Of a stretch of 64,000 bases of DNA, positions 1-64,000 are shown piece after piece (positions within the stretch are counted from its first letter, which is position 1; each line of letters starts with the position of its first letter). Source of the stretch: Thermobifida alba (lineage in GTDB: Bacteria; Actinomycetota; Actinomycetes; Streptosporangiales; Streptosporangiaceae); assembly GCF_023208015.1 (NCBI RefSeq), contig NZ_CP051627.1, forward strand, positions 1,240,001 through 1,304,000, written 5' to 3'. The notes beneath the pieces are model-generated. The model was not told the DNA's origin. It ran no database searches and worked only from the letters and a program-made list of their open reading frames with translations. A program made the translations under genes and the position numbers.

Positions 1-815
1 AACGCGCCTGCGACGAGTTCGCCACCTCGGCCACCTTCGCCTTCCTGGTCCCCTCGATGACCCTCATGCTCCTGGAGGAGTGGAAGCGCCGCGGCAGGAA
101 ACCGCTGACCGCGATGCGGTCGATGATGACCTCGGGGGCGGCCGTCTCCCCCGACCTGCTCGCCGAGGCCTTCGAGATGTTCCCCAACGCCGAGATCCAG
201 GAGGTCTACGGCTGGACCGAGGCGGGGTTCGCCACCCGGGAGGCCAAACGCCCCGACACCGTGGCCGACGGCACGGTCGGCCACGCCACGGTCGGCTCGG
301 ACGTGGCCGTGTTCGACGAGGCGGGCCGCCCCTGCGCCCCGGGGGAGCGCGGCGAGATCGCCGTCCGCACGCTCTGCTGCTCCGCGGGCTACCTGAACCC
401 GGCCACCGCGGGAACGACGCGCCGCGGGGAGTGGGTCCTGTCCGGGGACATCGGCTACGTCACCGAGGACGGGCGGCTGCGCGTGGTCGACCGCAAGCAC
501 GGGATGATCATCAGCGGCGGCGAGAACGTCTACGCCGCCGAGGTGGAGCAGGTGGTGCTGCGCCACCCCGCCGTCCGCGAGTGCGTGGTCGTCGGACAAC
601 CGGACGAACGCTGGGGCGAGGCCGTCGTCGCCGTGGCGGTCCTGCACCCCGGCAAGACGCTGGACTCCGCGCAGCTGCGCGCCTTCTGCAAGCAGCACCT
701 CGCCGACTACAAGTCCCCCCGGCGCCTGGTGGTCGTCGACGAACTGCCCCGCAACTCCATGGGCAAACTGCAGCGCTTCCTGGTCCGCGACATGGTGGTG
801 GGCAGCCGTGAGTGA
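1..815 (+). CDS. Acyl-CoA synthetase (AMP-binding), C-terminal part
   Basis: The gene enters the window already open, so the N-terminal half including the P-loop is outside. About 270 codons are visible. They hold the adenylate-forming A5 motif YGWTEAG, then SGDIGYV and a DRKHGMIISGGENVY stretch (A7-A8 hinge), and the C-terminal PRNSMGKLQR carrying the A10 lysine. This is the ANL superfamily, which activates carboxylic acids to acyl-CoA via acyl-AMP in the cytoplasm. The stop overlaps the GTG of the downstream permease by 8 nt, so ligase and importer are one operon; the inferred job is to trap an imported acid as its CoA ester. The substrate cannot be read from the sequence. Confidence 0.93.
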   Translation, partial: RACDEFATSATFAFLVPSMTLMLLEEWKRRGRKPLTAMRSMMTSGAAVSPDLLAEAFEMFPNAEIQEVYGWTEAGFATREAKRPDTVADGTVGHATVGSDVAVFDEAGRPCAPGERGEIAVRTLCCSAGYLNPATAGTTRRGEWVLSGDIGYVTEDGRLRVVDRKHGMIISGGENVYAAEVEQVVLRHPAVRECVVVGQPDERWGEAVVAVAVLHPGKTLDSAQLRAFCKQHLADYKSPRRLVVVDELPRNSMGKLQRFLVRDMVVGSRE

Positions 816-1671
816 CCTCCTCCTCACCCTGCTGGTGGGGGTGATGCAGGCCGGGCTCTACGCCCTGGTGGGGCTCGGCCTGACCCTGACCTTCGGGGTC
901 ACCCACATCCTGAACTTCGCCCACGGGGAGTTCGTGACCGTGGGAGCCTTCGCCCTCGTCACCCTCACCGCGGCGCTGTCGGCCCCCGTGGCCGTGCCGC
1001 TGGCGCTGCTGCTCACCGTGGTGGTGGCGGCGCTGGTGTACCTGGTCGGGTTCCGCTTCACGATCGGCAACCACCTGCAGGGGCTGGCCTTCTCCCTGGG
1101 CCTGATGCTGTTCGCCGAGAACCTGTTCGTCGAGATGTTCTCCACCACCCCGCGCACGGGCCCGCGCATCGAGGGCACCTTCGCGCTCTTCGGCGGAGAG
1201 CAGGTCGCCTGGTCGCGGGTGCTCGTCATCGCGGTGAGCGTGCTGATCGTGGCGGCCGTGGCGGTCCTGCTCAAACGGAGCTGGGTGGGGCTGGCGCTGC
1301 GGGCGTGCGGCGAGGACCGCTTCGCCGCCGCCACCCTGGGCCTGTCGGCCAGGCGCGTGGGGCTCTACGCCTTCGTCGTCGCCGGACTGCTGGCGGGGAC
1401 CGCGGGCATGTGCATCGCCTCGGTCGCTCCGGTGACCCCGCTGACCGGAGCCGACTACCTGCTGACCGGGTTCGTGGTGGCGATCATCGGGGGACTCGGC
1501 TCCGCAGAGGGGGTCCTGGTGGCCTCCCTGATGCTCGGCCTGGTGGAGGCGCTGTCGGCCCGCTACATCGACCCCAGCCTGACCAGTGTCTACGCCTTCG
1601 GTCTGATGGTCGTCGTGCTGCTGGTCGCGCCCCAGGGGTTGTTCAACCGCAAGGAGGTGCGGGCCGGATGA
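808..1671 (+). CDS. livH: Branched-chain amino acid-type ABC permease LivH
   Basis: This 287-residue polytopic membrane protein of the LivH/BPD_transp_2 family has about eight hydrophobic segments. It begins with MQAGLYALVGLGL and FGVTHILNFAHGEF, the family's conserved N-terminal pattern, and has the GLGSAEGVLVASL loop near residue 230, where the ATPase usually couples. The GTG start overlaps the upstream ligase stop. It forms the translocation pore with LivM. In this family, imported compounds include branched-chain amino acids, but also amides, urea and aromatic or fatty acids; the acyl-CoA synthetase next door makes an organic acid at least as likely here. Confidence 0.92.
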   Translation: MSDLLLTLLVGVMQAGLYALVGLGLTLTFGVTHILNFAHGEFVTVGAFALVTLTAALSAPVAVPLALLLTVVVAALVYLVGFRFTIGNHLQGLAFSLGLMLFAENLFVEMFSTTPRTGPRIEGTFALFGGEQVAWSRVLVIAVSVLIVAAVAVLLKRSWVGLALRACGEDRFAAATLGLSARRVGLYAFVVAGLLAGTAGMCIASVAPVTPLTGADYLLTGFVVAIIGGLGSAEGVLVASLMLGLVEALSARYIDPSLTSVYAFGLMVVVLLVAPQGLFNRKEVRAG

Positions 1672-2624
1672 CCAGAACCGCGCTGCTGCACTCCCTGGCC
1701 GCGGTCGCGGCGGGGGCGGTGCTGGTGGTCATGGCGTTCACCGTGCCCGACAGCCGGGTGCTGCTGCTGAACACCTTCCTGGCCTACGGGGTGCTGGTCC
1801 TCAGCCTCGACCTGATGGTGGGCGACCTCAACCTGCTCCCCGCCGGGCACGCCGCGTTCTTCGGCGCGGGCGCCTACTGCGCGGTGGTGCTCAACCAGCA
1901 CGTCGGCTGGCCGCTGCCGCTCGCCGGAGCCGTCGCCGTCCTCGGCGCGGCGGTCGCGGCGGCCCTCGTCGGGCTGCCGATGGTCGGACGCACCGCGGGC
2001 ATGTCCTTCGCCATCGCCACCTTCGCCGTGGGCGAGCTCATGGTCCAGATCGTGCACAAGTCGCCGGAGCTGCTCGGCGGCACGCAGGGGCTGACCGTGT
2101 CCTGGGGGGTGGGCGAGGAGATGCCGTTCGGATTCAGCATCTACCGGTACTTCTCCCTGTGGCTGGTGGCCGCCTTCGTCGTGGCGCTGCTCGTGGTGGT
2201 CTGGATCCGCAACTCCCACCTGGGACTGCGCCTCACCGCGATCCGCGACGACGAGAGCGGAGCGCGGGGCCTGGGGCTCAACCCCACGTTCTACAAGACG
2301 CTGGTCTTCGCGGTGGCCTCGGCCCTGGCGGCGTTCGCCGGCGTGCTGTGGGCGCCCATGGTCGGCTTCATCGGACCGGAGTCCATGGGGGTGAGCCAGT
2401 CGATCTTCCTGCTGAGCCTGCTGATCGTGGGCGGGACCCGGTCGCTGTGGGGCGCGCTGTCGGGGGTCGCCTTCCTCATGGTGCTGCCCATGTACCTGGA
2501 CCTGGCGCCGGCCGTGCGCATCGCCCTGGTGGGCGGGGCGCTCGCGGTGATCGCCCTGGTCGAACCGAAGGGCATCGTCGGCCTGGTGTCGCGGGTGCCG
2601 CTGTTCAGAAGGAGGACGGCGTGA
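1668..2624 (+). CDS. livM: Branched-chain amino acid-type ABC permease LivM
   Basis: Second permease of the importer, 318 residues from the ATG that overlaps the livH stop (ATGA), so translation is coupled. The open frame runs further upstream, but the overlap start gives the usual N-terminal hydrophobic segment. Family marks are LNLLPAGHAAFFGAGAYCA near residues 50-65 and a C-terminal SLLIVGGTRSLWGALSG segment. It pairs with LivH in the membrane and ends in an RVPLFRRR tail. It has the usual LivM core length and no fused ATPase domain. No solute-binding protein gene lies in the window; it may be upstream of base 1. Confidence 0.91.
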   Translation: MTRTALLHSLAAVAAGAVLVVMAFTVPDSRVLLLNTFLAYGVLVLSLDLMVGDLNLLPAGHAAFFGAGAYCAVVLNQHVGWPLPLAGAVAVLGAAVAAALVGLPMVGRTAGMSFAIATFAVGELMVQIVHKSPELLGGTQGLTVSWGVGEEMPFGFSIYRYFSLWLVAAFVVALLVVVWIRNSHLGLRLTAIRDDESGARGLGLNPTFYKTLVFAVASALAAFAGVLWAPMVGFIGPESMGVSQSIFLLSLLIVGGTRSLWGALSGVAFLMVLPMYLDLAPAVRIALVGGALAVIALVEPKGIVGLVSRVPLFRRRTA

Positions 2625-3319
2625 ACACCACTGCGCTGCTCGACCTGCGCGGGATCTCGGTGACCGTGGGCGGTGTGCACATCCTGACCGACGTGGACCT
2701 GCGCGTGCACGCCGACGAGGTCGTGGGCGTCATCGGCCCCAACGGAGCGGGCAAGACGACCCTGTTCAACACCGTGACCGGGTTTGTGCGCCCCACGGCC
2801 GGGGAGGTCGCCTGGCTCGGTGAACCGATCACCCGGCTGCCCGCGCACCGCATCGCCCGCAAGGGACTGGTGCGCACGTTCCAGAACGTCGGCGGATTCG
2901 CCGACCTCACCGTCGAACGCAACCTCCTGCTGGCCGCCGGGAGGCACGCCCCGGACGTCGTGCGCGAGGTCCGCGACCTGCTGGAGCTGCACCCCTGCTG
3001 GGAGATGCGGGTCGGGGACTGCTCCCTGGCCACCCGCAAGCTCGTGGGGATCGCGGTGGCGGTGGTGCGCCGCCCCCGGCTGCTGCTGTTGGACGAGCCG
3101 CTGGCGGGCCTGGACAGCACCGACCGCGACCACGTGGTGCAGATGATCCGCAAGGTGCACTCCGAGGGGGTCGCGATCTGCCTCATCGAACACGACATCG
3201 CCCGCACCAGGCAGCTCGTCGACCGGCTGGTCGTCCTGGACACCGGACGCAAGGTCGCCGACGGGGAGCCGGACGAGGTGCTCGGCCGGCCGGAGCTGGC
3301 CGAGACGTACCTGGCCTGA
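2621..3319 (+). CDS. livG: ABC transporter ATP-binding protein LivG
   Basis: Cytoplasmic ATPase of 232 residues, GTG start overlapping the livM stop by 4 nt. The Walker A motif GPNGAGKTT (about residues 39-47), the LivG-typical FQNVGGFADLTVERN (Q-loop) and the Walker B LLLLDEPLAGLD are all present, followed by the H-loop histidine in LIEHDI. The ABC signature normally reading LSxGQ is replaced by CSLATRKL, and the helical subdomain is about 20 residues shorter than in typical LivG proteins (around 255). It could be an asymmetric ATPase whose partner LivF supplies the competent signature. Placement in the operon leaves little doubt about family. Confidence 0.9.
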   Translation: MNTTALLDLRGISVTVGGVHILTDVDLRVHADEVVGVIGPNGAGKTTLFNTVTGFVRPTAGEVAWLGEPITRLPAHRIARKGLVRTFQNVGGFADLTVERNLLLAAGRHAPDVVREVRDLLELHPCWEMRVGDCSLATRKLVGIAVAVVRRPRLLLLDEPLAGLDSTDRDHVVQMIRKVHSEGVAICLIEHDIARTRQLVDRLVVLDTGRKVADGEPDEVLGRPELAETYLA

Positions 3320-3380
3320 CCGGCTGCCGGTGCAGCGAAGCGAGTCATCCGACATCTTCCCCAAGGACGCGAGGCCGCTC

Positions 3381-4088
3381 ATGTCACAACAACTAGCCGT
3401 CCGGAACCTGTGCGTGCGCTACGGTGCCGCCATCGCGCTGCACGGGGTGTCGTTCGACGTCGCGACCGGGGAGTGCGTCGCGGTCGTGGGAGCCAACGGG
3501 GCGGGCAAGAGCACGCTGGGCAAGGCCATCGCCCGGCTGGTGCCCGCCACGGGCGAGGTCCGCTACGGAGGCCGGGAGCTTCCGCGTGATGCCGTGCGCG
3601 CGGGAGTCGTCTACGTCCCCGAGGGACGCATGGTGTTTCCGCAGATGACGGTTGAGGACAACCTCAGGGTGGGAGCCTTTGCCGTCCGGCGGGCGTTCGA
3701 CTGGCGGGAGCGCCGGGACGTCGTCTTCGAACGCATGCCGCGGCTCGCCGAGCGGGCGCGGGTGCGGGCCGGTCTGCTCAGCGGTGGCGAGCAGCAGCTG
3801 CTGGCGATCGCCCGGGCGCTCATGGCCAGGCCCTCGCTGCTGGTCCTGGACGAGCCGTCCTTGGGCCTGTCCCCGGCCGCGGTCAGGTCGGTGAGCGAGT
3901 TCCTCGCCGAACTGGGACGGGAGTTCTCGGTCACCACCATCGTGCTGGAGCAGAACACGGCCTTCGCGGCGCGGATCGCCGACCGCGGCGTCCTGCTGCG
4001 GCTGGGGGAGGTCGTGGAGTCGCGGCTGTCGAAGGAGGAGTTGGCCGACCCCCGGCGCCTGCAGCAGAAGGCCGACGGACAGCCGTGA
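3381..4088 (+). CDS. livF: ABC transporter ATP-binding protein LivF
   Basis: Second ATPase, 235 residues from the ATG at 3381. A GTG at 3330 is in frame but would add 17 residues not usual for the family, which starts about ten residues before the first beta strand. Walker A GANGAGKST, a Q-loop region with VPEGRMVFPQMTVEDNL (the LivF hallmark), a canonical LSGGEQQ signature and Walker B LLVLDEPSLGLSP are all intact. It forms the nucleotide-binding heterodimer with LivG. The 61-nt gap after livG is the only non-overlapping junction in the operon. A GC hairpin at 4113-4134 follows. Confidence 0.92.
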   Translation: MSQQLAVRNLCVRYGAAIALHGVSFDVATGECVAVVGANGAGKSTLGKAIARLVPATGEVRYGGRELPRDAVRAGVVYVPEGRMVFPQMTVEDNLRVGAFAVRRAFDWRERRDVVFERMPRLAERARVRAGLLSGGEQQLLAIARALMARPSLLVLDEPSLGLSPAAVRSVSEFLAELGREFSVTTIVLEQNTAFAARIADRGVLLRLGEVVESRLSKEELADPRRLQQKADGQP

Positions 4089-4112
4089 CGTCCGCGGCAA
4101 CGGTGCCGGCTG

Positions 4113-4134
4113 CCCGGGCCGGAACCGGCCCGGG
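4113..4134 (+). terminator. GC hairpin terminator after livF
   Basis: A perfect 10-bp inverted repeat, CCCGGGCCGG with its complement, separated by two A residues, lies 24 nt after the livF stop and before the convergent tetR gene. There is no T tract, which is common for actinobacterial terminators. It could serve both convergent transcripts. Confidence 0.55.
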
Positions 4135-4183
4135 GCCGGACGTGCGTCCTGGCGGGGCGAGGGGGCCGTCGACGGCCCGGCGG

Positions 4184-4834
4184 TCAGGTCCGCTTCATGC
4201 GCAGCGCGTTGGCCCACAGCAGGGACAGCTGCTCGACAGCCTGCTCGAACTCGAAGTCCTCCTTCTTGGAGAACCAGGTGTCGGCGAACTTGTGGACCAT
4301 TCCGGTGAGCGCCCGGGCCGCGTACCGTGCGTCGATGTCCGGATCGGCCAGCCCGTCCCGCTGGAGCTGCTCGATTTTGCGTCGCGCACGCAGGATGAAC
4401 GCGTCCTCTCCCTGCTTCAGTTTCTCCGCGGCCTCTTTGTTGTATTTGGCGAGTTCCTCCCAGATGGCAATGATGCGGCCGTAGTCGCGGTAGATCTCCA
4501 GATAATCCCGATTGCTCTTCTTCAACCGTTCGAAGGAGTCGATTTTGATCTTCTCGGAGTTCGGACTCGACGGGAAGAGCAGTTCGGAGAGGAAACCGTC
4601 GACGAGGGCGAGGAAGATGGTCTCCTTGGAGCCGAAGTACGTGTAGAAGGTGCCGTGGGCCACCCCGGCGGTATCGGCGATGTCGGTGATCCGGGCGTTG
4701 TGGAAACCGTCCCGTTCGAACACTTTCTGGGCCGCCTCCAGCAGTGCCTTTCGGGTGCGCCGGGCACGCGGGGTCAGCGCCGACTCGGGGGCACCCTGCT
4801 GGTTTTTGGGGGTGGCCTCGGTGTTCTTGGGCAT
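4184..4834 (-). CDS. TetR-family transcriptional repressor
   Basis: This 216-residue protein has a TetR_N helix-turn-helix at about residues 25-70 (RKALLEAAQKVFERDGFHN, then ITDIADTAGVAHGTFYTYF), followed by an all-helical ligand-binding domain. The first 20 residues are a polar extension. It is divergent from the enoyl-CoA hydratase gene across 128 bp that contain a near-palindrome at 4899-4912, a good operator candidate. Gene order suggests it represses the acyl-CoA degradation genes at 4963-7832 and is relieved by an acyl-CoA, as in the FadR/KstR2 type of TetR repressor; that ligand is inference. Its codon use is less extreme in GC than its neighbours (ATT, AAA and TTT codons), which may indicate transfer. 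Confidence 0.9.
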   Translation of the reverse strand: MPKNTEATPKNQQGAPESALTPRARRTRKALLEAAQKVFERDGFHNARITDIADTAGVAHGTFYTYFGSKETIFLALVDGFLSELLFPSSPNSEKIKIDSFERLKKSNRDYLEIYRDYGRIIAIWEELAKYNKEAAEKLKQGEDAFILRARRKIEQLQRDGLADPDIDARYAARALTGMVHKFADTWFSKKEDFEFEQAVEQLSLLWANALRMKRT

Positions 4835-4898
4835 TGTCGCTCCTTGCGTTCGCCGGGGTGTCCGCGGTGTCGGGGACAGTCTATTTCATGCTTGAAGT

Positions 4899-4912
4899 TG
4901 ACATCGATATCA
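4899..4912. promoter_or_regulatory. Candidate TetR operator
   Basis: TGACATCGATATCA reads the same on both strands at 12 of 14 positions and sits midway between the divergent tetR and enoyl-CoA hydratase starts, in a locally AT-rich stretch. A -35-like TTGACA (4898-4903) overlaps it. TetR-type repressors normally bind such 14-20 bp palindromes between divergent genes. Binding here is inferred from position only. Confidence 0.4.
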
Positions 4913-4962
4913 CATATCGGGCCGGGGCGCCTCCGGCCCGGTACGCCGAGGAGGCGAAGCGA

Positions 4963-5760
4963 GTGACCTACCAAACAATCCTCTTTGACCAACGCGGAAG
5001 AGTGGGATGGATCACTCTCAACCGGCCCGAGGTGCTGAACGCGTACAACGCCGAGATGTGCGCCGAACTGGTCGACGCGTTCCGAAAATACCAGCGCGAC
5101 GACGGGATGCGGGCCCTGGTTCTCACCGGCGCGGGCAGGGCGTTCTGCGCCGGCGGGGACGTGCGCAGCGCCAAGGAGGCCGAGGAGGGGGCGACCCGGC
5201 AGCTCGGCCACGGCATGGTGATGCGGGAGGGCATGCACGCGGTGAACCGGGCGCTGTACGCCCTGGACAAGCCGGTCATCGCCCTGGTCAACGGCCCGGC
5301 GGTGGCCGGGGGGCTCGTCCTGGCGCTGCTGTGCGACTTCCGCATCGCGGCCCGAAGCGCCCGCCTCGGGGACACCAGCGGGCGGGTGGGGCTGCTGCCC
5401 GACGAGGGAGGGGCCTGGGTCTTCCCCCGGGTCATGGGGGTGGACGCGGCCCTGCGCATGACCCTGCTCAACGAGGTCTACGGGGCGGCGCGCGCCCGGG
5501 AGCTGGGGCTGGTCACCGAGGTCGTCGCCGACGACGACCTGCACCGGCGCGGCGCGGAACTGGCCGAGGAGTTGGCGCGGCGCGCGCCCCTGGCCGTCCG
5601 CCTCGCCAAGCGGATGGTGCGCAGGGCGCAGAGCCTCACCTTCGACCAGGCGCTGGGCGACGCCGAGTTCGCGGTCGACATCGTCAACGACAGCCAGGAC
5701 GTCCAGGAGGGGGTGCGGGCGTTCGTGGAGAAGCGCCGGCCCTCCTTCGGGGGACGCTAG
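4963..5760 (+). CDS. Enoyl-CoA hydratase/isomerase (crotonase family)
   Basis: This 265-residue crotonase-fold enzyme starts at a GTG preceded by GAGGAGG 8 nt upstream; in-frame ATG 4888 has no such site and would cross the candidate operator. GAGRAFCAGGDV (about residues 55-66) forms the first oxyanion-hole strand, and NGPAVAGGLVLALLCDFRIA contributes the second, with GLLPDEGGAWVFPRVMG following. The glutamate in PDEGGA aligns with a common catalytic position. It would hydrate or isomerise 2-enoyl-CoA in beta-oxidation-like degradation. It is followed after 13 nt by the SDR gene, so the two are probably co-transcribed. Confidence 0.9.
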   Translation: MTYQTILFDQRGRVGWITLNRPEVLNAYNAEMCAELVDAFRKYQRDDGMRALVLTGAGRAFCAGGDVRSAKEAEEGATRQLGHGMVMREGMHAVNRALYALDKPVIALVNGPAVAGGLVLALLCDFRIAARSARLGDTSGRVGLLPDEGGAWVFPRVMGVDAALRMTLLNEVYGAARARELGLVTEVVADDDLHRRGAELAEELARRAPLAVRLAKRMVRRAQSLTFDQALGDAEFAVDIVNDSQDVQEGVRAFVEKRRPSFGGR

Positions 5761-5773
5761 CGGGAGGAGGACC

Positions 5774-6598
5774 ATGCCCGGGATTCGACTCGACGGCTGC
5801 GGCACGATCGTGACCGGTGCGGGCGGCGGCATCGGCGCCGCGCTGGCCCGCAGGCTCGCGGCCGAGGGCGCGCTGGTGGTGGTCAACGACGTCGACCGCG
5901 AGGCGGCCGAGGGCGTCGCCGAGGAGGTCGGCGGTATCGCGGTGGCGGGCGACGCCGCCGACGGGGCCGTCGTCGACCGGTTGGTGACCACCGCCGAGCG
6001 GCACTTCGGCGCGGTGGACCTGTTCTGCGCCAACGCCGGGGTCGCGCCGATGGGCGGACCGGAGCAGGACGACGCGGTGTGGGAGACGGCCTGGCGGGTC
6101 AACGTGCTGGCCCACGTGCACGCGGCCCGGCGGCTGCTGCCCGCCTGGCTGGAGCGGGGCCGCGGCCACCTGCTCGCGACGGTGTCGGCGGCCGGGCTGC
6201 TGACGATGCTGGGGTCGGCGCCGTACTCGGTGACCAAGCACGCCAGTCTCGGGTTCGCCGAGTGGCTCTCGGCCACCTACGGGTCCCGGGGCATCACCGT
6301 CCAGGCGCTGTGCCCCCAGGGAGTGGCCACGGACATGCTGGCGGCCACGGGCAGGGCCGGACAGGTCATCCTGGAGCCGGGCGCCCTCACCCCGGAACAG
6401 GTCGCCGAGGCCGCCGTCGCGGGGCTCGCCGACGGGCGCTTCCTGATCCTGCCGCACCCGGAGGTGGCCGACTACTACCTCGCCCGGGCGAGCGACACCG
6501 ACCGCTGGCTCGCCGGCATGCGCAGGCTCCAGGACCGGATTCTGCCCCCCGCCGAAGCGCCGCCGCACCACTCTCAGGAGACTCGTACGGTGAGCTGA
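5774..6598 (+). CDS. Short-chain dehydrogenase/reductase
   Basis: Classical SDR of 274 residues with a strong GGAGGA site before the ATG. The Rossmann motif TGAGGGIG begins near residue 16, the NxG strand motif is NAGV (about 78-81), and the catalytic pair is YSVTK with an upstream serine in TVSAAGLL. The aspartate after the second strand (VVNDVDR) suggests NAD(H) preference. Lying between hydratase and thiolase, it most likely oxidises a 3-hydroxyacyl-CoA or related alcohol; the exact substrate is not readable. A degenerate palindrome overlaps its stop codon (6591-6610). Confidence 0.9.
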   Translation: MPGIRLDGCGTIVTGAGGGIGAALARRLAAEGALVVVNDVDREAAEGVAEEVGGIAVAGDAADGAVVDRLVTTAERHFGAVDLFCANAGVAPMGGPEQDDAVWETAWRVNVLAHVHAARRLLPAWLERGRGHLLATVSAAGLLTMLGSAPYSVTKHASLGFAEWLSATYGSRGITVQALCPQGVATDMLAATGRAGQVILEPGALTPEQVAEAAVAGLADGRFLILPHPEVADYYLARASDTDRWLAGMRRLQDRILPPAEAPPHHSQETRTVS

Positions 6599-6610
6599 TA
6601 TACCTGCTCA
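6591..6610. promoter_or_regulatory. Imperfect palindrome before thiolase gene
   Basis: A 20-bp element with arms TGAGC and GCTCA and a partly symmetric AT-rich centre (16 of 20 positions symmetric) overlaps the SDR stop codon, 41 nt before the thiolase start. The 52-bp gap is much more AT-rich than its surroundings, so a separate promoter or operator for the thiolase is plausible. It does not closely match the 4899-4912 element. Confidence 0.25.
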
Positions 6611-6650
6611 TCATTAGAAGCATTTTGTCCAGTGAGGAGAACACCGAACC

Positions 6651-7832
6651 ATGAGCTCCCCCGAACGGATCGTTGTGGTCGACGGTGCGCGCACACCGAT
6701 CGGCAGCTTCGGCGGCGCGTTCAAGGACGTGCCCGCCCACGAACTCGGCGCGACCGCCGCCCGGGCCGCCCTGGAGCGGGCCGCGGTGGAGGGCTCCGAC
6801 ATCGACGAAGTGGTCATGGGCTGCATCGGCCAGGTCGGCCCGGACGCCTACAACGCCCGGCGCGTCGCCATCGCCGCGGGCCTGCCGGAGAACACCCCCG
6901 CCTACACCGTCAACCGGCTGTGCGGCAGCGGACTGCAGGCTGTCTGGTCGGCGGCGATGCAGATCCGCTGGGGGGCGGCCGACATCGCGCTGGCCGGCGG
7001 CGACGAGAACATGAGCCGGATGCCGTTCTACGACTTCGGCGCCCGCTCCGGCTACCGGCTCGGCGACCGCACGCTCGTCGACGGCACCGTGGCCATGCTC
7101 ACCGACCCGTTCTCCAACGTGCACATGGGCCGCACCGCCGAGGCGGTGGCCCGCAAGTACGGGGTCAGCCGCGCCGAGCAGGACGAGTTCGCCCTGGAGT
7201 CGCAGCGCCGCGCCGCCACCGAGGCGGCCCGCGCGGCCTTCGCCGAGGAGATCACCCCGGTGGAGGTCGGCGGCCGCCGGCCGGTCGTGGTGGACACCGA
7301 CGAGCACCCCCGTCCCGACACCACCCTGGAGGGCCTGGCCAAGCTGCGTCCGGCCTTCGAGAAGGAGGGGACGGTCACCGCGGGCAACGCCTCGGGCATC
7401 AACGACGGTGCGGCCGCGCTGGTCCTGGCCCGCGAGTCCGTCGCCGCCGAACGCGGCCTGAAGGGACTGGTCGTCCTGGAGGCCGTGGCGACCGCGGCGA
7501 TGGACCCGCAGCTGATGGGCTACGCCCCCGTCCTGGCGCTGCGCAACCTGTTCGAGCGGACCGGCACCACCCCGGCCGACATCGACGTGGTCGAGCTGAA
7601 CGAGGCCTTCGCCGCCCAGGCCGTCGCCGTCATCCGCGACGCCGGTCTGGACCCGGCCAGGACCAACCCCTACGGCGGGGCGATCGCGCTGGGCCACCCG
7701 GTCGGCGCCACCGGAGCGATCCTGACCCTCCGCGTGGCCCGCGACCTGGTCCGCCGCGACCTCGAACTCGGCGTGGTCACCATGTGCATCGGCGGTGGGC
7801 AGGCACTGGCCGCCCTGCTGCGCCGGATCTGA
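6651..7832 (+). CDS. Acetyl-CoA acetyltransferase (thiolase)
   Basis: This thiolase II-type enzyme has 393 residues, the usual length. The nucleophilic cysteine lies in [11 protein letters not shown] (about residue 89), the second half has NEAFAAQA, the histidine motif is [15 protein letters not shown], and the C-terminal acid/base cysteine is in MCIGGGQ. It cleaves 3-ketoacyl-CoA with CoA, or condenses two acetyl-CoA. With the hydratase and SDR upstream it completes a beta-oxidation-like spiral that would process the CoA thioester made by the ligase at the left edge. ATG with upstream GAGGAG. Followed by a long hairpin at 7842-7880. Confidence 0.94.
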
Positions 7833-7841
7833 CCCCGCTCG

Positions 7842-7880
7842 GGTGCGGTGTCCGTGCGCTCCCCGCGCGGACACCGCACC
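7842..7880 (+). terminator. Hairpin terminator after thiolase
   Basis: A perfect 13-bp stem (GGTGCGGTGTCCG with its complement at 7868-7880) that can extend inward through the GCG-rich loop. It starts 9 nt after the thiolase stop and precedes the hydrolase gene by 84 nt, so it likely ends or attenuates the catabolic transcript. Confidence 0.7.
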
Positions 7881-7964
7881 CCGGTTGCGGCCGGGACGCC
7901 GGACGGGTGTGGCCGCGGTGGTGGCCGCAGGGCACGGACAGCAGAGCAGAAGAGAGGAGAGCCG

Positions 7965-8852
7965 GTGGACACCGGGGTGAACACGGCGGAGAGGAACACC
8001 GGCGGCCGGGGCGGGGCCACCGCCCGGGAGGTGGCCTTCCCGTGCGGGGACGTGGTGCTGCGCGGCGACCGGTGGTCGGGCGCGGGCGGCGCCGGGTCCC
8101 TGCTGTTCCTGCACGGCGGCGGGCAGACCCGGCACTCCTGGGGTGCGGCCGCCCGCCTGCTGGCGGCCGACGGCTGGGACTGCACCACCCTGGACCTGCG
8201 TGGTCACGGCGACAGCGACTGGGCGCCCGACGGCGACTACCGGCTCGCCCGGTTCGTGGCGGACATCCGCCACGTGGTGTCCCGGGCGCCGGACCGGCCG
8301 GTCATCGTGGGGGCGTCCCTGGGCGGGTTGACCGCGCTGCTGCTGGAGGGGCACCACCGTGTGGCGCGCGCCCTGGTCCTGGTCGACATCGTGCCGCGCC
8401 CCCGCCCCGACGGCAGACGGCGCATCCACGAGTTCATGGCCCGCCACCTCGACGGCTTCGCCTCCCTGGAGGAGGTCGCCGACGCCGTGGCGGCGTACAA
8501 CCGGCGGCCGCGCCGCCGCAACCTGGACGGGCTGCGCAAGAACGTCCGGCAGCACGCGAACGGGCGGTGGTACTGGCACTGGGACCCCGCCATCATGACG
8601 CTGGCGTCGGGTTCCCGGCTGCCGGACCCAGACGAGGTCCTGCGCGCCGCGCGCCGCATCGACGTCCCCGTGCTCCTGATCCGCGGGGGACGGTCCGACG
8701 TCGTCGACCACGACGGGGCGGCCGAACTGCTGGAGGTGGTCGGCAAGGCGCGGATCGTCGAGGTGGCGGAGGCGGGGCACATGGTCGCCGGGGACGACAA
8801 CGACGTCTTCGTCGACGCGGTCCGCGCCTTCCTCGCCGAGTTGCGCGACTGA
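7965..8852 (+). CDS. Alpha/beta hydrolase
   Basis: This 295-residue alpha/beta-hydrolase-fold protein uses a GTG start with AGAGAGGAG 5 nt upstream; the open frame upstream crosses the hairpin at 7842-7880 and is unlikely to be translated. LLFLHGGGQTRHSW supplies the HG oxyanion region, GASLGGLTALL the nucleophile elbow (serine in GxSxG), DVPVLLIRGGRSDVV the acid strand, and EAGHMVAGDDND the histidine. The family covers esterases, haloperoxidase-like and CoA-thioester hydrolases. Co-regulation with the thiolase genes is possible, but the terminator between them argues for partial independence. Confidence 0.88.
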   Translation: MDTGVNTAERNTGGRGGATAREVAFPCGDVVLRGDRWSGAGGAGSLLFLHGGGQTRHSWGAAARLLAADGWDCTTLDLRGHGDSDWAPDGDYRLARFVADIRHVVSRAPDRPVIVGASLGGLTALLLEGHHRVARALVLVDIVPRPRPDGRRRIHEFMARHLDGFASLEEVADAVAAYNRRPRRRNLDGLRKNVRQHANGRWYWHWDPAIMTLASGSRLPDPDEVLRAARRIDVPVLLIRGGRSDVVDHDGAAELLEVVGKARIVEVAEAGHMVAGDDNDVFVDAVRAFLAELRD

Positions 8853-8862
8853 CCGGGAGGCC

Positions 8863-8893
8863 GGCGGCCGGGGACGGTCGGCCCCCGGCCGCC
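8863..8893 (+). terminator. Hairpin after alpha/beta hydrolase
   Basis: A perfect 11-bp stem, GGCGGCCGGGG with its complement, and a 9-nt loop, 10 nt after the stop codon. No T tract. It probably terminates the hydrolase transcript. Confidence 0.6.
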
Positions 8894-9165
8894 ACGACCC
8901 TGCGGAGGGTCCGCAGGCGGACAGGGCCTCGTAGTCGGCGGCCCCGTTGCTGCGGACGTGCTCCCGGGCCGCGTGGAGCGCGGCCCACAGCATCTGCAGC
9001 ACCCACGCGGCGGGCACTGTCGGCCACTCCGGTCCCGCCGTGAACCGCGGCCCGTGGCGGGCCGGCGGAGGGCTGCCGGCCTCCGACGTGCGGTACCGGC
9101 AGCTCGTCGAGGCGCTGCGCCTCGCCGAGCAGGTCGCCGCGGGCTGCGTCCGGGGCCGGATGGGG
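8894..9165 (-). pseudogene. Frameshifted remnant of an unknown protein gene
   Basis: Read on the minus strand, two consecutive frames look coding, with nearly all codons ending in G or C. One frame gives DAARGDLLGEAQRLDEL; then, after a shift near 9105, another gives GPEWPTVPAAWVLQMLW followed by AALHAAREHVRSNGAADYEAL. No start codon with a ribosome site and no single frame spans both. The piece reads like a helical soluble protein that has lost its reading frame. I do not recognise the family. It could also be a short real gene with an unusual start. Confidence 0.35.
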
Positions 9166-9185
9166 CGGGCGGCATCATGGGCGGC

Positions 9186-9551
9186 ATGGAGATCTGGATC
9201 AACCCGGCCTGTTCCAAGTGCCGTTCGGCGCTGTCGCTGCTGGACGCCGAGGGCGCGCACTACACGGTGCGCCGCTACCTGGAGGACCCGCCCACCGCGG
9301 CCGAACTGCGGGAGGTCCTGGACCGGCTCGGGCTGGAACCGTGGGACATCACCCGCACCGGGGAGCAGCGGGCCCGGGAGCTGGGCATGGCCGACTGGCC
9401 GCGCGAGGCTGCCCAGCGCGACCGGTGGATCGAGGCGCTGGCCGCCCATCCGGTGCTCATCCAGCGGCCCATCATCACCGCCGAGGACCGGGCGGTGGTG
9501 GGCCGCACCGACGAGGCGGTCCGCCGGATGCTGGACGGGCGGGACGGATAA
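9186..9551 (+). CDS. ArsC/Spx-family reductase
   Basis: Thioredoxin-fold protein of 121 residues, typical ArsC length. Near the N-terminus, NPACSKCRSAL gives a CxxC-type active site (C9, C12), and the C-terminal half has AAHPVLIQRPII, the family segment containing the arginine and cis-proline that hold arsenate or a disulfide partner. The glutaredoxin-coupled ArsC mechanism is known for the family, but many actinobacterial members have no arsenic context, and there is no arsenite pump nearby, so a general thiol reductase role is equally possible. ATG chosen at the family start. Confidence 0.87.
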   Translation: MEIWINPACSKCRSALSLLDAEGAHYTVRRYLEDPPTAAELREVLDRLGLEPWDITRTGEQRARELGMADWPREAAQRDRWIEALAAHPVLIQRPIITAEDRAVVGRTDEAVRRMLDGRDG

Positions 9552-9621
9552 TTCGGTCGCCGCCGTGGGGCGGGCCCGGTAGGGTGCACCGACGCGGAAT
9601 CCGGAGCGTGAGGAGCCCACC

Positions 9622-10428
9622 GTGTCGCAGACGCTGCGCAGGCGCTGGCAGGAGACGAGGGAGGCGTTCGAGCGGGGCTGGTACGAGGTCGCCGGCCGCC
9701 GCGTCGACCTGTCCGCCCACCTGGCACGGATGCGCGCGGGCACCCGGCTGCACCTGCCCGGGGAGTTCGACGGGTGGCGGGCCGGCACGGTGGGCGACAC
9801 GCGTGTGGAGGTCACCGGCGAGACCACCCTGCAGGCCCTGCTCCGCCTGGCCGGCGAGGGCGGCGACCAGGCGGCCGCGCTGAACTTCGCCTCGGCCCGC
9901 AACCCCGGCGGGGGCGTGGCCAACGGCGCCCGGGCCCAGGAGGAGAGCCTGGCCCGCGCCAGCGCCCTGTACGACAGCCTGGTGCGCTGCCCCGACTACT
10001 ACGAGTACCACCGCCGGCAGCGCACCCTGCTCTACAGCGACCGTCTCGTCTACTCCCCGCACGTGCCGGTGTACCGCCGCGACGACGGCTCCTGGCTGCC
10101 CGAACCGGTCGCGGCGGCGTTCCTCACCGCGGCCGCCCCCAACCGGCGCATGACCGAACGCAACCGCCCCCACGAGGCCGCGCTCATCCCCGAGACCCTG
10201 CGGCGCCGCGCCCGCGCGGTCCTGGCCGCCGCCGCGCACCACGGGCACCGGCGGCTCGTGCTCGGCGCGTGGGGCTGCGGGGTCTTCGGCAACCGTCCCG
10301 ACGAGGTCGCCGAAGCCTTCCGCACCCACCTCGCCGGTGGTTTCGCGGGCGTGTTCGACCACGTGGTCTTCGCGGTCCTGGACCGGGACGGCACGACCAG
10401 GCAGGCCTTCGAGCCGCTGGCCGGATGA
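9622..10428 (+). CDS. Bacterial-type poly(ADP-ribose) glycohydrolase (TIGR02452 family)
   Basis: This 268-residue macrodomain-like protein has the PARG signature GGG-x7-QEE exactly: GGG at residues 96-98 and Q106-E107-E108, inside NPGGGVANGARAQEE. N94 and F89 of the preceding strand fit the ADP-ribose binding fold, and VLGAWGCGVFGN near residue 215 is the second conserved macrodomain-like loop. The family removes ADP-ribose chains exo-glycosidically; an actinobacterial member (Thermomonospora) is a structural prototype. No PARP-like transferase is visible in the window. A 16-bp perfect palindrome covers the stop codon and likely terminates transcription. Confidence 0.9.
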   Translation: MSQTLRRRWQETREAFERGWYEVAGRRVDLSAHLARMRAGTRLHLPGEFDGWRAGTVGDTRVEVTGETTLQALLRLAGEGGDQAAALNFASARNPGGGVANGARAQEESLARASALYDSLVRCPDYYEYHRRQRTLLYSDRLVYSPHVPVYRRDDGSWLPEPVAAAFLTAAAPNRRMTERNRPHEAALIPETLRRRARAVLAAAAHHGHRRLVLGAWGCGVFGNRPDEVAEAFRTHLAGGFAGVFDHVVFAVLDRDGTTRQAFEPLAG

Positions 10429-10444
10429 ATCCGGCCAGCGGCTC
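10411..10444 (+). terminator. Terminator palindrome spanning the PARG stop codon
   Basis: A 34-bp perfect inverted repeat: arm GAGCCGCTGGCCGGAT at 10411-10426 and its complement at 10429-10444, around GA of the TGA stop. The 16-bp stem would form as the last codons are transcribed. No T tract follows. Confidence 0.7.
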
Positions 10445-10841
10445 CCCACGGTCCCGGAGAGGCGGAAGAGGCGATCCCGCCCTGGCGGGTGCCCTGGACG
10501 CGGAGGCCTTCCGCGCCCCCACCCCCTCCGGTGGGCACCCCACCGTCCGTGAGGCGGTGCTCGCCGAGGCTTTCGCCCGAAGCGGCCTGTTTTCCCGGGG
10601 CGGCCACCGGGACACGGCCCTGGCGGAACTTCGCTGTGCGTCCCGAGGCCCGCAGCGGGTTCCTCCCACCCACATGACCTGCGTCTTCCCTGGGGAAGAG
10701 GTCTTGAGCGCCGCCGCCCGCCGCTTCGCTTGCCGTTCTGGCAAAAAATCTTGTCACCCGGGTGGGGGTGGCGCCGATGATGGGGGCGAACCGGCCCCCT
10801 CTCCCACAGGGGAGGGTCCACGCGAACGGAAGGCGCACACC
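10445..10841. other. Intergenic region, no gene recognised
   Basis: About 400 bp between the PARG terminator and the flavoprotein gene. Frames here have mixed third positions and no ribosome site. A short AT-rich patch near 10742-10756 (AAAAAATCTTGTCA) offers a -35-like TTGTCA and probably marks the promoter of the downstream reductase, whose ribosome site is near 10830. Confidence 0.35.
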
Positions 10842-11840
10842 ATGAGCACACCCACCCGAGCCGAGACCGCTGCCGCTCACGGGAAGCGGCACTGGGAGGT
10901 CGTGGTCGTCGGAGGAGGAGCCGCCGGGCTCGGCGCGGCGCTCGTCCTGGCCCGGGCCCGCCGCTCGGTCCTGGTCGTCGACTCCGGACAGCCGCGCAAC
11001 ACCCCCGCCGACGGGGTCCACGGCTACCTCGGCCGTGAGGGCACCTCCCCGCGGGACCTGCTGGCCATCGGCCGCGCCGAGGTGACCGGCTACGGCGGCG
11101 AGGTCGTGGCGGGCGAGGTCGCCGCGGCGCAACGCCTGGACGACGGGCGTTTCCGCCTGCTCCTCGCCGACGGATCGACCGTGACGGCGCAGCGGCTGCT
11201 GGTGACCACGGGTCTGGTCGACGAACTGCCGCCGGTGCCGGGACTGCAGCAGCGGTGGGGACGCGACGTGCTGCACTGCCCCTACTGCCACGGCTGGGAG
11301 GTGCGCGACCGGGCGGTCGGCGTCCTGGCGACCGGACCGCTCGCGGTCCACCAGGCGCTGCTGTGGCGGCAGTGGAGCGGCGACATCACCCTCCTGCAGC
11401 ACACCGCCCCCGACTTCCCGGCGGGGGAGCAGGAGCGGCTCGCCGCCCGGGGAATCCGCGTGGTGCCGGGAGAGGTGGTGGGCCTGGAGGTGGACGCGGA
11501 CCGCCTCACCGGGGTGCGGCTCGCCGACGGCACGGCCGTTGCGGTGCAGGCCCTGGCGGTGGCCACACGCATGGTCGCCCGCGCGGGTCTCCTCACCGGC
11601 CTCGGTCTGGCGACGACTCCCCAGGAGGTGGACGGACACGTGATCGGGGAGTACCTCGCCACCGACGCCACCGGACGGACCGAGGTGCCCGGAGTGTGGG
11701 CGGCGGGCAACGTCACCGCCCTGAACGAGCAGGTCATCGGGGCTGCGGCCGCGGGAGCGCGGGCCGCGGCGATGATCAACGCCGACCTGGTGGAAGAAGA
11801 GGTCCGCCGCGCGGTGGACGCCCGCGGGGCCGCCGCCTGA
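10842..11840 (+). CDS. Thioredoxin reductase-like FAD/NAD(P) oxidoreductase
   Basis: A 332-residue two-dinucleotide-domain flavoprotein. VVVVGGGAAGLGAALVLARA near residue 20 binds FAD, and CPYCHGWE at C146-C149 is the redox-active pair, CxxC with H after it rather than the CATCDG of thioredoxin reductase. The FAD-binding C-terminal motif is VWAAGNVT (about residue 285). The canonical NADPH GGGDSA motif is missing: the sequence reads VLATGPLAVHQALLW, so pyridine nucleotide use may differ. Homologues of this CPYCHG type often act on small-molecule dithiols or unknown disulfide partners. It may couple to the ArsC-like thiol protein upstream. Confidence 0.88.
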   Translation: MSTPTRAETAAAHGKRHWEVVVVGGGAAGLGAALVLARARRSVLVVDSGQPRNTPADGVHGYLGREGTSPRDLLAIGRAEVTGYGGEVVAGEVAAAQRLDDGRFRLLLADGSTVTAQRLLVTTGLVDELPPVPGLQQRWGRDVLHCPYCHGWEVRDRAVGVLATGPLAVHQALLWRQWSGDITLLQHTAPDFPAGEQERLAARGIRVVPGEVVGLEVDADRLTGVRLADGTAVAVQALAVATRMVARAGLLTGLGLATTPQEVDGHVIGEYLATDATGRTEVPGVWAAGNVTALNEQVIGAAAAGARAAAMINADLVEEEVRRAVDARGAAA

Positions 11841-11858
11841 GCCTGCGGGGCGGGGCCG

Positions 11859-12494
11859 TCACAGGTCCACGCTCTGGCCGGGACGCAGCCGGCGGATGTC
11901 GGCGCCCAGGCGTTGCGCCTCGGCGGCGAGCACCCCGTCGAAGATCGCCAGCCCCTGCTCGTTGAGCAGGCCGTCGTGGACCGGGAAGGCGCGGCGCGGC
12001 GCCGCCCGGCGCAGGTAGGCGACCAGGTCGGCCACGGTCGCCCACGGGGCCTGGAGGGCGGGCAGCACGGTGGGCGCGTCCACCACGGTCCACGCGTCGC
12101 CGGGGTGGAAGACCTCGCCGTCGACGAGGAAGCCGACGTTGTCGACGGGCAGTGCGTCCGGCAGGGTCCTCTGGTGGTGTTCTCCGGCGACGGCGACGTC
12201 GAAACCGGCGGCCGTGAACGTCTCGCCGTCGCGCACCACGTGCACCCTCTCGCCCAGGCCGGCCAGGCGGCGGGCCGCGCCCGGGCAGGTGTGGACCGTC
12301 AGGTCCGGGTCGGCGGCCAGGGCCGCGCGCAGCCGGTCGGGGTCGAGGTGGTCGGCGTGCTCGTGGGTGACGAGCACGGCCTCGACCCCGGCCAGCGCGT
12401 CGTCCTGCGGTGTCAGGACGCCGGGGTCGATGACCAGGGCGCGGCCGTTCTTCTCCAGGCGGACGCAGGCGTGTCCCAGTTTGGTGAGTTTCAT
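11859..12494 (-). CDS. MBL-fold metal-dependent hydrolase (UlaG-like)
   Basis: A 211-residue metallo-beta-lactamase-fold protein starting MKLTKLGHACVRLEKNG, the usual opening for the UlaG/YtnP-like subgroup. THEHADHLD (about residues 57-65) is the HxHxDH metal site; a GEHH and a later FHPGDAW provide further ligands, and FPVHDG the last histidine. Likely a phosphodiesterase or lactonase-like hydrolase; substrate unknown. The open frame extends far upstream through the next gene, but only this ATG fits the family. Stop lies 18 nt from the convergent flavoprotein stop. Confidence 0.87.
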   Translation of the reverse strand: MKLTKLGHACVRLEKNGRALVIDPGVLTPQDDALAGVEAVLVTHEHADHLDPDRLRAALAADPDLTVHTCPGAARRLAGLGERVHVVRDGETFTAAGFDVAVAGEHHQRTLPDALPVDNVGFLVDGEVFHPGDAWTVVDAPTVLPALQAPWATVADLVAYLRRAAPRRAFPVHDGLLNEQGLAIFDGVLAAEAQRLGADIRRLRPGQSVDL

Positions 12495-12544
12495 GCCGCC
12501 ATTCTCCCGGTGGCCGTGCGGGGCGGGCGCGGTTGCCGCCGGGG

Positions 12545-13015
12545 TCAGTCCCCGACGGCCTCCAGCAGCCCTTGCACGTCGATCTTGCGCATGCCGAGCA
12601 TGGCGCGGGTGGCGCGCACCGCCCGGTCCGGGTCGGGGTCGTTGAGCAGCTCGGTGAGCCGGCGGGGAATGATCTGCCAGGACAGGCCGAAGCGGTCCTT
12701 CAGCCAGCCGCACTGCGACTCCTGGCCGCCGTCGGTGAGCTTGGCCCACAACTCGTCGACCTCCCGCTGGTCCGCGCAGTCCACGTGCAGGGAGACGGCC
12801 TCGGTGAACGTGAACTCGGGGCCGCCGTTGAGGGCCATGAACCGCTGTCCGGCCAGTTCGAAGAGGACGAGCATGACCTGGCCGGCCCGGTCGGGCATCG
12901 CCTCGTTGTAGTACTGGACCTCCACGATCCGGGAGTTGCCGAACAGGGAGGTGTAGAAGTTCGCGGCCTGCTCGGCCTGGTCGTCGAACCACAGGCAGGT
13001 GGTGATCTTCTGCAC
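12545..13015 (-). CDS. VOC/PhnB-like protein
   Basis: This 156-residue glyoxalase/bleomycin-resistance fold protein of the PhnB (3-demethylubiquinone-methyltransferase-like) subgroup starts at a GTG preceded by AAAGGA at good spacing. CLWFDDQAEQAANFY is the first betaalphabeta unit, FMALNGGPEFTF the family's G-G-P turn, and SLHVDCADQREVDELW with CGWLKDRFGLSWQIIP is the hallmark second half. Members are metal-binding dimers with mostly unknown substrates. The gene lies 50 nt upstream of the MBL hydrolase on the same strand and may share its transcript. Confidence 0.86.
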   Translation of the reverse strand: MQKITTCLWFDDQAEQAANFYTSLFGNSRIVEVQYYNEAMPDRAGQVMLVLFELAGQRFMALNGGPEFTFTEAVSLHVDCADQREVDELWAKLTDGGQESQCGWLKDRFGLSWQIIPRRLTELLNDPDPDRAVRATRAMLGMRKIDVQGLLEAVGD

Positions 13016-13173
13016 GGCGGATCCTTTCTGGAGTGGGTCCGGTCCTTGGGGAAGTGACAGAAAACCGGTGCGCAAAACCTGACCGGAAAGGCCGGTCGCG
13101 TGCCGTGGAAGAAAACGGGCACGGCACCGGGGGCGGCGTCCCCTAGTCGGGGCGGCTTCGGGAGGGGGACGGG

Positions 13174-13704
13174 ATGACCAGGTACGCGGCGCTGCTGCGC
13201 GCGGTCAACGTGGCAGGACGCCGGATGCGGATGGCTGATCTGCGGGCGCTGCTGTCGGGGCTCGGCTACGGCGCCGCGGCCACCCTGCTGCAGAGCGGCA
13301 ACGCGGTCTTCACCGCACCCGAGCAGCCGGAAGAGCACGTCGCCGCGGACATCGAGCGGCGTGTCGCCGCGGAGTTCGGCCTGCGCGTCACCGTCGTGGT
13401 GCGCACCGCCGCCGACCTGGCCCGGACGGTGGACGCCCTGCCCTTCCCGGAGCGCGATCCGGCCCGGTGCGCGGTGGTGTTCCCGGCCGGGCCGCTCGAC
13501 CGGGAACGGCTCGCGTCCGTGCGGCCCGAGGCTTTCGCCCCCGAGGAACTGGCGGTGGGGCAGCGGGAGCTCTACCTGTACCTTCCCGACGGTCTGGGCC
13601 GCGCCAGGCTTCCCCGGCTGCTGGAGCGGCGGCTGGCGGTCGCGTGCACGGTCCGCAACTGGTCCACCACTGTCCGGCTGCGTCGTCTCGCCGAGGAGGG
13701 GTGA
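13174..13704 (+). CDS. DUF1697 protein
   Basis: A 176-residue protein with the DUF1697 signature: YAALLRAVNVAGRRMRMADL at the N-terminus, then LQSGNAVFTA and a C-terminal RNWSTTVRLRRLA. The family is cytoplasmic and uncharacterised. ATG with GGGAGGGGGAC upstream. It is divergent from the PhnB-like gene across 158 bp and ends at a 14-bp inverted repeat. Confidence 0.88.
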   Translation: MTRYAALLRAVNVAGRRMRMADLRALLSGLGYGAAATLLQSGNAVFTAPEQPEEHVAADIERRVAAEFGLRVTVVVRTAADLARTVDALPFPERDPARCAVVFPAGPLDRERLASVRPEAFAPEELAVGQRELYLYLPDGLGRARLPRLLERRLAVACTVRNWSTTVRLRRLAEEG

Positions 13705-13706
13705 CC

Positions 13707-13756
13707 CGCTTCCGGACGGGGTGGAATCCGGGGCCGGTTCCTCCCGTCCGGAAGCG
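13707..13756 (+). terminator. Terminator after DUF1697 gene
   Basis: A perfect 14-bp inverted repeat, CGCTTCCGGACGGG at 13707-13720 with its complement at 13743-13756 and a 22-nt loop, begins 3 nt after the stop codon. Confidence 0.65.
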
Positions 13757-14039
13757 CCCGCCCCGCGGAGCCGTCGGGGCCGTGGGTGCTTCCTTCGGGG
13801 ACCGGACGGTGGGGCCCCGGCCGTTCTGCTGCCGCGGTCGGCCGAAGGGGAACCGACAACGCGGGAGTCCGCTGTCCGGCTGTCGGCGTGGGGGCCGCGG
13901 CCGCCGCACCGGGGCGCGGTGTCCTCTGCTTCTTGTCCTGCGGTGTTCTCGTGGACCGGTGCGGACGGGGCGGGGGCCGGGGCCGGGCGGAGGGGTGGCT
14001 AGGCTGCCGGTGCACGCGATGTCGGGGAAGGGAGAACCG
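13757..14039 (+). promoter_or_regulatory. Intergenic region with asparaginase promoter
   Basis: No gene is recognised here. TAGGCT at 14000-14005 is a good actinobacterial -10; a start site about 7 nt later (near 14012) would give a leader of about 28 nt to the TTG at 14040, which has GGGAAGGGAG just upstream. The ATG at 14019 would then lie almost at the 5' end with no ribosome site. Confidence 0.5.
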
Positions 14040-15056
14040 TTGTCCGCGCACGCCTCGCCGCGCCGGGTGGTGGTCTACGGGCTGGGCGGGACGATCGCCA
14101 TGACCTCCGACAACGGCCGGGGGGTGGTTCCGGCGTTGTCGGCCGCGCAACTGGTCGAGGCGGTGCCCGGATGGGCCGATGCCGGGATCGAGGTGGAGGT
14201 GGTGGACTTCCGTCGGCTGCCGAGCGCCTCGCTGGGGTTCGACGACCTGCTCGCCCTGGCCGCCGAGATCCGCGGGCGGCTGGCCCGGGGCGGGGTGGAC
14301 GGGGTGGTGGTGACCCAGGGCACCGACACGCTTGAGGAGGCCGCCTACCTGCTCGACCTGTTCCACACCGCCGCGGAGCCGGTGGTGGTGACCGGCGCGA
14401 TGCGCAACCCCGCCCTCGCCGGTGCCGACGGCCCCGCCAACCTGCTGGCCGCGGTGCGCACCGCGGCCCACCCGGCCAGCCGCGGCCGGGGCGTGCTGGT
14501 GGTGCTGGCCGACCAGATCCACGCCGCGGGCCGGGTCCGCAAGACCCACACCAGCGGGGTGTGCGCGTTCACCTCCCCCGACAGCGGACCGCTCGGCCTG
14601 GTCGCCGAGGGGGACCCCTGGTTCCTCTCCGGTCCCACCGTCCGCTTCACCCTCGACCCGGCCGCGGTGCGCGCCCGGCCGCGCGTGCCCCTGGTGACCG
14701 TGGCCCTCGGGGACGACGGGGTGCTGCTGCACGGTCTGGCCGGACGCGCCGACGGCCTGGTCGTGGCCGGTGCGGGCGGCGGGCACGTCCCCCGCGACCT
14801 GGTCGCCCCCCTGGGTGAGTTGGCGGGGAGCATGCCGGTGGTGCTGGCCTCCCGCACCGGTGCGGGGCCGGTGCTGCGGGCCACCTACGCCTACCCCGGG
14901 TCAGAGCGCGACCTGTTGGAGCGCGGACTGGTCGGTGCGGGCCTCCTGGATCCGCTCAAGGCCCGGGTCCTGCTGTGGGCGCTGCTGGCCTGCGGCGGTG
15001 ACCGCGACGCCGTCGTCTCGGCGTTCGGGCGTGCGGGCGGGGCCGTCCACGGCTGA
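14040..15056 (+). CDS. L-asparaginase (type I/II family)
   Basis: This 338-residue asparaginase starts at TTG 14040 with GGGAAGGGAG upstream; an ATG at 14019 is the alternative. The nucleophile threonine lies in GLGGTIAM (T18) and the second catalytic block is VVVTQGTDTLEE (T95-D96). GAMRNPALAGADGPANL and ADQIHAAGRVRKTHT are the other family blocks. It hydrolyses asparagine to aspartate and ammonia. No signal peptide is visible, so it should be cytoplasmic. It stands alone between its own promoter and an AT-rich leader region. Confidence 0.92.
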   Translation: MSAHASPRRVVVYGLGGTIAMTSDNGRGVVPALSAAQLVEAVPGWADAGIEVEVVDFRRLPSASLGFDDLLALAAEIRGRLARGGVDGVVVTQGTDTLEEAAYLLDLFHTAAEPVVVTGAMRNPALAGADGPANLLAAVRTAAHPASRGRGVLVVLADQIHAAGRVRKTHTSGVCAFTSPDSGPLGLVAEGDPWFLSGPTVRFTLDPAAVRARPRVPLVTVALGDDGVLLHGLAGRADGLVVAGAGGGHVPRDLVAPLGELAGSMPVVLASRTGAGPVLRATYAYPGSERDLLERGLVGAGLLDPLKARVLLWALLACGGDRDAVVSAFGRAGGAVHG

Positions 15057-15377
15057 ATCCGCGTCCCGGGCTCCGGACGAGACGGGGCGCGGGGATTTCT
15101 GCCTGCGACGGGGTGACGGTACTCCGCTGTCGGACACGGCATCGAAGGAAATGTTTTTCCTCTGTTTTTCGACATTGTCTAGAATGCGGGAAAATGCTGT
15201 TTCCTGCATGAGGAAACAGGCTCTGATCAGCTCTTTTTTGGATTTTCCCGACATTGTGAGAATGGGGGCGGCGATCTGTCGCGAATCCGCGACGAGGGGG
15301 CGCGAGTCGGTTGACATTCCCTTTCTGAATTGTGACGATCTGTAAGTCCAAAGGCTGTCGAATGATCGGAGAATGTC
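15057..15377 (+). promoter_or_regulatory. AT-rich leader with repeats and promoter for the small peptide gene
   Basis: This stretch is far richer in A/T than the flanking genes. A motif CGACATTGT followed by AGAATG and a G run occurs twice, near 15168-15191 and 15248-15268. A TTGACA -35 at 15311-15316 with GACGAT at about 15334-15339 (17-18 nt spacer) predicts a start near 15346, and GGAG sits 7 nt before the ATG at 15378. Arms TGACATTC (15312-15319) and GAATGTCA (15371-15378) are complementary and flank the leader. The repeats could be activator or repressor sites. Confidence 0.45.
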
Positions 15378-15476
15378 ATGGCCGAACTGCCCGGGCTCAT
15401 CATCGTCCTGGTCGCCGACGAGGTCGTCCACCTGGAGGGGTGGCGGCTGGAGCTCATCGAGGGCGACCTCGACTGA
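15378..15476 (+). CDS. 32-residue acidic peptide upstream of prolyl oligopeptidase
   Basis: A 32-residue ORF with strong GGAG and its own promoter. The product starts MAELPGLIIVLVADEVVHLE and ends in an acidic tail GDLD, with one tryptophan (residue 22). It has no Ser, Thr, Cys or Lys. A hairpin terminator-like element begins 15 nt after its stop, then the peptidase gene follows. That layout resembles a precursor or signal peptide expressed above the level of its enzyme, but the lack of Ser/Thr/Cys rules out lanthipeptide or thiopeptide chemistry. It may instead be a leader peptide. I do not recognise a family. Confidence 0.5.
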   Translation: MAELPGLIIVLVADEVVHLEGWRLELIEGDLD

Positions 15477-15490
15477 GCGTGCGGACCGTC

Positions 15491-15525
15491 GCCGAGGCTC
15501 CTTGACCCGCTCGGGGAGCCTCGGC
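15491..15525 (+). terminator. Attenuator-like hairpin between peptide and peptidase genes
   Basis: A perfect 11-bp stem (GCCGAGGCTCC with its complement at 15515-15525), 13-nt loop, followed by TGTTT. It lies between the small ORF and the peptidase start (15557), so it should reduce read-through into the peptidase. Confidence 0.65.
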
Positions 15526-15556
15526 TGTTTCCCGACCCGAGAACAACCGGAGAAGC

Positions 15557-17668
15557 ATGACAGAACAGACAGCGCGGTCCGGCATCGCCCACCCGGCCGC
15601 CCGCCGCCAGGACGTCGTCGACGAGCTGCACGGGCACGCCGTGGCCGACCCCTACCGGTGGCTGGAGGACGGGGAGTCGGCCGAGTGCCGGGCGTGGCTG
15701 GCCGCGCAGGAGCGGATGTTCGCCGAGCACGCCGCCCAGTGGCGGGACCGGGAGGCGTTCGCGTCCCTGCTGCGGGAGCTGGCCGGTGCGGGGGGAGCGG
15801 CCGTTCCGGTGCTGTCGGTGCCGGTGGTGCGCGGCGACCGGCGCTTCCTGCTGCGGCGCGCTCCCGGACAGCAGTTGCCCGTGCTGGTGGTCGCCGAAGG
15901 CGACCAGGCGGAGCGGACCCTGCTGGACCCGGTGGCGCTGGACGCCTCGGCCACGACCACCCTGGACGCCTGGCGGCCCTCGTGGAACGGTGAACTGGTG
16001 GCCTGCCAGCTTTCCCGGCGCGGCAGCGAGCGTCCCGTCCTGCGGGTGCTGGAGGTCGCCACCGGCCGCTTCGTCGACGGCCCGGTGCGGCCGGGGCGGG
16101 TCACCCCGGTGGCGTGGCTGGGCGACGACTCCGGTTTCTACTACGTGGACACCCCCGCCGGGGGCAGGCGGCTGCGGCTGCACCGGATCGGGCAGCCGGA
16201 GTGCGCCGACACGGTGGTGCACACCGTGGAGTGGCCGCAGTTGTCGGTCGCGACCAGCCCCGGGGGCCGGTGGGTGATGGTGAGCGCCGCTGCGGGGGCC
16301 ACGTCCGGCAACCTGCTGTGGCTGGGGGAGCACCGCGCGGACGGGCTCGCGCTGCGCAGGGTCCACGACGGTACCGGCGACGGCAGTCGGGCGGTGCTGA
16401 AGTTCGGCCCCGGGGAGCGGATCTACGCGGTCACCGACGCCGGCGCCCCCTTCGGGCGGTTGTGCGCGGTCGACCCGGCCGCCCCCGACTCCGGGCACTG
16501 GCACACCCTGGTCGCCTCCGAGGCGCCCGCGGTGCTCACCGACTGCGTGGTGCTGCGCGACCCCGCCGGCGCGGGCGTGCGGCTGCTGGTCGGCTACTCC
16601 CGGCACGGCGTGGGCGACCTCGTGCTGCACGACGCGCAGGGGAACCGGCTGGGCCACGTGCCGCTGCCGGGGGCCGGAACGGTGCTGCGGCTGTCGGCCC
16701 CGCCCACCGGGGCCGCGGAGGCGTGGTTCAGCTACACCGACTTCGTGACCCCGCCGACCGTGTACCGCTTCCGGCTGGGCAGGGGGGTGGAGGCGGCCGG
16801 GAGGCCCGCGACCGGGGCGGGGCCGCGGCCGCGGGTACGGCAGGTCACCTACGCCTCGCACGACGGCACGCCGGTGCGGATGCACCTGGTGGGGCTTCCC
16901 GCCGACGGTGCGGGACCGCGGCCCACCCTGCTGACCGCCTACGGCGGTTTCGGCGCCTCCAGCGTTCCCGGCTATTCGCCGGCGGCACTGGCCTGGGTAC
17001 GCGCGGGCGGACTGTACGCGGTCGCGCACGTGCGCGGCGGCGGGGAGGAGGGGACCGGCTGGCACGCCGCGGGCAGGGGACGGGCCAAACCGAACGCGAT
17101 CGCCGACCTCGGCGCCGCAGCCCGGTGGCTGGTCGCGCGCGGGTGGACCAGCCCCGACCGGTTGGCGCTGCGGGGCGCCTCGCACAGCGGGCTGCTGGTG
17201 GCCGCCGCACTGGTCCGCGACCCCGGACTGTACGCGGCGGCGGTCTGCTCCGACGCGGTGACCGACATGGTCCGCTACCCGCTGTTCGGGGTGGGGCGCC
17301 TGTGGACCGAGGAGTTCGGCACGGCGGAGGACCCGGAGGAGTTGGAGGTGCTGCTGGGCTACTCGCCCTACCACCGTGTCCGGCCCGGCACCCCCTATCC
17401 TGCGGTGCTGCTGACCTGCGCCCGCACCGATCCGCGGGTGGACTCGCTGCACACCCGCAAGATGGCCGCGGCCCTGCAGCACGCCACCTGTTCGCCGCAT
17501 CCGGTGCTGCTGCGCTGCGAGGCCGACGTGGGCCACGGTGCGCGTTCGGTGTCGCGGTGGGTCGAGTTGCAGGCCGACATCCTCGCGTTCTGCGCCGCCC
17601 ACACCGGGTTGGCGGAGGTCTGCGCCGATCGCGGTTCCCTCCGTCGGGGCGCGTCCGCGGTGGGGTGA
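15557..17668 (+). CDS. Prolyl oligopeptidase family serine peptidase (S9A)
   Basis: A 703-residue protein of full S9A length. HGHAVADPYRWLEDGES at the N-terminus is the family's DPYRWLE block, a beta-propeller follows (about residues 75-430), and the C-terminal alpha/beta-hydrolase domain carries the triad. The nucleophile S542 lies in LRGASHSGLLV, where the usual GGSNGG has become GASHSG; D625 lies in TDPRV and H660 in VGHGAR. It cleaves short peptides after proline or, in some RiPP pathways, removes leaders. No signal peptide is visible, so it should be cytoplasmic. The small peptide gene upstream is a candidate substrate, though it has only one proline. Confidence 0.9.
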   Translation: MTEQTARSGIAHPAARRQDVVDELHGHAVADPYRWLEDGESAECRAWLAAQERMFAEHAAQWRDREAFASLLRELAGAGGAAVPVLSVPVVRGDRRFLLRRAPGQQLPVLVVAEGDQAERTLLDPVALDASATTTLDAWRPSWNGELVACQLSRRGSERPVLRVLEVATGRFVDGPVRPGRVTPVAWLGDDSGFYYVDTPAGGRRLRLHRIGQPECADTVVHTVEWPQLSVATSPGGRWVMVSAAAGATSGNLLWLGEHRADGLALRRVHDGTGDGSRAVLKFGPGERIYAVTDAGAPFGRLCAVDPAAPDSGHWHTLVASEAPAVLTDCVVLRDPAGAGVRLLVGYSRHGVGDLVLHDAQGNRLGHVPLPGAGTVLRLSAPPTGAAEAWFSYTDFVTPPTVYRFRLGRGVEAAGRPATGAGPRPRVRQVTYASHDGTPVRMHLVGLPADGAGPRPTLLTAYGGFGASSVPGYSPAALAWVRAGGLYAVAHVRGGGEEGTGWHAAGRGRAKPNAIADLGAAARWLVARGWTSPDRLALRGASHSGLLVAAALVRDPGLYAAAVCSDAVTDMVRYPLFGVGRLWTEEFGTAEDPEELEVLLGYSPYHRVRPGTPYPAVLLTCARTDPRVDSLHTRKMAAALQHATCSPHPVLLRCEADVGHGARSVSRWVELQADILAFCAAHTGLAEVCADRGSLRRGASAVG

Positions 17669-17747
17669 GCCGGGGCGCGCGGGCGGTCCTGGTCGGGCGT
17701 GGTCGCGGAGGCGGGTTTCTGCGTCCGCGTGCCGGTCGGGGCGGGGC

Positions 17748-18203
17748 TCAGGTGCCGGTGCCGTCGTGTGCGGGGGCGGGGGCGGCGCAGGGGGTGTGCA
17801 GCCGGGTCCACAGGGCCACGGCGAGCAGGGCCAGGCCGGCCAGGGCCAGGACCGGTTGCAGCGGGGCGAAGTAGGTGAGGGCTCCTGAGGCGCCGAGGGC
17901 GGCCAGGACGAGTTTGTTGCAGACGGGGCAGCCGATCGCCAGCCAGGCCAGTACACCGCCGCTCAGTCCGCGTCTTCTGCCGGGGGTGCAGGTTTCGGGG
18001 CGGTGCGGTCCGGTGTAGGTGGCCAGCAGCAGTCCGCCCAGAACGGCCGTGGCCGCCCAGACGGGGTAGGACCACCAGGTCGGTTCGATCTCGCGGGTGA
18101 ACAGGCTGTTGGGGAGGAGCACGGTCGGGACTCCCAGGATCAGCAGGAGGGCGAGCGTGCCTGCGGCCGCGGTGGTCCATTGGCGGGGTGTCCACTGTCG
18201 CAT
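17748..18203 (-). CDS. Small membrane protein with CPVC motif
   Basis: A 151-residue integral membrane protein with about four hydrophobic segments: residues 12-32, a segment near 45-62, one near 84-105 and one near 115-132. AIGCPVCNKLVLAALGASGAL puts a CxxC pair at the start of the third helix, a position seen in membrane thiol carriers. The family is not named to me. It is divergent from the first DsbA-like gene and shares the twin-palindrome operator region, so it belongs to the same redox locus. The inferred role is electron or disulfide transfer across the membrane. Confidence 0.72.
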   Translation of the reverse strand: MRQWTPRQWTTAAAGTLALLLILGVPTVLLPNSLFTREIEPTWWSYPVWAATAVLGGLLLATYTGPHRPETCTPGRRRGLSGGVLAWLAIGCPVCNKLVLAALGASGALTYFAPLQPVLALAGLALLAVALWTRLHTPCAAPAPAHDGTGT

Positions 18204-18243
18204 GGTGGTGGTCCTTGTCGTCGGGGCCGGGAGAACCCCCGGA

Positions 18244-18281
18244 TTCTATGCAGCATAGAGGGTCCTCTATGCTGCATAGAA
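18244..18281. promoter_or_regulatory. Twin palindromic operator (candidate BlaI site)
   Basis: Two perfect odd palindromes, TCTATGCAGCATAGA (18245-18259) and TCTATGCTGCATAGA (18266-18280), lie 21 bp centre to centre, which is two helical turns. Together they make an even larger perfect inverted repeat with 18-bp arms and GT in the middle. It lies between divergent genes of the redox locus that contains a BlaI repressor, 41 bp from one start and 32 bp from the other. A left half-site TCTATGCTG recurs at 21181 just before blaI. Confidence 0.65.
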
Positions 18282-18312
18282 GATTCTCTGGTGTCTCGTG
18301 ACTGGACCGACC

Positions 18313-19047
18313 ATGACCCAACCCTCTCCGCGGGAAACCGCCTCCCGCCGGCCGCTGATCTTCGTCCTCGTCCTGGTGCTCGCCGCGATCGGGGGAATCC
18401 TGCTGGGCCTGGGACGCGACAACGGCGCGGCCGTTCAGGACAGCACGCCGGCGCCTCCCGGCGGCGCCAGTGAGCAGATACGTGAACTGGGGGAGGCACT
18501 GGCCCGCCGCGACCCCGCGGACCCGACCGCCCTGGGCCAGGCCGACGCACCGGTGGTGCTGGTCGCCTACTCCGACTACCAGTGCCCCTTCTGCGGCCGC
18601 TGGGTCGAACAGACCCAGCCCGAACTGGTCGAACGCTACGTGGAGCAGGGGGTGCTGCGCATCGAGTGGCGCGAGTTCCCCTACCTGGGCGAGGCGTCGT
18701 GGCAGTTGGCCGTGGGCGCGCGGGCGGCCGCCGAACAGGACCTGTTCTGGGCCTTCCACGAACGGGTCTACCGGGAACGGGAGAACCTCGACGGGGCAGG
18801 GGAGGACCTGCGGGACCGCATGGTGGAGTTGGCGGTGGAGGTGGGGGCGGACCCCGAACGGTTCGCCGCCGACCTGGACCGCGAGGACCTGTCCGCCGCG
18901 GTGGAGGCGGACTTCGCCGAAGGGCAGTCCCTCGGGGTGAGCGGCACCCCCGCCTTCCTGGTCAACGGCGCCCCCGTCATGGGAGCCCAACCCCTGGAGG
19001 TGTTCACCTCCGCCGTGGAGGCCGCACTCGCCGAGGCCGGGGAGTGA
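18313..19047 (+). CDS. DsbA-like thioredoxin-domain protein, membrane anchored
   Basis: A 244-residue protein with an N-terminal membrane anchor (about residues 14-35), a Pro/Gly linker and a DsbA-type domain. YSDYQCPFCGRW holds the C91-P-F-C94 active site, and GVSGTPAFLVNG carries the cis-proline loop. It would work outside the membrane as thiol-disulfide oxidoreductase. It is paralogous to the protein at 22567-23289, whose active-site cysteines are also at residues 91 and 94. Its stop overlaps the ccdA-like GTG, so the two are coupled, and CcdA is a natural electron donor. ATG 18313 is preferred over GTG 18298. Confidence 0.88.
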   Translation: MTQPSPRETASRRPLIFVLVLVLAAIGGILLGLGRDNGAAVQDSTPAPPGGASEQIRELGEALARRDPADPTALGQADAPVVLVAYSDYQCPFCGRWVEQTQPELVERYVEQGVLRIEWREFPYLGEASWQLAVGARAAAEQDLFWAFHERVYRERENLDGAGEDLRDRMVELAVEVGADPERFAADLDREDLSAAVEADFAEGQSLGVSGTPAFLVNGAPVMGAQPLEVFTSAVEAALAEAGE

Positions 19048-19919
19048 ACGCGGTGGACGTCGGATACCTGGCCGCGGTCGCGGGAGGAGCGCTGGCGCTG
19101 TTCAGCCCGTGCAGTGCCCTGCTGCTGCCGTCCTTCTTCGCCTACGCCTTCCGCTCCCCCGCCCGCCTGCTGGCGCGCACTGGGGTCTTCTACGCCGGGC
19201 TGTGTGTGACCCTGGTGCCGCTGGGGGTGGGCTCGGCGCTGGTGAGCACCCTGTTCTACGGGCACCGGGAGACGCTGATCACCGTCGCGGGCACCCTCGT
19301 CATCGCGTTGGGAGCGGCCCAGGTGCTCGGTCTGGGAACCACGTGGACGCTGCTTCCCGCCCGCTGGCGGGGCCGCTTCGGCGGCCGGACCGACACCGCC
19401 TCGGTGTTCGGGCTCGGCGCGGTCTACGGCCTGGCGGGATTCTGCTCCGGCCCCGTCCTGGGAGCGGTCCTCACCGTCGCCGCCACCGGGACCGTGGCGC
19501 GCGGCGCGCTGCTGCTGGCCTGCTACGCCCTGGGCATGGCGGCGCCGATGTTCGTGCTGGCCGCGCTGTGGGACCGGTTCGACCTGGGGCGCAGGCCGTG
19601 GCTGCGGGGACGCCCCTATGCGGTCGGGCCGCTGCGCCTGCACACCACCAGCACGGTCTCGGGAATGCTGTTCATCGGCATCGGAGTGCTGTTCATCGCC
19701 TACGACGGGACCGCGGCACTGACCGGGCTGCCCGGCATGGCCTGGCTGGAGGAGGCCGCCTACCGCGTCCAGGGGCCGCTGCTGGCTCTGGACGCCCGCG
19801 TCGACCTCGCCGTGCTCGCCCTGGCCGCGGTGGCGCTGGCCGGTGCCGTGGCGGTGCGGCTTTGGGGTGGGCGCGGCCGCAGCAAAGCACAGGAGGGCAC
19901 CGATGGCACGCGGGGCTGA
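19044..19919 (+). CDS. CcdA/DsbD-like transmembrane thiol-electron carrier
   Basis: This 291-residue protein has six to seven predicted membrane helices. Each repeat half carries one conserved cysteine: ALFSPCSALLLPSF near residue 21 and GLAGFCSGPVLGAV near residue 131, as in the CcdA/DsbD-beta family. Such proteins pass electrons from cytoplasmic thioredoxin to outer-face thioredoxin-fold proteins. The GTG start overlaps the DsbA-like stop by 4 nt; a second GTG at 19053 is also possible. Its natural partners here are the two DsbA-like proteins. The beta-propeller lipoprotein gene overlaps its 3' end. Confidence 0.87.
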   Translation: MNAVDVGYLAAVAGGALALFSPCSALLLPSFFAYAFRSPARLLARTGVFYAGLCVTLVPLGVGSALVSTLFYGHRETLITVAGTLVIALGAAQVLGLGTTWTLLPARWRGRFGGRTDTASVFGLGAVYGLAGFCSGPVLGAVLTVAATGTVARGALLLACYALGMAAPMFVLAALWDRFDLGRRPWLRGRPYAVGPLRLHTTSTVSGMLFIGIGVLFIAYDGTAALTGLPGMAWLEEAAYRVQGPLLALDARVDLAVLALAAVALAGAVAVRLWGGRGRSKAQEGTDGTRG

Positions 19920-21225
19920 GCCGGGGCGCGGGGCCGGCGCCCGGGCGGTGCGGTCGGCAACGCTGGGGCTGGTGGTGCTGCTGGCGGTCTCCTGCGCCCC
20001 CTCCGGGGAGTTTGCGGCGGCGCAGGTGGCCAGGCGCGCCGATCCGCCGCTGGCCGCACCGCCGGTCGACGCCGCCGAGATCCCGCCGACCCTGGACGGC
20101 CCGCCGCTGTGGCGGGCGCCGTTCTCCTCCACCCCCAAGGCGGTCGGCGGCGGTTTCGTCGGGCCGTTCATGCCCCGGGAGCAGGGAAGCGACCTGTTCT
20201 TCCTCGGTGTCGACAGTGGGGGGACCACCCGCTGGTCCGTGGCGCGCAACCCCAGTTGCACCGCGTTCGCCGTGACCCGCGCCGACGGGCGGGTCCTGGT
20301 GGTCCTGCTCGACAGCGACGCCGCCCCCGAGCGCGGGATCGCGGCCCGGCGGGTTGTCGCCGAGGCCTACGATCCCCGGGACGGCGCCCGGGTGTGGGGG
20401 CCGGTGGACGTTCCCGGGACGCTGGTCGGTCCCGGACTGGTGTTCGCCGAGACCGCCCACTCCGTGCTGAGCGCGGCCCACGGCCCCGGGGTGGCGTTGG
20501 ACGCCGCCACGGGCAGGGTCGTGGCCGACGAGACCGCGGGGGAGCGGATCCTGCACGAGCACGACGGCGTGGTCCTGGTGGAGCGGGACGGGACGCTGCG
20601 CGCCGTGGAGTCCGCGACCGGGGAGACGCTGTGGAGCGGCGCGGAACTGGCCGCCCCCGAGGGGTTCGCGGACCCGGGGGCGACGGTGCGCTACGGTCCG
20701 CGCCCACGGGACGGCTCCACCGGTGCGGTCGTGCTGGAGTGGACCGCGGCGGACGGACACACGACCTACACGGTGCACGGCCTGCGGAGCGGGGAACCGA
20801 TCACGCGGCTGGACGGGGCGGAGGCTCCCGCCCTGGCGGGCGCTTGGGACGGGCGGGTCGCCGTCGTGCACGGGACCGACGGCGGCGAGGAGGTCCTGGT
20901 GGCCGTCGACGCGGTGGAGTCCCGGGTGCTGTGGCGTGTTCCCGCTGCGGGGGCCGAACTGGACCGGGTGGTCGCCGACACGGTCTACCTCGCCGTCGCC
21001 GACGGGGTGTGGGCGGTCGGCCTGCGCACGGGGCGGTCCGTGGCGCGGGGGGAGTGGACGGTTCCGGTGGCCGGCGGGCTGGGGACGGTGCTGGTGCCGG
21101 TGGAGCCGCCGGTCGGGGAGGTGCTCGTCGCGTTGCGGACGGCGCGGCAGTGGTCGGCTGCGCGGACACGGGAGCGGCCTTCTATGCTGACCGGGATCGA
21201 TCGTTCGGAGCCCGAAACGCCATGA
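19903..21225 (+). CDS. PQQ-type beta-propeller lipoprotein
   Basis: A 440-residue protein starting at an ATG with AGGAGG 6 nt upstream, inside the end of the ccdA-like gene. A signal peptide ends in the lipobox LAVSC (about residue 30), so it should be a lipid-anchored envelope protein. The rest has repeated blades of the kind VVADETAGERIL, LRAVESATGETLW and VLVAVDAVESRVLWRVP, resembling PQQ-like or BamB-like beta-propellers. No catalytic residues are evident; such propellers usually act as docking platforms. It ends in an ATGA overlap with blaI, linking the redox operon to its regulator. Confidence 0.8.
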   Translation: MARGAEPGRGAGARAVRSATLGLVVLLAVSCAPSGEFAAAQVARRADPPLAAPPVDAAEIPPTLDGPPLWRAPFSSTPKAVGGGFVGPFMPREQGSDLFFLGVDSGGTTRWSVARNPSCTAFAVTRADGRVLVVLLDSDAAPERGIAARRVVAEAYDPRDGARVWGPVDVPGTLVGPGLVFAETAHSVLSAAHGPGVALDAATGRVVADETAGERILHEHDGVVLVERDGTLRAVESATGETLWSGAELAAPEGFADPGATVRYGPRPRDGSTGAVVLEWTAADGHTTYTVHGLRSGEPITRLDGAEAPALAGAWDGRVAVVHGTDGGEEVLVAVDAVESRVLWRVPAAGAELDRVVADTVYLAVADGVWAVGLRTGRSVARGEWTVPVAGGLGTVLVPVEPPVGEVLVALRTARQWSAARTRERPSMLTGIDRSEPETP

Positions 21226-21599
21226 GTGAGCTACGACCAGGTCTGGGACCGCTGGAGTCGGCGGTGCTGGACGTTTTGTGGAAGACGGGGACCCGGATGA
21301 GTGTCCGCGAGGTGGTGGAGGGCCTCGAAGGCCGCAGGCCCGCCTACACCACGGTCTCCACGGTGCTGGAGAACCTGCGCCGCAAGGGGTGGGTCGACCG
21401 CGAGCAGGTGGGCCGCCTGTGGTTCTACCGGCCGCTGCGGGACCGGGCCGCGCACGCGGCCAGCATCATGTCCGGGGCGTTGGCCGACAGCGGCGACCCG
21501 CACGCCGCCCTGCTGCGGTTCGTCGACGAGATGAGCGCCGAGGACGTCGACGTGCTGCGCGCACTGCTGGCCGGCATTCCCCGGGAGGAGGAGACGTGA
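21222..21599 (+). CDS. blaI: BlaI/MecI/CopY-family repressor
   Basis: A 125-residue winged-helix repressor. LESAVLDVLWKTGTRMSVREV and the YTTVSTVLENLRRKGWVDRE recognition-wing region are the BlaI hallmarks, followed by a C-terminal dimerisation helix pair. In this family, an M56 membrane peptidase leads to cleavage of the repressor on an envelope signal; the M56 gene is directly downstream with an ATG/TGA-type overlap. A half-site matching the 18244-18281 palindromes lies 41 nt before the start. The predicted regulon is this redox locus rather than a beta-lactamase, since none is present. Confidence 0.9.
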   Translation: MSELRPGLGPLESAVLDVLWKTGTRMSVREVVEGLEGRRPAYTTVSTVLENLRRKGWVDREQVGRLWFYRPLRDRAAHAASIMSGALADSGDPHAALLRFVDEMSAEDVDVLRALLAGIPREEET

Positions 21600-22555
21600 C
21601 GGTGCTGTCCGCGGTGTCGCTGGGGTTGGCCGTGGTGCTCACCGTGGCCGGTCCGGCTCTGCTGCGCGGCGTTGCACGGTGGTGCGGTCCGTCGGCGCGG
21701 ACGCTGCTGGCGCTGTGGGTGCTGGCCCCGGTCGGATGGGGGCTGGCCTGGGTCGGCGCCGGACTGGGGGTGGTGGCCGAACTGTGGGGGCCGGGGGTCA
21801 AGGGCGTGGTCACCGCCTGTCTGGACCTCGCCCAGGCGCTGCACCGCGGCGAGGCGGGCTGGGTGGGCCTGGGAGTGGTGGTCTGCGGCGCGGCCGTGGG
21901 CGGCCGGCTGCTGTGGGTCGTGGCGCGCCGGTTCCGCCGGGAGGTGCGCTGGCGGCGGCGGCAGCGCCGCACGCTGGCGGCGTGCGCGCGCAGCGAGACC
22001 GTGCGGCGCCAGCGCGTGTGGGTGGTGGAGTCGCCGACGCCGGACGCCTACTGCGTTCCCGGCGGGGGCCTGGGGGTCGTGGTCACCCGGGGGGCTGTGG
22101 AGGCGTTGACGCCCCGCCAGATGGACGCGGTGCTGGCGCACGAGTGGGCGCACCTTCGGGGGCGCCACCACCTTCTGGTCTCCTGGGTGCGGCTGCTGTG
22201 CGAGGCGTTCCCGGGAGTGCCGCTGCTGCGCGCCGCGGTGGAGGAGGTCACGGAACTGGTGGAGTGGGCGGCCGACGACTACGCGGTGCGGCGGGTCGGG
22301 GTGGGTCCGCTGGCCCACGCGGTGGGGACGATGGCGGTGCCGGGGCCGGTCCGGCACGGTCCGGCCGTGCTGGCCGCCTCGGGAGCGTCACCGGTGCGGC
22401 GGGTCCGCCGGCTGGTGGGGCCTGCCGGTGCGGTGGGGCGGACCCGGCGGACGGTGTGCGCGGGGGTGCTCGCCGCTGTCGTGGCGCTGCCGGTGCTGGC
22501 CGTGTCGGTGACGGCGGCCGGTGTGGCGGCGGCGCAGTGCGCGTGCGCGCTGTGA
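21596..22555 (+). CDS. M56 family (BlaR1-type) membrane metallopeptidase
   Basis: A 319-residue integral membrane protein with hydrophobic segments near residues 1-25, 35-70, 85-108 and 285-310. The zinc site AHEWAHLRGRHH gives HEWAH at H182-H186, with a downstream glutamate in VEWAADDYA that completes the M56 pattern. There is no penicillin-binding sensor domain, so it cannot sense beta-lactam as BlaR1 does. The GTG overlaps the blaI stop. The inferred role is to sense an envelope state, possibly thiol redox, and inactivate BlaI; the CxCxL-type tail (CACAL) is notable. Confidence 0.87.
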   Translation: MTVLSAVSLGLAVVLTVAGPALLRGVARWCGPSARTLLALWVLAPVGWGLAWVGAGLGVVAELWGPGVKGVVTACLDLAQALHRGEAGWVGLGVVVCGAAVGGRLLWVVARRFRREVRWRRRQRRTLAACARSETVRRQRVWVVESPTPDAYCVPGGGLGVVVTRGAVEALTPRQMDAVLAHEWAHLRGRHHLLVSWVRLLCEAFPGVPLLRAAVEEVTELVEWAADDYAVRRVGVGPLAHAVGTMAVPGPVRHGPAVLAASGASPVRRVRRLVGPAGAVGRTRRTVCAGVLAAVVALPVLAVSVTAAGVAAAQCACAL

Positions 22556-22566
22556 GGAGGGAAAGC

Positions 22567-23289
22567 GTGCGGGACGGTGGGACGGGGCGGCAGCGTCGCG
22601 GAATGCGCGGCCCCGCCGCGCTCGTGGCGGTGTTGCTGCTGGTCGCGGTGGCCGCGGTGGTCCGCGTCACCGGGGAGGGGGACGGCGGGGCCCCGGCTCC
22701 GCCCACGGCGGCGTCCCCGTCGGACGGTGCGTCGCCGCCCGTGGTGCGGGGACCACTGCCGCCTGAGGTCGACCCGCAGCTGGTGCTGGGAACGCAGGAG
22801 GCCCCGGTGACCATGGTGGTCTTCAGCGACTACCAGTGCCCCTACTGTGCGACGTTCGCCACCGAGCAGCAGCCGGCGCTGGTCGACGGCTACGTGGCGA
22901 ACGGGACACTGCGTCTGGTCTGGCGCGACTACCCCTATCTGGGCGAGGAGTCAGTGCGTGCGGCGGTGGCGGCCCGCGCGGCCGCACGCCAGGGCCGCTA
23001 CTGGGACTACCACGAGGCCCTGTACGCCGACGACGCCTGGCGGGCGGACGGGGCCTCACAGCAGAGCCTGGTGCGTCTGGCGGCCGAGACGGGGCTGGAC
23101 GCCGACCGGTTCGCCGCGGACCTGGCCGATCCCGCGCTGCGTGAGGCGGTGCAGGCCGACTTCGACTTCGCGCTCGGCCTGGGGGTGCCGGGCACCCCGG
23201 CGTTCCTGATCAACGGCACGGCGTTCTTCGGGGCCCAGCCGGTGGAGGCGTTCGAGGAGCGGATCGAGGCGGCGTTGGAGCAGGACTGA
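22567..23289 (+). CDS. Second DsbA-like thioredoxin-domain protein
   Basis: A 240-residue protein with an N-terminal anchor at about residues 16-34, a Pro/Ser/Ala linker and a DsbA domain with FSDYQCPYCATF (C91, C94) and GVPGTPAFLINGTAFFG. Clear paralogue of the protein at 18313 (shared SDYQCP, YPYLGE/FPYLGE, cis-Pro loop). GTG start 11 nt after the M56 stop with GAGGAGGG, so it is the last gene of the operon. Two DsbA-like proteins bracketing one CcdA and a BlaI pair suggests an oxidant/reductant division of labour, which is inference. Confidence 0.88.
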   Translation: MRDGGTGRQRRGMRGPAALVAVLLLVAVAAVVRVTGEGDGGAPAPPTAASPSDGASPPVVRGPLPPEVDPQLVLGTQEAPVTMVVFSDYQCPYCATFATEQQPALVDGYVANGTLRLVWRDYPYLGEESVRAAVAARAAARQGRYWDYHEALYADDAWRADGASQQSLVRLAAETGLDADRFAADLADPALREAVQADFDFALGLGVPGTPAFLINGTAFFGAQPVEAFEERIEAALEQD

Positions 23290-23366
23290 CCCCGCCCCCT
23301 CGGGACCGTGCCGTGCGCCGTCGGTGCTGCTGTCCGGGGACGCGGTCGCGGGAGGGGCCGGGGTCA
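23287..23366. terminator. Bidirectional hairpin between convergent genes
   Basis: Nearly perfect 18-bp arms (TGACCCCGCCCCCTCGGG at 23287-23304 against 23349-23366, two mismatches) overlap the stop codons of both convergent genes. It likely terminates both transcripts. Confidence 0.55.
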
Positions 23367-23693
23367 GGGCTCGTCGTCGAAGGTCCGGTCGGTGGTGAGG
23401 TGGGCCTCGTAGTCGGCGAGGAGGTCGTCGACGCTGCGCTGCTGGGCGTGGGCCAAGGCGGTGAGACCAGCCAGCGCCAGGCGGCCCAGGGCGCTGGTGA
23501 GCATGACGAGTCCCTCGTGGCCGTGGTCGGCGGCGCGGTCGTAGAGGCGGCGGACCACCTCGTCGGAGGGGGCGCGGGCGGCCAGGCGGTCGGCTCCGAG
23601 GGCTTCGGCCATGTCGGCGTCGGCGTCTCCGACGCGGATAGCGCGCACGATGTCGAACGCGGCGCGTTCGGCTTCGGTGTAGCGGTAGCGCAT
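23364..23693 (-). CDS. Hypothetical helical protein
   Basis: A 109-residue soluble protein starting MRYRYTEAERAAFDIVRAIR, rich in Ala, Leu, Asp and Arg and predicted mostly helical. It reads like a small uncharacterised cytoplasmic protein; I recognise no family. The frame continues upstream without stop, but the ATG at 23693 gives a natural N-terminus. It lies 110 nt downstream of the DUF2804 gene on the same strand and may be co-transcribed. Confidence 0.65.
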   Translation of the reverse strand: MRYRYTEAERAAFDIVRAIRVGDADADMAEALGADRLAARAPSDEVVRRLYDRAADHGHEGLVMLTSALGRLALAGLTALAHAQQRSVDDLLADYEAHLTTDRTFDDEP

Positions 23694-23803
23694 GGTCGGC
23701 TCCTCGGCGGTGCGGGTCGCGGGTCCGGTGGTGTCGTTGGGGACCTTCCCCGAAGAGCGGGGGTGCATCCGCGCCGCGGGGAAGCGGTGGGGCGCGGCGG
23801 TCC

Positions 23804-24817
23804 TCACCAGCGCATGCGGACCTCTTCGGCCCAGCCGAGCAGGCGGTCCACGCGGATGGGGGTGCCGTCGTCGGTGCGGACGGTGCCGCTGTAGTGGCCG
23901 AAGCACTGGCGGGTGTGGTTGCGCAGCAGGACGGCGTCGGTGGAGTCGACGCGTTCGTGGAAGGGGGTGAAGACCAGGTCGACCTGGTCGGAGTCGGGGG
24001 TGCTCAGGTGCCAGGGCCGGCTGTTGTCGGGGTGGTGCCAGCGCAGTTCGGTGCCGATCTTGGTGAGGCGGCCGTCGACGCACACCGCGTTCTCGGTCAT
24101 GCCGGTGCCCCGGGTCCAGGTGCCGCCGAGCTGCAGGCCGACCGTGTGCCCGTCGGTGCGGCCGGAGGCCGCACCCCAGTGCCAGTGCGTGGAGTAGGGC
24201 CAGCGGCCGCGGCCGTGGTCGAGGACCGCCCAGGCGTCGGTGAAGTCGTAGACGGTCTCGCCGAGGCGGACGGTGCCGTGGGCGGGGCGGGCGGTGTGCT
24301 TGGAGGTGTACTGGAAACGGCGGTCGTCCCAGGGCACGACGACGCTGAGGGTCTCGTGTCCCGCGGGCAGGACGGCGGCCAGGTCCGCGGTGAGGGGACC
24401 GTGGGGGGTGCGGCAGTCGAACCGCAGGCGGGTGGCGCCGTGGTCGGGAGTGATGCGGGCGTTGATCCTGCCGGTGGCCAGCGTCTCGGCCGCGTCCAGG
24501 TCGCGGGGCAGGCGCACGCCGCGCGCCAGCGGGGACAGCGCGGTGACGGAGGTTTCGCGGGGCGTGGACCGGTGCGGGCCGTAGTCCAGGAGGTAGACGC
24601 TGGTCAGAGCGAGGTAGTCGAGGCTGCTGACGGTGAGGGCGACCAGGTGGGTGGGGGTGGTCACGCACCAGTACTCCCAGCGTTTGGTGCGGCCCCATCC
24701 CCGCAGGTTGCAGCGGTGCAGCGGGGTTCGGGACCAGCCGACCGCGGCGGGGTTGAGACGGCCGTCGGGGGTGCACAGGTCGACCGGTGCGGTGATCTCC
24801 TTCTCGTGGGTGGGCAT
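23804..24817 (-). CDS. DUF2804 protein
   Basis: A 337-residue protein matching the DUF2804 pattern: CTPDGRLNPAAVGWSRTPLH at the N-terminus, KRWEYWCVTTPTHLVALTVS, then a W-rich centre with WPYSTHWHWGAASG and a C-terminal QCFGHYSGTVRTDDGTPIRV. Function unknown; the fold resembles lipocalin-like or AttH-type beta barrels that bind hydrophobic ligands. No signal peptide is visible. A 16-bp hairpin at 24883-24930 separates it from the RDD gene upstream. Confidence 0.85.
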   Translation of the reverse strand: MPTHEKEITAPVDLCTPDGRLNPAAVGWSRTPLHRCNLRGWGRTKRWEYWCVTTPTHLVALTVSSLDYLALTSVYLLDYGPHRSTPRETSVTALSPLARGVRLPRDLDAAETLATGRINARITPDHGATRLRFDCRTPHGPLTADLAAVLPAGHETLSVVVPWDDRRFQYTSKHTARPAHGTVRLGETVYDFTDAWAVLDHGRGRWPYSTHWHWGAASGRTDGHTVGLQLGGTWTRGTGMTENAVCVDGRLTKIGTELRWHHPDNSRPWHLSTPDSDQVDLVFTPFHERVDSTDAVLLRNHTRQCFGHYSGTVRTDDGTPIRVDRLLGWAEEVRMRW

Positions 24818-24882
24818 GCGCGGGAGCCTACCGTCCGGCCGCCCCGGGGCGGTGGCGGCGGCAGAACGGGTCGCCGGCGCGG

Positions 24883-24930
24883 GGTGTGGTCCCTCCCGCG
24901 GCCGACGACCGCCTCGGGAGGGACCACACC
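24883..24930 (-). terminator. Terminator of the RDD gene
   Basis: A perfect 16-bp stem, GGTGTGGTCCCTCCCG at 24883-24898 with its complement at 24915-24930 and a 16-nt loop, just downstream of the RDD-protein stop on the minus strand. Confidence 0.7.
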
Positions 24931-24935
24931 AGGGG

Positions 24936-25493
24936 TCAGGCCGGGACGACCCGGGTGGTGGCGGCGCGGTCGTGCAGGGAACGCTGCTGGGGTTCGTCGA
25001 TGACGGTGAGGACGGCGTTGAGGACGGTCCCCACGGACAGCAGGTTCAGCAGGAACATCACGGCGGTGCGGCCGAACGCCTTGCCCGGGGAGGGGGGTTG
25101 CCCGGTGGCCGCGTCCACCACCTTGATCTTGAGGAACCGCTTGCCGAGCGTCTGCCCGCTGCGTCCGGTGGGGAGCCAGAAATAGCAGAAGCAGGACAAC
25201 GGGGCCAGGAGGAAGGCGAGGAGGACCATGAGCGCGGCCAGGCCCTCGCTGCCCACGTAGCTCGACATGGTGACGGCTCCCCCCACGCCCACGGTCAGGT
25301 AGACCGCGAGGAACAGGAACAGACAGATCACGCCGTCGATGGCGTAGGCCCCGAGGCGGCGGCCGAAGGGGGCCGGCGGCGGCCACACGGGGGCCTGGGG
25401 CGCGGGGAAGGGGCCGTGGGGTGCGGCGGGTCCGGGAGAAAAGGCCGGGTACTGCTGTGCAGGGGGGTGTTCGAAGGCCGGGGGCTGGCCCAT
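24936..25493 (-). CDS. RDD-family membrane protein
   Basis: A 185-residue protein with a proline-rich N-terminal cytoplasmic segment (first 40 residues), then an RDD domain: FGRRLGAYAIDGVICLFLFL with the characteristic R and D in the first helix, a second helix pair near residues 85-105, TLGKRFLKIKVVDAATGQP and a final helix. RDD proteins are small membrane proteins, some linked to ion antiport or envelope modification. No partner gene is adjacent. Confidence 0.87.
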   Translation of the reverse strand: MGQPPAFEHPPAQQYPAFSPGPAAPHGPFPAPQAPVWPPPAPFGRRLGAYAIDGVICLFLFLAVYLTVGVGGAVTMSSYVGSEGLAALMVLLAFLLAPLSCFCYFWLPTGRSGQTLGKRFLKIKVVDAATGQPPSPGKAFGRTAVMFLLNLLSVGTVLNAVLTVIDEPQQRSLHDRAATTRVVPA

Positions 25494-25790
25494 GACCGTG
25501 TTTCCTCACTCACAGTGGTGGTTCGGTGGACAGCACGGGATTCTCCCACCTGTTTCGGGTGGTCTGTTCCGTTGTTTCGGCTCTGGCCGTATGTGGCCAC
25601 GGGACCGTGCCGACGCCTCCGCCGCGGGAAGCGGTGGGGAGGGACGGGGCCGGTGCCCCTGCCACGGCGCTGGACGTCCTCGCCCCGCACGTCGGCGGGA
25701 TTCTTCCGGCGGGTGCCCGGCCGGTGGCCCGGCACCCGCCAAGCGCAGGCCGGGCGCAGCCGTCGCGGTCCCCGGCGCAGGCTCCGCGGA

Positions 25791-26717
25791 TCAGGGCGTG
25801 CGCCCGGCTGCCTCCCCCCTCCTCGTCGAGGGGGCGGGGGAGGCAGCCGCGCGCCGCGACAGTGCCACACCCGCCAGGCACAGCGCCCCGCCCAGCAGCG
25901 CCAGCGGCCGGGGCACCTCGTCCAGCAGGAGCCACGACAGTGCCACCACCAGCACAGGAACCAGGTAGGTGGTGACGCCCAACCGTCCGGCGGGCATGCG
26001 CGCCAACGCGAAGGCCCAGGTGGTGAACGCGACCGCGGTGGGGAACACGCCCAGGTAGACCATGTTCAGCGTCGCCCTCAGCGGTGCCCGCGCCACCTCC
26101 TCCACCAGCAGTCCGGCGAAGGGCAGGCAGACCAGCGTGCCCACCAGGCAGCCGAACGCCGAGACCTGCAGCGCGGTGGCGTGACGCAGCGCGGGTTTCT
26201 GGGCGACCACGCCCACCGCGTAGGTGAGGGCCGCCACCAGGCACAGCAGCACGCCGGCCACGGGGGCGCGGCCCACCTCGGCGGTGGAGACACCCACCAC
26301 CACCGCGCCGGCGAAGGCCACGGCCGTGCCCCACAGCAGCGGCCGGGGCAGCCCCTCGCCCAGCAGGACGGCGCCGAGCAGCGTGATCAGCACCGGGCCC
26401 AGGTTGACCACCATCGCGGCGGTGCCCGCGTCGACCAGCTGCTCGCCCCAGTTCAACGCGACCATGTACCCGCCGAACCACAGCACGCCCGAGGTCGCGA
26501 TGCCCGGCCAGGCCGCGCGCGGCGGCCAACCGGTGCGGGTGGCCAGCAGCAGGGCCACCAGCACCGTCGAACCGGACAGCAGACGGCCCAGGGCCAGGGC
26601 GCCGGGCGAGTAGGAGGCTCCGGCGTCGCGGATGGAGACGAAGGCCGAGGCCCACAGCAGGACGGTGACTCCGGCAGCCGCCAGGGCGGGCCAGGAGCGC
26701 GGTGCGGAAGGGGGCAT
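25791..26717 (-). CDS. EamA/DMT-superfamily transporter
   Basis: A 308-residue protein with ten hydrophobic segments in two EamA repeats, starting LLWASAFVSIRDAGASYSPG and with the second repeat at about residue 155. The family exports or imports metabolites and drugs; substrate unknown. ATG 26717 lies 7 nt after a TAGGTT -10 box (minus strand, 26725-26730), so the mRNA is probably leaderless; the upstream TTG at 26726 is less likely. A 14-bp hairpin (25805-25818 with 25836-25849) is embedded in its last codons. Confidence 0.88.
   Translation of the reverse strand: MPPSAPRSWPALAAAGVTVLLWASAFVSIRDAGASYSPGALALGRLLSGSTVLVALLLATRTGWPPRAAWPGIATSGVLWFGGYMVALNWGEQLVDAGTAAMVVNLGPVLITLLGAVLLGEGLPRPLLWGTAVAFAGAVVVGVSTAEVGRAPVAGVLLCLVAALTYAVGVVAQKPALRHATALQVSAFGCLVGTLVCLPFAGLLVEEVARAPLRATLNMVYLGVFPTAVAFTTWAFALARMPAGRLGVTTYLVPVLVVALSWLLLDEVPRPLALLGGALCLAGVALSRRAAASPAPSTRRGEAAGRTP
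25805..25849 (-). terminator. Hairpin in the 3' end of the transporter gene
   Basis: A perfect 14-bp inverted repeat, CGGCTGCCTCCCCC and its complement, lies inside the last 20 codons of the EamA gene. The 297-bp gap after the stop holds no recognisable gene, so this hairpin likely acts as terminator. Confidence 0.45.
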
Positions 26718-26918
26718 GGCCACCAACCTAGAGGCGGGAGGTTTCGGTGCTCGGCGAAGGACCGCCGAACCCGCCGCGGCCGGTCACGCGCAGCACCCGC
26801 CCCGACAGCTCCGGCCGGCTGCGGGCGGTGCCCGGCGAACCGGGCCGGACCGGCGCAGCCGGACTCGCGCCCACCCCGACGCCCCACGGGCCCGGGCCCG
26901 CCGCCCCGAGACAGCGGC

Positions 26919-27797
26919 CTAGCCGAGGCCCAGGTCGACACGGGCCAGACGCCGCGGATCGGCCAGCAGGTCGATGGCGGTGATCCTGCCGTCGACGACG
27001 GTGAACCCCAGCACCGACCGCAGCTTCCCCTCCTCGAAGTCCGCGAGGCCGACGGCTCCGTTGACCAGGACCACCTCCACGTCGCACGCCGCACCGGGAC
27101 CCCGGTGGTAGGCGGAGGCCTGCCCGGCCACGGCCGCGGCACCGACGATGCTGCGCACCCCGCCCTCCCCGGTGTCGGCCCGCAGCACCACGTCGGGGGC
27201 GAGGACGGACAGCAGCGCGGCGAAGTCGCCGCCGCGCGCCGCCGCCAGGAACGCCTCGACGACCTCGCGCTGGCGGGTCGGATCCGGTCGGGTGGGCGGC
27301 ACCGTGCCCCGCAGACGCTGCCGCGCGCGGCTGGCGAGCTTCTTGGCGGCGTCCGGGGAACGGTCGACGATGTCGGCGATCTGCGCGAACGGCACCCCGA
27401 ACAGGTCGTGCAGCACGAACGCCAACCGCTCGGCGGGACTCAGGGAGTCCAGCACCACCAGCAGCGCCAACCCGACCGCGTCGGCGACCAGCGCCTGCTG
27501 CTCGGGGGTGTCGCCGTCGTCGCGGCTGACCACCGGATCGGGTAGACGCAGCCGCAACGGGTCCTCACGTCGGGCGGTGCGGGCACGGAGCATGTCCAGG
27601 CACACCCGGCCGACCACCGTGGTCAACCAGCCGCCCAGGTTGTCGATGACGTCGGTGTCGGTCCGGTTGAGCCGCAGCCACGCCTCCTGCACGGCGTCGT
27701 CGGCCTCGTCGAGGGAACCGAGCATCCGGTAGGCCACCGCCCTGAGGCGGGCCCGGTGCTCCTCGAACTGCTCGGTCACGAACTCGTTCACGTCCAC
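26919..27797 (-). CDS. ECF41-type RNA polymerase sigma factor (SigJ-like, SnoaL tail)
   Basis: A 292-residue ECF sigma factor from the GTG at 27797. Region 2 (HRARLRAVAYRMLGSLDEAD then DAVQEAWLRL) and region 4 (LSPAERLAFVLHDLFGVPF) are followed by a C-terminal SnoaL/NTF2-like domain (about residues 190-290), the ECF41 arrangement in which the tail replaces an anti-sigma factor. ATG 27830 is excluded because it lies upstream of the transcription start predicted from the left promoter. The gene is divergent from an FAD oxidoreductase, and ECF41 genes are known to sit beside oxidoreductase, epimerase or carboxymuconolactone decarboxylase genes. Confidence 0.88.
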   Translation of the reverse strand: MDVNEFVTEQFEEHRARLRAVAYRMLGSLDEADDAVQEAWLRLNRTDTDVIDNLGGWLTTVVGRVCLDMLRARTARREDPLRLRLPDPVVSRDDGDTPEQQALVADAVGLALLVVLDSLSPAERLAFVLHDLFGVPFAQIADIVDRSPDAAKKLASRARQRLRGTVPPTRPDPTRQREVVEAFLAAARGGDFAALLSVLAPDVVLRADTGEGGVRSIVGAAAVAGQASAYHRGPGAACDVEVVLVNGAVGLADFEEGKLRSVLGFTVVDGRITAIDLLADPRRLARVDLGLG

Positions 27798-27819
27798 GGT
27801 CCATTCTTCACCAAAGGGC

Positions 27820-27918
27820 TTCCACCGCATTGACGGGGCGGGGGCAGCGAAGGTGACAGCGAAAAAGCCGCGGATTGCCGGTCACCTTCGCTGCCCCCGC
27901 CCCGTCAATGCGGTGGAA
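27820..27918. promoter_or_regulatory. 38-bp inverted repeat forming mirrored ECF promoters
   Basis: Perfect 38-bp arms (27820-27857 and 27881-27918) around a 23-bp spacer. Each arm, read outward, has GGTCACC at its inner end (-35), a 16-nt spacer and CGTC (-10; right arm 27903-27906, left arm 27832-27835). This fits the published ECF41 promoter TGTCACA-N16-CGTC. The two arms therefore give identical promoters for the sigma gene and the FAD oxidoreductase. An RNA hairpin is the alternative reading. Confidence 0.75.
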
Positions 27919-27983
27919 CCGTGGCGGAAACGGTCGGCGGAACCGACCGGCCACGAGGAGACCACGAGTAGTGAGGAGCCCAC

Positions 27984-29297
27984 ATGTCCGCACCCGACCT
28001 CGCCACCGCGGTCCGCGGTACCGTGCTGCGTCCCGGCGACGACGGTTTCGCCGCAGCGGCCCGCGCCTGGAACCTGGCGGTGGAGCAGCCGGTGGCCGCC
28101 GTGGTGGAGGCCGCCGACGCCGACGACGTCGCCGCCCTGGTGCGCTACGCCCGCCGCACCGGCCTGTCCGTGGCCGCCCAGCCCAACGGTCACGGCGCCT
28201 CCGGCGACACCGACGGGGTGATCCTGCTGCGCACCGGCCGCCTCGACGGCGTGGAGGTGGACCCCGACCGGCGCACCGCCCGCCTCGGCGCGGGAGTCCG
28301 CTGGGAACAGGTGCAGCGAGCCGCGGCACCGCACGGCCTGACCGGCCTGGCCGGCAGCATGCCCCGCGTCAGCGTGGTCGGCTACACCCTGGGCGGCGGC
28401 CTGTCCTGGTTCGGTCGCGCCCACGGCTGGGCGTCCGACTCGGTCCGCTCCTTCGACATCGTCGACGCCGACGGCGGCCGGGCACGGGTCGACACCGCGA
28501 GCGACCCCGACCTGTTCTGGGCGCTGCGCGGCGGCGGAGGCGACTTCGCCCTGGTCACCGCCGTCGAGATCGACCTGCACCCCGCGCCGGGCCTGTACGG
28601 CGGACGCCTGGTGTGGCCCGCCGAGCGCACCGCCGAGGTGTTCGAGGTGTTCCGCGAGATCACCGAGACCGCGCCACGCGAACTGTCGGTGTGGTTCCAG
28701 CGGCTCCAGTTCCCCGACGCCCCGCCCCTGGTGGCCGTGGACGCCGCCTACCTGGGGGGGGACACCGAGGCAGGCAAGGCGGCGCTGGCCCGCCTGGACG
28801 GCATCGGCGGCGCGATCACCGACACGCGCACCGTGCTGTCGGCGGACCGCCTGGGCGAGATCACCGCCGAACCCACCGACCCCGTGCCGGGGCTGGGGCA
28901 CGCCGAACTGCTCTGCGGACTGGACGAGCAGACGGTGCGGGCCGTGGTCGACAGCCCGGTCGCACCGCTGCTCACCATCCAGGTACGGCACCTGGGCGGC
29001 GCACTGGCCGAGCCCCGGCCCGGCGGCGGCGCGCGCGGCCCGGTCGCCGAACCCTACCTGCTGTACCTGATCGGCCTGGGCCTGCCGCACCTGCGCGAGG
29101 CCGTGGCCGGGCGGATGACCGAACTGGTGGAGGCACTCGACGGTCGCACCGGCACGGCCAAGCCCTACACCTTCCTGGCACCGGGAGAGCGGGCCGCCGA
29201 CGCCTTCGACGCCCCCACCCTGGACCGGTTGCGCACGATCAAGCAGGACCGCGACCCGCACGGGGTGTTCCGGGCGAACTTCCCGGTCCTGCGTTGA
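27984..29297 (+). CDS. FAD-binding oxidoreductase (BBE-like)
   Basis: A 437-residue PCMH-type flavoprotein. The FAD domain has VRYARRTGLSVAAQPNGHGA at residues 52-71, where the usual RSGGHS has become PNGHGA; the histidine is the expected covalent FAD site. GYTLGGGLSWFGRAHGWASD is the family glycine block, and the C-terminal DPHGVFRANFPV matches the BBE domain. It would oxidise alcohol or sugar-type substrates. Its promoter duplicates that of the ECF41 sigma gene, so it is the predicted main target of that sigma factor. GAGGAG before ATG. Confidence 0.9.
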   Translation: MSAPDLATAVRGTVLRPGDDGFAAAARAWNLAVEQPVAAVVEAADADDVAALVRYARRTGLSVAAQPNGHGASGDTDGVILLRTGRLDGVEVDPDRRTARLGAGVRWEQVQRAAAPHGLTGLAGSMPRVSVVGYTLGGGLSWFGRAHGWASDSVRSFDIVDADGGRARVDTASDPDLFWALRGGGGDFALVTAVEIDLHPAPGLYGGRLVWPAERTAEVFEVFREITETAPRELSVWFQRLQFPDAPPLVAVDAAYLGGDTEAGKAALARLDGIGGAITDTRTVLSADRLGEITAEPTDPVPGLGHAELLCGLDEQTVRAVVDSPVAPLLTIQVRHLGGALAEPRPGGGARGPVAEPYLLYLIGLGLPHLREAVAGRMTELVEALDGRTGTAKPYTFLAPGERAADAFDAPTLDRLRTIKQDRDPHGVFRANFPVLR

Positions 29298-29571
29298 GGC
29301 CGCAGGCGGCGGCGGGCGGGCGTCCCCCGCCCGCCGGGGCGGGGACGCACCCGGGCGCGCCGCGGCGGCGCCTCCCCCTCTCCTCGCCTCGGATGCCGTG
29401 ACGGCGACGGCACGCGGTTCCGTGGCACGGTCGGCGGCCTTCACGGAGAATCGGAGGGGCTGCGGGGACGGCACCGGAAGGCCCGTCGTCGCAGCCCCCG
29501 GAAGGCGCCCGAGAGGACCGCTGTCGGGCCGCCCCGCGGCACACCCGGTCACGGCGTGACGTGAGGAGAGC

Positions 29572-30753
29572 ATGGACATCGAGGCGCTGCGCGCGGACAC
29601 CCCCGGATGCGCCCACAGGGTGCACCTGAACAACGCCGGAGCGGGACTGCTGTCGCGGCGGACCCTGCGGGCGATGACCGACCACCTGGAGCTGGAGGCC
29701 GCCCTCGGCGGCTACGAGGCCGAGGCCCGGGAGGCGGAACGGTTCGACGCCGTCTACACCGACCTCGCCGCACTCGTGGGAGGCCGGCCCGGGGAGGTGG
29801 CCCTGTTCGACAGCGCCACCCGCGCCTGGGGCGCGGCGTTCTCGGCCATGCACTTCGCCCCCGGCGACCGGATCCTCACCGGCCGGGCCGAGTACGGCAG
29901 CAACGCGCTGTCGCTGCTGCACACCGCCCGGCGCACCGGCGCCGAACTCGTCGTGGTCCCCGACGACGAGTCGGGCCAGGTCGACACCGCCGCACTGGCC
30001 GGCCTGGTCGACGAACGCACCCGCCTGGTCGCCCTCAGCCACGTCCCCAGCAGCGGCGGCCTGGTCAACCCGGTCGCCGAGGTCGGCCGCATCACCCGGG
30101 CCGCGGGCGTGCCGTTCCTGCTGGACGCCACCCAGTCGGTGGGCCAGTTCCCGGTCGACGTCACCCGGATCGGCTGCGACATGCTCTGCGGCACCGGCCG
30201 CAAGTTCCTGCGCGGGCCGCGCGGCATCGGTTTCCTGTGGGTGCGCACCGAGGCGCTGGACCTCCTCGAACCGCCCCTGGCCACCCTGAAGGGCGCCACC
30301 TGGGACGGCGGGGGCGGCCTCACCTGGAGCGAAGGCGCGCGGCGGTTCGAGACCTGGGAGATCAGCGGCGCCAACGTGCTGGGGCTGGGGGCGGCGGTGC
30401 GCCAGGCCCTGGAGTTGGGAGTGGACCGGATCGGCCGGCGCGCCGCCGCGTTGGGCGCCCGGTTGCGTGACCGGCTCGCCGAGGTGCCCGGGGTGGCCGT
30501 CCGTGACCTGGGACGCGAGCGGTGCGCCATCGTCACCTGCACGGTCGGTGCGCTGCCCGCCGCCGAGGTGGCCGCCGCTCTGGCCCGCCACGGCGTCAAC
30601 GTCTCGGTCACCGCCCCCGACCACACGCCGTTCGACGCCCAGCGGCGGGCCCTGCCCCCGCTGGTGCGGTTCTCCCCGCACTACTACACCACCGGCGACG
30701 AGGTCGACCGTCCGGTCGACCTCGTCGCCGCTCTGGCCCGCAGGACCGCCTGA
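29572..30753 (+). CDS. Class V aminotransferase (cysteine desulfurase-like)
   Basis: A 393-residue PLP enzyme of fold type I, class V. HLNNAGAGLLSRRTL opens the protein, SHVPSSGGLVNPVAEV and LLDATQSVGQFPVDV supply the cofactor-binding aspartate, and GTGRKFLRGPRGIGFLWV contains the Schiff-base lysine. NVSVTAPDHTPFDAQRR and RFSPHYYTTGDEVDR end the fold. It resembles cysteine desulfurase-like or isopenicillin-epimerase-like members, with no desulfurase cysteine loop obvious. GAGGAG before the ATG. A 38-bp perfect palindrome follows. Confidence 0.87.
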   Translation: MDIEALRADTPGCAHRVHLNNAGAGLLSRRTLRAMTDHLELEAALGGYEAEAREAERFDAVYTDLAALVGGRPGEVALFDSATRAWGAAFSAMHFAPGDRILTGRAEYGSNALSLLHTARRTGAELVVVPDDESGQVDTAALAGLVDERTRLVALSHVPSSGGLVNPVAEVGRITRAAGVPFLLDATQSVGQFPVDVTRIGCDMLCGTGRKFLRGPRGIGFLWVRTEALDLLEPPLATLKGATWDGGGGLTWSEGARRFETWEISGANVLGLGAAVRQALELGVDRIGRRAAALGARLRDRLAEVPGVAVRDLGRERCAIVTCTVGALPAAEVAAALARHGVNVSVTAPDHTPFDAQRRALPPLVRFSPHYYTTGDEVDRPVDLVAALARRTA

Positions 30754-30797
30754 GGGACGGCCGCACGGACGCGGCCCCGTGGCCGGTGAGCGTGGGT

Positions 30798-30835
30798 CGC
30801 AGCGTGGCCTGCGACCGGTCGCAGGCCACGCTGCG
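30798..30835 (+). terminator. 38-bp perfect palindrome after the aminotransferase
   Basis: Arms of 19 bp (CGCAGCGTGGCCTGCGACC at 30798-30816 with its complement at 30817-30835) with no spacer, 44 nt after the stop codon. It would form a very stable hairpin and probably terminates transcription. A DNA binding role is also conceivable. Confidence 0.55.
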
Positions 30836-31441
30836 GGCGGCGACGTCCCCGTTGCCGACGGGGGCGACCGGGGCGGGGCGGTCGCGTCCGCGGTGGCCGG
30901 CCCTTCGCGTCCCGGGCCTCCTCCCCGGGTGCCCGAGGACTCCCGCGCGTTGGTGAGCAGCACCAGACCGGCGTGAGCCGGGGCGACGGCGCCCGACACG
31001 TCCACGGATGCGGGGCGAGGACGGCGGGGACAGGCGCATTCCCGTGGCAGAGGCCGTGTCCCCTGCAGCGGCGGCGGGGCTCGCACCCCGGGACGGGGCG
31101 CTCATGGCGGCCACCGGGACCGGCCCGGCCGTCGGCCCGGAACCCGCAGGACCTCCGGCACCACCGCGTACCCGGCGCGCGAAGTCCCGGTCCCGCAGCC
31201 CGTCGGAGTGACGGGGAGGCGAATCCTTCTTCGGGGGCCCGGCGGGGAGGACCGTGTTCGGGGGACCTGGAAGGCACCGGGCGGTGGCCGGTGGGCCGGG
31301 CGCAGGCCACCGCGGCGTGGGGCCGGAAAACTTGACCCCGGGCCCGGTCGTGCGGCTGCCGCGGGGAAGCGGGTGCCCGGAGGGGCGGCCGCGACGGACC
31401 GGGGTTTGCGGTCGGCGGCCGGCCGCGGCGACCCTGGGGGT
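30836..31441. other. Unassigned 600-bp intergenic stretch
   Basis: No convincing gene. Several short frames are open on both strands, but third positions are not consistently G/C and no ribosome site leads them. It could hold a decayed gene or small RNA. Confidence 0.35.
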
Positions 31442-31987
31442 ATGAGTACCCGACCGCGTGCCCGCCGGGTGCGGATCCTGCGGGCCGAGCCGATCCGCAC
31501 GCAGCGGCTCCGCCTGGACCCGCTGCGGGTGGACGACGCCGCGGAACTGGCCGGGGCCCTGGCGGACCCGGCGCTGTACCGCTTCCTCGGCGGGCGGGCC
31601 CCCGACGAGGAGCAGCTGCGCCGACGCTACGCCGACCTGGTGGAGGGCTCCGACGAGCCGGGGGTGTCGTGGTGCACCTGGACGGTGCGGGAGCTGGACG
31701 GCGGGCGGGCGGTGGGCATGGTGCAGGCCGTCACGGGACCCGACGTGGGCGGGCTGCGCGCGGTCATCTCCTGGATGGTGGGCACGGCCTGGCAGCGGCG
31801 CGGCTACGCGGTCGAGGCCGCGCAGGCGCTGGTGGAGTGGCTGCGGCGACGGGGGGTGCGGACCGTCACCGCGCACATCGACCCGCGCAACACCGCGTCG
31901 GCGGCGGTGGCCCGTTCCCTGGGACTGGTGCGCGGCGGCGACCACCACGGCGAGGAGGTGTGGACCGACCGTCCCCGACACGGCTGA
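31442..31987 (+). CDS. GNAT-family N-acetyltransferase
   Basis: A 181-residue acetyltransferase. TQRLRLDPLRVDDAAELAGA is the RimJ/RimL-type opening, ISWMVGTAWQRRGYAVEAAQ contains the acetyl-CoA-binding Q/RxxGxA motif, and DPRNTASAAVARSLGLVRGG is the final helix. Target (protein N-terminus, antibiotic or small amine) unknown. No ribosome site precedes the ATG, suggesting a leaderless or weakly translated message. Confidence 0.86.
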   Translation: MSTRPRARRVRILRAEPIRTQRLRLDPLRVDDAAELAGALADPALYRFLGGRAPDEEQLRRRYADLVEGSDEPGVSWCTWTVRELDGGRAVGMVQAVTGPDVGGLRAVISWMVGTAWQRRGYAVEAAQALVEWLRRRGVRTVTAHIDPRNTASAAVARSLGLVRGGDHHGEEVWTDRPRHG

Positions 31988-32202
31988 AACCCCCTGGAAG
32001 GGATTGCGGACACCGCCGACCCCCGTGTCCGAAATTCCCCCCGCCCCGCCGAGGCCACCCACAAGACCTGGATGACCTGTGGAAACGCGGAGGGGAAGTG
32101 TCCGAAACCCCTGTCGGGCGGAGCAGGGCCGGGGCGTGTGCGACGGCGGTGACCGAAAAGGCGCGGACCCCCGGAACGCGCGGGCTTGGCAGAATCGGCG
32201 GC

Positions 32203-33129
32203 ATGTCGACGCGCGAACTCACCATCCTGGGCACCGCCAGCGCCGTGCCCACCAAGCGGCGCGGACACAACGGGTACTTCCTGCGCTGGGACGCCCACGG
32301 CATCCTGTTCGACCCCGGGGAGGGCACCCAGCGGCAGATGCGGCACGCGGGCCTGTCCGCACACGACATCACCCGGGTGTGCGTGACCCACTTCCACGGC
32401 GACCACAGCCTGGGCCTGCCCGGGGTGGTGCAGCGCATCGCCCGCGACCGCGTCGACCACCCGGTGCGGGTGGCCTATCCGGCGGCCGGACAGCGGTACT
32501 GGGAGCACCTGCGGCACGCCACCTCCTTCGTCGACACCGACGTCATCGAGGCCCAGCCCCTCACCGGGGACGAGGCGGCCGCGCCGGGCGAGGACGACCT
32601 GACCGTCACCGCGCTGCCGCTGCACCACTCGATCCCCACCTACGGCTACCGGCTGGCCGAACCCGACCGGGTGCACATGCTGGCCGACCGCCTGGCGCAG
32701 CGCGGCGTGCACGGCCCCGCGGTGGGCCGGCTCAAGGCCGAGGGGTTCCTCGTCGACGAGTCCGGGCAGCGCCTGGAACTGGCCGACTACAGCACGGTGC
32801 GGCGCGGACAGGTGTTCGCGTTCGTGATGGACACCGGCCTGTGCGACAACGCGGTGCGCCTGGCCGAGGGCGCCGACCTGCTGGTGATCGAGGCGACCTT
32901 CCTCGACGGCGACGCCGGCCTGGCCGAACGCTACCGGCACCTGACCGCCGGCCAGGCCGGGATGGTCGCCGCCCGCGCCGGCGTGCGCCGCCTGGTGCTC
33001 ACCCACATCTCCGAACGCTACGACCGCGACGACGACGCCCGGTTCGTGGAGCAGGCCGCCGCCCACTTCGACGGGGAGATCGTCCTGGCCCAGGACCTGA
33101 CCCGGGTGACGGTGCCGCCGCGCCGGTGA
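32203..33129 (+). CDS. rnz: Ribonuclease Z
   Basis: A 308-residue MBL-fold protein. LTILGTASAVPTKRRGHNGY opens it, and THFHGDH (H63, H65, D67, H68) is the zinc motif; LPLHHSIPTYGYRL (about 140-153) is the conserved RNase Z segment, and THISERY near 266 holds the final histidine. It removes 3' trailers from tRNA precursors. The ATG is 7 nt from CAGAAT (32190-32195), so the message may be leaderless. The flexible exosite arm seen in longer enzymes is short here, as in many actinobacterial members. Confidence 0.9.
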   Translation: MSTRELTILGTASAVPTKRRGHNGYFLRWDAHGILFDPGEGTQRQMRHAGLSAHDITRVCVTHFHGDHSLGLPGVVQRIARDRVDHPVRVAYPAAGQRYWEHLRHATSFVDTDVIEAQPLTGDEAAAPGEDDLTVTALPLHHSIPTYGYRLAEPDRVHMLADRLAQRGVHGPAVGRLKAEGFLVDESGQRLELADYSTVRRGQVFAFVMDTGLCDNAVRLAEGADLLVIEATFLDGDAGLAERYRHLTAGQAGMVAARAGVRRLVLTHISERYDRDDDARFVEQAAAHFDGEIVLAQDLTRVTVPPRR

Positions 33130-33358
33130 ACCGCACCCCGGGGTGCTTGACCGGGCGGGGCGCAGGCCGGTAGACACGGGTGCGGGTCACGGTCCGGTGA
33201 CGGCAGCCCCGGTTGGCGCGGGGCGTCCCACCGGACCGGGTGCGGCGGTGCCCTGCCGGGTGCCGCGGCCCCTCCTGTCCGGCCCCGCGTCCCACGCCCG
33301 TGGCGGTGTCGTGTGTGCGTGGTGTCTGCCCTGTCGCCTCGTCGAAGGAAGTCTCACC

Positions 33359-33961
33359 GTGGGTCGATTCCCTGTCCGACTGCGCAGACCCGGTCGCGCC
33401 GCGGCCACCGTCACCGCCGCTGCGGCCGTGCTCACCGCCACCGCCACCGCGGCGTTCGCGTTCGGTGACCTGGACGGCGGTGAGCAGACCCTCGGCGCGG
33501 CCGTGCTGCCCGAGGCGCCGCCCCCGCCGCAGGCCTCGGCGGCCCCCCTGCTGGGAGACGACCGCGACCGGGCCGTGCAGAGCCTGCGGGAGGCCGTGGC
33601 CGACGGGGTGCGCACCACGCAGGCCGACGCGGCACCGGCCGCACAGTCCCCCGACCCCGGGGCGGGCGACGCCTCCGGTGAGAGCGGGCAGTGCGAGGCG
33701 TCCATGTACGGCGACCCGCAGCCCACCGCCTCGGGGGAGACCTTCGACCCCACGGCGATGACCGCGGCGCACAAGACCCTGCCCTTCGACACCATGGTCG
33801 AGGTCACCAACATCGCCAACGGGCAGAGCGTCACGGTGCGCATCAACGACCGCGGCCCCTACATCGAGGGCCGCTGCCTGGACCTGAGCACCGCCGCGTT
33901 CTCCGCGATCGCCTCCCCCAGCCAGGGCGTGGTGCAGGTGTCGTGGAGGGTGGTGGGGTGA
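33359..33961 (+). CDS. RlpA-like double-psi beta-barrel protein
   Basis: A 200-residue exported protein from a GTG preceded by GAAGGAAG. A signal peptide of about 36 residues ends at TAAFAFGD. A low-complexity Pro/Ala region follows, and the C-terminal 95 residues form the RlpA/expansin-like DPBB domain: ASMYGDPQPTASGETFDPTA, AHKTLPFDT and VRINDRGPYIEGRCLDLS with the conserved catalytic-like aspartates. Likely a septal or cell-wall lytic transglycosylase or wall-binding protein. Confidence 0.87.
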   Translation: MGRFPVRLRRPGRAAATVTAAAAVLTATATAAFAFGDLDGGEQTLGAAVLPEAPPPPQASAAPLLGDDRDRAVQSLREAVADGVRTTQADAAPAAQSPDPGAGDASGESGQCEASMYGDPQPTASGETFDPTAMTAAHKTLPFDTMVEVTNIANGQSVTVRINDRGPYIEGRCLDLSTAAFSAIASPSQGVVQVSWRVVG

Positions 33962-34213
33962 GCTCGGCACTCCCGAGCGTCCCCGCGGGCTGAGGCTGCT
34001 CCCGCTTCGCGCCGGGACACGCCCCCGGCCGCCACGGCGGCGCCCGGGGCACGGTCCGCCCTGACCGCGGGGCGAACCGCCACCCAAGATCACCGGTAAA
34101 GGCCGCTTCGGCGCAGGTGTAACAGGAGCGGCGTTCGGTAGACGCCCCGGTGATGCGGCCCGGTCCGCCGGAATCCGCATCCGAGACCGCCACCGAAGAG
34201 AAAGGTGATCGTG

Positions 34214-34675
34214 ATGGCGCTTCCCGTGACCCGCCGCCGGGAACGGCTCATTCCCGCCCAGTGGAGCGCGTTCCCCGAGTTCGAGGAGCTCTACGACCGG
34301 ATGGGACGGCTGCTGGAGACGGCCTTCGGCGAACCCGCGGCCACGCCGATGACGTGGACGCCCCTGGCGGACGTGTCGGAGGACGACACCTCCTACATCG
34401 TGGAGGTCGAGGTCCCGGGAATGTCCAAGGACGACATCGACATCCAGGTCAACGGCAACGAAATGATCATCTCCGGCCACATCGAGAAGGAGGAGAAGGA
34501 GGGCGTGCGCGCCCACCGGCGCATGCGCCGCTACGGCCAGTTCGAGTACCGCACCCTGCTGCCCGGCGACATCGAAACCGAAGGGGTGCGGGCCAAACTC
34601 GACAACGGGGTGCTCACCGTGACGGCACCCAAGAGCGCCGAGGACCAGCCCCGCCGCGTCAGCATCGAGAGCTGA
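34214..34675 (+). CDS. Hsp20 family small heat-shock protein
   Basis: A 153-residue alpha-crystallin protein. The domain runs from about WTPLADVSEDDTSYIVEVEV to VRAKLDNGVLTVTAPKS, ending with the family's GVLTVTxPK strand; the tail RRVSIES has the I-x-S-type C-terminal anchor (VSI). It binds unfolding proteins as an oligomer. ATG 34214 has AAAGGTG 7 nt upstream; GTG 34205 is in frame. An HrcA- or HspR-type operator is not evident in the 250 bp upstream. A GC hairpin (34703-34731) follows. Confidence 0.9.
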   Translation: MALPVTRRRERLIPAQWSAFPEFEELYDRMGRLLETAFGEPAATPMTWTPLADVSEDDTSYIVEVEVPGMSKDDIDIQVNGNEMIISGHIEKEEKEGVRAHRRMRRYGQFEYRTLLPGDIETEGVRAKLDNGVLTVTAPKSAEDQPRRVSIES

Positions 34676-34702
34676 CCCCCAGGGGGGAGCCCTGCACCGC
34701 CC

Positions 34703-34731
34703 GCCCCGTGCCGCCCCGTGCGGCACGGGGC
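34703..34731 (+). terminator. Terminator after Hsp20 gene
   Basis: A perfect 11-bp stem GCCCCGTGCCG with its complement and a 7-nt loop. No T tract. It lies 27 nt after the stop and 60 nt before the next start. Confidence 0.65.
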
Positions 34732-34791
34732 CGCTGACAGCGGAACGTGGCAGAATGCCCCGCGAGTTCGTCGAACCCGCGGGGGTGGCCA

Positions 34792-37700
34792 GTGTTCCGT
34801 ACCGGATCGGGGTGGGTGTTCTCCCCCACCGATCTCGTGGACGCGATGGAGTGTCAGCACCGCAGCACCCTCAAGCACGCCCTGGCCGCAGGCGTGGACG
34901 GCGCCCCCGCCCCCGAAACCCTGGACCCCCTGGTGGCCCGCGGCGGGGAGGCCCACGAACACGCCGAACGGGACCGCCTGGTCGGCCTGTTCGGCGACGG
35001 CGTGGTGAGCATCGACAACCCCCGCCCCACCCACGCCGACCTGACCGCCGCGGCCGAAGCCACCCGCGAGGCCATGCACGCCGGGGTCCCCGTCATCTAC
35101 CAGGGCGTCTTCTACGAGCCGGTGAGTCCGGGAGTGGCCTTCCACGGCCGCGCCGACTTCCTCATCAGCACCGCCGTGGACCCGGCCACCGGCGAGCACC
35201 GCGACAGCGGCGGCAAACCCCGCTACGAGCCGTGGGACACCAAACTCGCCCACCACGTCCGCCCCGGAGCGGTCCTGCAGCTGGCCGCCTACGCCGAGGC
35301 GCTGGGCCGCACCGGACCGGGCGAACCGGAGTTCATGCACCTGCTCACCGGGGACGGCCGCGTCCACTCCCTGCGGGTGGCCGAGTACCTGCCGCTGCTG
35401 CCGCAGGTACGCGACCGCCTGCTGCGCCGACTCACCGACCGGCCCGCACTGCCCCGCCCCCTGTGGGCGCAACCGTGCCCGGCCTGCGACCACTGCGGCT
35501 ATGCGACCCTGTGCGCGCAGGGCCGCGCCCAGGACCGGCACCTGAGCCTGGTGGCCGGGATCCGCGGCGACCAGATCGCGAAACTCCGCGACGCCGGCAT
35601 CACCACCATCGACGCGCTGGCGTGCGCCCGCGACGAGGACCGGCCGCCGCTGCTGCCCCGCCACTCCTACACCCGGCTGCGTGAACAGGCCGCCCTGCAG
35701 GTCCGCCAGGACGCCACCCGCACCCCCGAGGACCCCACCGGCACCGTCTACGCCACCGTCTACGCCGACGACGGGCTGGCGATGCTGCCCGAACCCTCTC
35801 CCGGCGACGTGTTCTTCGACATGGAGGGCTACCCCTACCACGAAGGACGCGGCCTGGAATACCTGTTCGGCGCTTTCACCTGCGACGACGGACGCTTCCA
35901 CGCGTTCTGGGCGCACGACCGCGCCCAGGAGCGGCAGGCCTTCGAGGCGTTCGTGGACTTCGTGTGCGCCCGCGTCGACGCCGACGCGGGCGCACACGTC
36001 TACCACTACGCCTCCTACGAGGCCGACCGGCTCAAGACACTGGCGGCGTCGTTCGGCACCCGCGAGACCCAGGTCGACGAGCTGCTGCGGCAGCGCCGCC
36101 TGGTCGACCTGTACACCGTGGTGAAAAAGAGCCTGCGCGTCTCCCAACGCTCCTACTCCATCAAGTCCCTGGAACCCCTCTACCTGGAGCAGGGCCGCTC
36201 CGGCGCGGTGGTCACGGCGGCGTCCAGCATCGACGCCTACGCCGCCTACCTCAGCGCACGCGAGGCCGGCGACGGCGCCGAGGCGGAACGGATCCTCGCC
36301 GACATCGCCGCCTACAACCGCGACGACTGCGTGTCCACCGCGCGGCTACGCGACTGGTTGGAGAAGCTGCGCGTCGAACACGGCATCAGCGCCCGCCCCG
36401 TGGCCTCCGGCATCGTCACGGAAGAGGACGCCGAACGCGCCGCGCAGGCCGCGCGGCGGCGCGCCGAGGCCGAAGAACGCATGCGGGCCCTGACCGGGCC
36501 CCTGCTGGCGCAGGTGCCGGCCGAGGAGGCGCAGCGCGACGCCGAACAGCAGGCCAGGGCGCTGCTGGCGGCGCTGGTCGGCTACTACCGGCGGGAGGAG
36601 GCGCCGCTGTGGTGGGACTTCTTCCGCCGCCTGGCCGCCCCGGTGGAGGAGCTGGAGGCCGACACCGACTGCCTGGTGCCGTTACGGGTGCACGCCCACG
36701 ACTGGGTCCAGCCGCAGGGACGGCAGCGCAAGGCCGCACGGCGGGTGGAACTGCGGGCCGACGCCGGCCGACCGCACCCCTTCACCACGGGCGAGCAGGT
36801 GCGGCTGCTGTACCCCGGACCTCCCGGACAGGCCGCCGAAACGGTGACGGCCACGGTGGAGCACGCGGGAGCCGACCGGCTGGTCGTGGTGGAGAAGTGC
36901 GACGTGGGCGCCGAGGACGACCGCCGCCCCGTGGCGGTGCTGCCCGGCGCCCCGGTGCGGTCCTCACCCAAGGACGAAGCACTGTGGGAACTGGCCGAGC
37001 ACGCCGTGCGGGCCCTGCCCGAATCCGCCCGCTCGGCCGGACTGGACGTCCTGCGCCGCACCCCGCCCCGGCTGCGCGGCGGCGCCCCCCTGCCCGACCC
37101 GCGCGACTTCGGCGGGGACGTGGTGGCCGCGGTGATCGCCGCCGTCGACGCGCTGGACGGCTCCTACCTGGCCGTGCAGGGGCCGCCGGGGGCGGGCAAG
37201 ACCTACCTGGCCGCCCGGCTGATCACCCACCTGGTCGCCTCCGGCAGAAGCGTGGGCGTCTGCTCCACCAGCCACAAAGCCATCGAGAACGTCATGGCCG
37301 CGGCCGTGCGCGCCGCCGAGGAGAACGGCACGGTGCTGGCGTGCGCCAAACGCCCCGCCGACAAACCCGACCCCGACCTGCCCTGGCAGCAGCCCCGCCA
37401 GGTCCGCGACCTGGTGCGCTGGTGCACCGAGCAGGACGGCGGCTTCCTGGTGGGCGGCACCGCGTGGAACTTCGCCAACCCCGGCATGCGCGAGGTCGCG
37501 CTGGACGTGCTCATCATCGACGAGGCCGGCCAGTTCGCGCTCGCCGACACCCTGGCGGTGTCCACCGCCGCCCGCGACCTGGTGCTGCTGGGCGACCCCC
37601 AGCAGCTGCCGCAGGTGGTGCAGGGCACCCACGGTGAGGGCGCGGACCGCTCCGCACTGGAGCACCTGGTGGGCGACACCGAGATCATCGACGCCTCCCG

Positions 37701-38325
37701 CGGCTACTTCCTGGACCAGAGCCGCCGCATGCACCCGCGGGTGTGCGAACCGGTGTCGCACCTGGCCTACCGGGGACGGCTGCACGCCCACCCCACGGCG
37801 GCACTGCGCGGCCTCGCGGGAGTGGAGGCGGGCCTGTACCGCTGCGTCGTGGAGCACACCGGACGCAGCACGCACAGCCCCGAAGAGGTCACGGCGGTGG
37901 TGGAGCTGGCCGCACGCCTGGTGGGGACGCGGTTCCGCGAACCCGGAGCCGAACCGCGGCCGCTCACCGGCGCCGACATCCTGGTGGTGGCGCCGTTCAA
38001 CCTGCAGGTGCGGGCGCTGCGCGCGGCCCTGGCCGAGGCCGGACTGGACGCGGTACGGGTCGGCACGGTCGACCGGTTCCAGGGCCAGGAAGCACCGGTG
38101 GTGCTGTGCTCGATGACGGTGTCGGGGGCCGCCGAGGCCGCCCGCGGCCTGGACTTCGTGCTGTCCCGCAACCGGCTCAACGTGGCCCTGTCGCGCGCCC
38201 AGGTGCTGGCCGCGCTCGTGTACTCGCCGTCGCTGCTGCACGCGACCCCCCGGTCGGTGAGCGAACTGCGGGTCCTGGCGGGGTTCGCGGAGCTGTGCTC
38301 GCGGGCCCGCGACTGGAACCCCTGA
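34792..38325 (+). CDS. TM0106-type RecB-like nuclease and SF1 helicase fusion
   Basis: A 1177-residue protein. Residues about 1-240 hold a RecB-like nuclease with GRADFLI, YEPWDTKLAHHVRPGAVLQL (DxK-type active site) and a CPACDHCGYATLC cluster (C229, C232, C235, C241) typical of an iron-sulfur site. Residues about 330-560 hold an RNase H-like exonuclease with FFDMEGYPY and ending in AYNRDDC. The C-terminal helicase has Walker A PPGAGKTY (K803), IIDEAGQ (D910-E911), GDPQQLPQV, QSRRMHPRV and VDRFQGQEAPVV. It suggests DNA processing or repair. GTG 34792 (GGGGGTGG site) is preferred; the frame opens at 34747. Confidence 0.88.
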   Translation: MFRTGSGWVFSPTDLVDAMECQHRSTLKHALAAGVDGAPAPETLDPLVARGGEAHEHAERDRLVGLFGDGVVSIDNPRPTHADLTAAAEATREAMHAGVPVIYQGVFYEPVSPGVAFHGRADFLISTAVDPATGEHRDSGGKPRYEPWDTKLAHHVRPGAVLQLAAYAEALGRTGPGEPEFMHLLTGDGRVHSLRVAEYLPLLPQVRDRLLRRLTDRPALPRPLWAQPCPACDHCGYATLCAQGRAQDRHLSLVAGIRGDQIAKLRDAGITTIDALACARDEDRPPLLPRHSYTRLREQAALQVRQDATRTPEDPTGTVYATVYADDGLAMLPEPSPGDVFFDMEGYPYHEGRGLEYLFGAFTCDDGRFHAFWAHDRAQERQAFEAFVDFVCARVDADAGAHVYHYASYEADRLKTLAASFGTRETQVDELLRQRRLVDLYTVVKKSLRVSQRSYSIKSLEPLYLEQGRSGAVVTAASSIDAYAAYLSAREAGDGAEAERILADIAAYNRDDCVSTARLRDWLEKLRVEHGISARPVASGIVTEEDAERAAQAARRRAEAEERMRALTGPLLAQVPAEEAQRDAEQQARALLAALVGYYRREEAPLWWDFFRRLAAPVEELEADTDCLVPLRVHAHDWVQPQGRQRKAARRVELRADAGRPHPFTTGEQVRLLYPGPPGQAAETVTATVEHAGADRLVVVEKCDVGAEDDRRPVAVLPGAPVRSSPKDEALWELAEHAVRALPESARSAGLDVLRRTPPRLRGGAPLPDPRDFGGDVVAAVIAAVDALDGSYLAVQGPPGAGKTYLAARLITHLVASGRSVGVCSTSHKAIENVMAAAVRAAEENGTVLACAKRPADKPDPDLPWQQPRQVRDLVRWCTEQDGGFLVGGTAWNFANPGMREVALDVLIIDEAGQFALADTLAVSTAARDLVLLGDPQQLPQVVQGTHGEGADRSALEHLVGDTEIIDASRGYFLDQSRRMHPRVCEPVSHLAYRGRLHAHPTAALRGLAGVEAGLYRCVVEHTGRSTHSPEEVTAVVELAARLVGTRFREPGAEPRPLTGADILVVAPFNLQVRALRAALAEAGLDAVRVGTVDRFQGQEAPVVLCSMTVSGAAEAARGLDFVLSRNRLNVALSRAQVLAALVYSPSLLHATPRSVSELRVLAGFAELCSRARDWNP

Positions 38326-38381
38326 CAGCGGCACCGGGCGCCCCCGCCGCAGCATCCGGCGGGAGCACCCGGCAAGAGGGG

Positions 38382-41300
38382 TCAGCGCAGCCGGGCCTCG
38401 ATGGCCTCGATGATGCGCGGCCGCAGCTCCGAGGCGCGGATGACGGCGTCCACGGAGCCGACCTCCACCGCGCGCCGGATGTCGTGGACGCGGTCGAACT
38501 CGGCGGCGACCTCACCGAGCTTCTCCGCGCGCACCGCGGAGCGCAGCTCCTCCAGTTCCGCGGTCAGCGCGGCACGGTCGGTGCCGGAGGCGGCCGCGAC
38601 ACGGGCCTGCAGCTCCCGCACGCGTTCGTCGGCCGCGACACGGGCGTTGACCTCACCGGAGAACACCACCGCGGCGGCGGGGGCGCCGCCCAGCACCGAC
38701 GCGAAGGAGCCCTCCACCGCCAGCACGGTCATGTTCGGGTTCAGCGCCTTGGAGAACACCACGAACGCGCCGCCGTGGTACCGCGAGATCACGCAGAACA
38801 CGATGGGACCGCGGAAGTTCACGATCGCGCGGCCGATCTCGGCCCCGTACTCCAACTGCAGTTTGCGCATCGACTCCGGGGAGCCGTCGAACCCCGACAG
38901 GTTCGCCAACACCACCAGCGGACGGTTGCCGCTGGCCGCGTTGATGGCCCGGGCCGCCTTCTTCGACGACTGCGGGAACAGCGTGCCCGCCGTGTAGGTG
39001 TCGGGGCCGTCGGTGGGCGGGAAGCCGCGCCGCGGCACCGCACGCGACTCGATGCCGAGCAGGCACACCGGGATGCCGCCCAGGTGGGCGTCCTGCACCA
39101 CCGCGGTGTCGGCGTCGGCCATGCCCGCCCAGCGTTCCAGCACGGGGTGGTCCTGGTCGGAGACCGCCCGCATCACGGTGCGGATGTCGAACGGCTTCTT
39201 GCGGTCCGGGTTGGCCTCGGCGGAGAAGATCTCGCCGACGGTGGTGAAGTCGCTGCCCTCCACGGTGTGCGGGAAGTCGCAGATGTCCCGGTCGACGGGG
39301 TCGGTGGTCTCGGCCCGCCGCGGCCGCTCCTCACCCGGCACCACATAGGTGTGGGCGTAGTGCGCCATCAGCACGTCGCGGGCGGCCACCAGGTTCGGAG
39401 CCCAGTACTGGGCCTGCCCGTTGGGGCCCATCACCCGGTCGTATCCGCCGATGCCGAAGTTGTCCTCGGCGGAGACGCCGCCGGAGAAGTCCAGCGACTG
39501 CTTGCCGGTCAGCACCATCGCCGAGTCCGGGGTCATCACCAGGATGCCCTTGGTGTGCATGAGCATCGTCGCCTCGGCGTTCCAGTACGGCTGCGCGCCG
39601 ACGTTGATGCCCGCGACCACGATGTTGATCTCGCCGCCGTCCTGGGTGAACTCGACGATCCGCTTGAGGGCCGCGGCCACCCAGTCCATGTTCTCGGTCC
39701 CCGACTCCATGGAGATGCGGGCCCCGGAGGACAGCGCGTACCACTCCAGCGGCACCCGCATCCGCTCGGCCAGGTCCAGGGCCGCGATCACGCGGCGGCA
39801 CTCCGGTTCCGCCAGCGCGCCCAGCGACTTGGTCGGGTCGCCGAGCAGCACCACCCGGGTGATGCCCTGTGGGTGCAGCGGGGTGGGGGTGGTGACGACC
39901 CCGGCGACGATGCCCGCGGTGTTGCGGCCCTTGGGCCGGTCCACCGGCACCAGCGCGTGGTCCTCGTCCAGGTCGTACTCGACGAAGTCGCCGAGCAGGC
40001 CGGTCAGCTCGTAGGGGTAGACCGTGTTGCGGCTGCTGGCGCGCAGCACCTTCTGCCGGTAGTCGTCGACCGGTTCGACCGGGTCGGTCGGCGGCTCGCC
40101 CACGGTCAGCTCCACGCCGCCGGCTGCGTCGAAGGAGATCCGCACGGCGACCCTGGACAGCTCACCGGTGGCGGGGTCGCGCTGGCGTGCGAGGAACAGG
40201 ATCTCCTCCAGGCCGGCGCCCGTGGCGGTGGGCAGCACGCGCTGGGCGAGCGTCTCCAGTTCCGCGCGGGTCAGCTCGCTGGGCGGCCAGACGTAGAGCG
40301 TGATCCGGTTGGTGGCGAAACGCTTCTTCGACGGCCGCAGCGCCTGGACGCGGCGGATCGAGTCGAGGCAGGCGGCGAGGGTGTCCTCGGCCGTGGGCAG
40401 CGCGACCAGCCTGCCGTCGTGGTCGCGCAGTTCGGTCAGGTCGCGCACCTGGGCGAACGCGACGAGGCGCTCGTCGGAGGGGTTGTCCCGCGCCACGCAC
40501 CGGAACAGGTAGACCTCCTCGTCGGAGGACGGCAGCCGGGTCAGGTCGAACTTGTGCAGCCGGTCCAGCTGCATCCGCTGGGCGATGTGCGGGTGCAGGC
40601 CGCGGATCAGCCGGTCCTCGGCCATCCCGGTGCCGGACGGGCGGAAGGTGAAGTGGTGGTGCATCACCGCGCCGTCACGGCCGGCGACGGTGGCGGTGAT
40701 CCTGCGGACCTGCTCGGGCAGCGGGTGGGCGTTGACGGCCTCGTGCAGCGCGGCCGCCATCGCGTCGAAGTCCTGCGGCTGGCCCGGCCAGGCGAGGTAG
40801 AGGTCGGCCTCGACGGCGTCGCTTCCGCCCGCGAGACCGACGAGTCCGCGCAGGGCGCCGTCCAGCTCCTCGAAACGCACCGCGGTGGAGACCACACAGG
40901 AGTCGGCGCGGTCGGCGACCACGAACACGCACCCCTCGACCCGGTGGGTGCGCACGCCGGTGAGGGCCCGGTTGCCGTAGTAGCGGCGGGTCAGCACCTC
41001 CAGCATGACCGAGTTGTCCCGGTCGTGGCGGACCAGCCGCTGGCCGAGCAGCCGCACCAGCGGCTCGGTGCTGCGCACCATCTCGGCGATGCGCTCGGCA
41101 CGGTCGGGGGAGTCGGGGTGGGCGTCCAGGTGGCGCAGGTGCCTGCGGACGTCGGCGTAGACGCGGGCGCGGTTGCGGCGCAGCAGCGGCTGGCCGAACC
41201 AGGCGAACACCACGCCGCGCGCGAGGTCGGCGACCGCGGGGAAGCGGACCTGGGTGGCGGCCACCAGCCGCTCCAGGGCCAGTCCGACGGGTTCGCGCAG

Positions 41301-43838
41301 GGCCGCCTCCGGCGGGGGCTCCCGCAGCCACGCGCGCAGCAGCGCCGTGACGACCGCGACGTCGGCGGAGGCGCGCTGCTGGGCCAGGAAGATCCGGAAC
41401 ACCGCGGCCTCAAGGTCGGGGGAGCGCTCCAGGTCGGTGACCCCGTAGTGGCCCAGCGCCCGGGCGAGCTTGTCCCGGAACGCCTCGGGCAGCCCGGCCC
41501 GCTCGGTGTCGAGGCTCTGCAGGTAGGTGTGGAAGTACTCGCGGGCACTGTGCACGTGGCTGCCGTCGACCTCCTCGCCGGCCGGCCGGTTGCGGCTCAG
41601 CTCGGCGAGGTCGGCGAACACGGTGAGCAGTTCCAGCTCCTCGGCCAGCGGCCGGTGGCCCTCGGCGATGGCCGCCTGGCGTGCGGCCAGGTAGTCGTCG
41701 AGCACCCGGCGTTCGTCGTGCGGGTCGACGTCGAAACCCATCAGCAGGCTGCGCAGGTCCTCCTGGCCGCGGCGGGCGCGGGCCAGGGCCGGGACCGTCT
41801 CGGGAGCGGCGGGCAGGTCCAGTTCGACGGTCCGCGTCTGCGCGGTGTCCTCGGCCTCGGCGTCGCCCAGCGGCTCCAGACGCAGCAGCGGAGCACCGGC
41901 CTCCACCTGGGAGCCCACCGACACGAGGCACTCCTTGAGCCGGGCCCGAAACGGTGCGCGCAGCACCGTCTCCATCTTCATGCTCTCCAGCACCAGCACC
42001 GGCGCCCCCGCCTCGACCTCCGCGTCGGCCGCCAGCGGCGTGGCGACGACCAGGGCGGGCGTGGGGGAACGCAGCACGCCGCCCTCGTCGCGGCTGACGC
42101 GGTGGGTGACACCGTCCACCTCGACCAGGTAGACCGGTCCGTGGGTGCCGGTGAGCAGGCGGTAGCCCACACCGTTGACGGTGATGCGCCCGGTGTGCCG
42201 GTCGAAGCGGTCGAGTTCGACGTCGGCGGTGCCGACGGTGTCGCCCGCCTCGATACCGACCCGGAACCGGTGGGCGCCCACGCGCGCCACGCGCACCCGG
42301 TAGCCGACACCGCGCAGTTTGAGGTCCAGCGGCCGGCCGCTTTCGTGCTGCACCTGCGGGCGGCCGCCGGAGGCCGTCGACAGCAGCCGCTGCCGCTCGA
42401 CGCGCTCCTCCTCCTCGTAGGCCTCGATGGCGGCGGCGGCCAGCGCGACGGCGGAGTGCCGCTGGGAGACGAGACGGCCCTCGCCGCGGACGCGGTCGAT
42501 CCAGCCGGTGTCGGCGGTGGCGTCGATCACCTCGGGCTGGTCGAGCAGGTCGAGCACGAAACTCTTGTTGGTCGCGCCGCCCTCGATGACCACGGTGGTC
42601 TGCGCCAGTGCCCGACGCAGCCGCCCCAGCGCCTCCTCGCGGTCGCGGCCGTGCGCGATGATCTTCGCGATCATCGAGTCGAAGTCGGCGGGGATGACGT
42701 CGCCCTCACTGACCCCGGTGTCCACCCGCACCCCCGGCCCAGCGGGCAGGTCCAGCCGCACGATCCGCCCCGGGGAGGGCGCGAAGTCGCGGTCGGGGTC
42801 CTCGGCGTTGAGCCGGGCCTCCACGGCGTGCCCGCGCTCCAGGGGCGGCTCGCCTTCGAGCTTGCCGCCGGAGGCCACCCACAGCTGCGCCTTGACCAGG
42901 TCGAAGCCCGTGGTGGCCTCGGTGATGGGGTGTTCGACCTGCAGGCGGGTGTTGACCTCCAGGAACGCGAACAGCTCGTCGGCGGGGCGGTAGAGGAACT
43001 CGACGGTGGCCGCGCCCCGGTAGCCGACCGCGACGGCCAGCCGTTCGGCCGACGCCTTGAGCTCGGCCGCCTGCACGGGGGTGAGCACCGGCGAGGCCGA
43101 CTCCTCGATGACCTTCTGGTTGCGGCGCTGCACCGAGCAGTCGCGGACCCCCAGCGCCCAGGCGGTGCCCTGGCCGTCGGCGATCACCTGCACCTCGACG
43201 TGCCGGGCCCCGGTGACCAGGCTTTCCAGGAACACCACGCCGCTGCCGAACGCCCGCTCGGCCTCCTGCCTGGTGCGCTCGTAGGCGTCGGCGAGTTCGG
43301 CCTCGTCGTTGATCACGCGGATGCCGCGTCCGCCGCCGCCCGCGGCCGCCTTCAGCATCAGCGGGTAGCCGATCTCGGCAGCCGCCGCCAGGGCGGCGTC
43401 CAGGGTGTCGACCGGGCCGCGGCTCCACGGCGCGACCGGTACACCGACCTGTTCGGCGATCAGCTTCGCACCGATCTTGTCGCCGAGTTGACGCATGGCC
43501 TCGGGACCGGGGCCGACGAAGGTGACGCCGATCCTCTCGCACAGTTCCGCGAACGCCGGGTCCTCGGCGACGAAGCCCCAGCCGACCCACGCGGCGTCGG
43601 CGCCGGTCTGCACCAGCGCACGCTCCAGCACCGCCAGGTCGAGGTAGGGGCGGGCGGAGGCGGGGCCGAGGTCGTAGGCGATGTCGGCTTCGCGGACGAA
43701 GGCCGCCGTGCGGTCGACATCGGTGTACAGGGCGACGGTCTCGATCCGTGTGCCGGTCTCCGCGGCGATGTCCCGTACGGCGTGGATGAGCCGCATGGCG
43801 GCCTCACCACGGTTGACGATGGCGATGCGCTTGAACAC
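38382..43838 (-). CDS. Single-chain acyl-CoA carboxylase (BC-BCCP-CT)
   Basis: An 1818-residue enzyme carrying all parts of an acyl-CoA carboxylase. Residues 1-450 are biotin carboxylase (IAIVNRGEAAMRLI; AAAGGGGRGIRV; EVNTRLQVEHPITE), the biotin lysine K621 sits in LESMKMETVL, a long alpha-helical linker follows, and about residues 1250-1818 are the carboxyltransferase (VATFAL-like core with GSSARISMESG region, GENFGIGGYDRV). This matches single-chain long-chain-type acyl-CoA carboxylases of actinobacteria and differs from the usual AccA3 plus AccD pairing. Starts at GTG with AAGG 11 nt upstream. Substrate chain length cannot be read. Confidence 0.9.
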   Translation of the reverse strand: MFKRIAIVNRGEAAMRLIHAVRDIAAETGTRIETVALYTDVDRTAAFVREADIAYDLGPASARPYLDLAVLERALVQTGADAAWVGWGFVAEDPAFAELCERIGVTFVGPGPEAMRQLGDKIGAKLIAEQVGVPVAPWSRGPVDTLDAALAAAAEIGYPLMLKAAAGGGGRGIRVINDEAELADAYERTRQEAERAFGSGVVFLESLVTGARHVEVQVIADGQGTAWALGVRDCSVQRRNQKVIEESASPVLTPVQAAELKASAERLAVAVGYRGAATVEFLYRPADELFAFLEVNTRLQVEHPITEATTGFDLVKAQLWVASGGKLEGEPPLERGHAVEARLNAEDPDRDFAPSPGRIVRLDLPAGPGVRVDTGVSEGDVIPADFDSMIAKIIAHGRDREEALGRLRRALAQTTVVIEGGATNKSFVLDLLDQPEVIDATADTGWIDRVRGEGRLVSQRHSAVALAAAAIEAYEEEERVERQRLLSTASGGRPQVQHESGRPLDLKLRGVGYRVRVARVGAHRFRVGIEAGDTVGTADVELDRFDRHTGRITVNGVGYRLLTGTHGPVYLVEVDGVTHRVSRDEGGVLRSPTPALVVATPLAADAEVEAGAPVLVLESMKMETVLRAPFRARLKECLVSVGSQVEAGAPLLRLEPLGDAEAEDTAQTRTVELDLPAAPETVPALARARRGQEDLRSLLMGFDVDPHDERRVLDDYLAARQAAIAEGHRPLAEELELLTVFADLAELSRNRPAGEEVDGSHVHSAREYFHTYLQSLDTERAGLPEAFRDKLARALGHYGVTDLERSPDLEAAVFRIFLAQQRASADVAVVTALLRAWLREPPPEAALREPVGLALERLVAATQVRFPAVADLARGVVFAWFGQPLLRRNRARVYADVRRHLRHLDAHPDSPDRAERIAEMVRSTEPLVRLLGQRLVRHDRDNSVMLEVLTRRYYGNRALTGVRTHRVEGCVFVVADRADSCVVSTAVRFEELDGALRGLVGLAGGSDAVEADLYLAWPGQPQDFDAMAAALHEAVNAHPLPEQVRRITATVAGRDGAVMHHHFTFRPSGTGMAEDRLIRGLHPHIAQRMQLDRLHKFDLTRLPSSDEEVYLFRCVARDNPSDERLVAFAQVRDLTELRDHDGRLVALPTAEDTLAACLDSIRRVQALRPSKKRFATNRITLYVWPPSELTRAELETLAQRVLPTATGAGLEEILFLARQRDPATGELSRVAVRISFDAAGGVELTVGEPPTDPVEPVDDYRQKVLRASSRNTVYPYELTGLLGDFVEYDLDEDHALVPVDRPKGRNTAGIVAGVVTTPTPLHPQGITRVVLLGDPTKSLGALAEPECRRVIAALDLAERMRVPLEWYALSSGARISMESGTENMDWVAAALKRIVEFTQDGGEINIVVAGINVGAQPYWNAEATMLMHTKGILVMTPDSAMVLTGKQSLDFSGGVSAEDNFGIGGYDRVMGPNGQAQYWAPNLVAARDVLMAHYAHTYVVPGEERPRRAETTDPVDRDICDFPHTVEGSDFTTVGEIFSAEANPDRKKPFDIRTVMRAVSDQDHPVLERWAGMADADTAVVQDAHLGGIPVCLLGIESRAVPRRGFPPTDGPDTYTAGTLFPQSSKKAARAINAASGNRPLVVLANLSGFDGSPESMRKLQLEYGAEIGRAIVNFRGPIVFCVISRYHGGAFVVFSKALNPNMTVLAVEGSFASVLGGAPAAAVVFSGEVNARVAADERVRELQARVAAASGTDRAALTAELEELRSAVRAEKLGEVAAEFDRVHDIRRAVEVGSVDAVIRASELRPRIIEAIEARLR

Positions 43839-43988
43839 CCGACCGAGCCCTTCTGTAGATCAGTGGAACAACGGTGTACGTGCCGCGGCACACCGACCGC
43901 GGCAGTGTTCCACCTTTCCGTATACAGGGTGGCGGTGCCATGTCGTGGACAGCCCACGCTACCCGCCCCCATTTTGTGGGAAACAACT

Positions 43989-44022
43989 AAAAAACCCGCC
44001 GCGGCGGACGGCGCGCGGCGGG
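43989..44022 (-). terminator. Intrinsic terminator of the lipoprotein gene
   Basis: On the minus strand a stem CCCGCCGCG/CGCGGCGGG (9 bp) is followed by a run of six T residues and TAGTTG. It is the most classical rho-independent terminator in the window and faces the lipoprotein gene at 44046-44528. Confidence 0.85.
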
Positions 44023-44045
44023 CTCGGCCGCAGGACACGGGGGTT

Positions 44046-44528
44046 TTAGAGCGGGTGGACGCCGTCCACCAGCCAGGCCCCGCCGACGTTGGCGACGGTG
44101 AGGCTGGGGGAGGCGTCCCCGGCCTCGCCGGTGTAGGTCAGGTGCACGGTGGCGGTCTCGCCGTCCTCGGCCATCTCCACCCGGTCCACCTGGGCGGTGG
44201 TGTCGGGGGAGGCGAGGGTCTCACCGAAGGCCACGGCGCAGTCGGCGCCGTCCTCGGCGGTGCCGACCAGTTCCTGGCGGGCCTGCTCGGTCAGGGTGAA
44301 GCAGCCGACCTGGCCGTCCCCGGTGCGCACCGCCTCGATGTAGGTCTGCGCGGCCGAACGCGCCCCCTCCTCGGCCTCCCCCTCCAGCACGGGGTCCTCC
44401 AGGGGGTTGACCGAGGCGGTGGGACTGGTCTGCGCCGCCTCGGGCTCCTCGGGGGCCTGGTCCGAGCCGCATCCGGTGGCGAGGGCGAGCGCGGCCAGGC
44501 ACCCGGCCGCGAAAGTGAGATGTCGCAT
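44046..44528 (-). CDS. Small lipoprotein of unknown function
   Basis: A 160-residue exported protein with a signal peptide ending in the lipobox LALATGC (about residues 14-20), an acidic low-complexity linker, then a beta-rich domain with TYIEAVRTGDGQVGCFTLTE and a final VGGAWLVDGV. This pattern resembles NTF2-like/DUF4878 lipoproteins. Cysteines in VGCFTL and ADCAVAF could form a disulfide. It sits alone, with a perfect intrinsic terminator downstream. Confidence 0.78.
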   Translation of the reverse strand: MRHLTFAAGCLAALALATGCGSDQAPEEPEAAQTSPTASVNPLEDPVLEGEAEEGARSAAQTYIEAVRTGDGQVGCFTLTEQARQELVGTAEDGADCAVAFGETLASPDTTAQVDRVEMAEDGETATVHLTYTGEAGDASPSLTVANVGGAWLVDGVHPL

Positions 44529-44751
44529 GGCGACCGTCCTTCGTCGTGTGGGGATTGCCCCGGGGCCGTCCCGGGGTGTCCACTTCCTATCGCACCACGC
44601 CACCGGCCGAAACCCCGGGGTGACGGAAAGCGGCCGTCGGGGCAACGGCCGCGCCGGCGCCCGGGCCGCACAGACGACGGCACCGCCCGCGAAGCCGTCG
44701 GCACCGGCCGGGCTCCTCCGCGGCACGGTCACGGCGACTCCGCACAGCCTC

Positions 44752-44784
44752 TAGGGTGACGGTTCGGGCGGTACCGCCCGAACC
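44752..44784 (+). promoter_or_regulatory. Promoter with palindrome at the start site
   Basis: A -10 box TAGGGT at 44752-44757 predicts transcription starting near 44764. The perfect 24-bp palindrome GGTTCGGGCGG-TA-CCGCCCGAACC (44761-44784) lies over that start. It may be an operator or a 5'-UTR hairpin for the membrane-protein gene at 44802. Confidence 0.45.
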
Positions 44785-44801
44785 CAGCGGCCGGAGGACC
44801 C

Positions 44802-45239
44802 ATGTCACCCAAGAAGAGGAAGACCCGCCGACCCCGACCCGCACGGCGCACCGAGCCCGTCTCCGGGGTGAAGGTCAGCCGTACGCCCGTGGTGGTGGAG
44901 GAGCCGCCGCCGCGCTGGCCGATGCTGGTGTGGGGCACGCTGGTGGTGGTGTGGGTACTGGGGACGCTGGCGGCCTTCATGCGGGTGCTGGCCTCGGCCG
45001 GGGTGATGCCCGAGGACGTCACCGACGAGGTACGCAGCCACGGCGCCTGGGCGCTGCTGTGGATGCTGGTGTTCGCGCTGGGCACGCCGCTGGTGGGCGT
45101 GGTGTGGGCGGCACTGCTGCGCCGCCGGGTCGCCGCGGCCCTGTTCGGCTGCGCGCTGCTGGGCTCGGCCGCCGTCCTGTGGCTGTTCGCCCCGCCCGCC
45201 GAGGTGTGGGCGGCGCTGCGCGTGGGCCTGGCACTGTGA
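44802..45239 (+). CDS. Hypothetical membrane protein with basic N-terminus
   Basis: A 145-residue protein with a positively charged first 20 residues (KKRKTRRPRPARR) and three predicted helices: about 43-65, 80-108 and 110-130. No family recognised. GGAGGACC before the ATG. It is the only gene downstream of the palindromic promoter at 44752-44784. Confidence 0.65.
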   Translation: MSPKKRKTRRPRPARRTEPVSGVKVSRTPVVVEEPPPRWPMLVWGTLVVVWVLGTLAAFMRVLASAGVMPEDVTDEVRSHGAWALLWMLVFALGTPLVGVVWAALLRRRVAAALFGCALLGSAAVLWLFAPPAEVWAALRVGLAL

Positions 45240-45443
45240 GGGTCGGTGGCGGGCCGCACCGCCGGTGGTCCCTGCGTCACCGGGGCGGCTCACCGGATGT
45301 CACCGGATCTTGAGCCAAGATGGAGAGCAGGAACAACGGGATGCGGACCGGTGCGCCGCGGTCCGTGGAAGCCGCCCGTCGCGCATCCCACCGCACGCGG
45401 GTGGCTGGTGCCACCGTGATCCGATTGGGGCTGTGAGCGTACC

Positions 45444-47081
45444 GTGCCCGAAATGTGGAAAAATGCCCAGGTGATCGATGCTTTTCGTGCCGCCTTCCAG
45501 GAGTTGATCGACGCCTCCCTCCTGGGCGACCCGCAGCGTTTCGGCCCTGCGGTGGGCCGGGTCTACGAGCTCGCCTCCCACGTTCCGGTCTCCGAACGGG
45601 AGATCGCCCTGGAGGCGCTGGGGCCGATCTTCTCCGGACACCACGCCGGTCCGGGAATCGAGGCCGACCTGACCGTCGTCGCCGGCGCCCTGGTGGAGAT
45701 GGGCACCCAGCCGGGCACCACCGGCATCGAGGTGCTGCGCCTGCTGCGTGAGACCGGCCGGGCCGCGGGCATGTTCCTGCACGCCTGGGACAAGGTCGGC
45801 GACGGCCCACCCCCCGACCCCGACCAGGTCACCGCCGCCGACGAGACCAGGGTCGCCACGGTCCTGGGCGACTCCGCGCCGGTGGCGACCCTGTGCTGGT
45901 GGACCGCGCGCCGCTACGGCCTGTCCGCCAAGACCATGCTGAGTTCGGCGCAGGTGCGCGCGACCGTGCGCGAGGACACCGAGATGCACGGCGACCTGCT
46001 GGCCATCGCCGCCCAACTCTCCGCGCACCTGGCCGAGTTCGGCGAGGTGGCCGCCCTGCTGCGGATGGACGAGGTCTCCTCGGCCCTGGTGCTGGACCGC
46101 TCCTCCCGCCGCGGGTTCCGGGTGCGTTTCGAGGGTATCGCCGACAACTTCCAACTGCACACCCTGCTGGCCGACGCCCTGATCGGCGAAGAGGGGCAGG
46201 GCCTGGCCGGGCAGCGCCCCGACCCGCGGTGGGTGGCGGCCTTCCGCAACTCCGACCCCGACCCGCAGGCCAAGATCGTCCACGGCTGGTGGAACCTGGT
46301 GGGCGCGGACGGCACCTGGGTGTGGAACGAGGGGGTGCCCTCCGACATCCCGCTGCTGCAGGGGGAGCGCGTCCTGATCCTGGAGGAGCAGACCTACCCG
46401 CGCTCCTGGAACGCCGGACGCATCTACCCGCTGGTCGAGGGATCCCTGTGGGTGGTGGAGGAGCTGCCGGCCGAGCAGGCCGAGTACTGGTGGTCCCTGG
46501 TGGAGCCCGAGGACGCCGCGCCCGCCCTGCCCGCCGCGGACACCGCGGACGACAGCGGCGAGCCGTCGGCGGCCGCATCGTGGTGGGAGGAGCCCTCCGC
46601 GCCGGCCCCGGACCAGCCCGAGGCCCCACCGGCTCCCACAGCGCAGGAACCGGCCCAGTGGTGGGAGGAGTCCGAGGCGCACACCCGGACCCCGCAGCCG
46701 CACGGCGGCGACACCGCGGAAGCGGCGGGCGAAGCCCCGGCCCCCTGGTGGGAGGAGCCCGCCGGATCCGCGCCCGAGCCGGTTCCCGCGGCGCCGGACG
46801 AGGCGGCCCCCGCCACCGCCGAGCCCGAGCCGGCGGTCGGCGACGCCGAGGCACCGGGGGCACCCGAGCCGCCCGCGGCAGCGGAACCGCTGTCCAGGAC
46901 CGAGGTGATTCCCGTCCTCACCGAGGAGATGCTGGCCGCCTACGACGAGGCCCGCCGCGACGGCACCCCCGAGGACGAGGAGGAAGCCGAGCCCCGACGC
47001 GACGCCCCCGGCTCCACCCTGCTGCCGCCGCTGCCCCCGGGAGTGTCCGACAGCTCCGGCTGGGGGCCCAGCTGGCGGTGA
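45444..47081 (+). CDS. Hypothetical protein with WWEE repeats
   Basis: A 545-residue protein of two parts. Residues 1-365 form a mostly alpha/beta domain of unknown kind, with WDKVGDG and VHGWWNLVGADGTWVWNEG. From about residue 370 a Pro/Ala/Glu-rich low-complexity tail carries three WWEE repeats at 380, 406 and 435, spaced 26 and 29 residues, then ends with LLPPLPPGVSDSSGWGPSWR. No signal peptide; likely cytoplasmic. Such Trp-acidic linear motifs often dock partner proteins. GTG 45444; ATG 45453 possible. Strong hairpin after it. Confidence 0.75.
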   Translation: MPEMWKNAQVIDAFRAAFQELIDASLLGDPQRFGPAVGRVYELASHVPVSEREIALEALGPIFSGHHAGPGIEADLTVVAGALVEMGTQPGTTGIEVLRLLRETGRAAGMFLHAWDKVGDGPPPDPDQVTAADETRVATVLGDSAPVATLCWWTARRYGLSAKTMLSSAQVRATVREDTEMHGDLLAIAAQLSAHLAEFGEVAALLRMDEVSSALVLDRSSRRGFRVRFEGIADNFQLHTLLADALIGEEGQGLAGQRPDPRWVAAFRNSDPDPQAKIVHGWWNLVGADGTWVWNEGVPSDIPLLQGERVLILEEQTYPRSWNAGRIYPLVEGSLWVVEELPAEQAEYWWSLVEPEDAAPALPAADTADDSGEPSAAASWWEEPSAPAPDQPEAPPAPTAQEPAQWWEESEAHTRTPQPHGGDTAEAAGEAPAPWWEEPAGSAPEPVPAAPDEAAPATAEPEPAVGDAEAPGAPEPPAAAEPLSRTEVIPVLTEEMLAAYDEARRDGTPEDEEEAEPRRDAPGSTLLPPLPPGVSDSSGWGPSWR

Positions 47082-47086
47082 TGCGC

Positions 47087-47135
47087 CACCGGTTCGTTTC
47101 TCACCCCGGTTTCCGGGGTGGGAAACGAACCGGTG
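47087..47135 (+). terminator. Long hairpin after the WWEE gene
   Basis: CACCGGTTCGTTTC-T-CACCCCGG pairs with its complement across a 3-nt TTT loop: 22 perfect pairs and one G-T, 5 nt after the stop. It probably terminates the transcript and, by symmetry, the convergent gene at 47167. Confidence 0.75.
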
Positions 47136-47166
47136 CGTGACGGGAGAACCGTCGAAACCCCCAGCC

Positions 47167-47679
47167 CTAATCCTCTTCGTCCTCCTCCATCAGCTCCGAA
47201 AAACTGCTCTCGCCTTCGGAGTCGAGGGCGTGCGCCCCGCGGGGACGGTAACTGCGCCACCGGGAGGGGAAGAACAGCGGAACGAGCAGCGCCAGCGCCA
47301 ACGGCAACAGCAGTCCCGTCTCCATCAGGACGAGCGTCCCCTCCCAGCCGGGAATCCGGACGCTGCCCAGCACCGGAAGGCCCACCGTGTCGGGAACACG
47401 GTCGGCCCACGCAGGACGCAGCAGGTGGACAACGGTCAGCCCCGCCAGGAGCAGGCCCGCCATGCCGGGAATCAGCGGAGTCAGTTTGGGCGGCACCAGG
47501 ATCAGCGCGACCAGCAGCGCGAGTGCGGCCAGCACGGCGAGCGTGAGGAGTTCGCCCGCGCCGAGAAAACCGCGGCTGGACTCGGACAGGGCGGCGGCCC
47601 GCGGTGCGACCCACCCGCTCGCCAACAGGAGGGCGGGACCCAGCAGCAGCCCGAAGACAAAACCAAAGAAATGTCGCAC
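47167..47679 (-). CDS. Hypothetical four-helix membrane protein
   Basis: A 170-residue protein with hydrophobic segments about 5-28, 45-65, 72-88 and 115-138 and an acidic cytoplasmic tail (ELMEEDEED). No known family. ATG at 47679; no ribosome site obvious upstream. Convergent with the WWEE gene. Confidence 0.7.
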   Translation of the reverse strand: MRHFFGFVFGLLLGPALLLASGWVAPRAAALSESSRGFLGAGELLTLAVLAALALLVALILVPPKLTPLIPGMAGLLLAGLTVVHLLRPAWADRVPDTVGLPVLGSVRIPGWEGTLVLMETGLLLPLALALLVPLFFPSRWRSYRPRGAHALDSEGESSFSELMEEDEED

Positions 47680-47865
47680 GGGGGATGACTCCTCTCAAAA
47701 ATCACGAGCACCCTACCGACAAATCACCCCCGGTGGACCGTCCGAGCACGCCGTGATTTCCGCGTGATACCCACTTCTTCGGCAATGCCCGGGTTTTTCC
47801 GCCATGTCGACCGGCCCGTGACCGACGCCGCGTCCCCGCCACGTACGACGCCCTAGGCTGGAATC

Positions 47866-48279
47866 ATGGACGTTCCGCACGCCGCCGAGTCCGGCAACGT
47901 CGACCCCGACGTCGTCGAACTGGCCACCAAGATCTTCGCCATGGCCCGCGCCGGCGACACCGCCTCCCTGGACGCCTACCTGAGCGCAGGCGTGCCCGCC
48001 AACCTCACCAACGACAGCGGCGACACCCTGGTCATGCTGGCCGCCTACCACGGCCACGCCGAGACCGTGGCCTGCCTGTGCCGCCACGGCGCCGACGTCA
48101 ACCGCCTCAACGACCGGGGCCAGTCACCCCTGGCGGGAGCGGTGTTCAAGGGCGAGGACGCCGTCGTGCGGACCCTGCTCGACCACGGCGCCGACCCCGA
48201 CCTGGGCCGGCCCTCGGCCACCGAGGCCGCCCGCCTGTTCGCCAAGGAGCACTACCTCGAACTGTTCGAACGCGAATGA
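47866..48279 (+). CDS. Ankyrin-repeat protein
   Basis: A 137-residue protein with three ankyrin repeats: AGDTASLDAYLSAGVPANLT, SGDTLVMLAAYHGHAETVAC, then RGQSPLAGAVFKGEDAVVRT. Cytoplasmic scaffold; partner unknown. TAGGCT at 47854-47859 lies 6 nt before the ATG, so the mRNA is probably leaderless. The stop overlaps the kinase ATG (ATGA), so both proteins are made from one message. Confidence 0.87.
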   Translation: MDVPHAAESGNVDPDVVELATKIFAMARAGDTASLDAYLSAGVPANLTNDSGDTLVMLAAYHGHAETVACLCRHGADVNRLNDRGQSPLAGAVFKGEDAVVRTLLDHGADPDLGRPSATEAARLFAKEHYLELFERE

Positions 48280-49019
48280 GCCACCACCCCCCGTTCCTCA
48301 GCGGTCCCCCCACCGGCCCCGTCCCCGTCCCACCGCCGCTCCCCGTCCACGCCGACGGGCACGCCGCCCACCCGGTGTGGCGCAACGAACTGGGCGGGCT
48401 CACCTTCCGCATCGACCACCCCGACAGGCCCCGCTTCGCCAAGTGGGCGCCCGCCGGCAGCGGACTGGACCTGGCCGCCGAAGCCCGACGGCTGGCCTGG
48501 GCCGCGGCCTTCACCCCCGTGCCCCGGGTCCTGGACCACGGCGCCGACGCCACCGGCACGTGGCTGCTGACCGCCGCCCTGGACGGCACCAGCGCCGTCG
48601 CCCCCCGCTGGAGAGCCGAACCGGCCGTCGCCGTGCGCGCCATCGGCGAGGGCCTGCGCGCCCTGCACGAGGCGCTGCCCGTCTCCGAGTGCCCCTTCGA
48701 CTGGACCGTGCCCCGGCGCCTGGCGCGGGCCCGCGCCCGCACCCTGCTCGACCAGGCCCCGCCCGTCGACCGGCCCGTGGTCTGCCACGGCGACCCGTGC
48801 GCCCCCACCACCCTCATCGGCGACGACGGCCGCTGGAGCGGCCACGTCGACCTGGGCGCCCTCGGCGTCGCCGACCGGTGGGCCGACCTCGCCGTGGCCG
48901 CCTGGAGCACCGAGTGGAACTACGGCCCAGGCTGGCAGGAAGCACTCATCGACGCCTACGGCCTCACCCCCGACCCCGAGCGCCTCGCCTACTACCGCGC
49001 CCTGTGGGACGCCACCTGA
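48276..49019 (+). CDS. APH-like phosphotransferase (catalytic Asn replaced)
   Basis: A 247-residue protein of the aminoglycoside phosphotransferase superfamily. RPVVCHGDPCAPTTLIGDDG gives the catalytic loop (H171, D173), HVDLGALGVADRWADLAVA the DxD-type metal loop (D192). The Mg-binding asparagine expected at residue 178 (HGDPCxPN) is threonine. The N-terminal lobe (FRIDHPDRPRFAKWAP) is short, with a plausible lysine K in FAKW. It could still be a kinase or a binding protein. Coupled to the ankyrin gene. Confidence 0.8.
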   Translation: MSHHPPFLSGPPTGPVPVPPPLPVHADGHAAHPVWRNELGGLTFRIDHPDRPRFAKWAPAGSGLDLAAEARRLAWAAAFTPVPRVLDHGADATGTWLLTAALDGTSAVAPRWRAEPAVAVRAIGEGLRALHEALPVSECPFDWTVPRRLARARARTLLDQAPPVDRPVVCHGDPCAPTTLIGDDGRWSGHVDLGALGVADRWADLAVAAWSTEWNYGPGWQEALIDAYGLTPDPERLAYYRALWDAT

Positions 49020-49350
49020 GACCCGCCCGACCGTGCCAGCCAGGACACGCCCCGGGGCGTCCGGACCCGGCGGACGCGCCCAACAACTGCTCTGCCCCCG
49101 GCGAATCCGACACCGTGCGCGGCATGGCACAGCCACGGCGGCGCGGGGAAACCGCACCCCCGGAGGACGCGGCCGCCTCCCGCCCCGCACCACTGCACCC
49201 CCGGCATCCCCCACCACCCCGCGGACACCGCCTCGCGGAGAGTCCCGCCGCCCGGCTGCCCCGCCCCGCGACAGACCAGCCGGGGTGAGGGGAGAGACCG
49301 CCGCGCGGCGGGCAGGATGGTTCACACACCCTGTCCCAGGAAGAGCCCCA
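49020..49350. other. Intergenic stretch, no gene recognised
   Basis: Frames open on both strands look random; CAGGATGG near 49313-49320 may belong to the promoter of the next gene, whose AGGAAG site precedes the GTG. Confidence 0.35.
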
Positions 49351-50229
49351 GTGAACAATTCACCCCACCCCGACCCGGTCTTCGACCCCGACCTGCCCGA
49401 AGACGTGCGCGCACTGCTGCGCTCGGCCCACGACGAGCCCCGCCCCGACAACACGCCGCGCCGTCCCCGCCTGGTGCCGCGCCCCCTGGCCGAACACCCC
49501 GTGGCCGCCACCCTGGCCACCGTGCTCGTCCTGCTGGTAGGCCTGCGCCTGATGGCCCGCGTGTTCGTATTCGTCGCCGCCGTCGCACTGGTGGTGGCCG
49601 CGGTGGTGCTGCTCGTCAACGCCCTGGCCCCGCGCCGCGACCCGCACCGGGCAGCCCGCCGCGCCCTGCAGCAGCACCGCGACCGCTGCGTCACCGCCGC
49701 CGACCTCGACCCCGAGGCGGCCGCGCTGCTGGCCCGCGCCCAACGGGCGGCAGCCGCGATCGACAACGCCCAGGTGGTACGCGACGACGTCATCGACACC
49801 GCCCTGACCACCGCGGTGCTGCCCCGCCAACTGTGGGAGACCGCCACCGCGCTGCGCCGCATCACCGAACTGCGGTCCCGCCCCACCCCCGAAGACAGCG
49901 GCGACACCGAGATCACCGCCCTGCTCGCCGACCGCGACCGCGCGCTGCGGACCGTGCAGCGGTCGGTGGAGGCCCGCGTCAACGCGTTGGAGGACTACGC
50001 CGACCGCGTCGCCGAGGCCGACCGCGCCTGGCAGCGCGTGGCGACCCTGCGCCGCCTCATCGCCGAACAGGAGGAGCTGCGCGACCTGCTGGCCGCCACC
50101 GCCGCCGACGAGACCGCGGTACGGGAACTGGCCGACCTCACCGAACGCGCCGAAGCCGCCGAGGCGCACCTGCGCACGGCGGCGAGCCAGGCCGCCGAGG
50201 CCGCCTCCCGCCTGTCCGGCACCGACTGA
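49351..50229 (+). CDS. Hypothetical membrane/coiled-coil protein
   Basis: A 292-residue protein: about 45 residues of acidic/proline-rich tail, two adjoining membrane helices (about 50-90, with VLVLLVGLRLMARVFVFVAAV), then a long helical, coiled-coil-like cytoplasmic domain rich in Arg/Ala/Glu (RDRALRTVQRSVEARVNALE and similar). No family recognised. The membrane plus coiled-coil plan suggests a scaffold or envelope stress protein, but nothing identifies it. Convergent with the NUDIX gene, 4 bp between the stops. Confidence 0.7.
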   Translation: MNNSPHPDPVFDPDLPEDVRALLRSAHDEPRPDNTPRRPRLVPRPLAEHPVAATLATVLVLLVGLRLMARVFVFVAAVALVVAAVVLLVNALAPRRDPHRAARRALQQHRDRCVTAADLDPEAAALLARAQRAAAAIDNAQVVRDDVIDTALTTAVLPRQLWETATALRRITELRSRPTPEDSGDTEITALLADRDRALRTVQRSVEARVNALEDYADRVAEADRAWQRVATLRRLIAEQEELRDLLAATAADETAVRELADLTERAEAAEAHLRTAASQAAEAASRLSGTD

Positions 50230-50233
50230 CCCG

Positions 50234-50722
50234 TCATGCCCACCGTGCGGGACGGCCGTGCTCCAGGTAGTGGACACCGTCGGTCCGACCGTCCACACAC
50301 GCCCCGATCCGGCGGGCCTGGGGCTCGGGCAGGTACTCGCCGATCCGGTCGGGTTCCACCAGGTGCGCGGCGCTGAGCTCCTCGGGGGGCAGCCGCACCG
50401 CCTCGAACTGCCCCGGCGCCAGACGCCCCCCGAACACGAACACGGTGGCCGGACGCCGGTCCGGGCTGGCCTGCGCGGGCAACCAGTCCACACACACCAG
50501 CCCGCTCAACCGGGGGGTGAACCCGAGCTCCTCGGCGCACTCGCGCAGACACGCCCCCAACGGCGACTCACCCATCTCGATCACCCCGCCCGGCAGCCCC
50601 CAGCCGGGCCGGTAGGTGGGCTTGACCAGCAGCACACGTCCCACGTCGTCGCGCAGCAGCGCACTGGCGGCGCCCCGGGTGCGCGGCAGGCTCTCGAAGA
50701 ACTCCAACTCGCTGTCGGCCAT
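50234..50722 (-). CDS. NUDIX hydrolase
   Basis: A 162-residue NUDIX protein. The box GGVIEMGESPLGACLRECAEELGF fits G-x5-E-x7-RE-x2-EE-x-G closely, at about residues 44-66. It hydrolyses nucleoside diphosphates linked to other groups; substrate unknown. ATG 50722 lies 7 nt from TAGGGT, suggesting a leaderless message. Confidence 0.88.
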   Translation of the reverse strand: MADSELEFFESLPRTRGAASALLRDDVGRVLLVKPTYRPGWGLPGGVIEMGESPLGACLRECAEELGFTPRLSGLVCVDWLPAQASPDRRPATVFVFGGRLAPGQFEAVRLPPEELSAAHLVEPDRIGEYLPEPQARRIGACVDGRTDGVHYLEHGRPARWA

Positions 50723-50905
50723 GCCCAGCACCCTAGCCACCGCCACGGCCGCGGGGCAGGGCCCCGAACAGACCCGAACACCCCGGCACAGCCCGAGAAG
50801 GACACCCCACCCGGACACGCCCGGCCCACAACGCGGCCGAAGGCCACGGGCGCGCAGGCCCCCGGCCGTCCCAGCGACCGGCCACCACGGCCCGCCGCGG
50901 TCCGG

Positions 50906-51166
50906 TCAGTCGCGGGTACGGCCGTGCTCGCGGTCGTAGCGCCGCTTGAAGTCGGCGCGCAGCCGCGCCGACTCCGCCGGGTCGTCGCGGTGCAGCGCGT
51001 CGTACTCCTCCACCGGAATGGAGTGCCGGGCGTAGTGGTCGTAGTCGAGGTCTCCGGGCCGCAGCACCGCCGCCCCGCAGCCCACAGCGGGCTCGTCCAG
51101 GTCGGCGTAGCTGACCGGGACGCACAGACTTCCGTCCGGGTAGCGGACCGCGAGGACACGATTCAC
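50906..51166 (-). CDS. Small hypothetical protein coupled to HEIGH gene
   Basis: An 86-residue protein, GTG start overlapping the upstream gene's TGA by 4 nt. Sequence VNRVLAVRYPDGSLCVPVSY then a C-terminal arginine/aspartate-rich helix. No signal or family. Its strict coupling to the metallopeptidase-like gene suggests an accessory or inhibitor, which is inference. Confidence 0.62.
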   Translation of the reverse strand: MNRVLAVRYPDGSLCVPVSYADLDEPAVGCGAAVLRPGDLDYDHYARHSIPVEEYDALHRDDPAESARLRADFKRRYDREHGRTRD

Positions 51167-51801
51167 GCCATCACCCCATAGTTGCGTTGGAAGTACTCCA
51201 CCACAGCGTAGGCGAGGTCCACCTGCCCGCCCAGCATGTTCACCAGCACCTGCTCCTTGCGGGCCAGAGTGATGGCGAAGCACTCCGCCCACCACTCGTG
51301 GCGGCGGTGCCAGTACTCCTCCACCAGGTACGGCAGGCACGCCTCGTGCAGGTCCCGCCACTGGCGGGTCTCCGACATCATGCGGTCGGCCAGGTCCAGC
51401 ACGTGCCCGATCTCGTGGAACACCAGCGACACCGAGGTGTGGGGGTTGCTGCCCAGCACCAGGAAACCGAAACGGTAGATCCCGGCGAGCCGGTCGAAGG
51501 TGGGGGCGTGCGGGTCGTCGGGGTCGGTGGAGACCCCACGCAGGTGGTTGAAGCAGTTCAGGTCGGCGACCGACCCCTCACCGATGTAGATGCCGTTGAC
51601 CTCCTCGATGACGCGGTCGACGATGGGGAAGGGGAGACTGGCCAGCGCTTCGATGTGGTCCAGGACACGGGGCGAGGGGATGGTTCCGGCGGGCCAACGG
51701 CGGTGCAGCACCGTCTCCAGCCGACCCAGGTGCCGCCGCCCGTCATCGGGGAGCGGGCGCACCCCCTGGGGGTGCGGGCCGCATTCCAGGCTTTCGTTCA
51801 C
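51163..51801 (-). CDS. Metallopeptidase-like protein with HEIGH motif
   Basis: A 212-residue protein. SLVFHEIGHVLDLAD (H129, E130, H133) is a zincin motif, and HEWWAECFAITLAR puts E173 forty residues later as third ligand, a spacing and context like the anthrax-lethal-factor/Pro-Pro-endopeptidase type. GTG 51801 lies 8 nt from TATGTT, giving a leaderless message; a longer ATG form (51867) is open but lacks a site. No signal peptide. Substrate unknown. Confidence 0.75.
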   Translation of the reverse strand: MNESLECGPHPQGVRPLPDDGRRHLGRLETVLHRRWPAGTIPSPRVLDHIEALASLPFPIVDRVIEEVNGIYIGEGSVADLNCFNHLRGVSTDPDDPHAPTFDRLAGIYRFGFLVLGSNPHTSVSLVFHEIGHVLDLADRMMSETRQWRDLHEACLPYLVEEYWHRRHEWWAECFAITLARKEQVLVNMLGGQVDLAYAVVEYFQRNYGVMA

Positions 51802-51908
51802 GAGTAAGCAACATAGAACGTGTCCGGACCGGCGGAGGACACCGGGAGCGGCGTGGCGCACCTCCACCCCTGTTCAACCGGGTTCCGGCACGCCAGGTGA
51901 GGTCCGCC

Positions 51909-52655
51909 TCACCGCTCGGAGCCGCCCTCCTCCTCCCGGACGGCGGAGCGGCCCGCCACCGCGTCGGCCGCGTCGATCACCAGCCGGGTGAAGATCTCCG
52001 ACTGGTCCAGGTTCACCATGTGGCCCGCGCGCGGCACCACCAGCAGACGCCCGTCCACGCACGCCTCCAGAAACAGCCTCTCGTGGATGCGAAAGTGGTC
52101 CCGGGCCCCGTTGACCAGCCACACCGTTCCCGGATAGGCGGACAGCAGCGACAGCACGTCCAGGTCGGTGATCTCCTCGATCACCGCACGCCCCACCTCC
52201 ATGGCCAGCCCGCCGTCCAGGACCGCCTCGGCCCCCTCGGCGGGCAGCGTCAGCCGGTGGAAGCGCTCGTTGACCGACTGACCCCGGTCCGGCAACCGGT
52301 CCAGCAGCGCCGTGGGGATCCGGTACATGTTCGCCCACCCGTGCACCGGACGCGCCGAACAGCCCGCCGCCACCAGGCCCGCCACCCGCCGCGGATAGGC
52401 CGCGGCCGCGGCGATCGAGACGAACCCGCCCAGACTCAACCCCACCACCAGTGCGGGAGCGCCCACCGAGTCCACCGCGTCACGCACCGTCTCCACCGCA
52501 CGCCCCAGGGTGAACGGCTCACCCCGCCGGGACCCGTGGCCGGGCAGGTCCACGGCCACCACGGTGCGCCCCTGCTCCTCCAGGGCGGCCACCTGCGGCC
52601 GCCACATGGTCCTCGACGTCCGCAGGCCGTGCACCAGCACGATCGGCACGCGCAT
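51909..52655 (-). CDS. Alpha/beta hydrolase
   Basis: A 248-residue hydrolase starting MRVPIVLVHGLRTSRTMW after GGGAGG. HG at the oxyanion turn, GLSLGG as nucleophile elbow (about residue 85), ARDHFRI for the acid and AGHMVNLDQSE for the histidine. Lacks the signal peptide of lipases. May be a BioH-, 3-oxoadipate-enol-lactonase- or pimeloyl-ester-type enzyme; context gives no hint. Confidence 0.88.
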   Translation of the reverse strand: MRVPIVLVHGLRTSRTMWRPQVAALEEQGRTVVAVDLPGHGSRRGEPFTLGRAVETVRDAVDSVGAPALVVGLSLGGFVSIAAAAAYPRRVAGLVAAGCSARPVHGWANMYRIPTALLDRLPDRGQSVNERFHRLTLPAEGAEAVLDGGLAMEVGRAVIEEITDLDVLSLLSAYPGTVWLVNGARDHFRIHERLFLEACVDGRLLVVPRAGHMVNLDQSEIFTRLVIDAADAVAGRSAVREEEGGSER

Positions 52656-52727
52656 CAGGCCGCCTCCCAACCCCGACCAAACCGTCACCGGAGCCCATTC
52701 TTCCCGCCCCGGCCCGGACGACGCGGA

Positions 52728-53522
52728 CTAGTCGCTGTAGACCACGGTGACCGGCGCGTGGTCGGACCACCGCTGGTCGTGGGAGGACGCCCGCTCCACC
52801 CACGCCTGCTCGGCGCGCTCCGCCAGCGCCGGAGTGGCCACGTGCAGGTCGATACGCCAGCCCGCGTCGTTGTCGAAGGCCCGGCCCCGGTAGGACCACC
52901 ACGTGTAGGGCCCCTCCTGGTCGGGGTGCAGGGACCGCACCACGTCGACGTACCCGGCCTCGTCGTAGACCCGCGACAGCCACTCCCGCTCCTCCGGCAG
53001 GAAACCCGAGTTCCTGCGGTTGCCCCGCCAGTTCTTCAGGTCGGCCTCCCGGTGCGCGATGTTCCAGTCGCCGCACACCACCAGGTCGCGGCCCTGCGCC
53101 TCCACCTCGGCACGGCGGCGCACCAGATAGGGCAGGAACTCCGCCATGAACCGCTCCTTCTCCTCCTGCAGCGGCGTGTCCACCTGGCCGGAGGGCAGGT
53201 ACAGGCTGGCCACGCTCACCGGCCCGAAGTCGGCCTCCACGTAGCGGCCCGAGTCCGCGAACTCCGCGGAGCCGAAACCGGTCCGCACGGCGTCGGGAGC
53301 AGTGCGCGAGTACAGCGCCACCCCGGAGCGGCCCTTGGCCGAGGAAGGTTCCAGCACCACGTGCCACCCGTCGGGCCGGGCCACCTCGGCGGGCAGCTGC
53401 GACAGCTCCGCGCGGGTCTCCTGCAGGCACACCACCTCGGCTTTGGTGCCGGCCAGCCACTCCACGAACCCCTTGCGGGCGGCGGCGCGCAGCCCGTTCA
53501 CGTTGACCGTCGAAATGATCAA
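52728..53522 (-). CDS. xth: Exodeoxyribonuclease III (AP endonuclease)
   Basis: A 264-residue EEP-fold nuclease beginning IISTVNVNGLRAAARKG from a TTG with GAGG 6 nt upstream; the upstream in-frame codons add a non-family tail. LQETRA (E), GDWNIAHREADLKN (D, N) and SDHAPVTVV (H) are the catalytic blocks. It repairs abasic sites and trims 3' ends. Convergent arrangement with nothing upstream in operon. Confidence 0.9.
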   Translation of the reverse strand: MIISTVNVNGLRAAARKGFVEWLAGTKAEVVCLQETRAELSQLPAEVARPDGWHVVLEPSSAKGRSGVALYSRTAPDAVRTGFGSAEFADSGRYVEADFGPVSVASLYLPSGQVDTPLQEEKERFMAEFLPYLVRRRAEVEAQGRDLVVCGDWNIAHREADLKNWRGNRRNSGFLPEEREWLSRVYDEAGYVDVVRSLHPDQEGPYTWWSYRGRAFDNDAGWRIDLHVATPALAERAEQAWVERASSHDQRWSDHAPVTVVYSD

Positions 53523-53639
53523 GAAAACCTCATCACTGGTCGATACTGGTCGATCGAATCGGAGCCCCGGGCACGGCGGCGCACCGGGCTCCCGGCCGTC
53601 CCGCAGCACCCCTCCCACACCTACACCCGCCCGGTTGCT

Positions 53640-53882
53640 TCACTTCAGCGTGGCCTCGCAGCGGCGTTGGATCCGGCGGAGCAGTTCGCGGTTGGTGTCC
53701 AGGTCCTTGGCGACCCGGTCCTGCAGGACGCCGTTCTCGCGTGCTTCCCCCAGCGCTCTGCCGAACTCCAGGCGTGCGCGCAGGGCCTCAGCTTCGGCTT
53801 CCTCCATGCGTCGCATCAGTCCGGCGAGGCGGCCGTCTCGGGGAGCTCGGGGAGGAGGGGCCGGGCTTCGTCTCGACCTCAT
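53640..53882 (-). CDS. Small helical hypothetical protein
   Basis: An 80-residue protein: a basic Pro-rich start (MRSRRSPAPPPRAP) then a long helix LMRRMEEAEAEALRARLEFG with QDRVAKDLDTNRELLRRIQR, like a helical DNA-binding or coiled-coil element. No family. Its location beside a decayed replication gene and a recombinase suggests a mobile-element gene. Confidence 0.5.
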   Translation of the reverse strand: MRSRRSPAPPPRAPRDGRLAGLMRRMEEAEAEALRARLEFGRALGEARENGVLQDRVAKDLDTNRELLRRIQRRCEATLK

Positions 53883-54129
53883 GCGCTCATCTTCGCACGG
53901 GCATGCCACCGCCTCCTGCTCGCGCGACGGCCGAGCACCGCACCAGGGGCGACAGGACGGCCGAACGGTCGACAGCACCCCCGGGCCGGGACGGAGCCGC
54001 GGCGATCTCCCTCCCCGGTCCGAGCACCTCCTGCGGCCGCCACCAGCCGAGCGGCCCCACCCGGAACATCCCGCACACGGGAGAGGGGCCCCGCCTCCAC
54101 CCGCAACAGCACCAAGGAGTTCGTCACTC

Positions 54130-54990
54130 ATGCCGTGGGTCAGACTCGGCGACCGCTTCCCCGCCAACCGGAAGATCCGGCTGCTGCCGCACCAGGCATT
54201 CCGCCTCTACGTGTCGTCGCTGTGCTACGCCGCCGAGAACCTCACCGACGGGCACATTCCCGCCGAGGAACTGCGTCTCGTCGCGGACGTGAGAGCACCC
54301 CGCAAGTTCGCGTCGGAACTCGTCGCACGGGGCCTGTGGACAGTCAGCGAACGAGGCGGCCGGGACATTCCACGACCACCTCGAACACCACCCCAGCGTG
54401 GGACGAGGCCCTCACCGCCCTGCCCGCAGCCCCGCGCAAAACCCCGTGGATCTCCCCGTCCACCATCCACGCCGAGGTCGTAGCCGCCCGCACCGGGAAA
54501 CGCAAACACCACGTCGCTGCCCCGCCTCCCGTCGACCCCGACGACGTCGCCGCCTACCTGACCCACCTGCGCGCCGCCCCGGCCGGCCCCCACACGTCCA
54601 CCGGCATGGACAAGGTGACCCCGGACCGCCGCACCCGACTGCGCGCGGGCACACCACGCATGGTCACCCCCACCGCACCACCCGCCGACGACCGCAGAAG
54701 CGAAGCGAGCAGACACGCGCCGCGCTGGCCCAGGCACGGCACCGGTGCGCACAGGCCTCGGCGCAACTGCGCGCCAGGCAGCAGGAACCACCGACCACGG
54801 CGGAACAGCCGCACACCCGGCCGCCCCACACAGCCCCCGCACCTCCCACCGCCGACCATCCGTCCCCCCATACCGGCCCCATCCGAGCCGCCGATGAGGT
54901 AAAAGCAGAGGAGAAGACCCCCTGCCCCGCCTCGTCCGCCCGGTTCGGAGAGGAGGACAGCGACGCGCTCCCCACCGACGGGAACCGTCC
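54130..54990 (+). pseudogene. Frameshifted replication-type gene
   Basis: AAGGAG precedes the ATG and the first 78 codons are good: PWVRLGDRFPANRKIRLLPH, LYVSSLCYAAENLTDGHIPA and VARGLWTVSERGG, the opening of plasmid/phage DnaD-like replication proteins. The expected next words HDHLEHHPS appear one frame over (about 54368), WDEALTALPAAPRKTPWISP in a third frame (about 54405-54600) and RSEQTRAALAQARHRCAQAS back in another (54700-54790). At least two frameshifts therefore break the gene. Not a sequencing-error pattern I can exclude, as the frames change several times. Confidence 0.6.
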
Positions 54991-54998
54991 TGAACCCG

Positions 54999-56135
54999 AT
55001 GAGCGCCGCCCCCGACACCACCGCCCAGCCGCCGTCGACCATGCGCGCCCTCGACGCCGTCGACGAGTACCTGACGGTCCGCATGGCCGCCAAACCCTCC
55101 CCGCACACCCTCGCTGCCTACCGGCGCGACCTGACCGCGGTCCTGGAGTGCGCCGCCCACGTCAACCGGACGCCCACTAGCAGCCTCACCCTCGCCGACC
55201 TCACCGGCGGCCTGCTGCGCCACGCCTTCGCCGCCTTCGCCGCCGACCGGGCCGCCTCCAGCGTGCTGCGCGCCTGGTCCACCTGGAACGGCTTCTTCTC
55301 CTTTCTCGTCGCCGAGAACCTGGTCGACGGCAACCCCATGCCCGCCGTGCCCCGGCCCCGCCCCCCACAACCCCGCCCCAAACCCCTCCTGGGCGAGGAC
55401 ACCCCCGAACGACTGCTCACCGCCCTGGCCCGGGGCTGCCGCCGCGCCCGCGACCCCTGGCCCGAACGCGACCTGGCCGTGCTGGCGCTGGCCCTGCTCA
55501 CCGGACTGCGCTCCGCCGAGATGCTCGCGCTGCGCCTGGACTCCCTGAGCGGCCGACCGGGGGAGCGGCGCCTACGCGTCGTCGGCAAGGGCGGCCGCAC
55601 CCGCTCCCTTCCGGTGGAAGCCCCACTGGAAGCCGTCATCGACGCCTACCTGGCCACCCGCCGGACCCGCTTCACCACCCGGCTCACCGGGGACGCCCCG
55701 CTGCTGGTCGACAACCGCGGCCAGGCCCTGCGCCGCGGCGGCCTGCAGTACCTGGTCCGCCAGTGCTACCGGCACGCCGGCGTCTACGACCGCGTCTCCC
55801 GCGGCACCCTGGTCCACGCCCTGCGCCACACCTTCGCCACCCGCCTGGCGGAGGACGGCGCCTCCGTCACCGAGATCATGCACCTGCTCGGCCACACCTC
55901 CGTGGCCTCCTCACAGGCCTACATCGACGTCACCGCACGCTCCCAGCGCGAGGCCGCCCGCGCCAACCGCACCTACGCGGTCCTGCGCCGCCTCACCGGC
56001 AACGGCGCAGGCCCACGCCCCGCCCCCCACCAGCCCCGGAGGACGGCACCGGCGACCGGAGGGGCGGGCCCGACCGGCCACGACGCCGACGAGGAGCACG
56101 GACACGGCACCACCGACCGCACCGGCACCGCCTGA
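54999..56135 (+). CDS. Tyrosine recombinase/integrase (XerC/D-like)
   Basis: A 378-residue tyrosine recombinase. SAM-like N-terminal domain (about 15-110), catalytic TGLRSAEMLAL (Arg I), KGGRTRSLPV (Lys), HALRHTFATRLAEDG (His-x-x-Arg), LGHTSVASSQAYIDV (His and the nucleophile Tyr). Basic C-terminal tail with TGP repeats. It is a site-specific recombinase of an integrated element; a decayed replication gene precedes it, and no attachment sites were identified. Confidence 0.9.
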   Translation: MSAAPDTTAQPPSTMRALDAVDEYLTVRMAAKPSPHTLAAYRRDLTAVLECAAHVNRTPTSSLTLADLTGGLLRHAFAAFAADRAASSVLRAWSTWNGFFSFLVAENLVDGNPMPAVPRPRPPQPRPKPLLGEDTPERLLTALARGCRRARDPWPERDLAVLALALLTGLRSAEMLALRLDSLSGRPGERRLRVVGKGGRTRSLPVEAPLEAVIDAYLATRRTRFTTRLTGDAPLLVDNRGQALRRGGLQYLVRQCYRHAGVYDRVSRGTLVHALRHTFATRLAEDGASVTEIMHLLGHTSVASSQAYIDVTARSQREAARANRTYAVLRRLTGNGAGPRPAPHQPRRTAPATGGAGPTGHDADEEHGHGTTDRTGTA

Positions 56136-56214
56136 CCGGAGCAACCCGCCCGGAACCCACCCCCCACAGGAGGTGAGCACCCGAAACGGCACGGTCCCCG
56201 TCCCGCAGCTCCGC

Positions 56215-56595
56215 CTAGCCGCGGGGCGTCTCGGCGAACACGATCTCGTTGCCCCACGGGTCACGCACGTGGGCGTACCGGGCCCCCGGCTCTCCCACGG
56301 GCCCCAGGTGCGGCACCACCCCCGCCCCGGCGAGACGGCCCAGATCGGCGTCGAGGTCGTCGCTGTACAGCACGAGCAGGGGCGCCCCCGCCGTCCGGGA
56401 GCCCGCACGGCCGTCCGCAACAGGCATCAGCCACAGCCCTGGACCGTCGACCGCGCCCGGACCCACGTGGACGGAACGGAACCCGGACGCGAGCACCTCG
56501 TCGAACAGCACGCGGAAGCCGAGGACCCCGCCGTAGAAGCCGATCGCCTCCTCCAGATCAGCGACGGGCACGGTGAGCCGACCGATACGGGGCAT
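56215..56595 (-). CDS. Glyoxalase/bleomycin-resistance-fold (VOC) protein
   Basis: A 126-residue VOC protein: VADLEEAIGFYGGVLGFRV, LLVLYSDDLDADLGRLA and HVRDPWGNEIVFAETP, the last being the glyoxalase-like PWGNE loop with a metal glutamate. Substrate unknown. Convergent with the recombinase gene; ATG at 56595, GGAGGAAC-like site upstream. Confidence 0.87.
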   Translation of the reverse strand: MPRIGRLTVPVADLEEAIGFYGGVLGFRVLFDEVLASGFRSVHVGPGAVDGPGLWLMPVADGRAGSRTAGAPLLVLYSDDLDADLGRLAGAGVVPHLGPVGEPGARYAHVRDPWGNEIVFAETPRG

Positions 56596-56721
56596 GGTTC
56601 CTCCGGGGGAGACGGTGGTTCAGGAGAACGCCAGGGTAGGGGAGAGCGGTGACACCCCGACCCCCGCACACAACGGCGGGCGAGCCGCCCCCACGCGACC
56701 CGCCCGACCCACCATCCCCGC

Positions 56722-58065
56722 TCAGGGGATGCGTTTGGCCACCCACGAGGACACCACGTGCAGCGGCCACTCCAACGGGCCCCGCCGCTTGACCACCAGA
56801 CGCCACAGGGTGGCGAACAGCAGCGCACCCAACAGGACCGTCAGGCTCAGCCACTCCGAGACGAAGGACAGCGGAGTGCCGTCCAGCATGCTGTTCTCGT
56901 CCAGCCAGATCACCAGGATGTGCCCCACATAGGTGGTCAGGGCCAGCGCGCCCACCGACGCCAACGGGTAGACCAGCCAGCTCGCCCGCCCCAGGGCGTC
57001 GGTGACGATCAGGCACAGCCCCAGCAGGGCGATCGCCACCCCGCCGGCGCCGTAGACGTCCAGCGGGGTGCCGCTGTGCGGCGCGGTCACCAGCAGCCAC
57101 GCCCAGTCGGTGGTGGGCACCGTGCCGCCCATCCCCTCGACGAACAGCTGGTCGAACCCCTCGGCCCCGAAGGCGGCACCGGTGTCGGGGTCCACGGTGG
57201 CGGCCAGGCGCGCGTCCACCCCCACCACGCGCACCGCCAGGTAGGACAGGGTGTAGGCCGCGGCCGCCAGCCCCGCGCCCAGGGCGACCAGACGCCAGCG
57301 CACCCGCGTGTCCCACAGGTCGAGCCGACCGATCGCCAGGCCCGCGAAGATGAACGGCAGCCAGGTGATCGCCGGGTAGGACCCGGTCAGCAGGAAGTTC
57401 ACGACCCCGTCGTCGGCCAGCGCCACGAACGGGTCGTAGGCGTTGACGGTGGCGACGACACGTGCCGGCGTCCCGCCCGCGTCGATCAGGGAGCGCACCC
57501 AGAACGACACGATCGGGCCGACCACGCCCAGGACCGCGGCGGCGCCCGCGATGATGCCCCACCGCTCGGTCAGCAGCATGCAGGTGAACACGAAGAGCAC
57601 CGCGTAGTAGGCGAGGATCACCGAGACCGGGGTGCCCAGCATGGTCAGGGCCGTGCCCAGCGCGAGCATGATGACGGCGCGCACGACCACCCGCCACAGC
57701 GCCACGCCCAGGTCCTTGTTGACCTTGCGGTCGCGTCCGCCCGACATCAGCGCGATGGACACGCCCGCCAGCAGTGCGAACAGCGCGGCAGAGCGTCCCG
57801 CCGCGACCGGCTGCAGCGGGTTGGAGCCGTCGGAGAGGGTCCACCCCACTCCCACGTGCACCACGAACATGCCCAGGATCGCCACACCGCGGGCGACGTC
57901 CACCCCGACCAGGCGGGGAACGGGCGGTTTGATCGGCGGGGAGGCGGCCTCCTCGGCGCGGCGGCGTCGTCGGCCGGGGCGCGGAGGCGGGGCAGGAGGG
58001 TCCGTCTCGGGCAGAGGAACGGAACCGGGGAAAGGAGCAGCGGATGGGCTGGAACTGTTCGACAC
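56722..58065 (-). CDS. DUF418/DUF1624 heparan-acetyltransferase-like membrane protein
   Basis: A 447-residue protein with a 40-residue Pro/Arg-rich cytoplasmic start, then DVARGVAILGMFVVHVG (helix 1 with the conserved R and H of DUF1624/HGSNAT), nine or more further helices, and the DUF418-type C-terminus VGALALTTYVGHILVIWL. Members transfer acetyl or acyl groups across the membrane. Upstream is a 10-bp-spaced direct repeat TTGTGACC/TTGTGGCC (58116, 58126) as candidate regulatory site. Confidence 0.86.
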   Translation of the reverse strand: MSNSSSPSAAPFPGSVPLPETDPPAPPPRPGRRRRRAEEAASPPIKPPVPRLVGVDVARGVAILGMFVVHVGVGWTLSDGSNPLQPVAAGRSAALFALLAGVSIALMSGGRDRKVNKDLGVALWRVVVRAVIMLALGTALTMLGTPVSVILAYYAVLFVFTCMLLTERWGIIAGAAAVLGVVGPIVSFWVRSLIDAGGTPARVVATVNAYDPFVALADDGVVNFLLTGSYPAITWLPFIFAGLAIGRLDLWDTRVRWRLVALGAGLAAAAYTLSYLAVRVVGVDARLAATVDPDTGAAFGAEGFDQLFVEGMGGTVPTTDWAWLLVTAPHSGTPLDVYGAGGVAIALLGLCLIVTDALGRASWLVYPLASVGALALTTYVGHILVIWLDENSMLDGTPLSFVSEWLSLTVLLGALLFATLWRLVVKRRGPLEWPLHVVSSWVAKRIP

Positions 58066-58363
58066 GCCTATGAGGATCTCCCGACCAAACCCCAGTGCCC
58101 AGTCTTTTAACCCACTTGTGACCAGTTGTGGCCAAGTCCGGTTTGGTGTCGGGATGGGGTCAACCGGGCTGGGGGCTCATGCGTCGGAAAGGCTCCGCCG
58201 GTGCGTGGGGGAGAGGGGCGCCAAGGCGTGCACGAGGTGCTGCGGAATGGGGTGCGGGGCTGGGGAGACGAGGGGGTGGGAATGGACGGTGTGTCGAACA
58301 GGTCCGGAAAACGAACCCGGTTCAGGGAACCGTACGCGGGAAGCCCCGGAACATCAAGACAAA

Positions 58364-58400
58364 TGCTGCATAAAACAAGTTATGCAGCAAAAATTGCTGC
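58364..58400. repeat. Overlapping inverted repeats with operator-like cores
   Basis: TGCTGCATAA and TTATGCAGCA (10-bp arms, 6-nt loop) overlap a second repeat GCAGCAA-AAA-TTGCTGC (7-bp arms). Cores ATGCTGCAT and ATGCAGCA recall the twin operator at 18245-18280, with centres 19 bp apart. Could be a second binding site of the BlaI-type regulator, an RNA hairpin, or chance. Confidence 0.4.
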
Positions 58401-58861
58401 GGCGGAATGCCGGCGCCGAAGCGGCGGCGCGCACCGGAGGTCGGCCGGGCAGGTGGACGGTGGCTCGGCCGCGTCCGCATGGATACGGATGGGGCCGACC
58501 GTGCGCGGGACGGCGTGCGTCCGGACGCGTTTGCCGTGCGCGGGACGGTCCGCCCTGGCCGGCAGTGGCGCTCTGGTGCGGCCTCCGACACGGAGAACCC
58601 CGGAATCCGCCGAGTGTGCCCGGTGGGCCCGGGGGCGCGGCGGGGCAGGCCCCGCCGCTTCTACTTGACATAATGTATGTTATCGGCGAAGCGGGAGAGG
58701 GGAGTGCGGGCCCGAAGAGCCCCTGGTCAGCGCACGCGCCCGGGACACCGCCGCCGGGCCGCGCGGTGCGCTGTCTGCGGCAGGCGCCCGGCCCCGTCCA
58801 CCCGCCGGCCGTCCGGCACACCGTGCCCGCGCCGACAGGTCCGGGCGGCACAGCGCATCCG

Positions 58862-58965
58862 GTCGGCGAACCGGTTCCCCCGAGGGGCGCGGACCGTGCG
58901 GTGGTGGACCGACGTCGGCGAACCGGTTCCCCCGAGGGGCGCGGACCGTGCGGTGGTGGACCGAC
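58862..58965 (+). repeat. 52-bp perfect tandem duplication
   Basis: Two identical 52-bp units (58862-58913, 58914-58965) with no mismatch. Each unit includes GTCGGCGAACCGGTT and ends GGTGGACCGAC. Perfect identity suggests recent slippage or replication error, or active turnover; no function is evident. Confidence 0.85.
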
Positions 58966-59113
58966 GCGGACATCCTGCTCCGTTCCGGCGGAGGCGACGG
59001 GGCAGGAAGAGCCCGGCTCCCCCGCCGCGTTGCCGGAGGCGGCCGCTCCCCCGCCGTCGGCAATCCGCTGTTCCTTCTGTTGTCCCCTCCGCGGTTCCCC
59101 TAGTGTGGTCGCC

Positions 59114-59947
59114 ATGTGGCAGCGTGACATGGACCTTGTGGTGCCCCTGTGGCAGGGCGGCGACGACGTGCGCGTCGCGGCCGGGGCGGGTGTGCTGGCA
59201 CGGCTGGTGTCGGCCACGGGGTCCCGGATGCACATGGCCGTGTTGGACGGTCGGCGCGGTGCCGTCGACGGTGTGCGCAACCTGGAGCTGGTGGCCCAGG
59301 CGGTGCGGCAGGTGCGCACGCGCATGGCCAGACGCGACCCGGCGCGGGTGCTGACCCTGGGCGGGGACTGCACCTGCGACCTGGCGGTCGTGGAGCACCT
59401 GGCCCGCCGCCACCCGGGCATGGTCGTGTACTGGGTGGACGCGCACGCCGACCTGAACACCCCGGCCTCCTCCCCCAGCGGGCTGGCGCACGGCATGGCG
59501 CTGCGGCTGCTGCTGGGCGAGGGGCACCCGGCGCTGCTCGGCCGGACCCGTCTGGTGCCGTCGCAGGTGACGCTGGTGGGGGCACGGGTGGCCGATCCGG
59601 GCGAGGTGGAGTTCGTGCGTGCCGCGCGGATCGGCGTGGTCGACACCACGCGGTTGACCGCGGACGCGCGGTCGGTGGTGGCGGGGCGGCTGCCGGGCAC
59701 TCCGGCCTATATCCATCTGGACCTGGACGTGTGTGATCCGCAGGAGTTTCCCGCGGTGTCGTGTCCGGTGCCGGTGGGGCCGCGGGTGGCGGCGGTGGCG
59801 GCGGCGCTGGCCGCGATCGCGGCCCACCACGACGTGGTGGGTGTGGGGGTGTGCGAGTACACGCCCGCGGTCGCCCACGATGAGGGGGTGCTGCGGTCGC
59901 TGCTGGGCGCGCTGGGGCTGGTCGAGGCAAAGGCGGCCGCCTCCTGA
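59114..59947 (+). CDS. Arginase/agmatinase-family protein
   Basis: A 277-residue ureohydrolase-fold protein. GGDCTCD (D85) corresponds to the GGDHS block with Cys in place of His; DAHADLN and HLDLDVCDP supply the binuclear manganese ligands. Cys in the first block is seen in other actinobacterial arginase-family proteins, so activity may be retained or altered. The substrate (arginine, agmatine or another guanidine) is uncertain. TAGTGT at 59101-59106, 7 nt before ATG, suggests a leaderless message; ATG 59129 is an alternative. Confidence 0.85.
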   Translation: MWQRDMDLVVPLWQGGDDVRVAAGAGVLARLVSATGSRMHMAVLDGRRGAVDGVRNLELVAQAVRQVRTRMARRDPARVLTLGGDCTCDLAVVEHLARRHPGMVVYWVDAHADLNTPASSPSGLAHGMALRLLLGEGHPALLGRTRLVPSQVTLVGARVADPGEVEFVRAARIGVVDTTRLTADARSVVAGRLPGTPAYIHLDLDVCDPQEFPAVSCPVPVGPRVAAVAAALAAIAAHHDVVGVGVCEYTPAVAHDEGVLRSLLGALGLVEAKAAAS

Positions 59948-60130
59948 GGGGCGTGCTGCGGTGTCCGTTCCTCCCACCCTCGGCCGGGGGCGTCCGTGCC
60001 GCTGTTGCGGTCCACTTGTCGGGTGGGGCCGGGCTCGACCCGGCTGGGGCGGCTCCCCTCCCCCGGTCGGCGCAGCCTGCCGGAGGTCGGTCCCCGACCG
60101 GACTGTTCGACGGTGAACTAGGATCGGGGC

Positions 60131-60637
60131 GTGGGCAGTGATGCGGAGGAGCGGCAGGACGCGATCGACGTGATCGTCGAGCAGTGGCGGCGGGAGCGCC
60201 CCGACCTGGATCTGTCGGCCATGGGGGTCTTCGGGCGGGTGGCACAGCTGGCGCGGGTCCTGGAGCGGGAGACCGACCGGGTGTTCGAGCGTCACGGGTT
60301 GCGCCGGGGCGAGTTCGACGTCCTGGCCGCGCTGCGCCGCTGCGGTCCGCCCTACACGCTGATCCCCTCGGAGCTTTCGGCGGCGTTGATGATGTCGCGG
60401 GCGGGCATGACCAACCGGTTGGACCGGCTGGAGGCGGCCGGGCTGGTCGAGCGCAGTCTCGATCCCGCGGACCGGCGGAGTTTCCGGGTCGCGTTGACGG
60501 CCGGGGGGCTCCGGCTCGTCGACGATGCGCTCACCGAGCACGCGGCCACCCTGGAGCGGCTGGCCGCGTGCCTGACGGAGGAGGAGGCCCGGACGCTGGC
60601 CCGGCTGCTGCGCGTGGTGCTGACCACCCACGCCTGA
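60131..60637 (+). CDS. MarR-family transcriptional regulator
   Basis: A 168-residue winged-helix protein. ERHGLRRGEFDVLAALRRCG precedes the wing block LMMSRAGMTNRLDRLEAAGL and SLDPADRRSFRVALTAGG, the family hallmark. GTG 60131 is 6 nt from TAGGAT (60119-60124), a leaderless message. It sits 15 nt from the convergent amidohydrolase stop, so it is not divergent from its probable targets. Confidence 0.88.
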   Translation: MGSDAEERQDAIDVIVEQWRRERPDLDLSAMGVFGRVAQLARVLERETDRVFERHGLRRGEFDVLAALRRCGPPYTLIPSELSAALMMSRAGMTNRLDRLEAAGLVERSLDPADRRSFRVALTAGGLRLVDDALTEHAATLERLAACLTEEEARTLARLLRVVLTTHA

Positions 60638-60652
60638 GGCCGCGTGCCCGGG

Positions 60653-61741
60653 CTAGTCCCGTCGGGGTTGGCGTACGCCGCGCCGCCAGACGTCGGCGAT
60701 CGCCCGGGTGGCGGTGATGTCGCGGGTGGGGTCGCCGTCGACCAGCAGCAGGTCGGCGCGGAGTCCCGGGGCGATGCGGCCGCGGTCGGACAGGCCGAAG
60801 CAGTCGGCCGGGGTGCTGGTGGCCGCGGCGAGGGCCTGGGCGGGGGTGAGGCCGGCCAGGGTCAGCAGCAGTTCGCGGTGCAGGCCGGCGCCGTGCAGGG
60901 GGGCGAACGGGTTGGCGTCGGTGTCGGCGAGCAGGCGCACGCCCGCGTCGTGGAGGGTACGGGCGGCGTGCACGGCGTTGGGGGCGCCGTGGGCGTGGAC
61001 CGGGATGGCGTCGGTGTCGCGGTCGGCGGCGGAGCGGAGGTGGGCGGGCAGGCGGGAGCGGATGCGTTCGTCGCGCAGCAGTTCCCGGTCCTCGCCGGTG
61101 CCGGTGAGCGCCTCGAAGTAGGTGAGGGTGTCGTCGACGGTGACGGCGTGGGCGATGACGCGCAGTCCGGCGGCGTGCGCGGCCTCGACGAGGGCGGTGG
61201 CCGTCTGGAGGGTCAGGACGGGCAGCGGGGCGCCGGAGGCTGTTCCGCTGTCGATGACGATCTTGAGGTAGTCGGCGCCTTCGGCGAGTCGTGCCTGGAC
61301 GAACGCCTCGGCCTGTTGCGGTCCGCGCACCGTGTCGAAGGGGCCGGCCGCGTCGCCGAAGTCGCGGGTGCGCATCTCGGGGGAGGTCATGATCTGGCTG
61401 GGGTGGCCGCCGGGGGCGGTGGCCAGGGTGGCGGCGCTGCGCAGGTCGGCGGCGTCGTCGCGGTCGGCGGCGCGCCGTTGCCGGGTCAGGTTGGCGGGCA
61501 GGCAGAACATGTCGAGTTCGGTGGTCACACCGAAGGTGAGGGCTTGGGCGAGGTCGCCGTCGAAGACGTGGGTGTGGGCGTCGATGAGTCCCGGCAGCAG
61601 GGTCTTGCCGGTGCCGTCGATCTCGGTGTCGACGGGGGTGTTGTCGGGGGCGGCGATGCGGTCGCCGTCGATGAGGACGTCGGCGCGTTCGGTGGTGGTT
61701 GTGCCGTCGAAGACGCGGACGCCGCGGATGAGGGTACGCAC
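60653..61741 (-). CDS. Amidohydrolase
   Basis: A 362-residue amidohydrolase-fold enzyme. LPGLIDAHTHVFDG (HxH metal site), YLKIVIDSG (candidate carboxylated lysine), VIAHAVTV (His) and LLADTDANPF (Asp) make up the active site. Likely hydrolyses an amide or cyclic amide. GTG 61741 has GGAG 6 nt upstream; TTG 61747 is possible. Substrate unknown. Confidence 0.87.
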   Translation of the reverse strand: MRTLIRGVRVFDGTTTTERADVLIDGDRIAAPDNTPVDTEIDGTGKTLLPGLIDAHTHVFDGDLAQALTFGVTTELDMFCLPANLTRQRRAADRDDAADLRSAATLATAPGGHPSQIMTSPEMRTRDFGDAAGPFDTVRGPQQAEAFVQARLAEGADYLKIVIDSGTASGAPLPVLTLQTATALVEAAHAAGLRVIAHAVTVDDTLTYFEALTGTGEDRELLRDERIRSRLPAHLRSAADRDTDAIPVHAHGAPNAVHAARTLHDAGVRLLADTDANPFAPLHGAGLHRELLLTLAGLTPAQALAAATSTPADCFGLSDRGRIAPGLRADLLLVDGDPTRDITATRAIADVWRRGVRQPRRD

Positions 61742-61977
61742 GAACAACTCCAGACAGTTCTATGTCGAATAGTTCGATGCATTACTATCCTGAAGCAAAT
61801 AAAAAAGCCCTAAGGCTTCCGGAGGCCCTCGGGGGTGCGGGCGGGGATGGCGCAGATGTGCGGCGGGGTGTGGTGGGGGTACCATGCCACCACAATTGTT
61901 ACCGACTAGTAGTTATGGTTGGGGTTCTCGGCCGTGCCCCGGCACCCGGGCCCCGCCACCCAGCCCGAGGAGCAGCC

Positions 61978-62655
61978 ATGCCCACCCTCGACCGCCACGG
62001 CGACGTCTTCGTCCTGCACATCGGAGACACCGAGAACCGCTTCCACCCCGACTGGATCGCCGCGGTCAACACCGCACTGGACGAGGTGGAGAACACCGAG
62101 GGGCCACGCGCCCTGGTGACCGCCGCCACCGGCAAGTTCTTCTCCAACGGCCTGGACCTGGAATGGCTCATGGCCCACCCCGAACAGCGCCGCGACTACG
62201 TCCTCAGCGTCCACCGCCTCTTCGCACGCGTCCTGAGCCTGCCCCTGGTCACCGTCGCCGCCCTGCAGGGCCACACCTTCGCCGCCGGAGCCATGCTCTC
62301 CCTGGCCCACGACTTCCGCGTGATGCGCGCCGACCGGGGCTTTTGGTGCCTGCCCGAAGCCGACATCCACATCCCCTTCACCCCCGGCATGTCCGCGCTC
62401 ATCCAGGCCCGCCTGACCCCGCAGACCGCCCACGAGGCCATGGTCACCGCCCGCCGCTACGGCGGCCGCGACGCCCAGGCCGCGGGCATCGTCGACCACG
62501 CGGTCGCCGAGGACGCCGTGCGCACCACCGCCGTCGACCTCGCCGCCGCGGCGACCACCAAGGCCGGACCCACCGTCGGCACCATCAAGGCCCGCATGTA
62601 CGGCCCCGTCCTGGACGCGCTCGCCGACACCGACATCCCGCTCACGCTCAGCTGA
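61978..62655 (+). CDS. Enoyl-CoA hydratase/isomerase-like protein
   Basis: A 225-residue crotonase-fold protein, short for the family. TGKFFSNGLDLEWL and LQGHTFAAGAMLSLAHDFRVM are the oxyanion-hole strands; CLPEADIHIPFTPGMSA replaces the usual E/E residues of hydratases with PEADIH, more like delta3,delta2-enoyl-CoA isomerases (ECI/PCI type). GAGGAGC precedes the ATG. AT-rich TAGTTATGGTT lies about 65 nt before. Confidence 0.84.
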   Translation: MPTLDRHGDVFVLHIGDTENRFHPDWIAAVNTALDEVENTEGPRALVTAATGKFFSNGLDLEWLMAHPEQRRDYVLSVHRLFARVLSLPLVTVAALQGHTFAAGAMLSLAHDFRVMRADRGFWCLPEADIHIPFTPGMSALIQARLTPQTAHEAMVTARRYGGRDAQAAGIVDHAVAEDAVRTTAVDLAAAATTKAGPTVGTIKARMYGPVLDALADTDIPLTLS

Positions 62656-62696
62656 CCCCGCTCCCCACGGCCCCGCCCGCCGCACCGCGGCCACTC

Positions 62697-62718
62697 CCCC
62701 GCCCCGGCCGGGGCGGGG
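62697..62718 (+). terminator. 22-bp palindrome after the hydratase-like gene
   Basis: CCCCGCCCCGG followed directly by its complement, 42 nt after the stop codon. It likely ends that transcript; the remaining gap to 62936 shows no gene. Confidence 0.45.
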
Positions 62719-62935
62719 CCGACCAGCCCCGTCGACGCCGTCACCCGCGCGGGGAGCCGACCACCGTGAAAGCCGCGGACGCAACCCGCAGCAGGCACGA
62801 CCTGATCGACCGCGGCGCAGGCGCCGACCGTGCCGGGCGCGGCGGGCATCCCCCGTCCCCTCCTCCCATGAGGACGTGAGGCCCCCCGAGCGCCGCAGGA
62901 CGGGCCGCGCAGTCACCGACGCGCCGCGAAGACGG

Positions 62936-63910
62936 TCAGGGCAGGCGCATCCACCCGGTGCGCGCCCGCCAGGAGCCGCCCCGCTTCATCAGGTCCAGCA
63001 CGCCGCGCTGCAGACGGGTGGTGGCCTGGACCCGGTCCGGCGCCACCTCGGGGCACTCGAAGACGAACCGGAACATGTCGGCGTCGCCGGGGTTGCCGTG
63101 GTCGGTGATGGTGAAGCGGTCCTGGAAGGCGAGGATGTTGGAGGTGGGCGGCAGGTACTCGCGGAGCTGGGGGTCCAGCAGCCAGGAGGTGCAGGTGGCC
63201 ACGCTCACCCGCTGCCCGGTGACGGCGCGCAGCACCTCCCCGGCGCGGGCCAGGGAGGCGTCCACGGCCTCGGGCAGCAGCGGACCGGCCGCGGGGATGT
63301 GCAGACGCGCCACCAGCTGTCCGCTCTGCAGTTCGGCCACGTCGGGGAAGTCGCCGTCCTCCAGGTAGGCCGTCTCGTACTGCAGGCGTCCCACCTCGTA
63401 CAGCGACCCCCGGTAGTGCAGGGCGATCCAGATGGGCAGGTCCAGGCCCACCCGGCCGTACATGCGGCGGGTCTTGGCGACGTGGCGGCCCAGGTCGGCG
63501 ATGGTGGCCGCGGTGACGTCGTCGGGGACACCGCGCCCGCGGTGGCCCTCGCGCAGCAGGGGGACGGCGGCCAGGAACGCGTAGATGGGCGCACAGCGCA
63601 CGCGAGGGTCGTCAGCCGAGGTCAGGTCGGGCCAGTCCACCCAGCCGGGACGGCCCACGTCCGCGATGATCCGGGCGTAGGAGGCGTCCAGCAGCCACCG
63701 GGCGGCCTCGGGCCAGTCCGCGTCGGGCCACAGGTCCAGCAGGTCGGCGCGGTCGTCGTCGTGGAACGCGCACGCCTCCAGCAGGTCGCCCGCGGCGTCG
63801 GGCGAGGGCAGCGGGACGGGGGGCGGCGAGGGGAACTCGGCGAGGGTGGCCAGAGTGGGGGCCGCATCGGGGACAAGACCCAGGTCCTGGGCGATGGAAG
63901 GGAGGTTCAT
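62936..63910 (-). CDS. Hypothetical acyltransferase-domain protein
   Basis: A 324-residue protein starting MNLPSIAQDLGLVPDAAPTL. It has a helical start, a WDWP-like DLWPDADWPEAARWLLDA segment and a C-terminal half with LPIWIALHYRGSLYEVGRLQ, pattern of an actinobacterial GNAT-like acyltransferase-domain protein (DUF5596-type). No clear catalytic motif. ATG 63910 chosen; longer start at 63952 lacks a ribosome site. It runs to near the window edge. Confidence 0.65.
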   Translation of the reverse strand: MNLPSIAQDLGLVPDAAPTLATLAEFPSPPPVPLPSPDAAGDLLEACAFHDDDRADLLDLWPDADWPEAARWLLDASYARIIADVGRPGWVDWPDLTSADDPRVRCAPIYAFLAAVPLLREGHRGRGVPDDVTAATIADLGRHVAKTRRMYGRVGLDLPIWIALHYRGSLYEVGRLQYETAYLEDGDFPDVAELQSGQLVARLHIPAAGPLLPEAVDASLARAGEVLRAVTGQRVSVATCTSWLLDPQLREYLPPTSNILAFQDRFTITDHGNPGDADMFRFVFECPEVAPDRVQATTRLQRGVLDLMKRGGSWRARTGWMRLP

Positions 63911-64000
63911 GCCACCATCGTGGCAGAAGAGAACCGTACAGAAAACACCCAATGCTATCCACTAGTTACCCCAGGTAGGAGGGTGTGCGCCGAATTTTCC

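Follow-up and report, generated by a model that had tools for sequence, protein, structure and literature searches.

The window analyzed here, a 64,000-nt stretch of the Thermobifida alba genome, contains two divergently oriented genes that flank a perfect inverted repeat. The left-hand gene (26919..27797, minus strand) has a GTG start and encodes a 292-aa protein that domain, family and alignment matches identify as an ECF41/SigJ-like sigma factor, while the right-hand gene (27984..29297, plus strand) encodes a 437-aa FAD_binding_4 oxidoreductase that is, judging from its domain match and upstream motifs, the likely target of the sigma factor. The sigma protein matches Sigma70_r2 (50.7 bits), Sigma70_r4_2 (44.7 bits) and SnoaL_2 (27.3 bits, cut-off 27), so that a SnoaL-like extension at the C-terminus comes after regions 2 and 4, the architecture that marks ECF41 factors. 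At the place of WLPEP, the linker motif between regions 2 and 4 that was named for ECF41 (PMC3426412), it reads RLPDP, and the consensus of its aligned relatives is lPdP. By sequence, the solved protein nearest to it is SigJ of M. tuberculosis (5xe7, E 5.6e-44), a member of group ECF41 (PMC8999054). The best NCBIfam model, SigJ PRK09636.1 (NF007214), scores 257.7 bits, below its cut-off of 271, and we therefore label the protein SigJ/ECF41-like rather than SigJ. A second SigJ-type sigma gene in this genome (L322; G000 C1:2678000-2682500) clears this cut-off with 292.9 bits; at about 2101-2176 of L322, an ECF41-like motif pair stands face to face at the 3' end of that sigma gene. The FAD protein matches PF01565 (FAD_binding_4) with 95.7 bits, which makes it a COE-type neighbor of the kind found beside ECF41 genes, and FAD_binding_4 is included among the ECF41 partner domains (PMC3426412). 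It is distantly related to BagK/FevA1 (266.6 bits versus a cut-off of 800). ECF41 genes are characterized by having no anti-sigma gene beside them; the two further neighbors scanned here are an EamA transporter and an aminotransferase.

Between the two genes, positions 27820-27857 and 27881-27918 are complementary at 38 of 38 bases and enclose a 23-nt spacer, bearing out the 38-bp arm identity claimed by a first-pass annotation of this DNA. A search of the window for inverted repeats, allowing up to 120 bp between the arms, returned 31, of which this is the longest, and among the 25 longest of the 31 the next perfect repeat has arms of only 19 nt. Other strong repeats in the window lie at 47087-47135 (23-nt arms, 96% complementary, 3-nt loop) and at 30798-30835 (19-nt perfect arms, loop absent). 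The motif with which we searched (GTCAC and CGTC) fixes 9 of the 38 arm bases; the remaining 29 are identical too, an outcome to which our own arithmetic assigns a chance of ~2e-9 at 50% per base. The center between the arms (27858..27880) is asymmetric, with a TTTTT run on the sigma side, and outside the arms the sequences diverge, being like sigma leaders toward the sigma gene and like FAD leaders toward the FAD gene. Modeled as single-stranded DNA, this stretch is predicted to fold into one long hairpin (-60.5 kcal/mol, z -14.1 versus shuffles). A scan of 27700-28050 returned no terminator-like site and no sigma-70-like site.

Promoter elements and start sites

Each arm carries an outward-reading candidate promoter of the ECF41 type, for which the published form is TGTCACA-N16±1-CGTC (Wecke et al. 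2012, PMC3426412). On the minus strand, the motif of the left arm (27832-27857) belongs to the putative sigma-gene promoter, with TGTCACC as the -35 element (27852..27858) and CGTC as the -10 element (27832..27835). On the plus strand, the motif of the right arm (27881-27906) belongs to the putative FAD-gene promoter, with GGTCACC as the -35 element (27880..27886) and CGTC as the -10 element (27903..27906). Exactly 16 nt separate the 7-mer from CGTC in both arms, within the published spacing. The first-pass annotation had read GGTCACC-N16-CGTC in both arms; this describes the right arm, and the N16-CGTC part describes both, but the left arm reads TGTCACC and is nearer to the consensus, one base off TGTCACA where GGTCACC is two off. 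The two CGTC elements are 67 bp apart, with the -35 elements inside.

To place the start sites, we used the S. meliloti ECF41 promoter, whose last base as printed is the ninth after CGTC (PMC6180224) and is taken here to be the transcription start. By this measure, transcription of the sigma gene would begin at 27823 (minus strand), leaving a 26-nt leader to GTG 27797, and that of the FAD gene at 27915 (plus strand), leaving a 69-nt leader to ATG 27984; the predicted starts are 92 bp apart and the transcripts diverge. The first base of ATG 27830, a candidate start codon for the sigma gene, is the second base past the -10 element, and since the predicted start is 27823, this codon would not be transcribed. 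GTG 27797 is preceded by GAAG, aligns with the starts of relatives, and is most likely the true start. The suggestion that ATG 27830 lies inside the promoter and is a wrong start thus agrees with both its position relative to the -10 element and the starts of relatives. It had also been proposed that the two genes are transcribed with equal strength. This is doubtful given that the -35 7-mers differ at their first base and that the upstream flanks differ, the sequence upstream of -35 being CTTTTTCGC on the sigma side versus CGGATTGCC on the FAD side; the sigma-side flank is T-rich.

Twin promoters and FAD homologues in related genomes

To place the arrangement among its relatives, we searched 341 genomes of the family with a twin pattern, GACG-N17-GTGAC-N10..40-GTCAC-N17-CGTC, and with the reversed pattern as a control. 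The twin pattern matches in 80 of the 341 genomes, while the control has 0 matches among the 341. Matches in the family sum to 97, of which 92 were taken (five, one each in G168, G175, G270, G274 and G275, were left out); with 2 from contigs outside the family (L036, L043) they make a set of 94 distinct twins. An outward ECF sigma gene lies at most 150 bp away in 69 of the 94 (67 of these 69 in the family), and the other 25, which have no outward sigma match above 140 bits, were excluded from the 69. Among 296 genomes drawn from the whole class, the twin pattern occurs in 21 and the control pattern in 2. The gaps from -35 to -35 cluster at 11-14, 26 and 36-37, clusters that seem to follow gene families. 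The neighbor of the other arm was scanned at four twin loci and is a beta-lactamase-fold protein at two, a CMD protein at one and a short-chain dehydrogenase at one. L210 and L217 have a beta-lactamase-fold protein (PF00144) as the divergent partner of the ECF41-like sigma gene, and ORFs that look similar by eye are present at L212, L216, L242, L244 and L275; this domain is not among the usual ECF41 partners as given in PMC3426412.

Of 110 sigma loci, 107 were counted (L080-L082, partial or distant, were left out), and 47 of the 107 have no GTCAC-N16..18-CGTC in the 250 bp upstream; autoregulation is therefore not general. The single motif GTCAC-N17-CGTC, tried as a regulon search in the T. 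alba genome itself, gives 100 matches versus 36 for its reversed control and is too unspecific to name further targets.

The motif is also associated with the FAD gene. We searched for [TG]GTCAC-N16..18-CGTC within 330 bp upstream of the 30 FAD homologue loci returned (matches exist in 183 of the 341 genomes) and found an ECF41-type motif upstream of 10. It precedes 7 of the 8 homologues from genomes with a sigma factor of the T. alba (G000) clade versus 3 of the 22 others, an association with a Fisher p of 0.0004 (0.0011 without the T. alba genome itself) that is to be read as rough, since only the 30 best sigma loci supplied clade labels. In five of seven genomes (G182, G145, G157, G153 and G185) the FAD and sigma genes are unlinked, and the association therefore does not come from linkage alone. 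Hence, comparison supports the proposal that two outward ECF41-type promoters probably serve one gene each, the sigma gene and the FAD gene. FAD/sigma pairs in G105, G136, G300 and G301 were also considered as orthologues; this was unsupported, since their sigmas fall in another clade of the tree.

In G088, which belongs to another genus, the same divergent gene pair is found (sigma 71% and FAD 72% identity) with both promoters present. In the same-genus genome G003, the FAD orthologue (79%) has the same right-hand neighbor, and no sigma gene is present at the locus (L207; C1:1673500-1678500), the best sigma relative there being 42% identical and located elsewhere. At the -35 place G003 reads ACCAA, while the spacer and leader remain FAD-like; this apparent decay of the -35 element is what one would predict had this sigma factor ceased to act there.

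Origin of the matching arms

Among the 69 sigma-linked twins, identical arms are found only at the T. alba locus (17/17 spacer and 12/12 leader bases), and identical spacers occur in 1 of all 94 twins, again that of T. alba. The next best sigma-linked twin, in G148, shares 15/17 spacer and 5/12 leader bases, and G088, the closest of the genomes that have this divergent gene pair, shares 10/17 and 5/12; relatives such as G088 thus keep both promoters and not the match between their arms. For arm identity outside the family we took 13 of 14 twins irrespective of a sigma neighbor (the G455 twin was left out), and 0 of the 13 have identical arms, the best reaching 13/17. A twin in G293 shares 16/17 spacer bases; it adjoins no ECF sigma match, falls outside the 69, and by eye lies between converging genes and is terminator-like. 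With identity in 1 of 69 twins and in 0 of 13 outside the family, the full 38-bp match is a feature of this lineage and not a conserved site.

Across the 69 sigma-linked twins, the two arms share on average 8.51 of 17 spacer bases, compared with 7.58 (sd 0.29) after permutation of the right arms within each of three gap classes; 2 of 2000 permutations give a value at least as high. This excess comes from the two narrower gap classes (32 and 12 loci; within 9.13 and 9.83 versus between 6.76 and 6.92) and is reversed in the widest (25 loci; within 7.08 versus between 8.82). It is modest and could reflect the preferences of each sigma factor or older copying; arm identity is not supported as a general rule for such pairs.

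We favor the reading that a divergent ECF41-type promoter pair was homogenized by lineage-specific copying, most likely from the FAD arm to the sigma arm and by template switching, and consider this reading probable. The divergence of the outer sequences fits the transfer of a patch from one older promoter to another, and G088 and the other 67 sigma-linked twins are imperfect where the arms in this lineage are identical. Template switching is known to perfect imperfect inverted repeats in E. coli reporters (PMC7202029), and genome comparisons have found it at imperfect inverted repeats elsewhere as well (PMC8794818, PMC8604942). In the proposed sequence of events, a nascent strand would have switched template at the common -35 sequence during replication and back again in the leader, so that the stretch from -35 to 12 bases past -10 was copied between the arms, most likely from the FAD side to the sigma side. 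The sigma factor would guide RNA polymerase to both arms, raising its own synthesis leftward by positive autoregulation and turning on the FAD oxidoreductase gene rightward. The sequence, the motifs with their distribution among relatives, and the absence of matching arms from the other twins covered are what is observed; the binding and use of the sites, the start points, and the copying with its direction and mechanism are what we infer from sequence. The copying in particular is read from a single genome compared with its relatives, too few to make the event itself visible.

The direction of copying is judged from the leaders and spacers of relatives. The right arm (27881..27918, plus strand), the probable donor, matches the G003 FAD leader at 28 of 35 aligned bases with one 1-base gap, a score that 0 of 1000 shuffles matched, and the homology runs past the arm toward the start codon. 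Past the left arm (27820..27857, minus strand), the probable recipient, the sequence is like the sigma leaders of relatives. The leader motif of the arm, CGGTGGA, is present at 7/7 in the FAD leaders of G003 and G145, at 6/7 in three and at 3 to 5 in five (n=10), while among sigma leaders (n=8) G157 has 6/7 and the others 3 to 5. Mean similarity to the arm does not separate the two sides, with spacer 9.0/17 and leader 5.4/11 for sigma-side promoters (8 genomes) and a tying 8.4/17 and 5.7/11 for FAD-side promoters (10 genomes). Individual spacers come closest to the arm on the FAD side of G003 (13/17), followed on the sigma side by G164 (12/17) and G153 (11/17). Given these tied means and close sigma-side spacers, the direction rests mainly on G003 and on the FAD leader motif. 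Copying from the FAD side to the sigma side is more likely because the G003 FAD orthologue, which has no sigma gene beside it, resembles the FAD arm. The opposite event, with the sigma arm as donor and the FAD arm as recipient, would account for the arm-like sigma spacers of G164 and G153 and for the GGTGGA at the same offset in the G157 sigma leader; we regard it as unlikely, since the G003 FAD leader aligns along the arm and beyond and has the best-matching spacer.

Copying between existing promoters also has to be weighed against origins without any correction. The identity might be older than the genus, or an inverted duplication of the FAD promoter might have accompanied the arrival of the sigma gene, as would suit the presence of the sigma gene in 1 of 4 genomes of the genus (at E<=1e-60) and its absence from the G003 locus. 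The same gene pair in G088, from another genus, has two different arms, however, and these point to two pre-existing promoters; an older or duplicated origin thus seems rather unlikely. It is quite improbable that the whole 38-bp dyad is a selected functional site, acting as a cruciform or hairpin or binding a separate regulator of both genes. Such a site would be in keeping with the stability of the predicted hairpin, with a perfect 38-bp identity that is unusual in the window, and with same-locus arms somewhat more alike than shuffled ones. Relatives with both promoters, though, mostly share the promoter elements and about half of the spacer, and the hairpin lies mostly upstream of the predicted starts and would therefore be in neither transcript. 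We rejected a conserved hairpin or regulator dyad, since matching arms are not kept in relatives and 27700-28050 holds no terminator-like site (nor a sigma-70-like one). The earlier explanation of the extra identity, as gene conversion or a dual role, is accordingly retained in its former half, with which conversion-like homogenization agrees, and not in its latter, since the arms of relatives differ. It is very improbable that the motifs arose by chance from GC-rich sequence and that the repeat has nothing to do with the sigma factor: the loose single motif is indeed common in this genome, but the twin motif has no control matches in the family, 69 of 94 twins have an outward ECF sigma gene beside them, and the motif also precedes unlinked FAD homologues.

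The locus is a naturally occurring instance of promoter matching: from -35 to just past the predicted start, the promoters of the sigma gene and of its likely target are the same. With the same core promoters, differences in output could trace to the flanks alone. If our copying reading is correct, promoters within a regulon can become alike in a single step, and divergent promoter pairs served by the same sigma factor would be where to look for this.

Comparison with nested pairs and known systems

Upstream of ECF41-type sigma genes (at L017, L025, L026, L039, L067, L070, L105 and others), motifs also pair in the opposite geometry, with the -10 elements inside: the F motif is followed after 8 bp by GACG-N17-GTGAC. 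The F motif is present at 60 of the 107 sigma loci. A reverse motif lies within the 90 bp searched downstream of it at 20 of the 60, always at a distance of 8 bp (16 loci) or 9 bp (4 loci). Family-wide, the nested pattern has 60 matches in 57 of 341 genomes and the reversed control has 0; the gap is 8 bp in 34 of the matches, 9 bp in 2 and 24 bp in 8, and some of the remaining matches look like coding matches. In genus g35 (G095, G100, G105, G114, G121, G125 and G128) the gap is 24 bp, not 8. The nested reverse motif often ends just before the start codon, over the ribosome-binding site of the sigma gene, and the -35 element of the target often lies between that ribosome-binding site and the start codon. 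At four nested loci with a clear match, the divergent genes encode CMD proteins (two), a Flavodoxin_2 protein and an NmrA-like protein, and a fifth gave only weak glyoxalase-like matches. So small a gap between the -10 elements would make the two melted regions coincide and leave room for one polymerase at a time. It is a tentative conjecture, possible but not one we would lean on, that self-complementary ECF41 pairs in these two set geometries are, through the short inverted repeat they form, hot spots for template switching that sometimes reset a sigma gene and its target to the same promoter; if so, promoter matching inside a regulon arises in one mutational step.

Close or shared -10 sequences are a feature of E. 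coli-type bidirectional promoters. In E. coli, RNA polymerase binds one pseudo-symmetrical site in two orientations, binding is mutually exclusive, and the starts are commonly 18, 10 or 23 bp apart (PMC12825309). Among the literature consulted, these promoters, as described in that source, are the nearest case to the nested geometry. The T. alba locus shares with them symmetric DNA and divergent transcription, but differs in having two complete back-to-back promoters with the -35 elements inside, 67 bp between the CGTC elements and predicted starts 92 bp apart, and thus falls outside the E. coli type.

The circuit itself, an ECF41 factor driving its own gene and an oxidoreductase gene, is of an already described kind. 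In the collection of Wecke et al., the motif is often carried by both divergent genes: of 55 divergent <ECF< >COE> loci, 36 have it before the sigma gene and 41 before the target (PMC3426412). The main text of that paper does not contain the terms inverted repeat, palindrom, bidirectional or gene conversion, and the titles and opening abstract lines returned by searches of open-licence PubMed Central papers included no report of matching arms in ECF41 promoters.

The T. alba locus thus resembles the ECF41 systems of Wecke et al. in the form of its promoters, in the C-terminal extension of its sigma factor and in having FAD_binding_4 among the oxidoreductase partners (PMC3426412), and differs from them in the 38-bp identity of its arms. 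It likewise resembles quasipalindromes corrected by template switching, in which an imperfect inverted repeat becomes perfect, or more perfect, during replication (PMC7202029, PMC8794818, PMC8604942), with the difference that at the T. alba locus the change is deduced from one genome versus its relatives and the arms are two promoters. The divergent promoter arrangement, then, is known for ECF41, and the letter-for-letter match of the arms appears to be what differs here.
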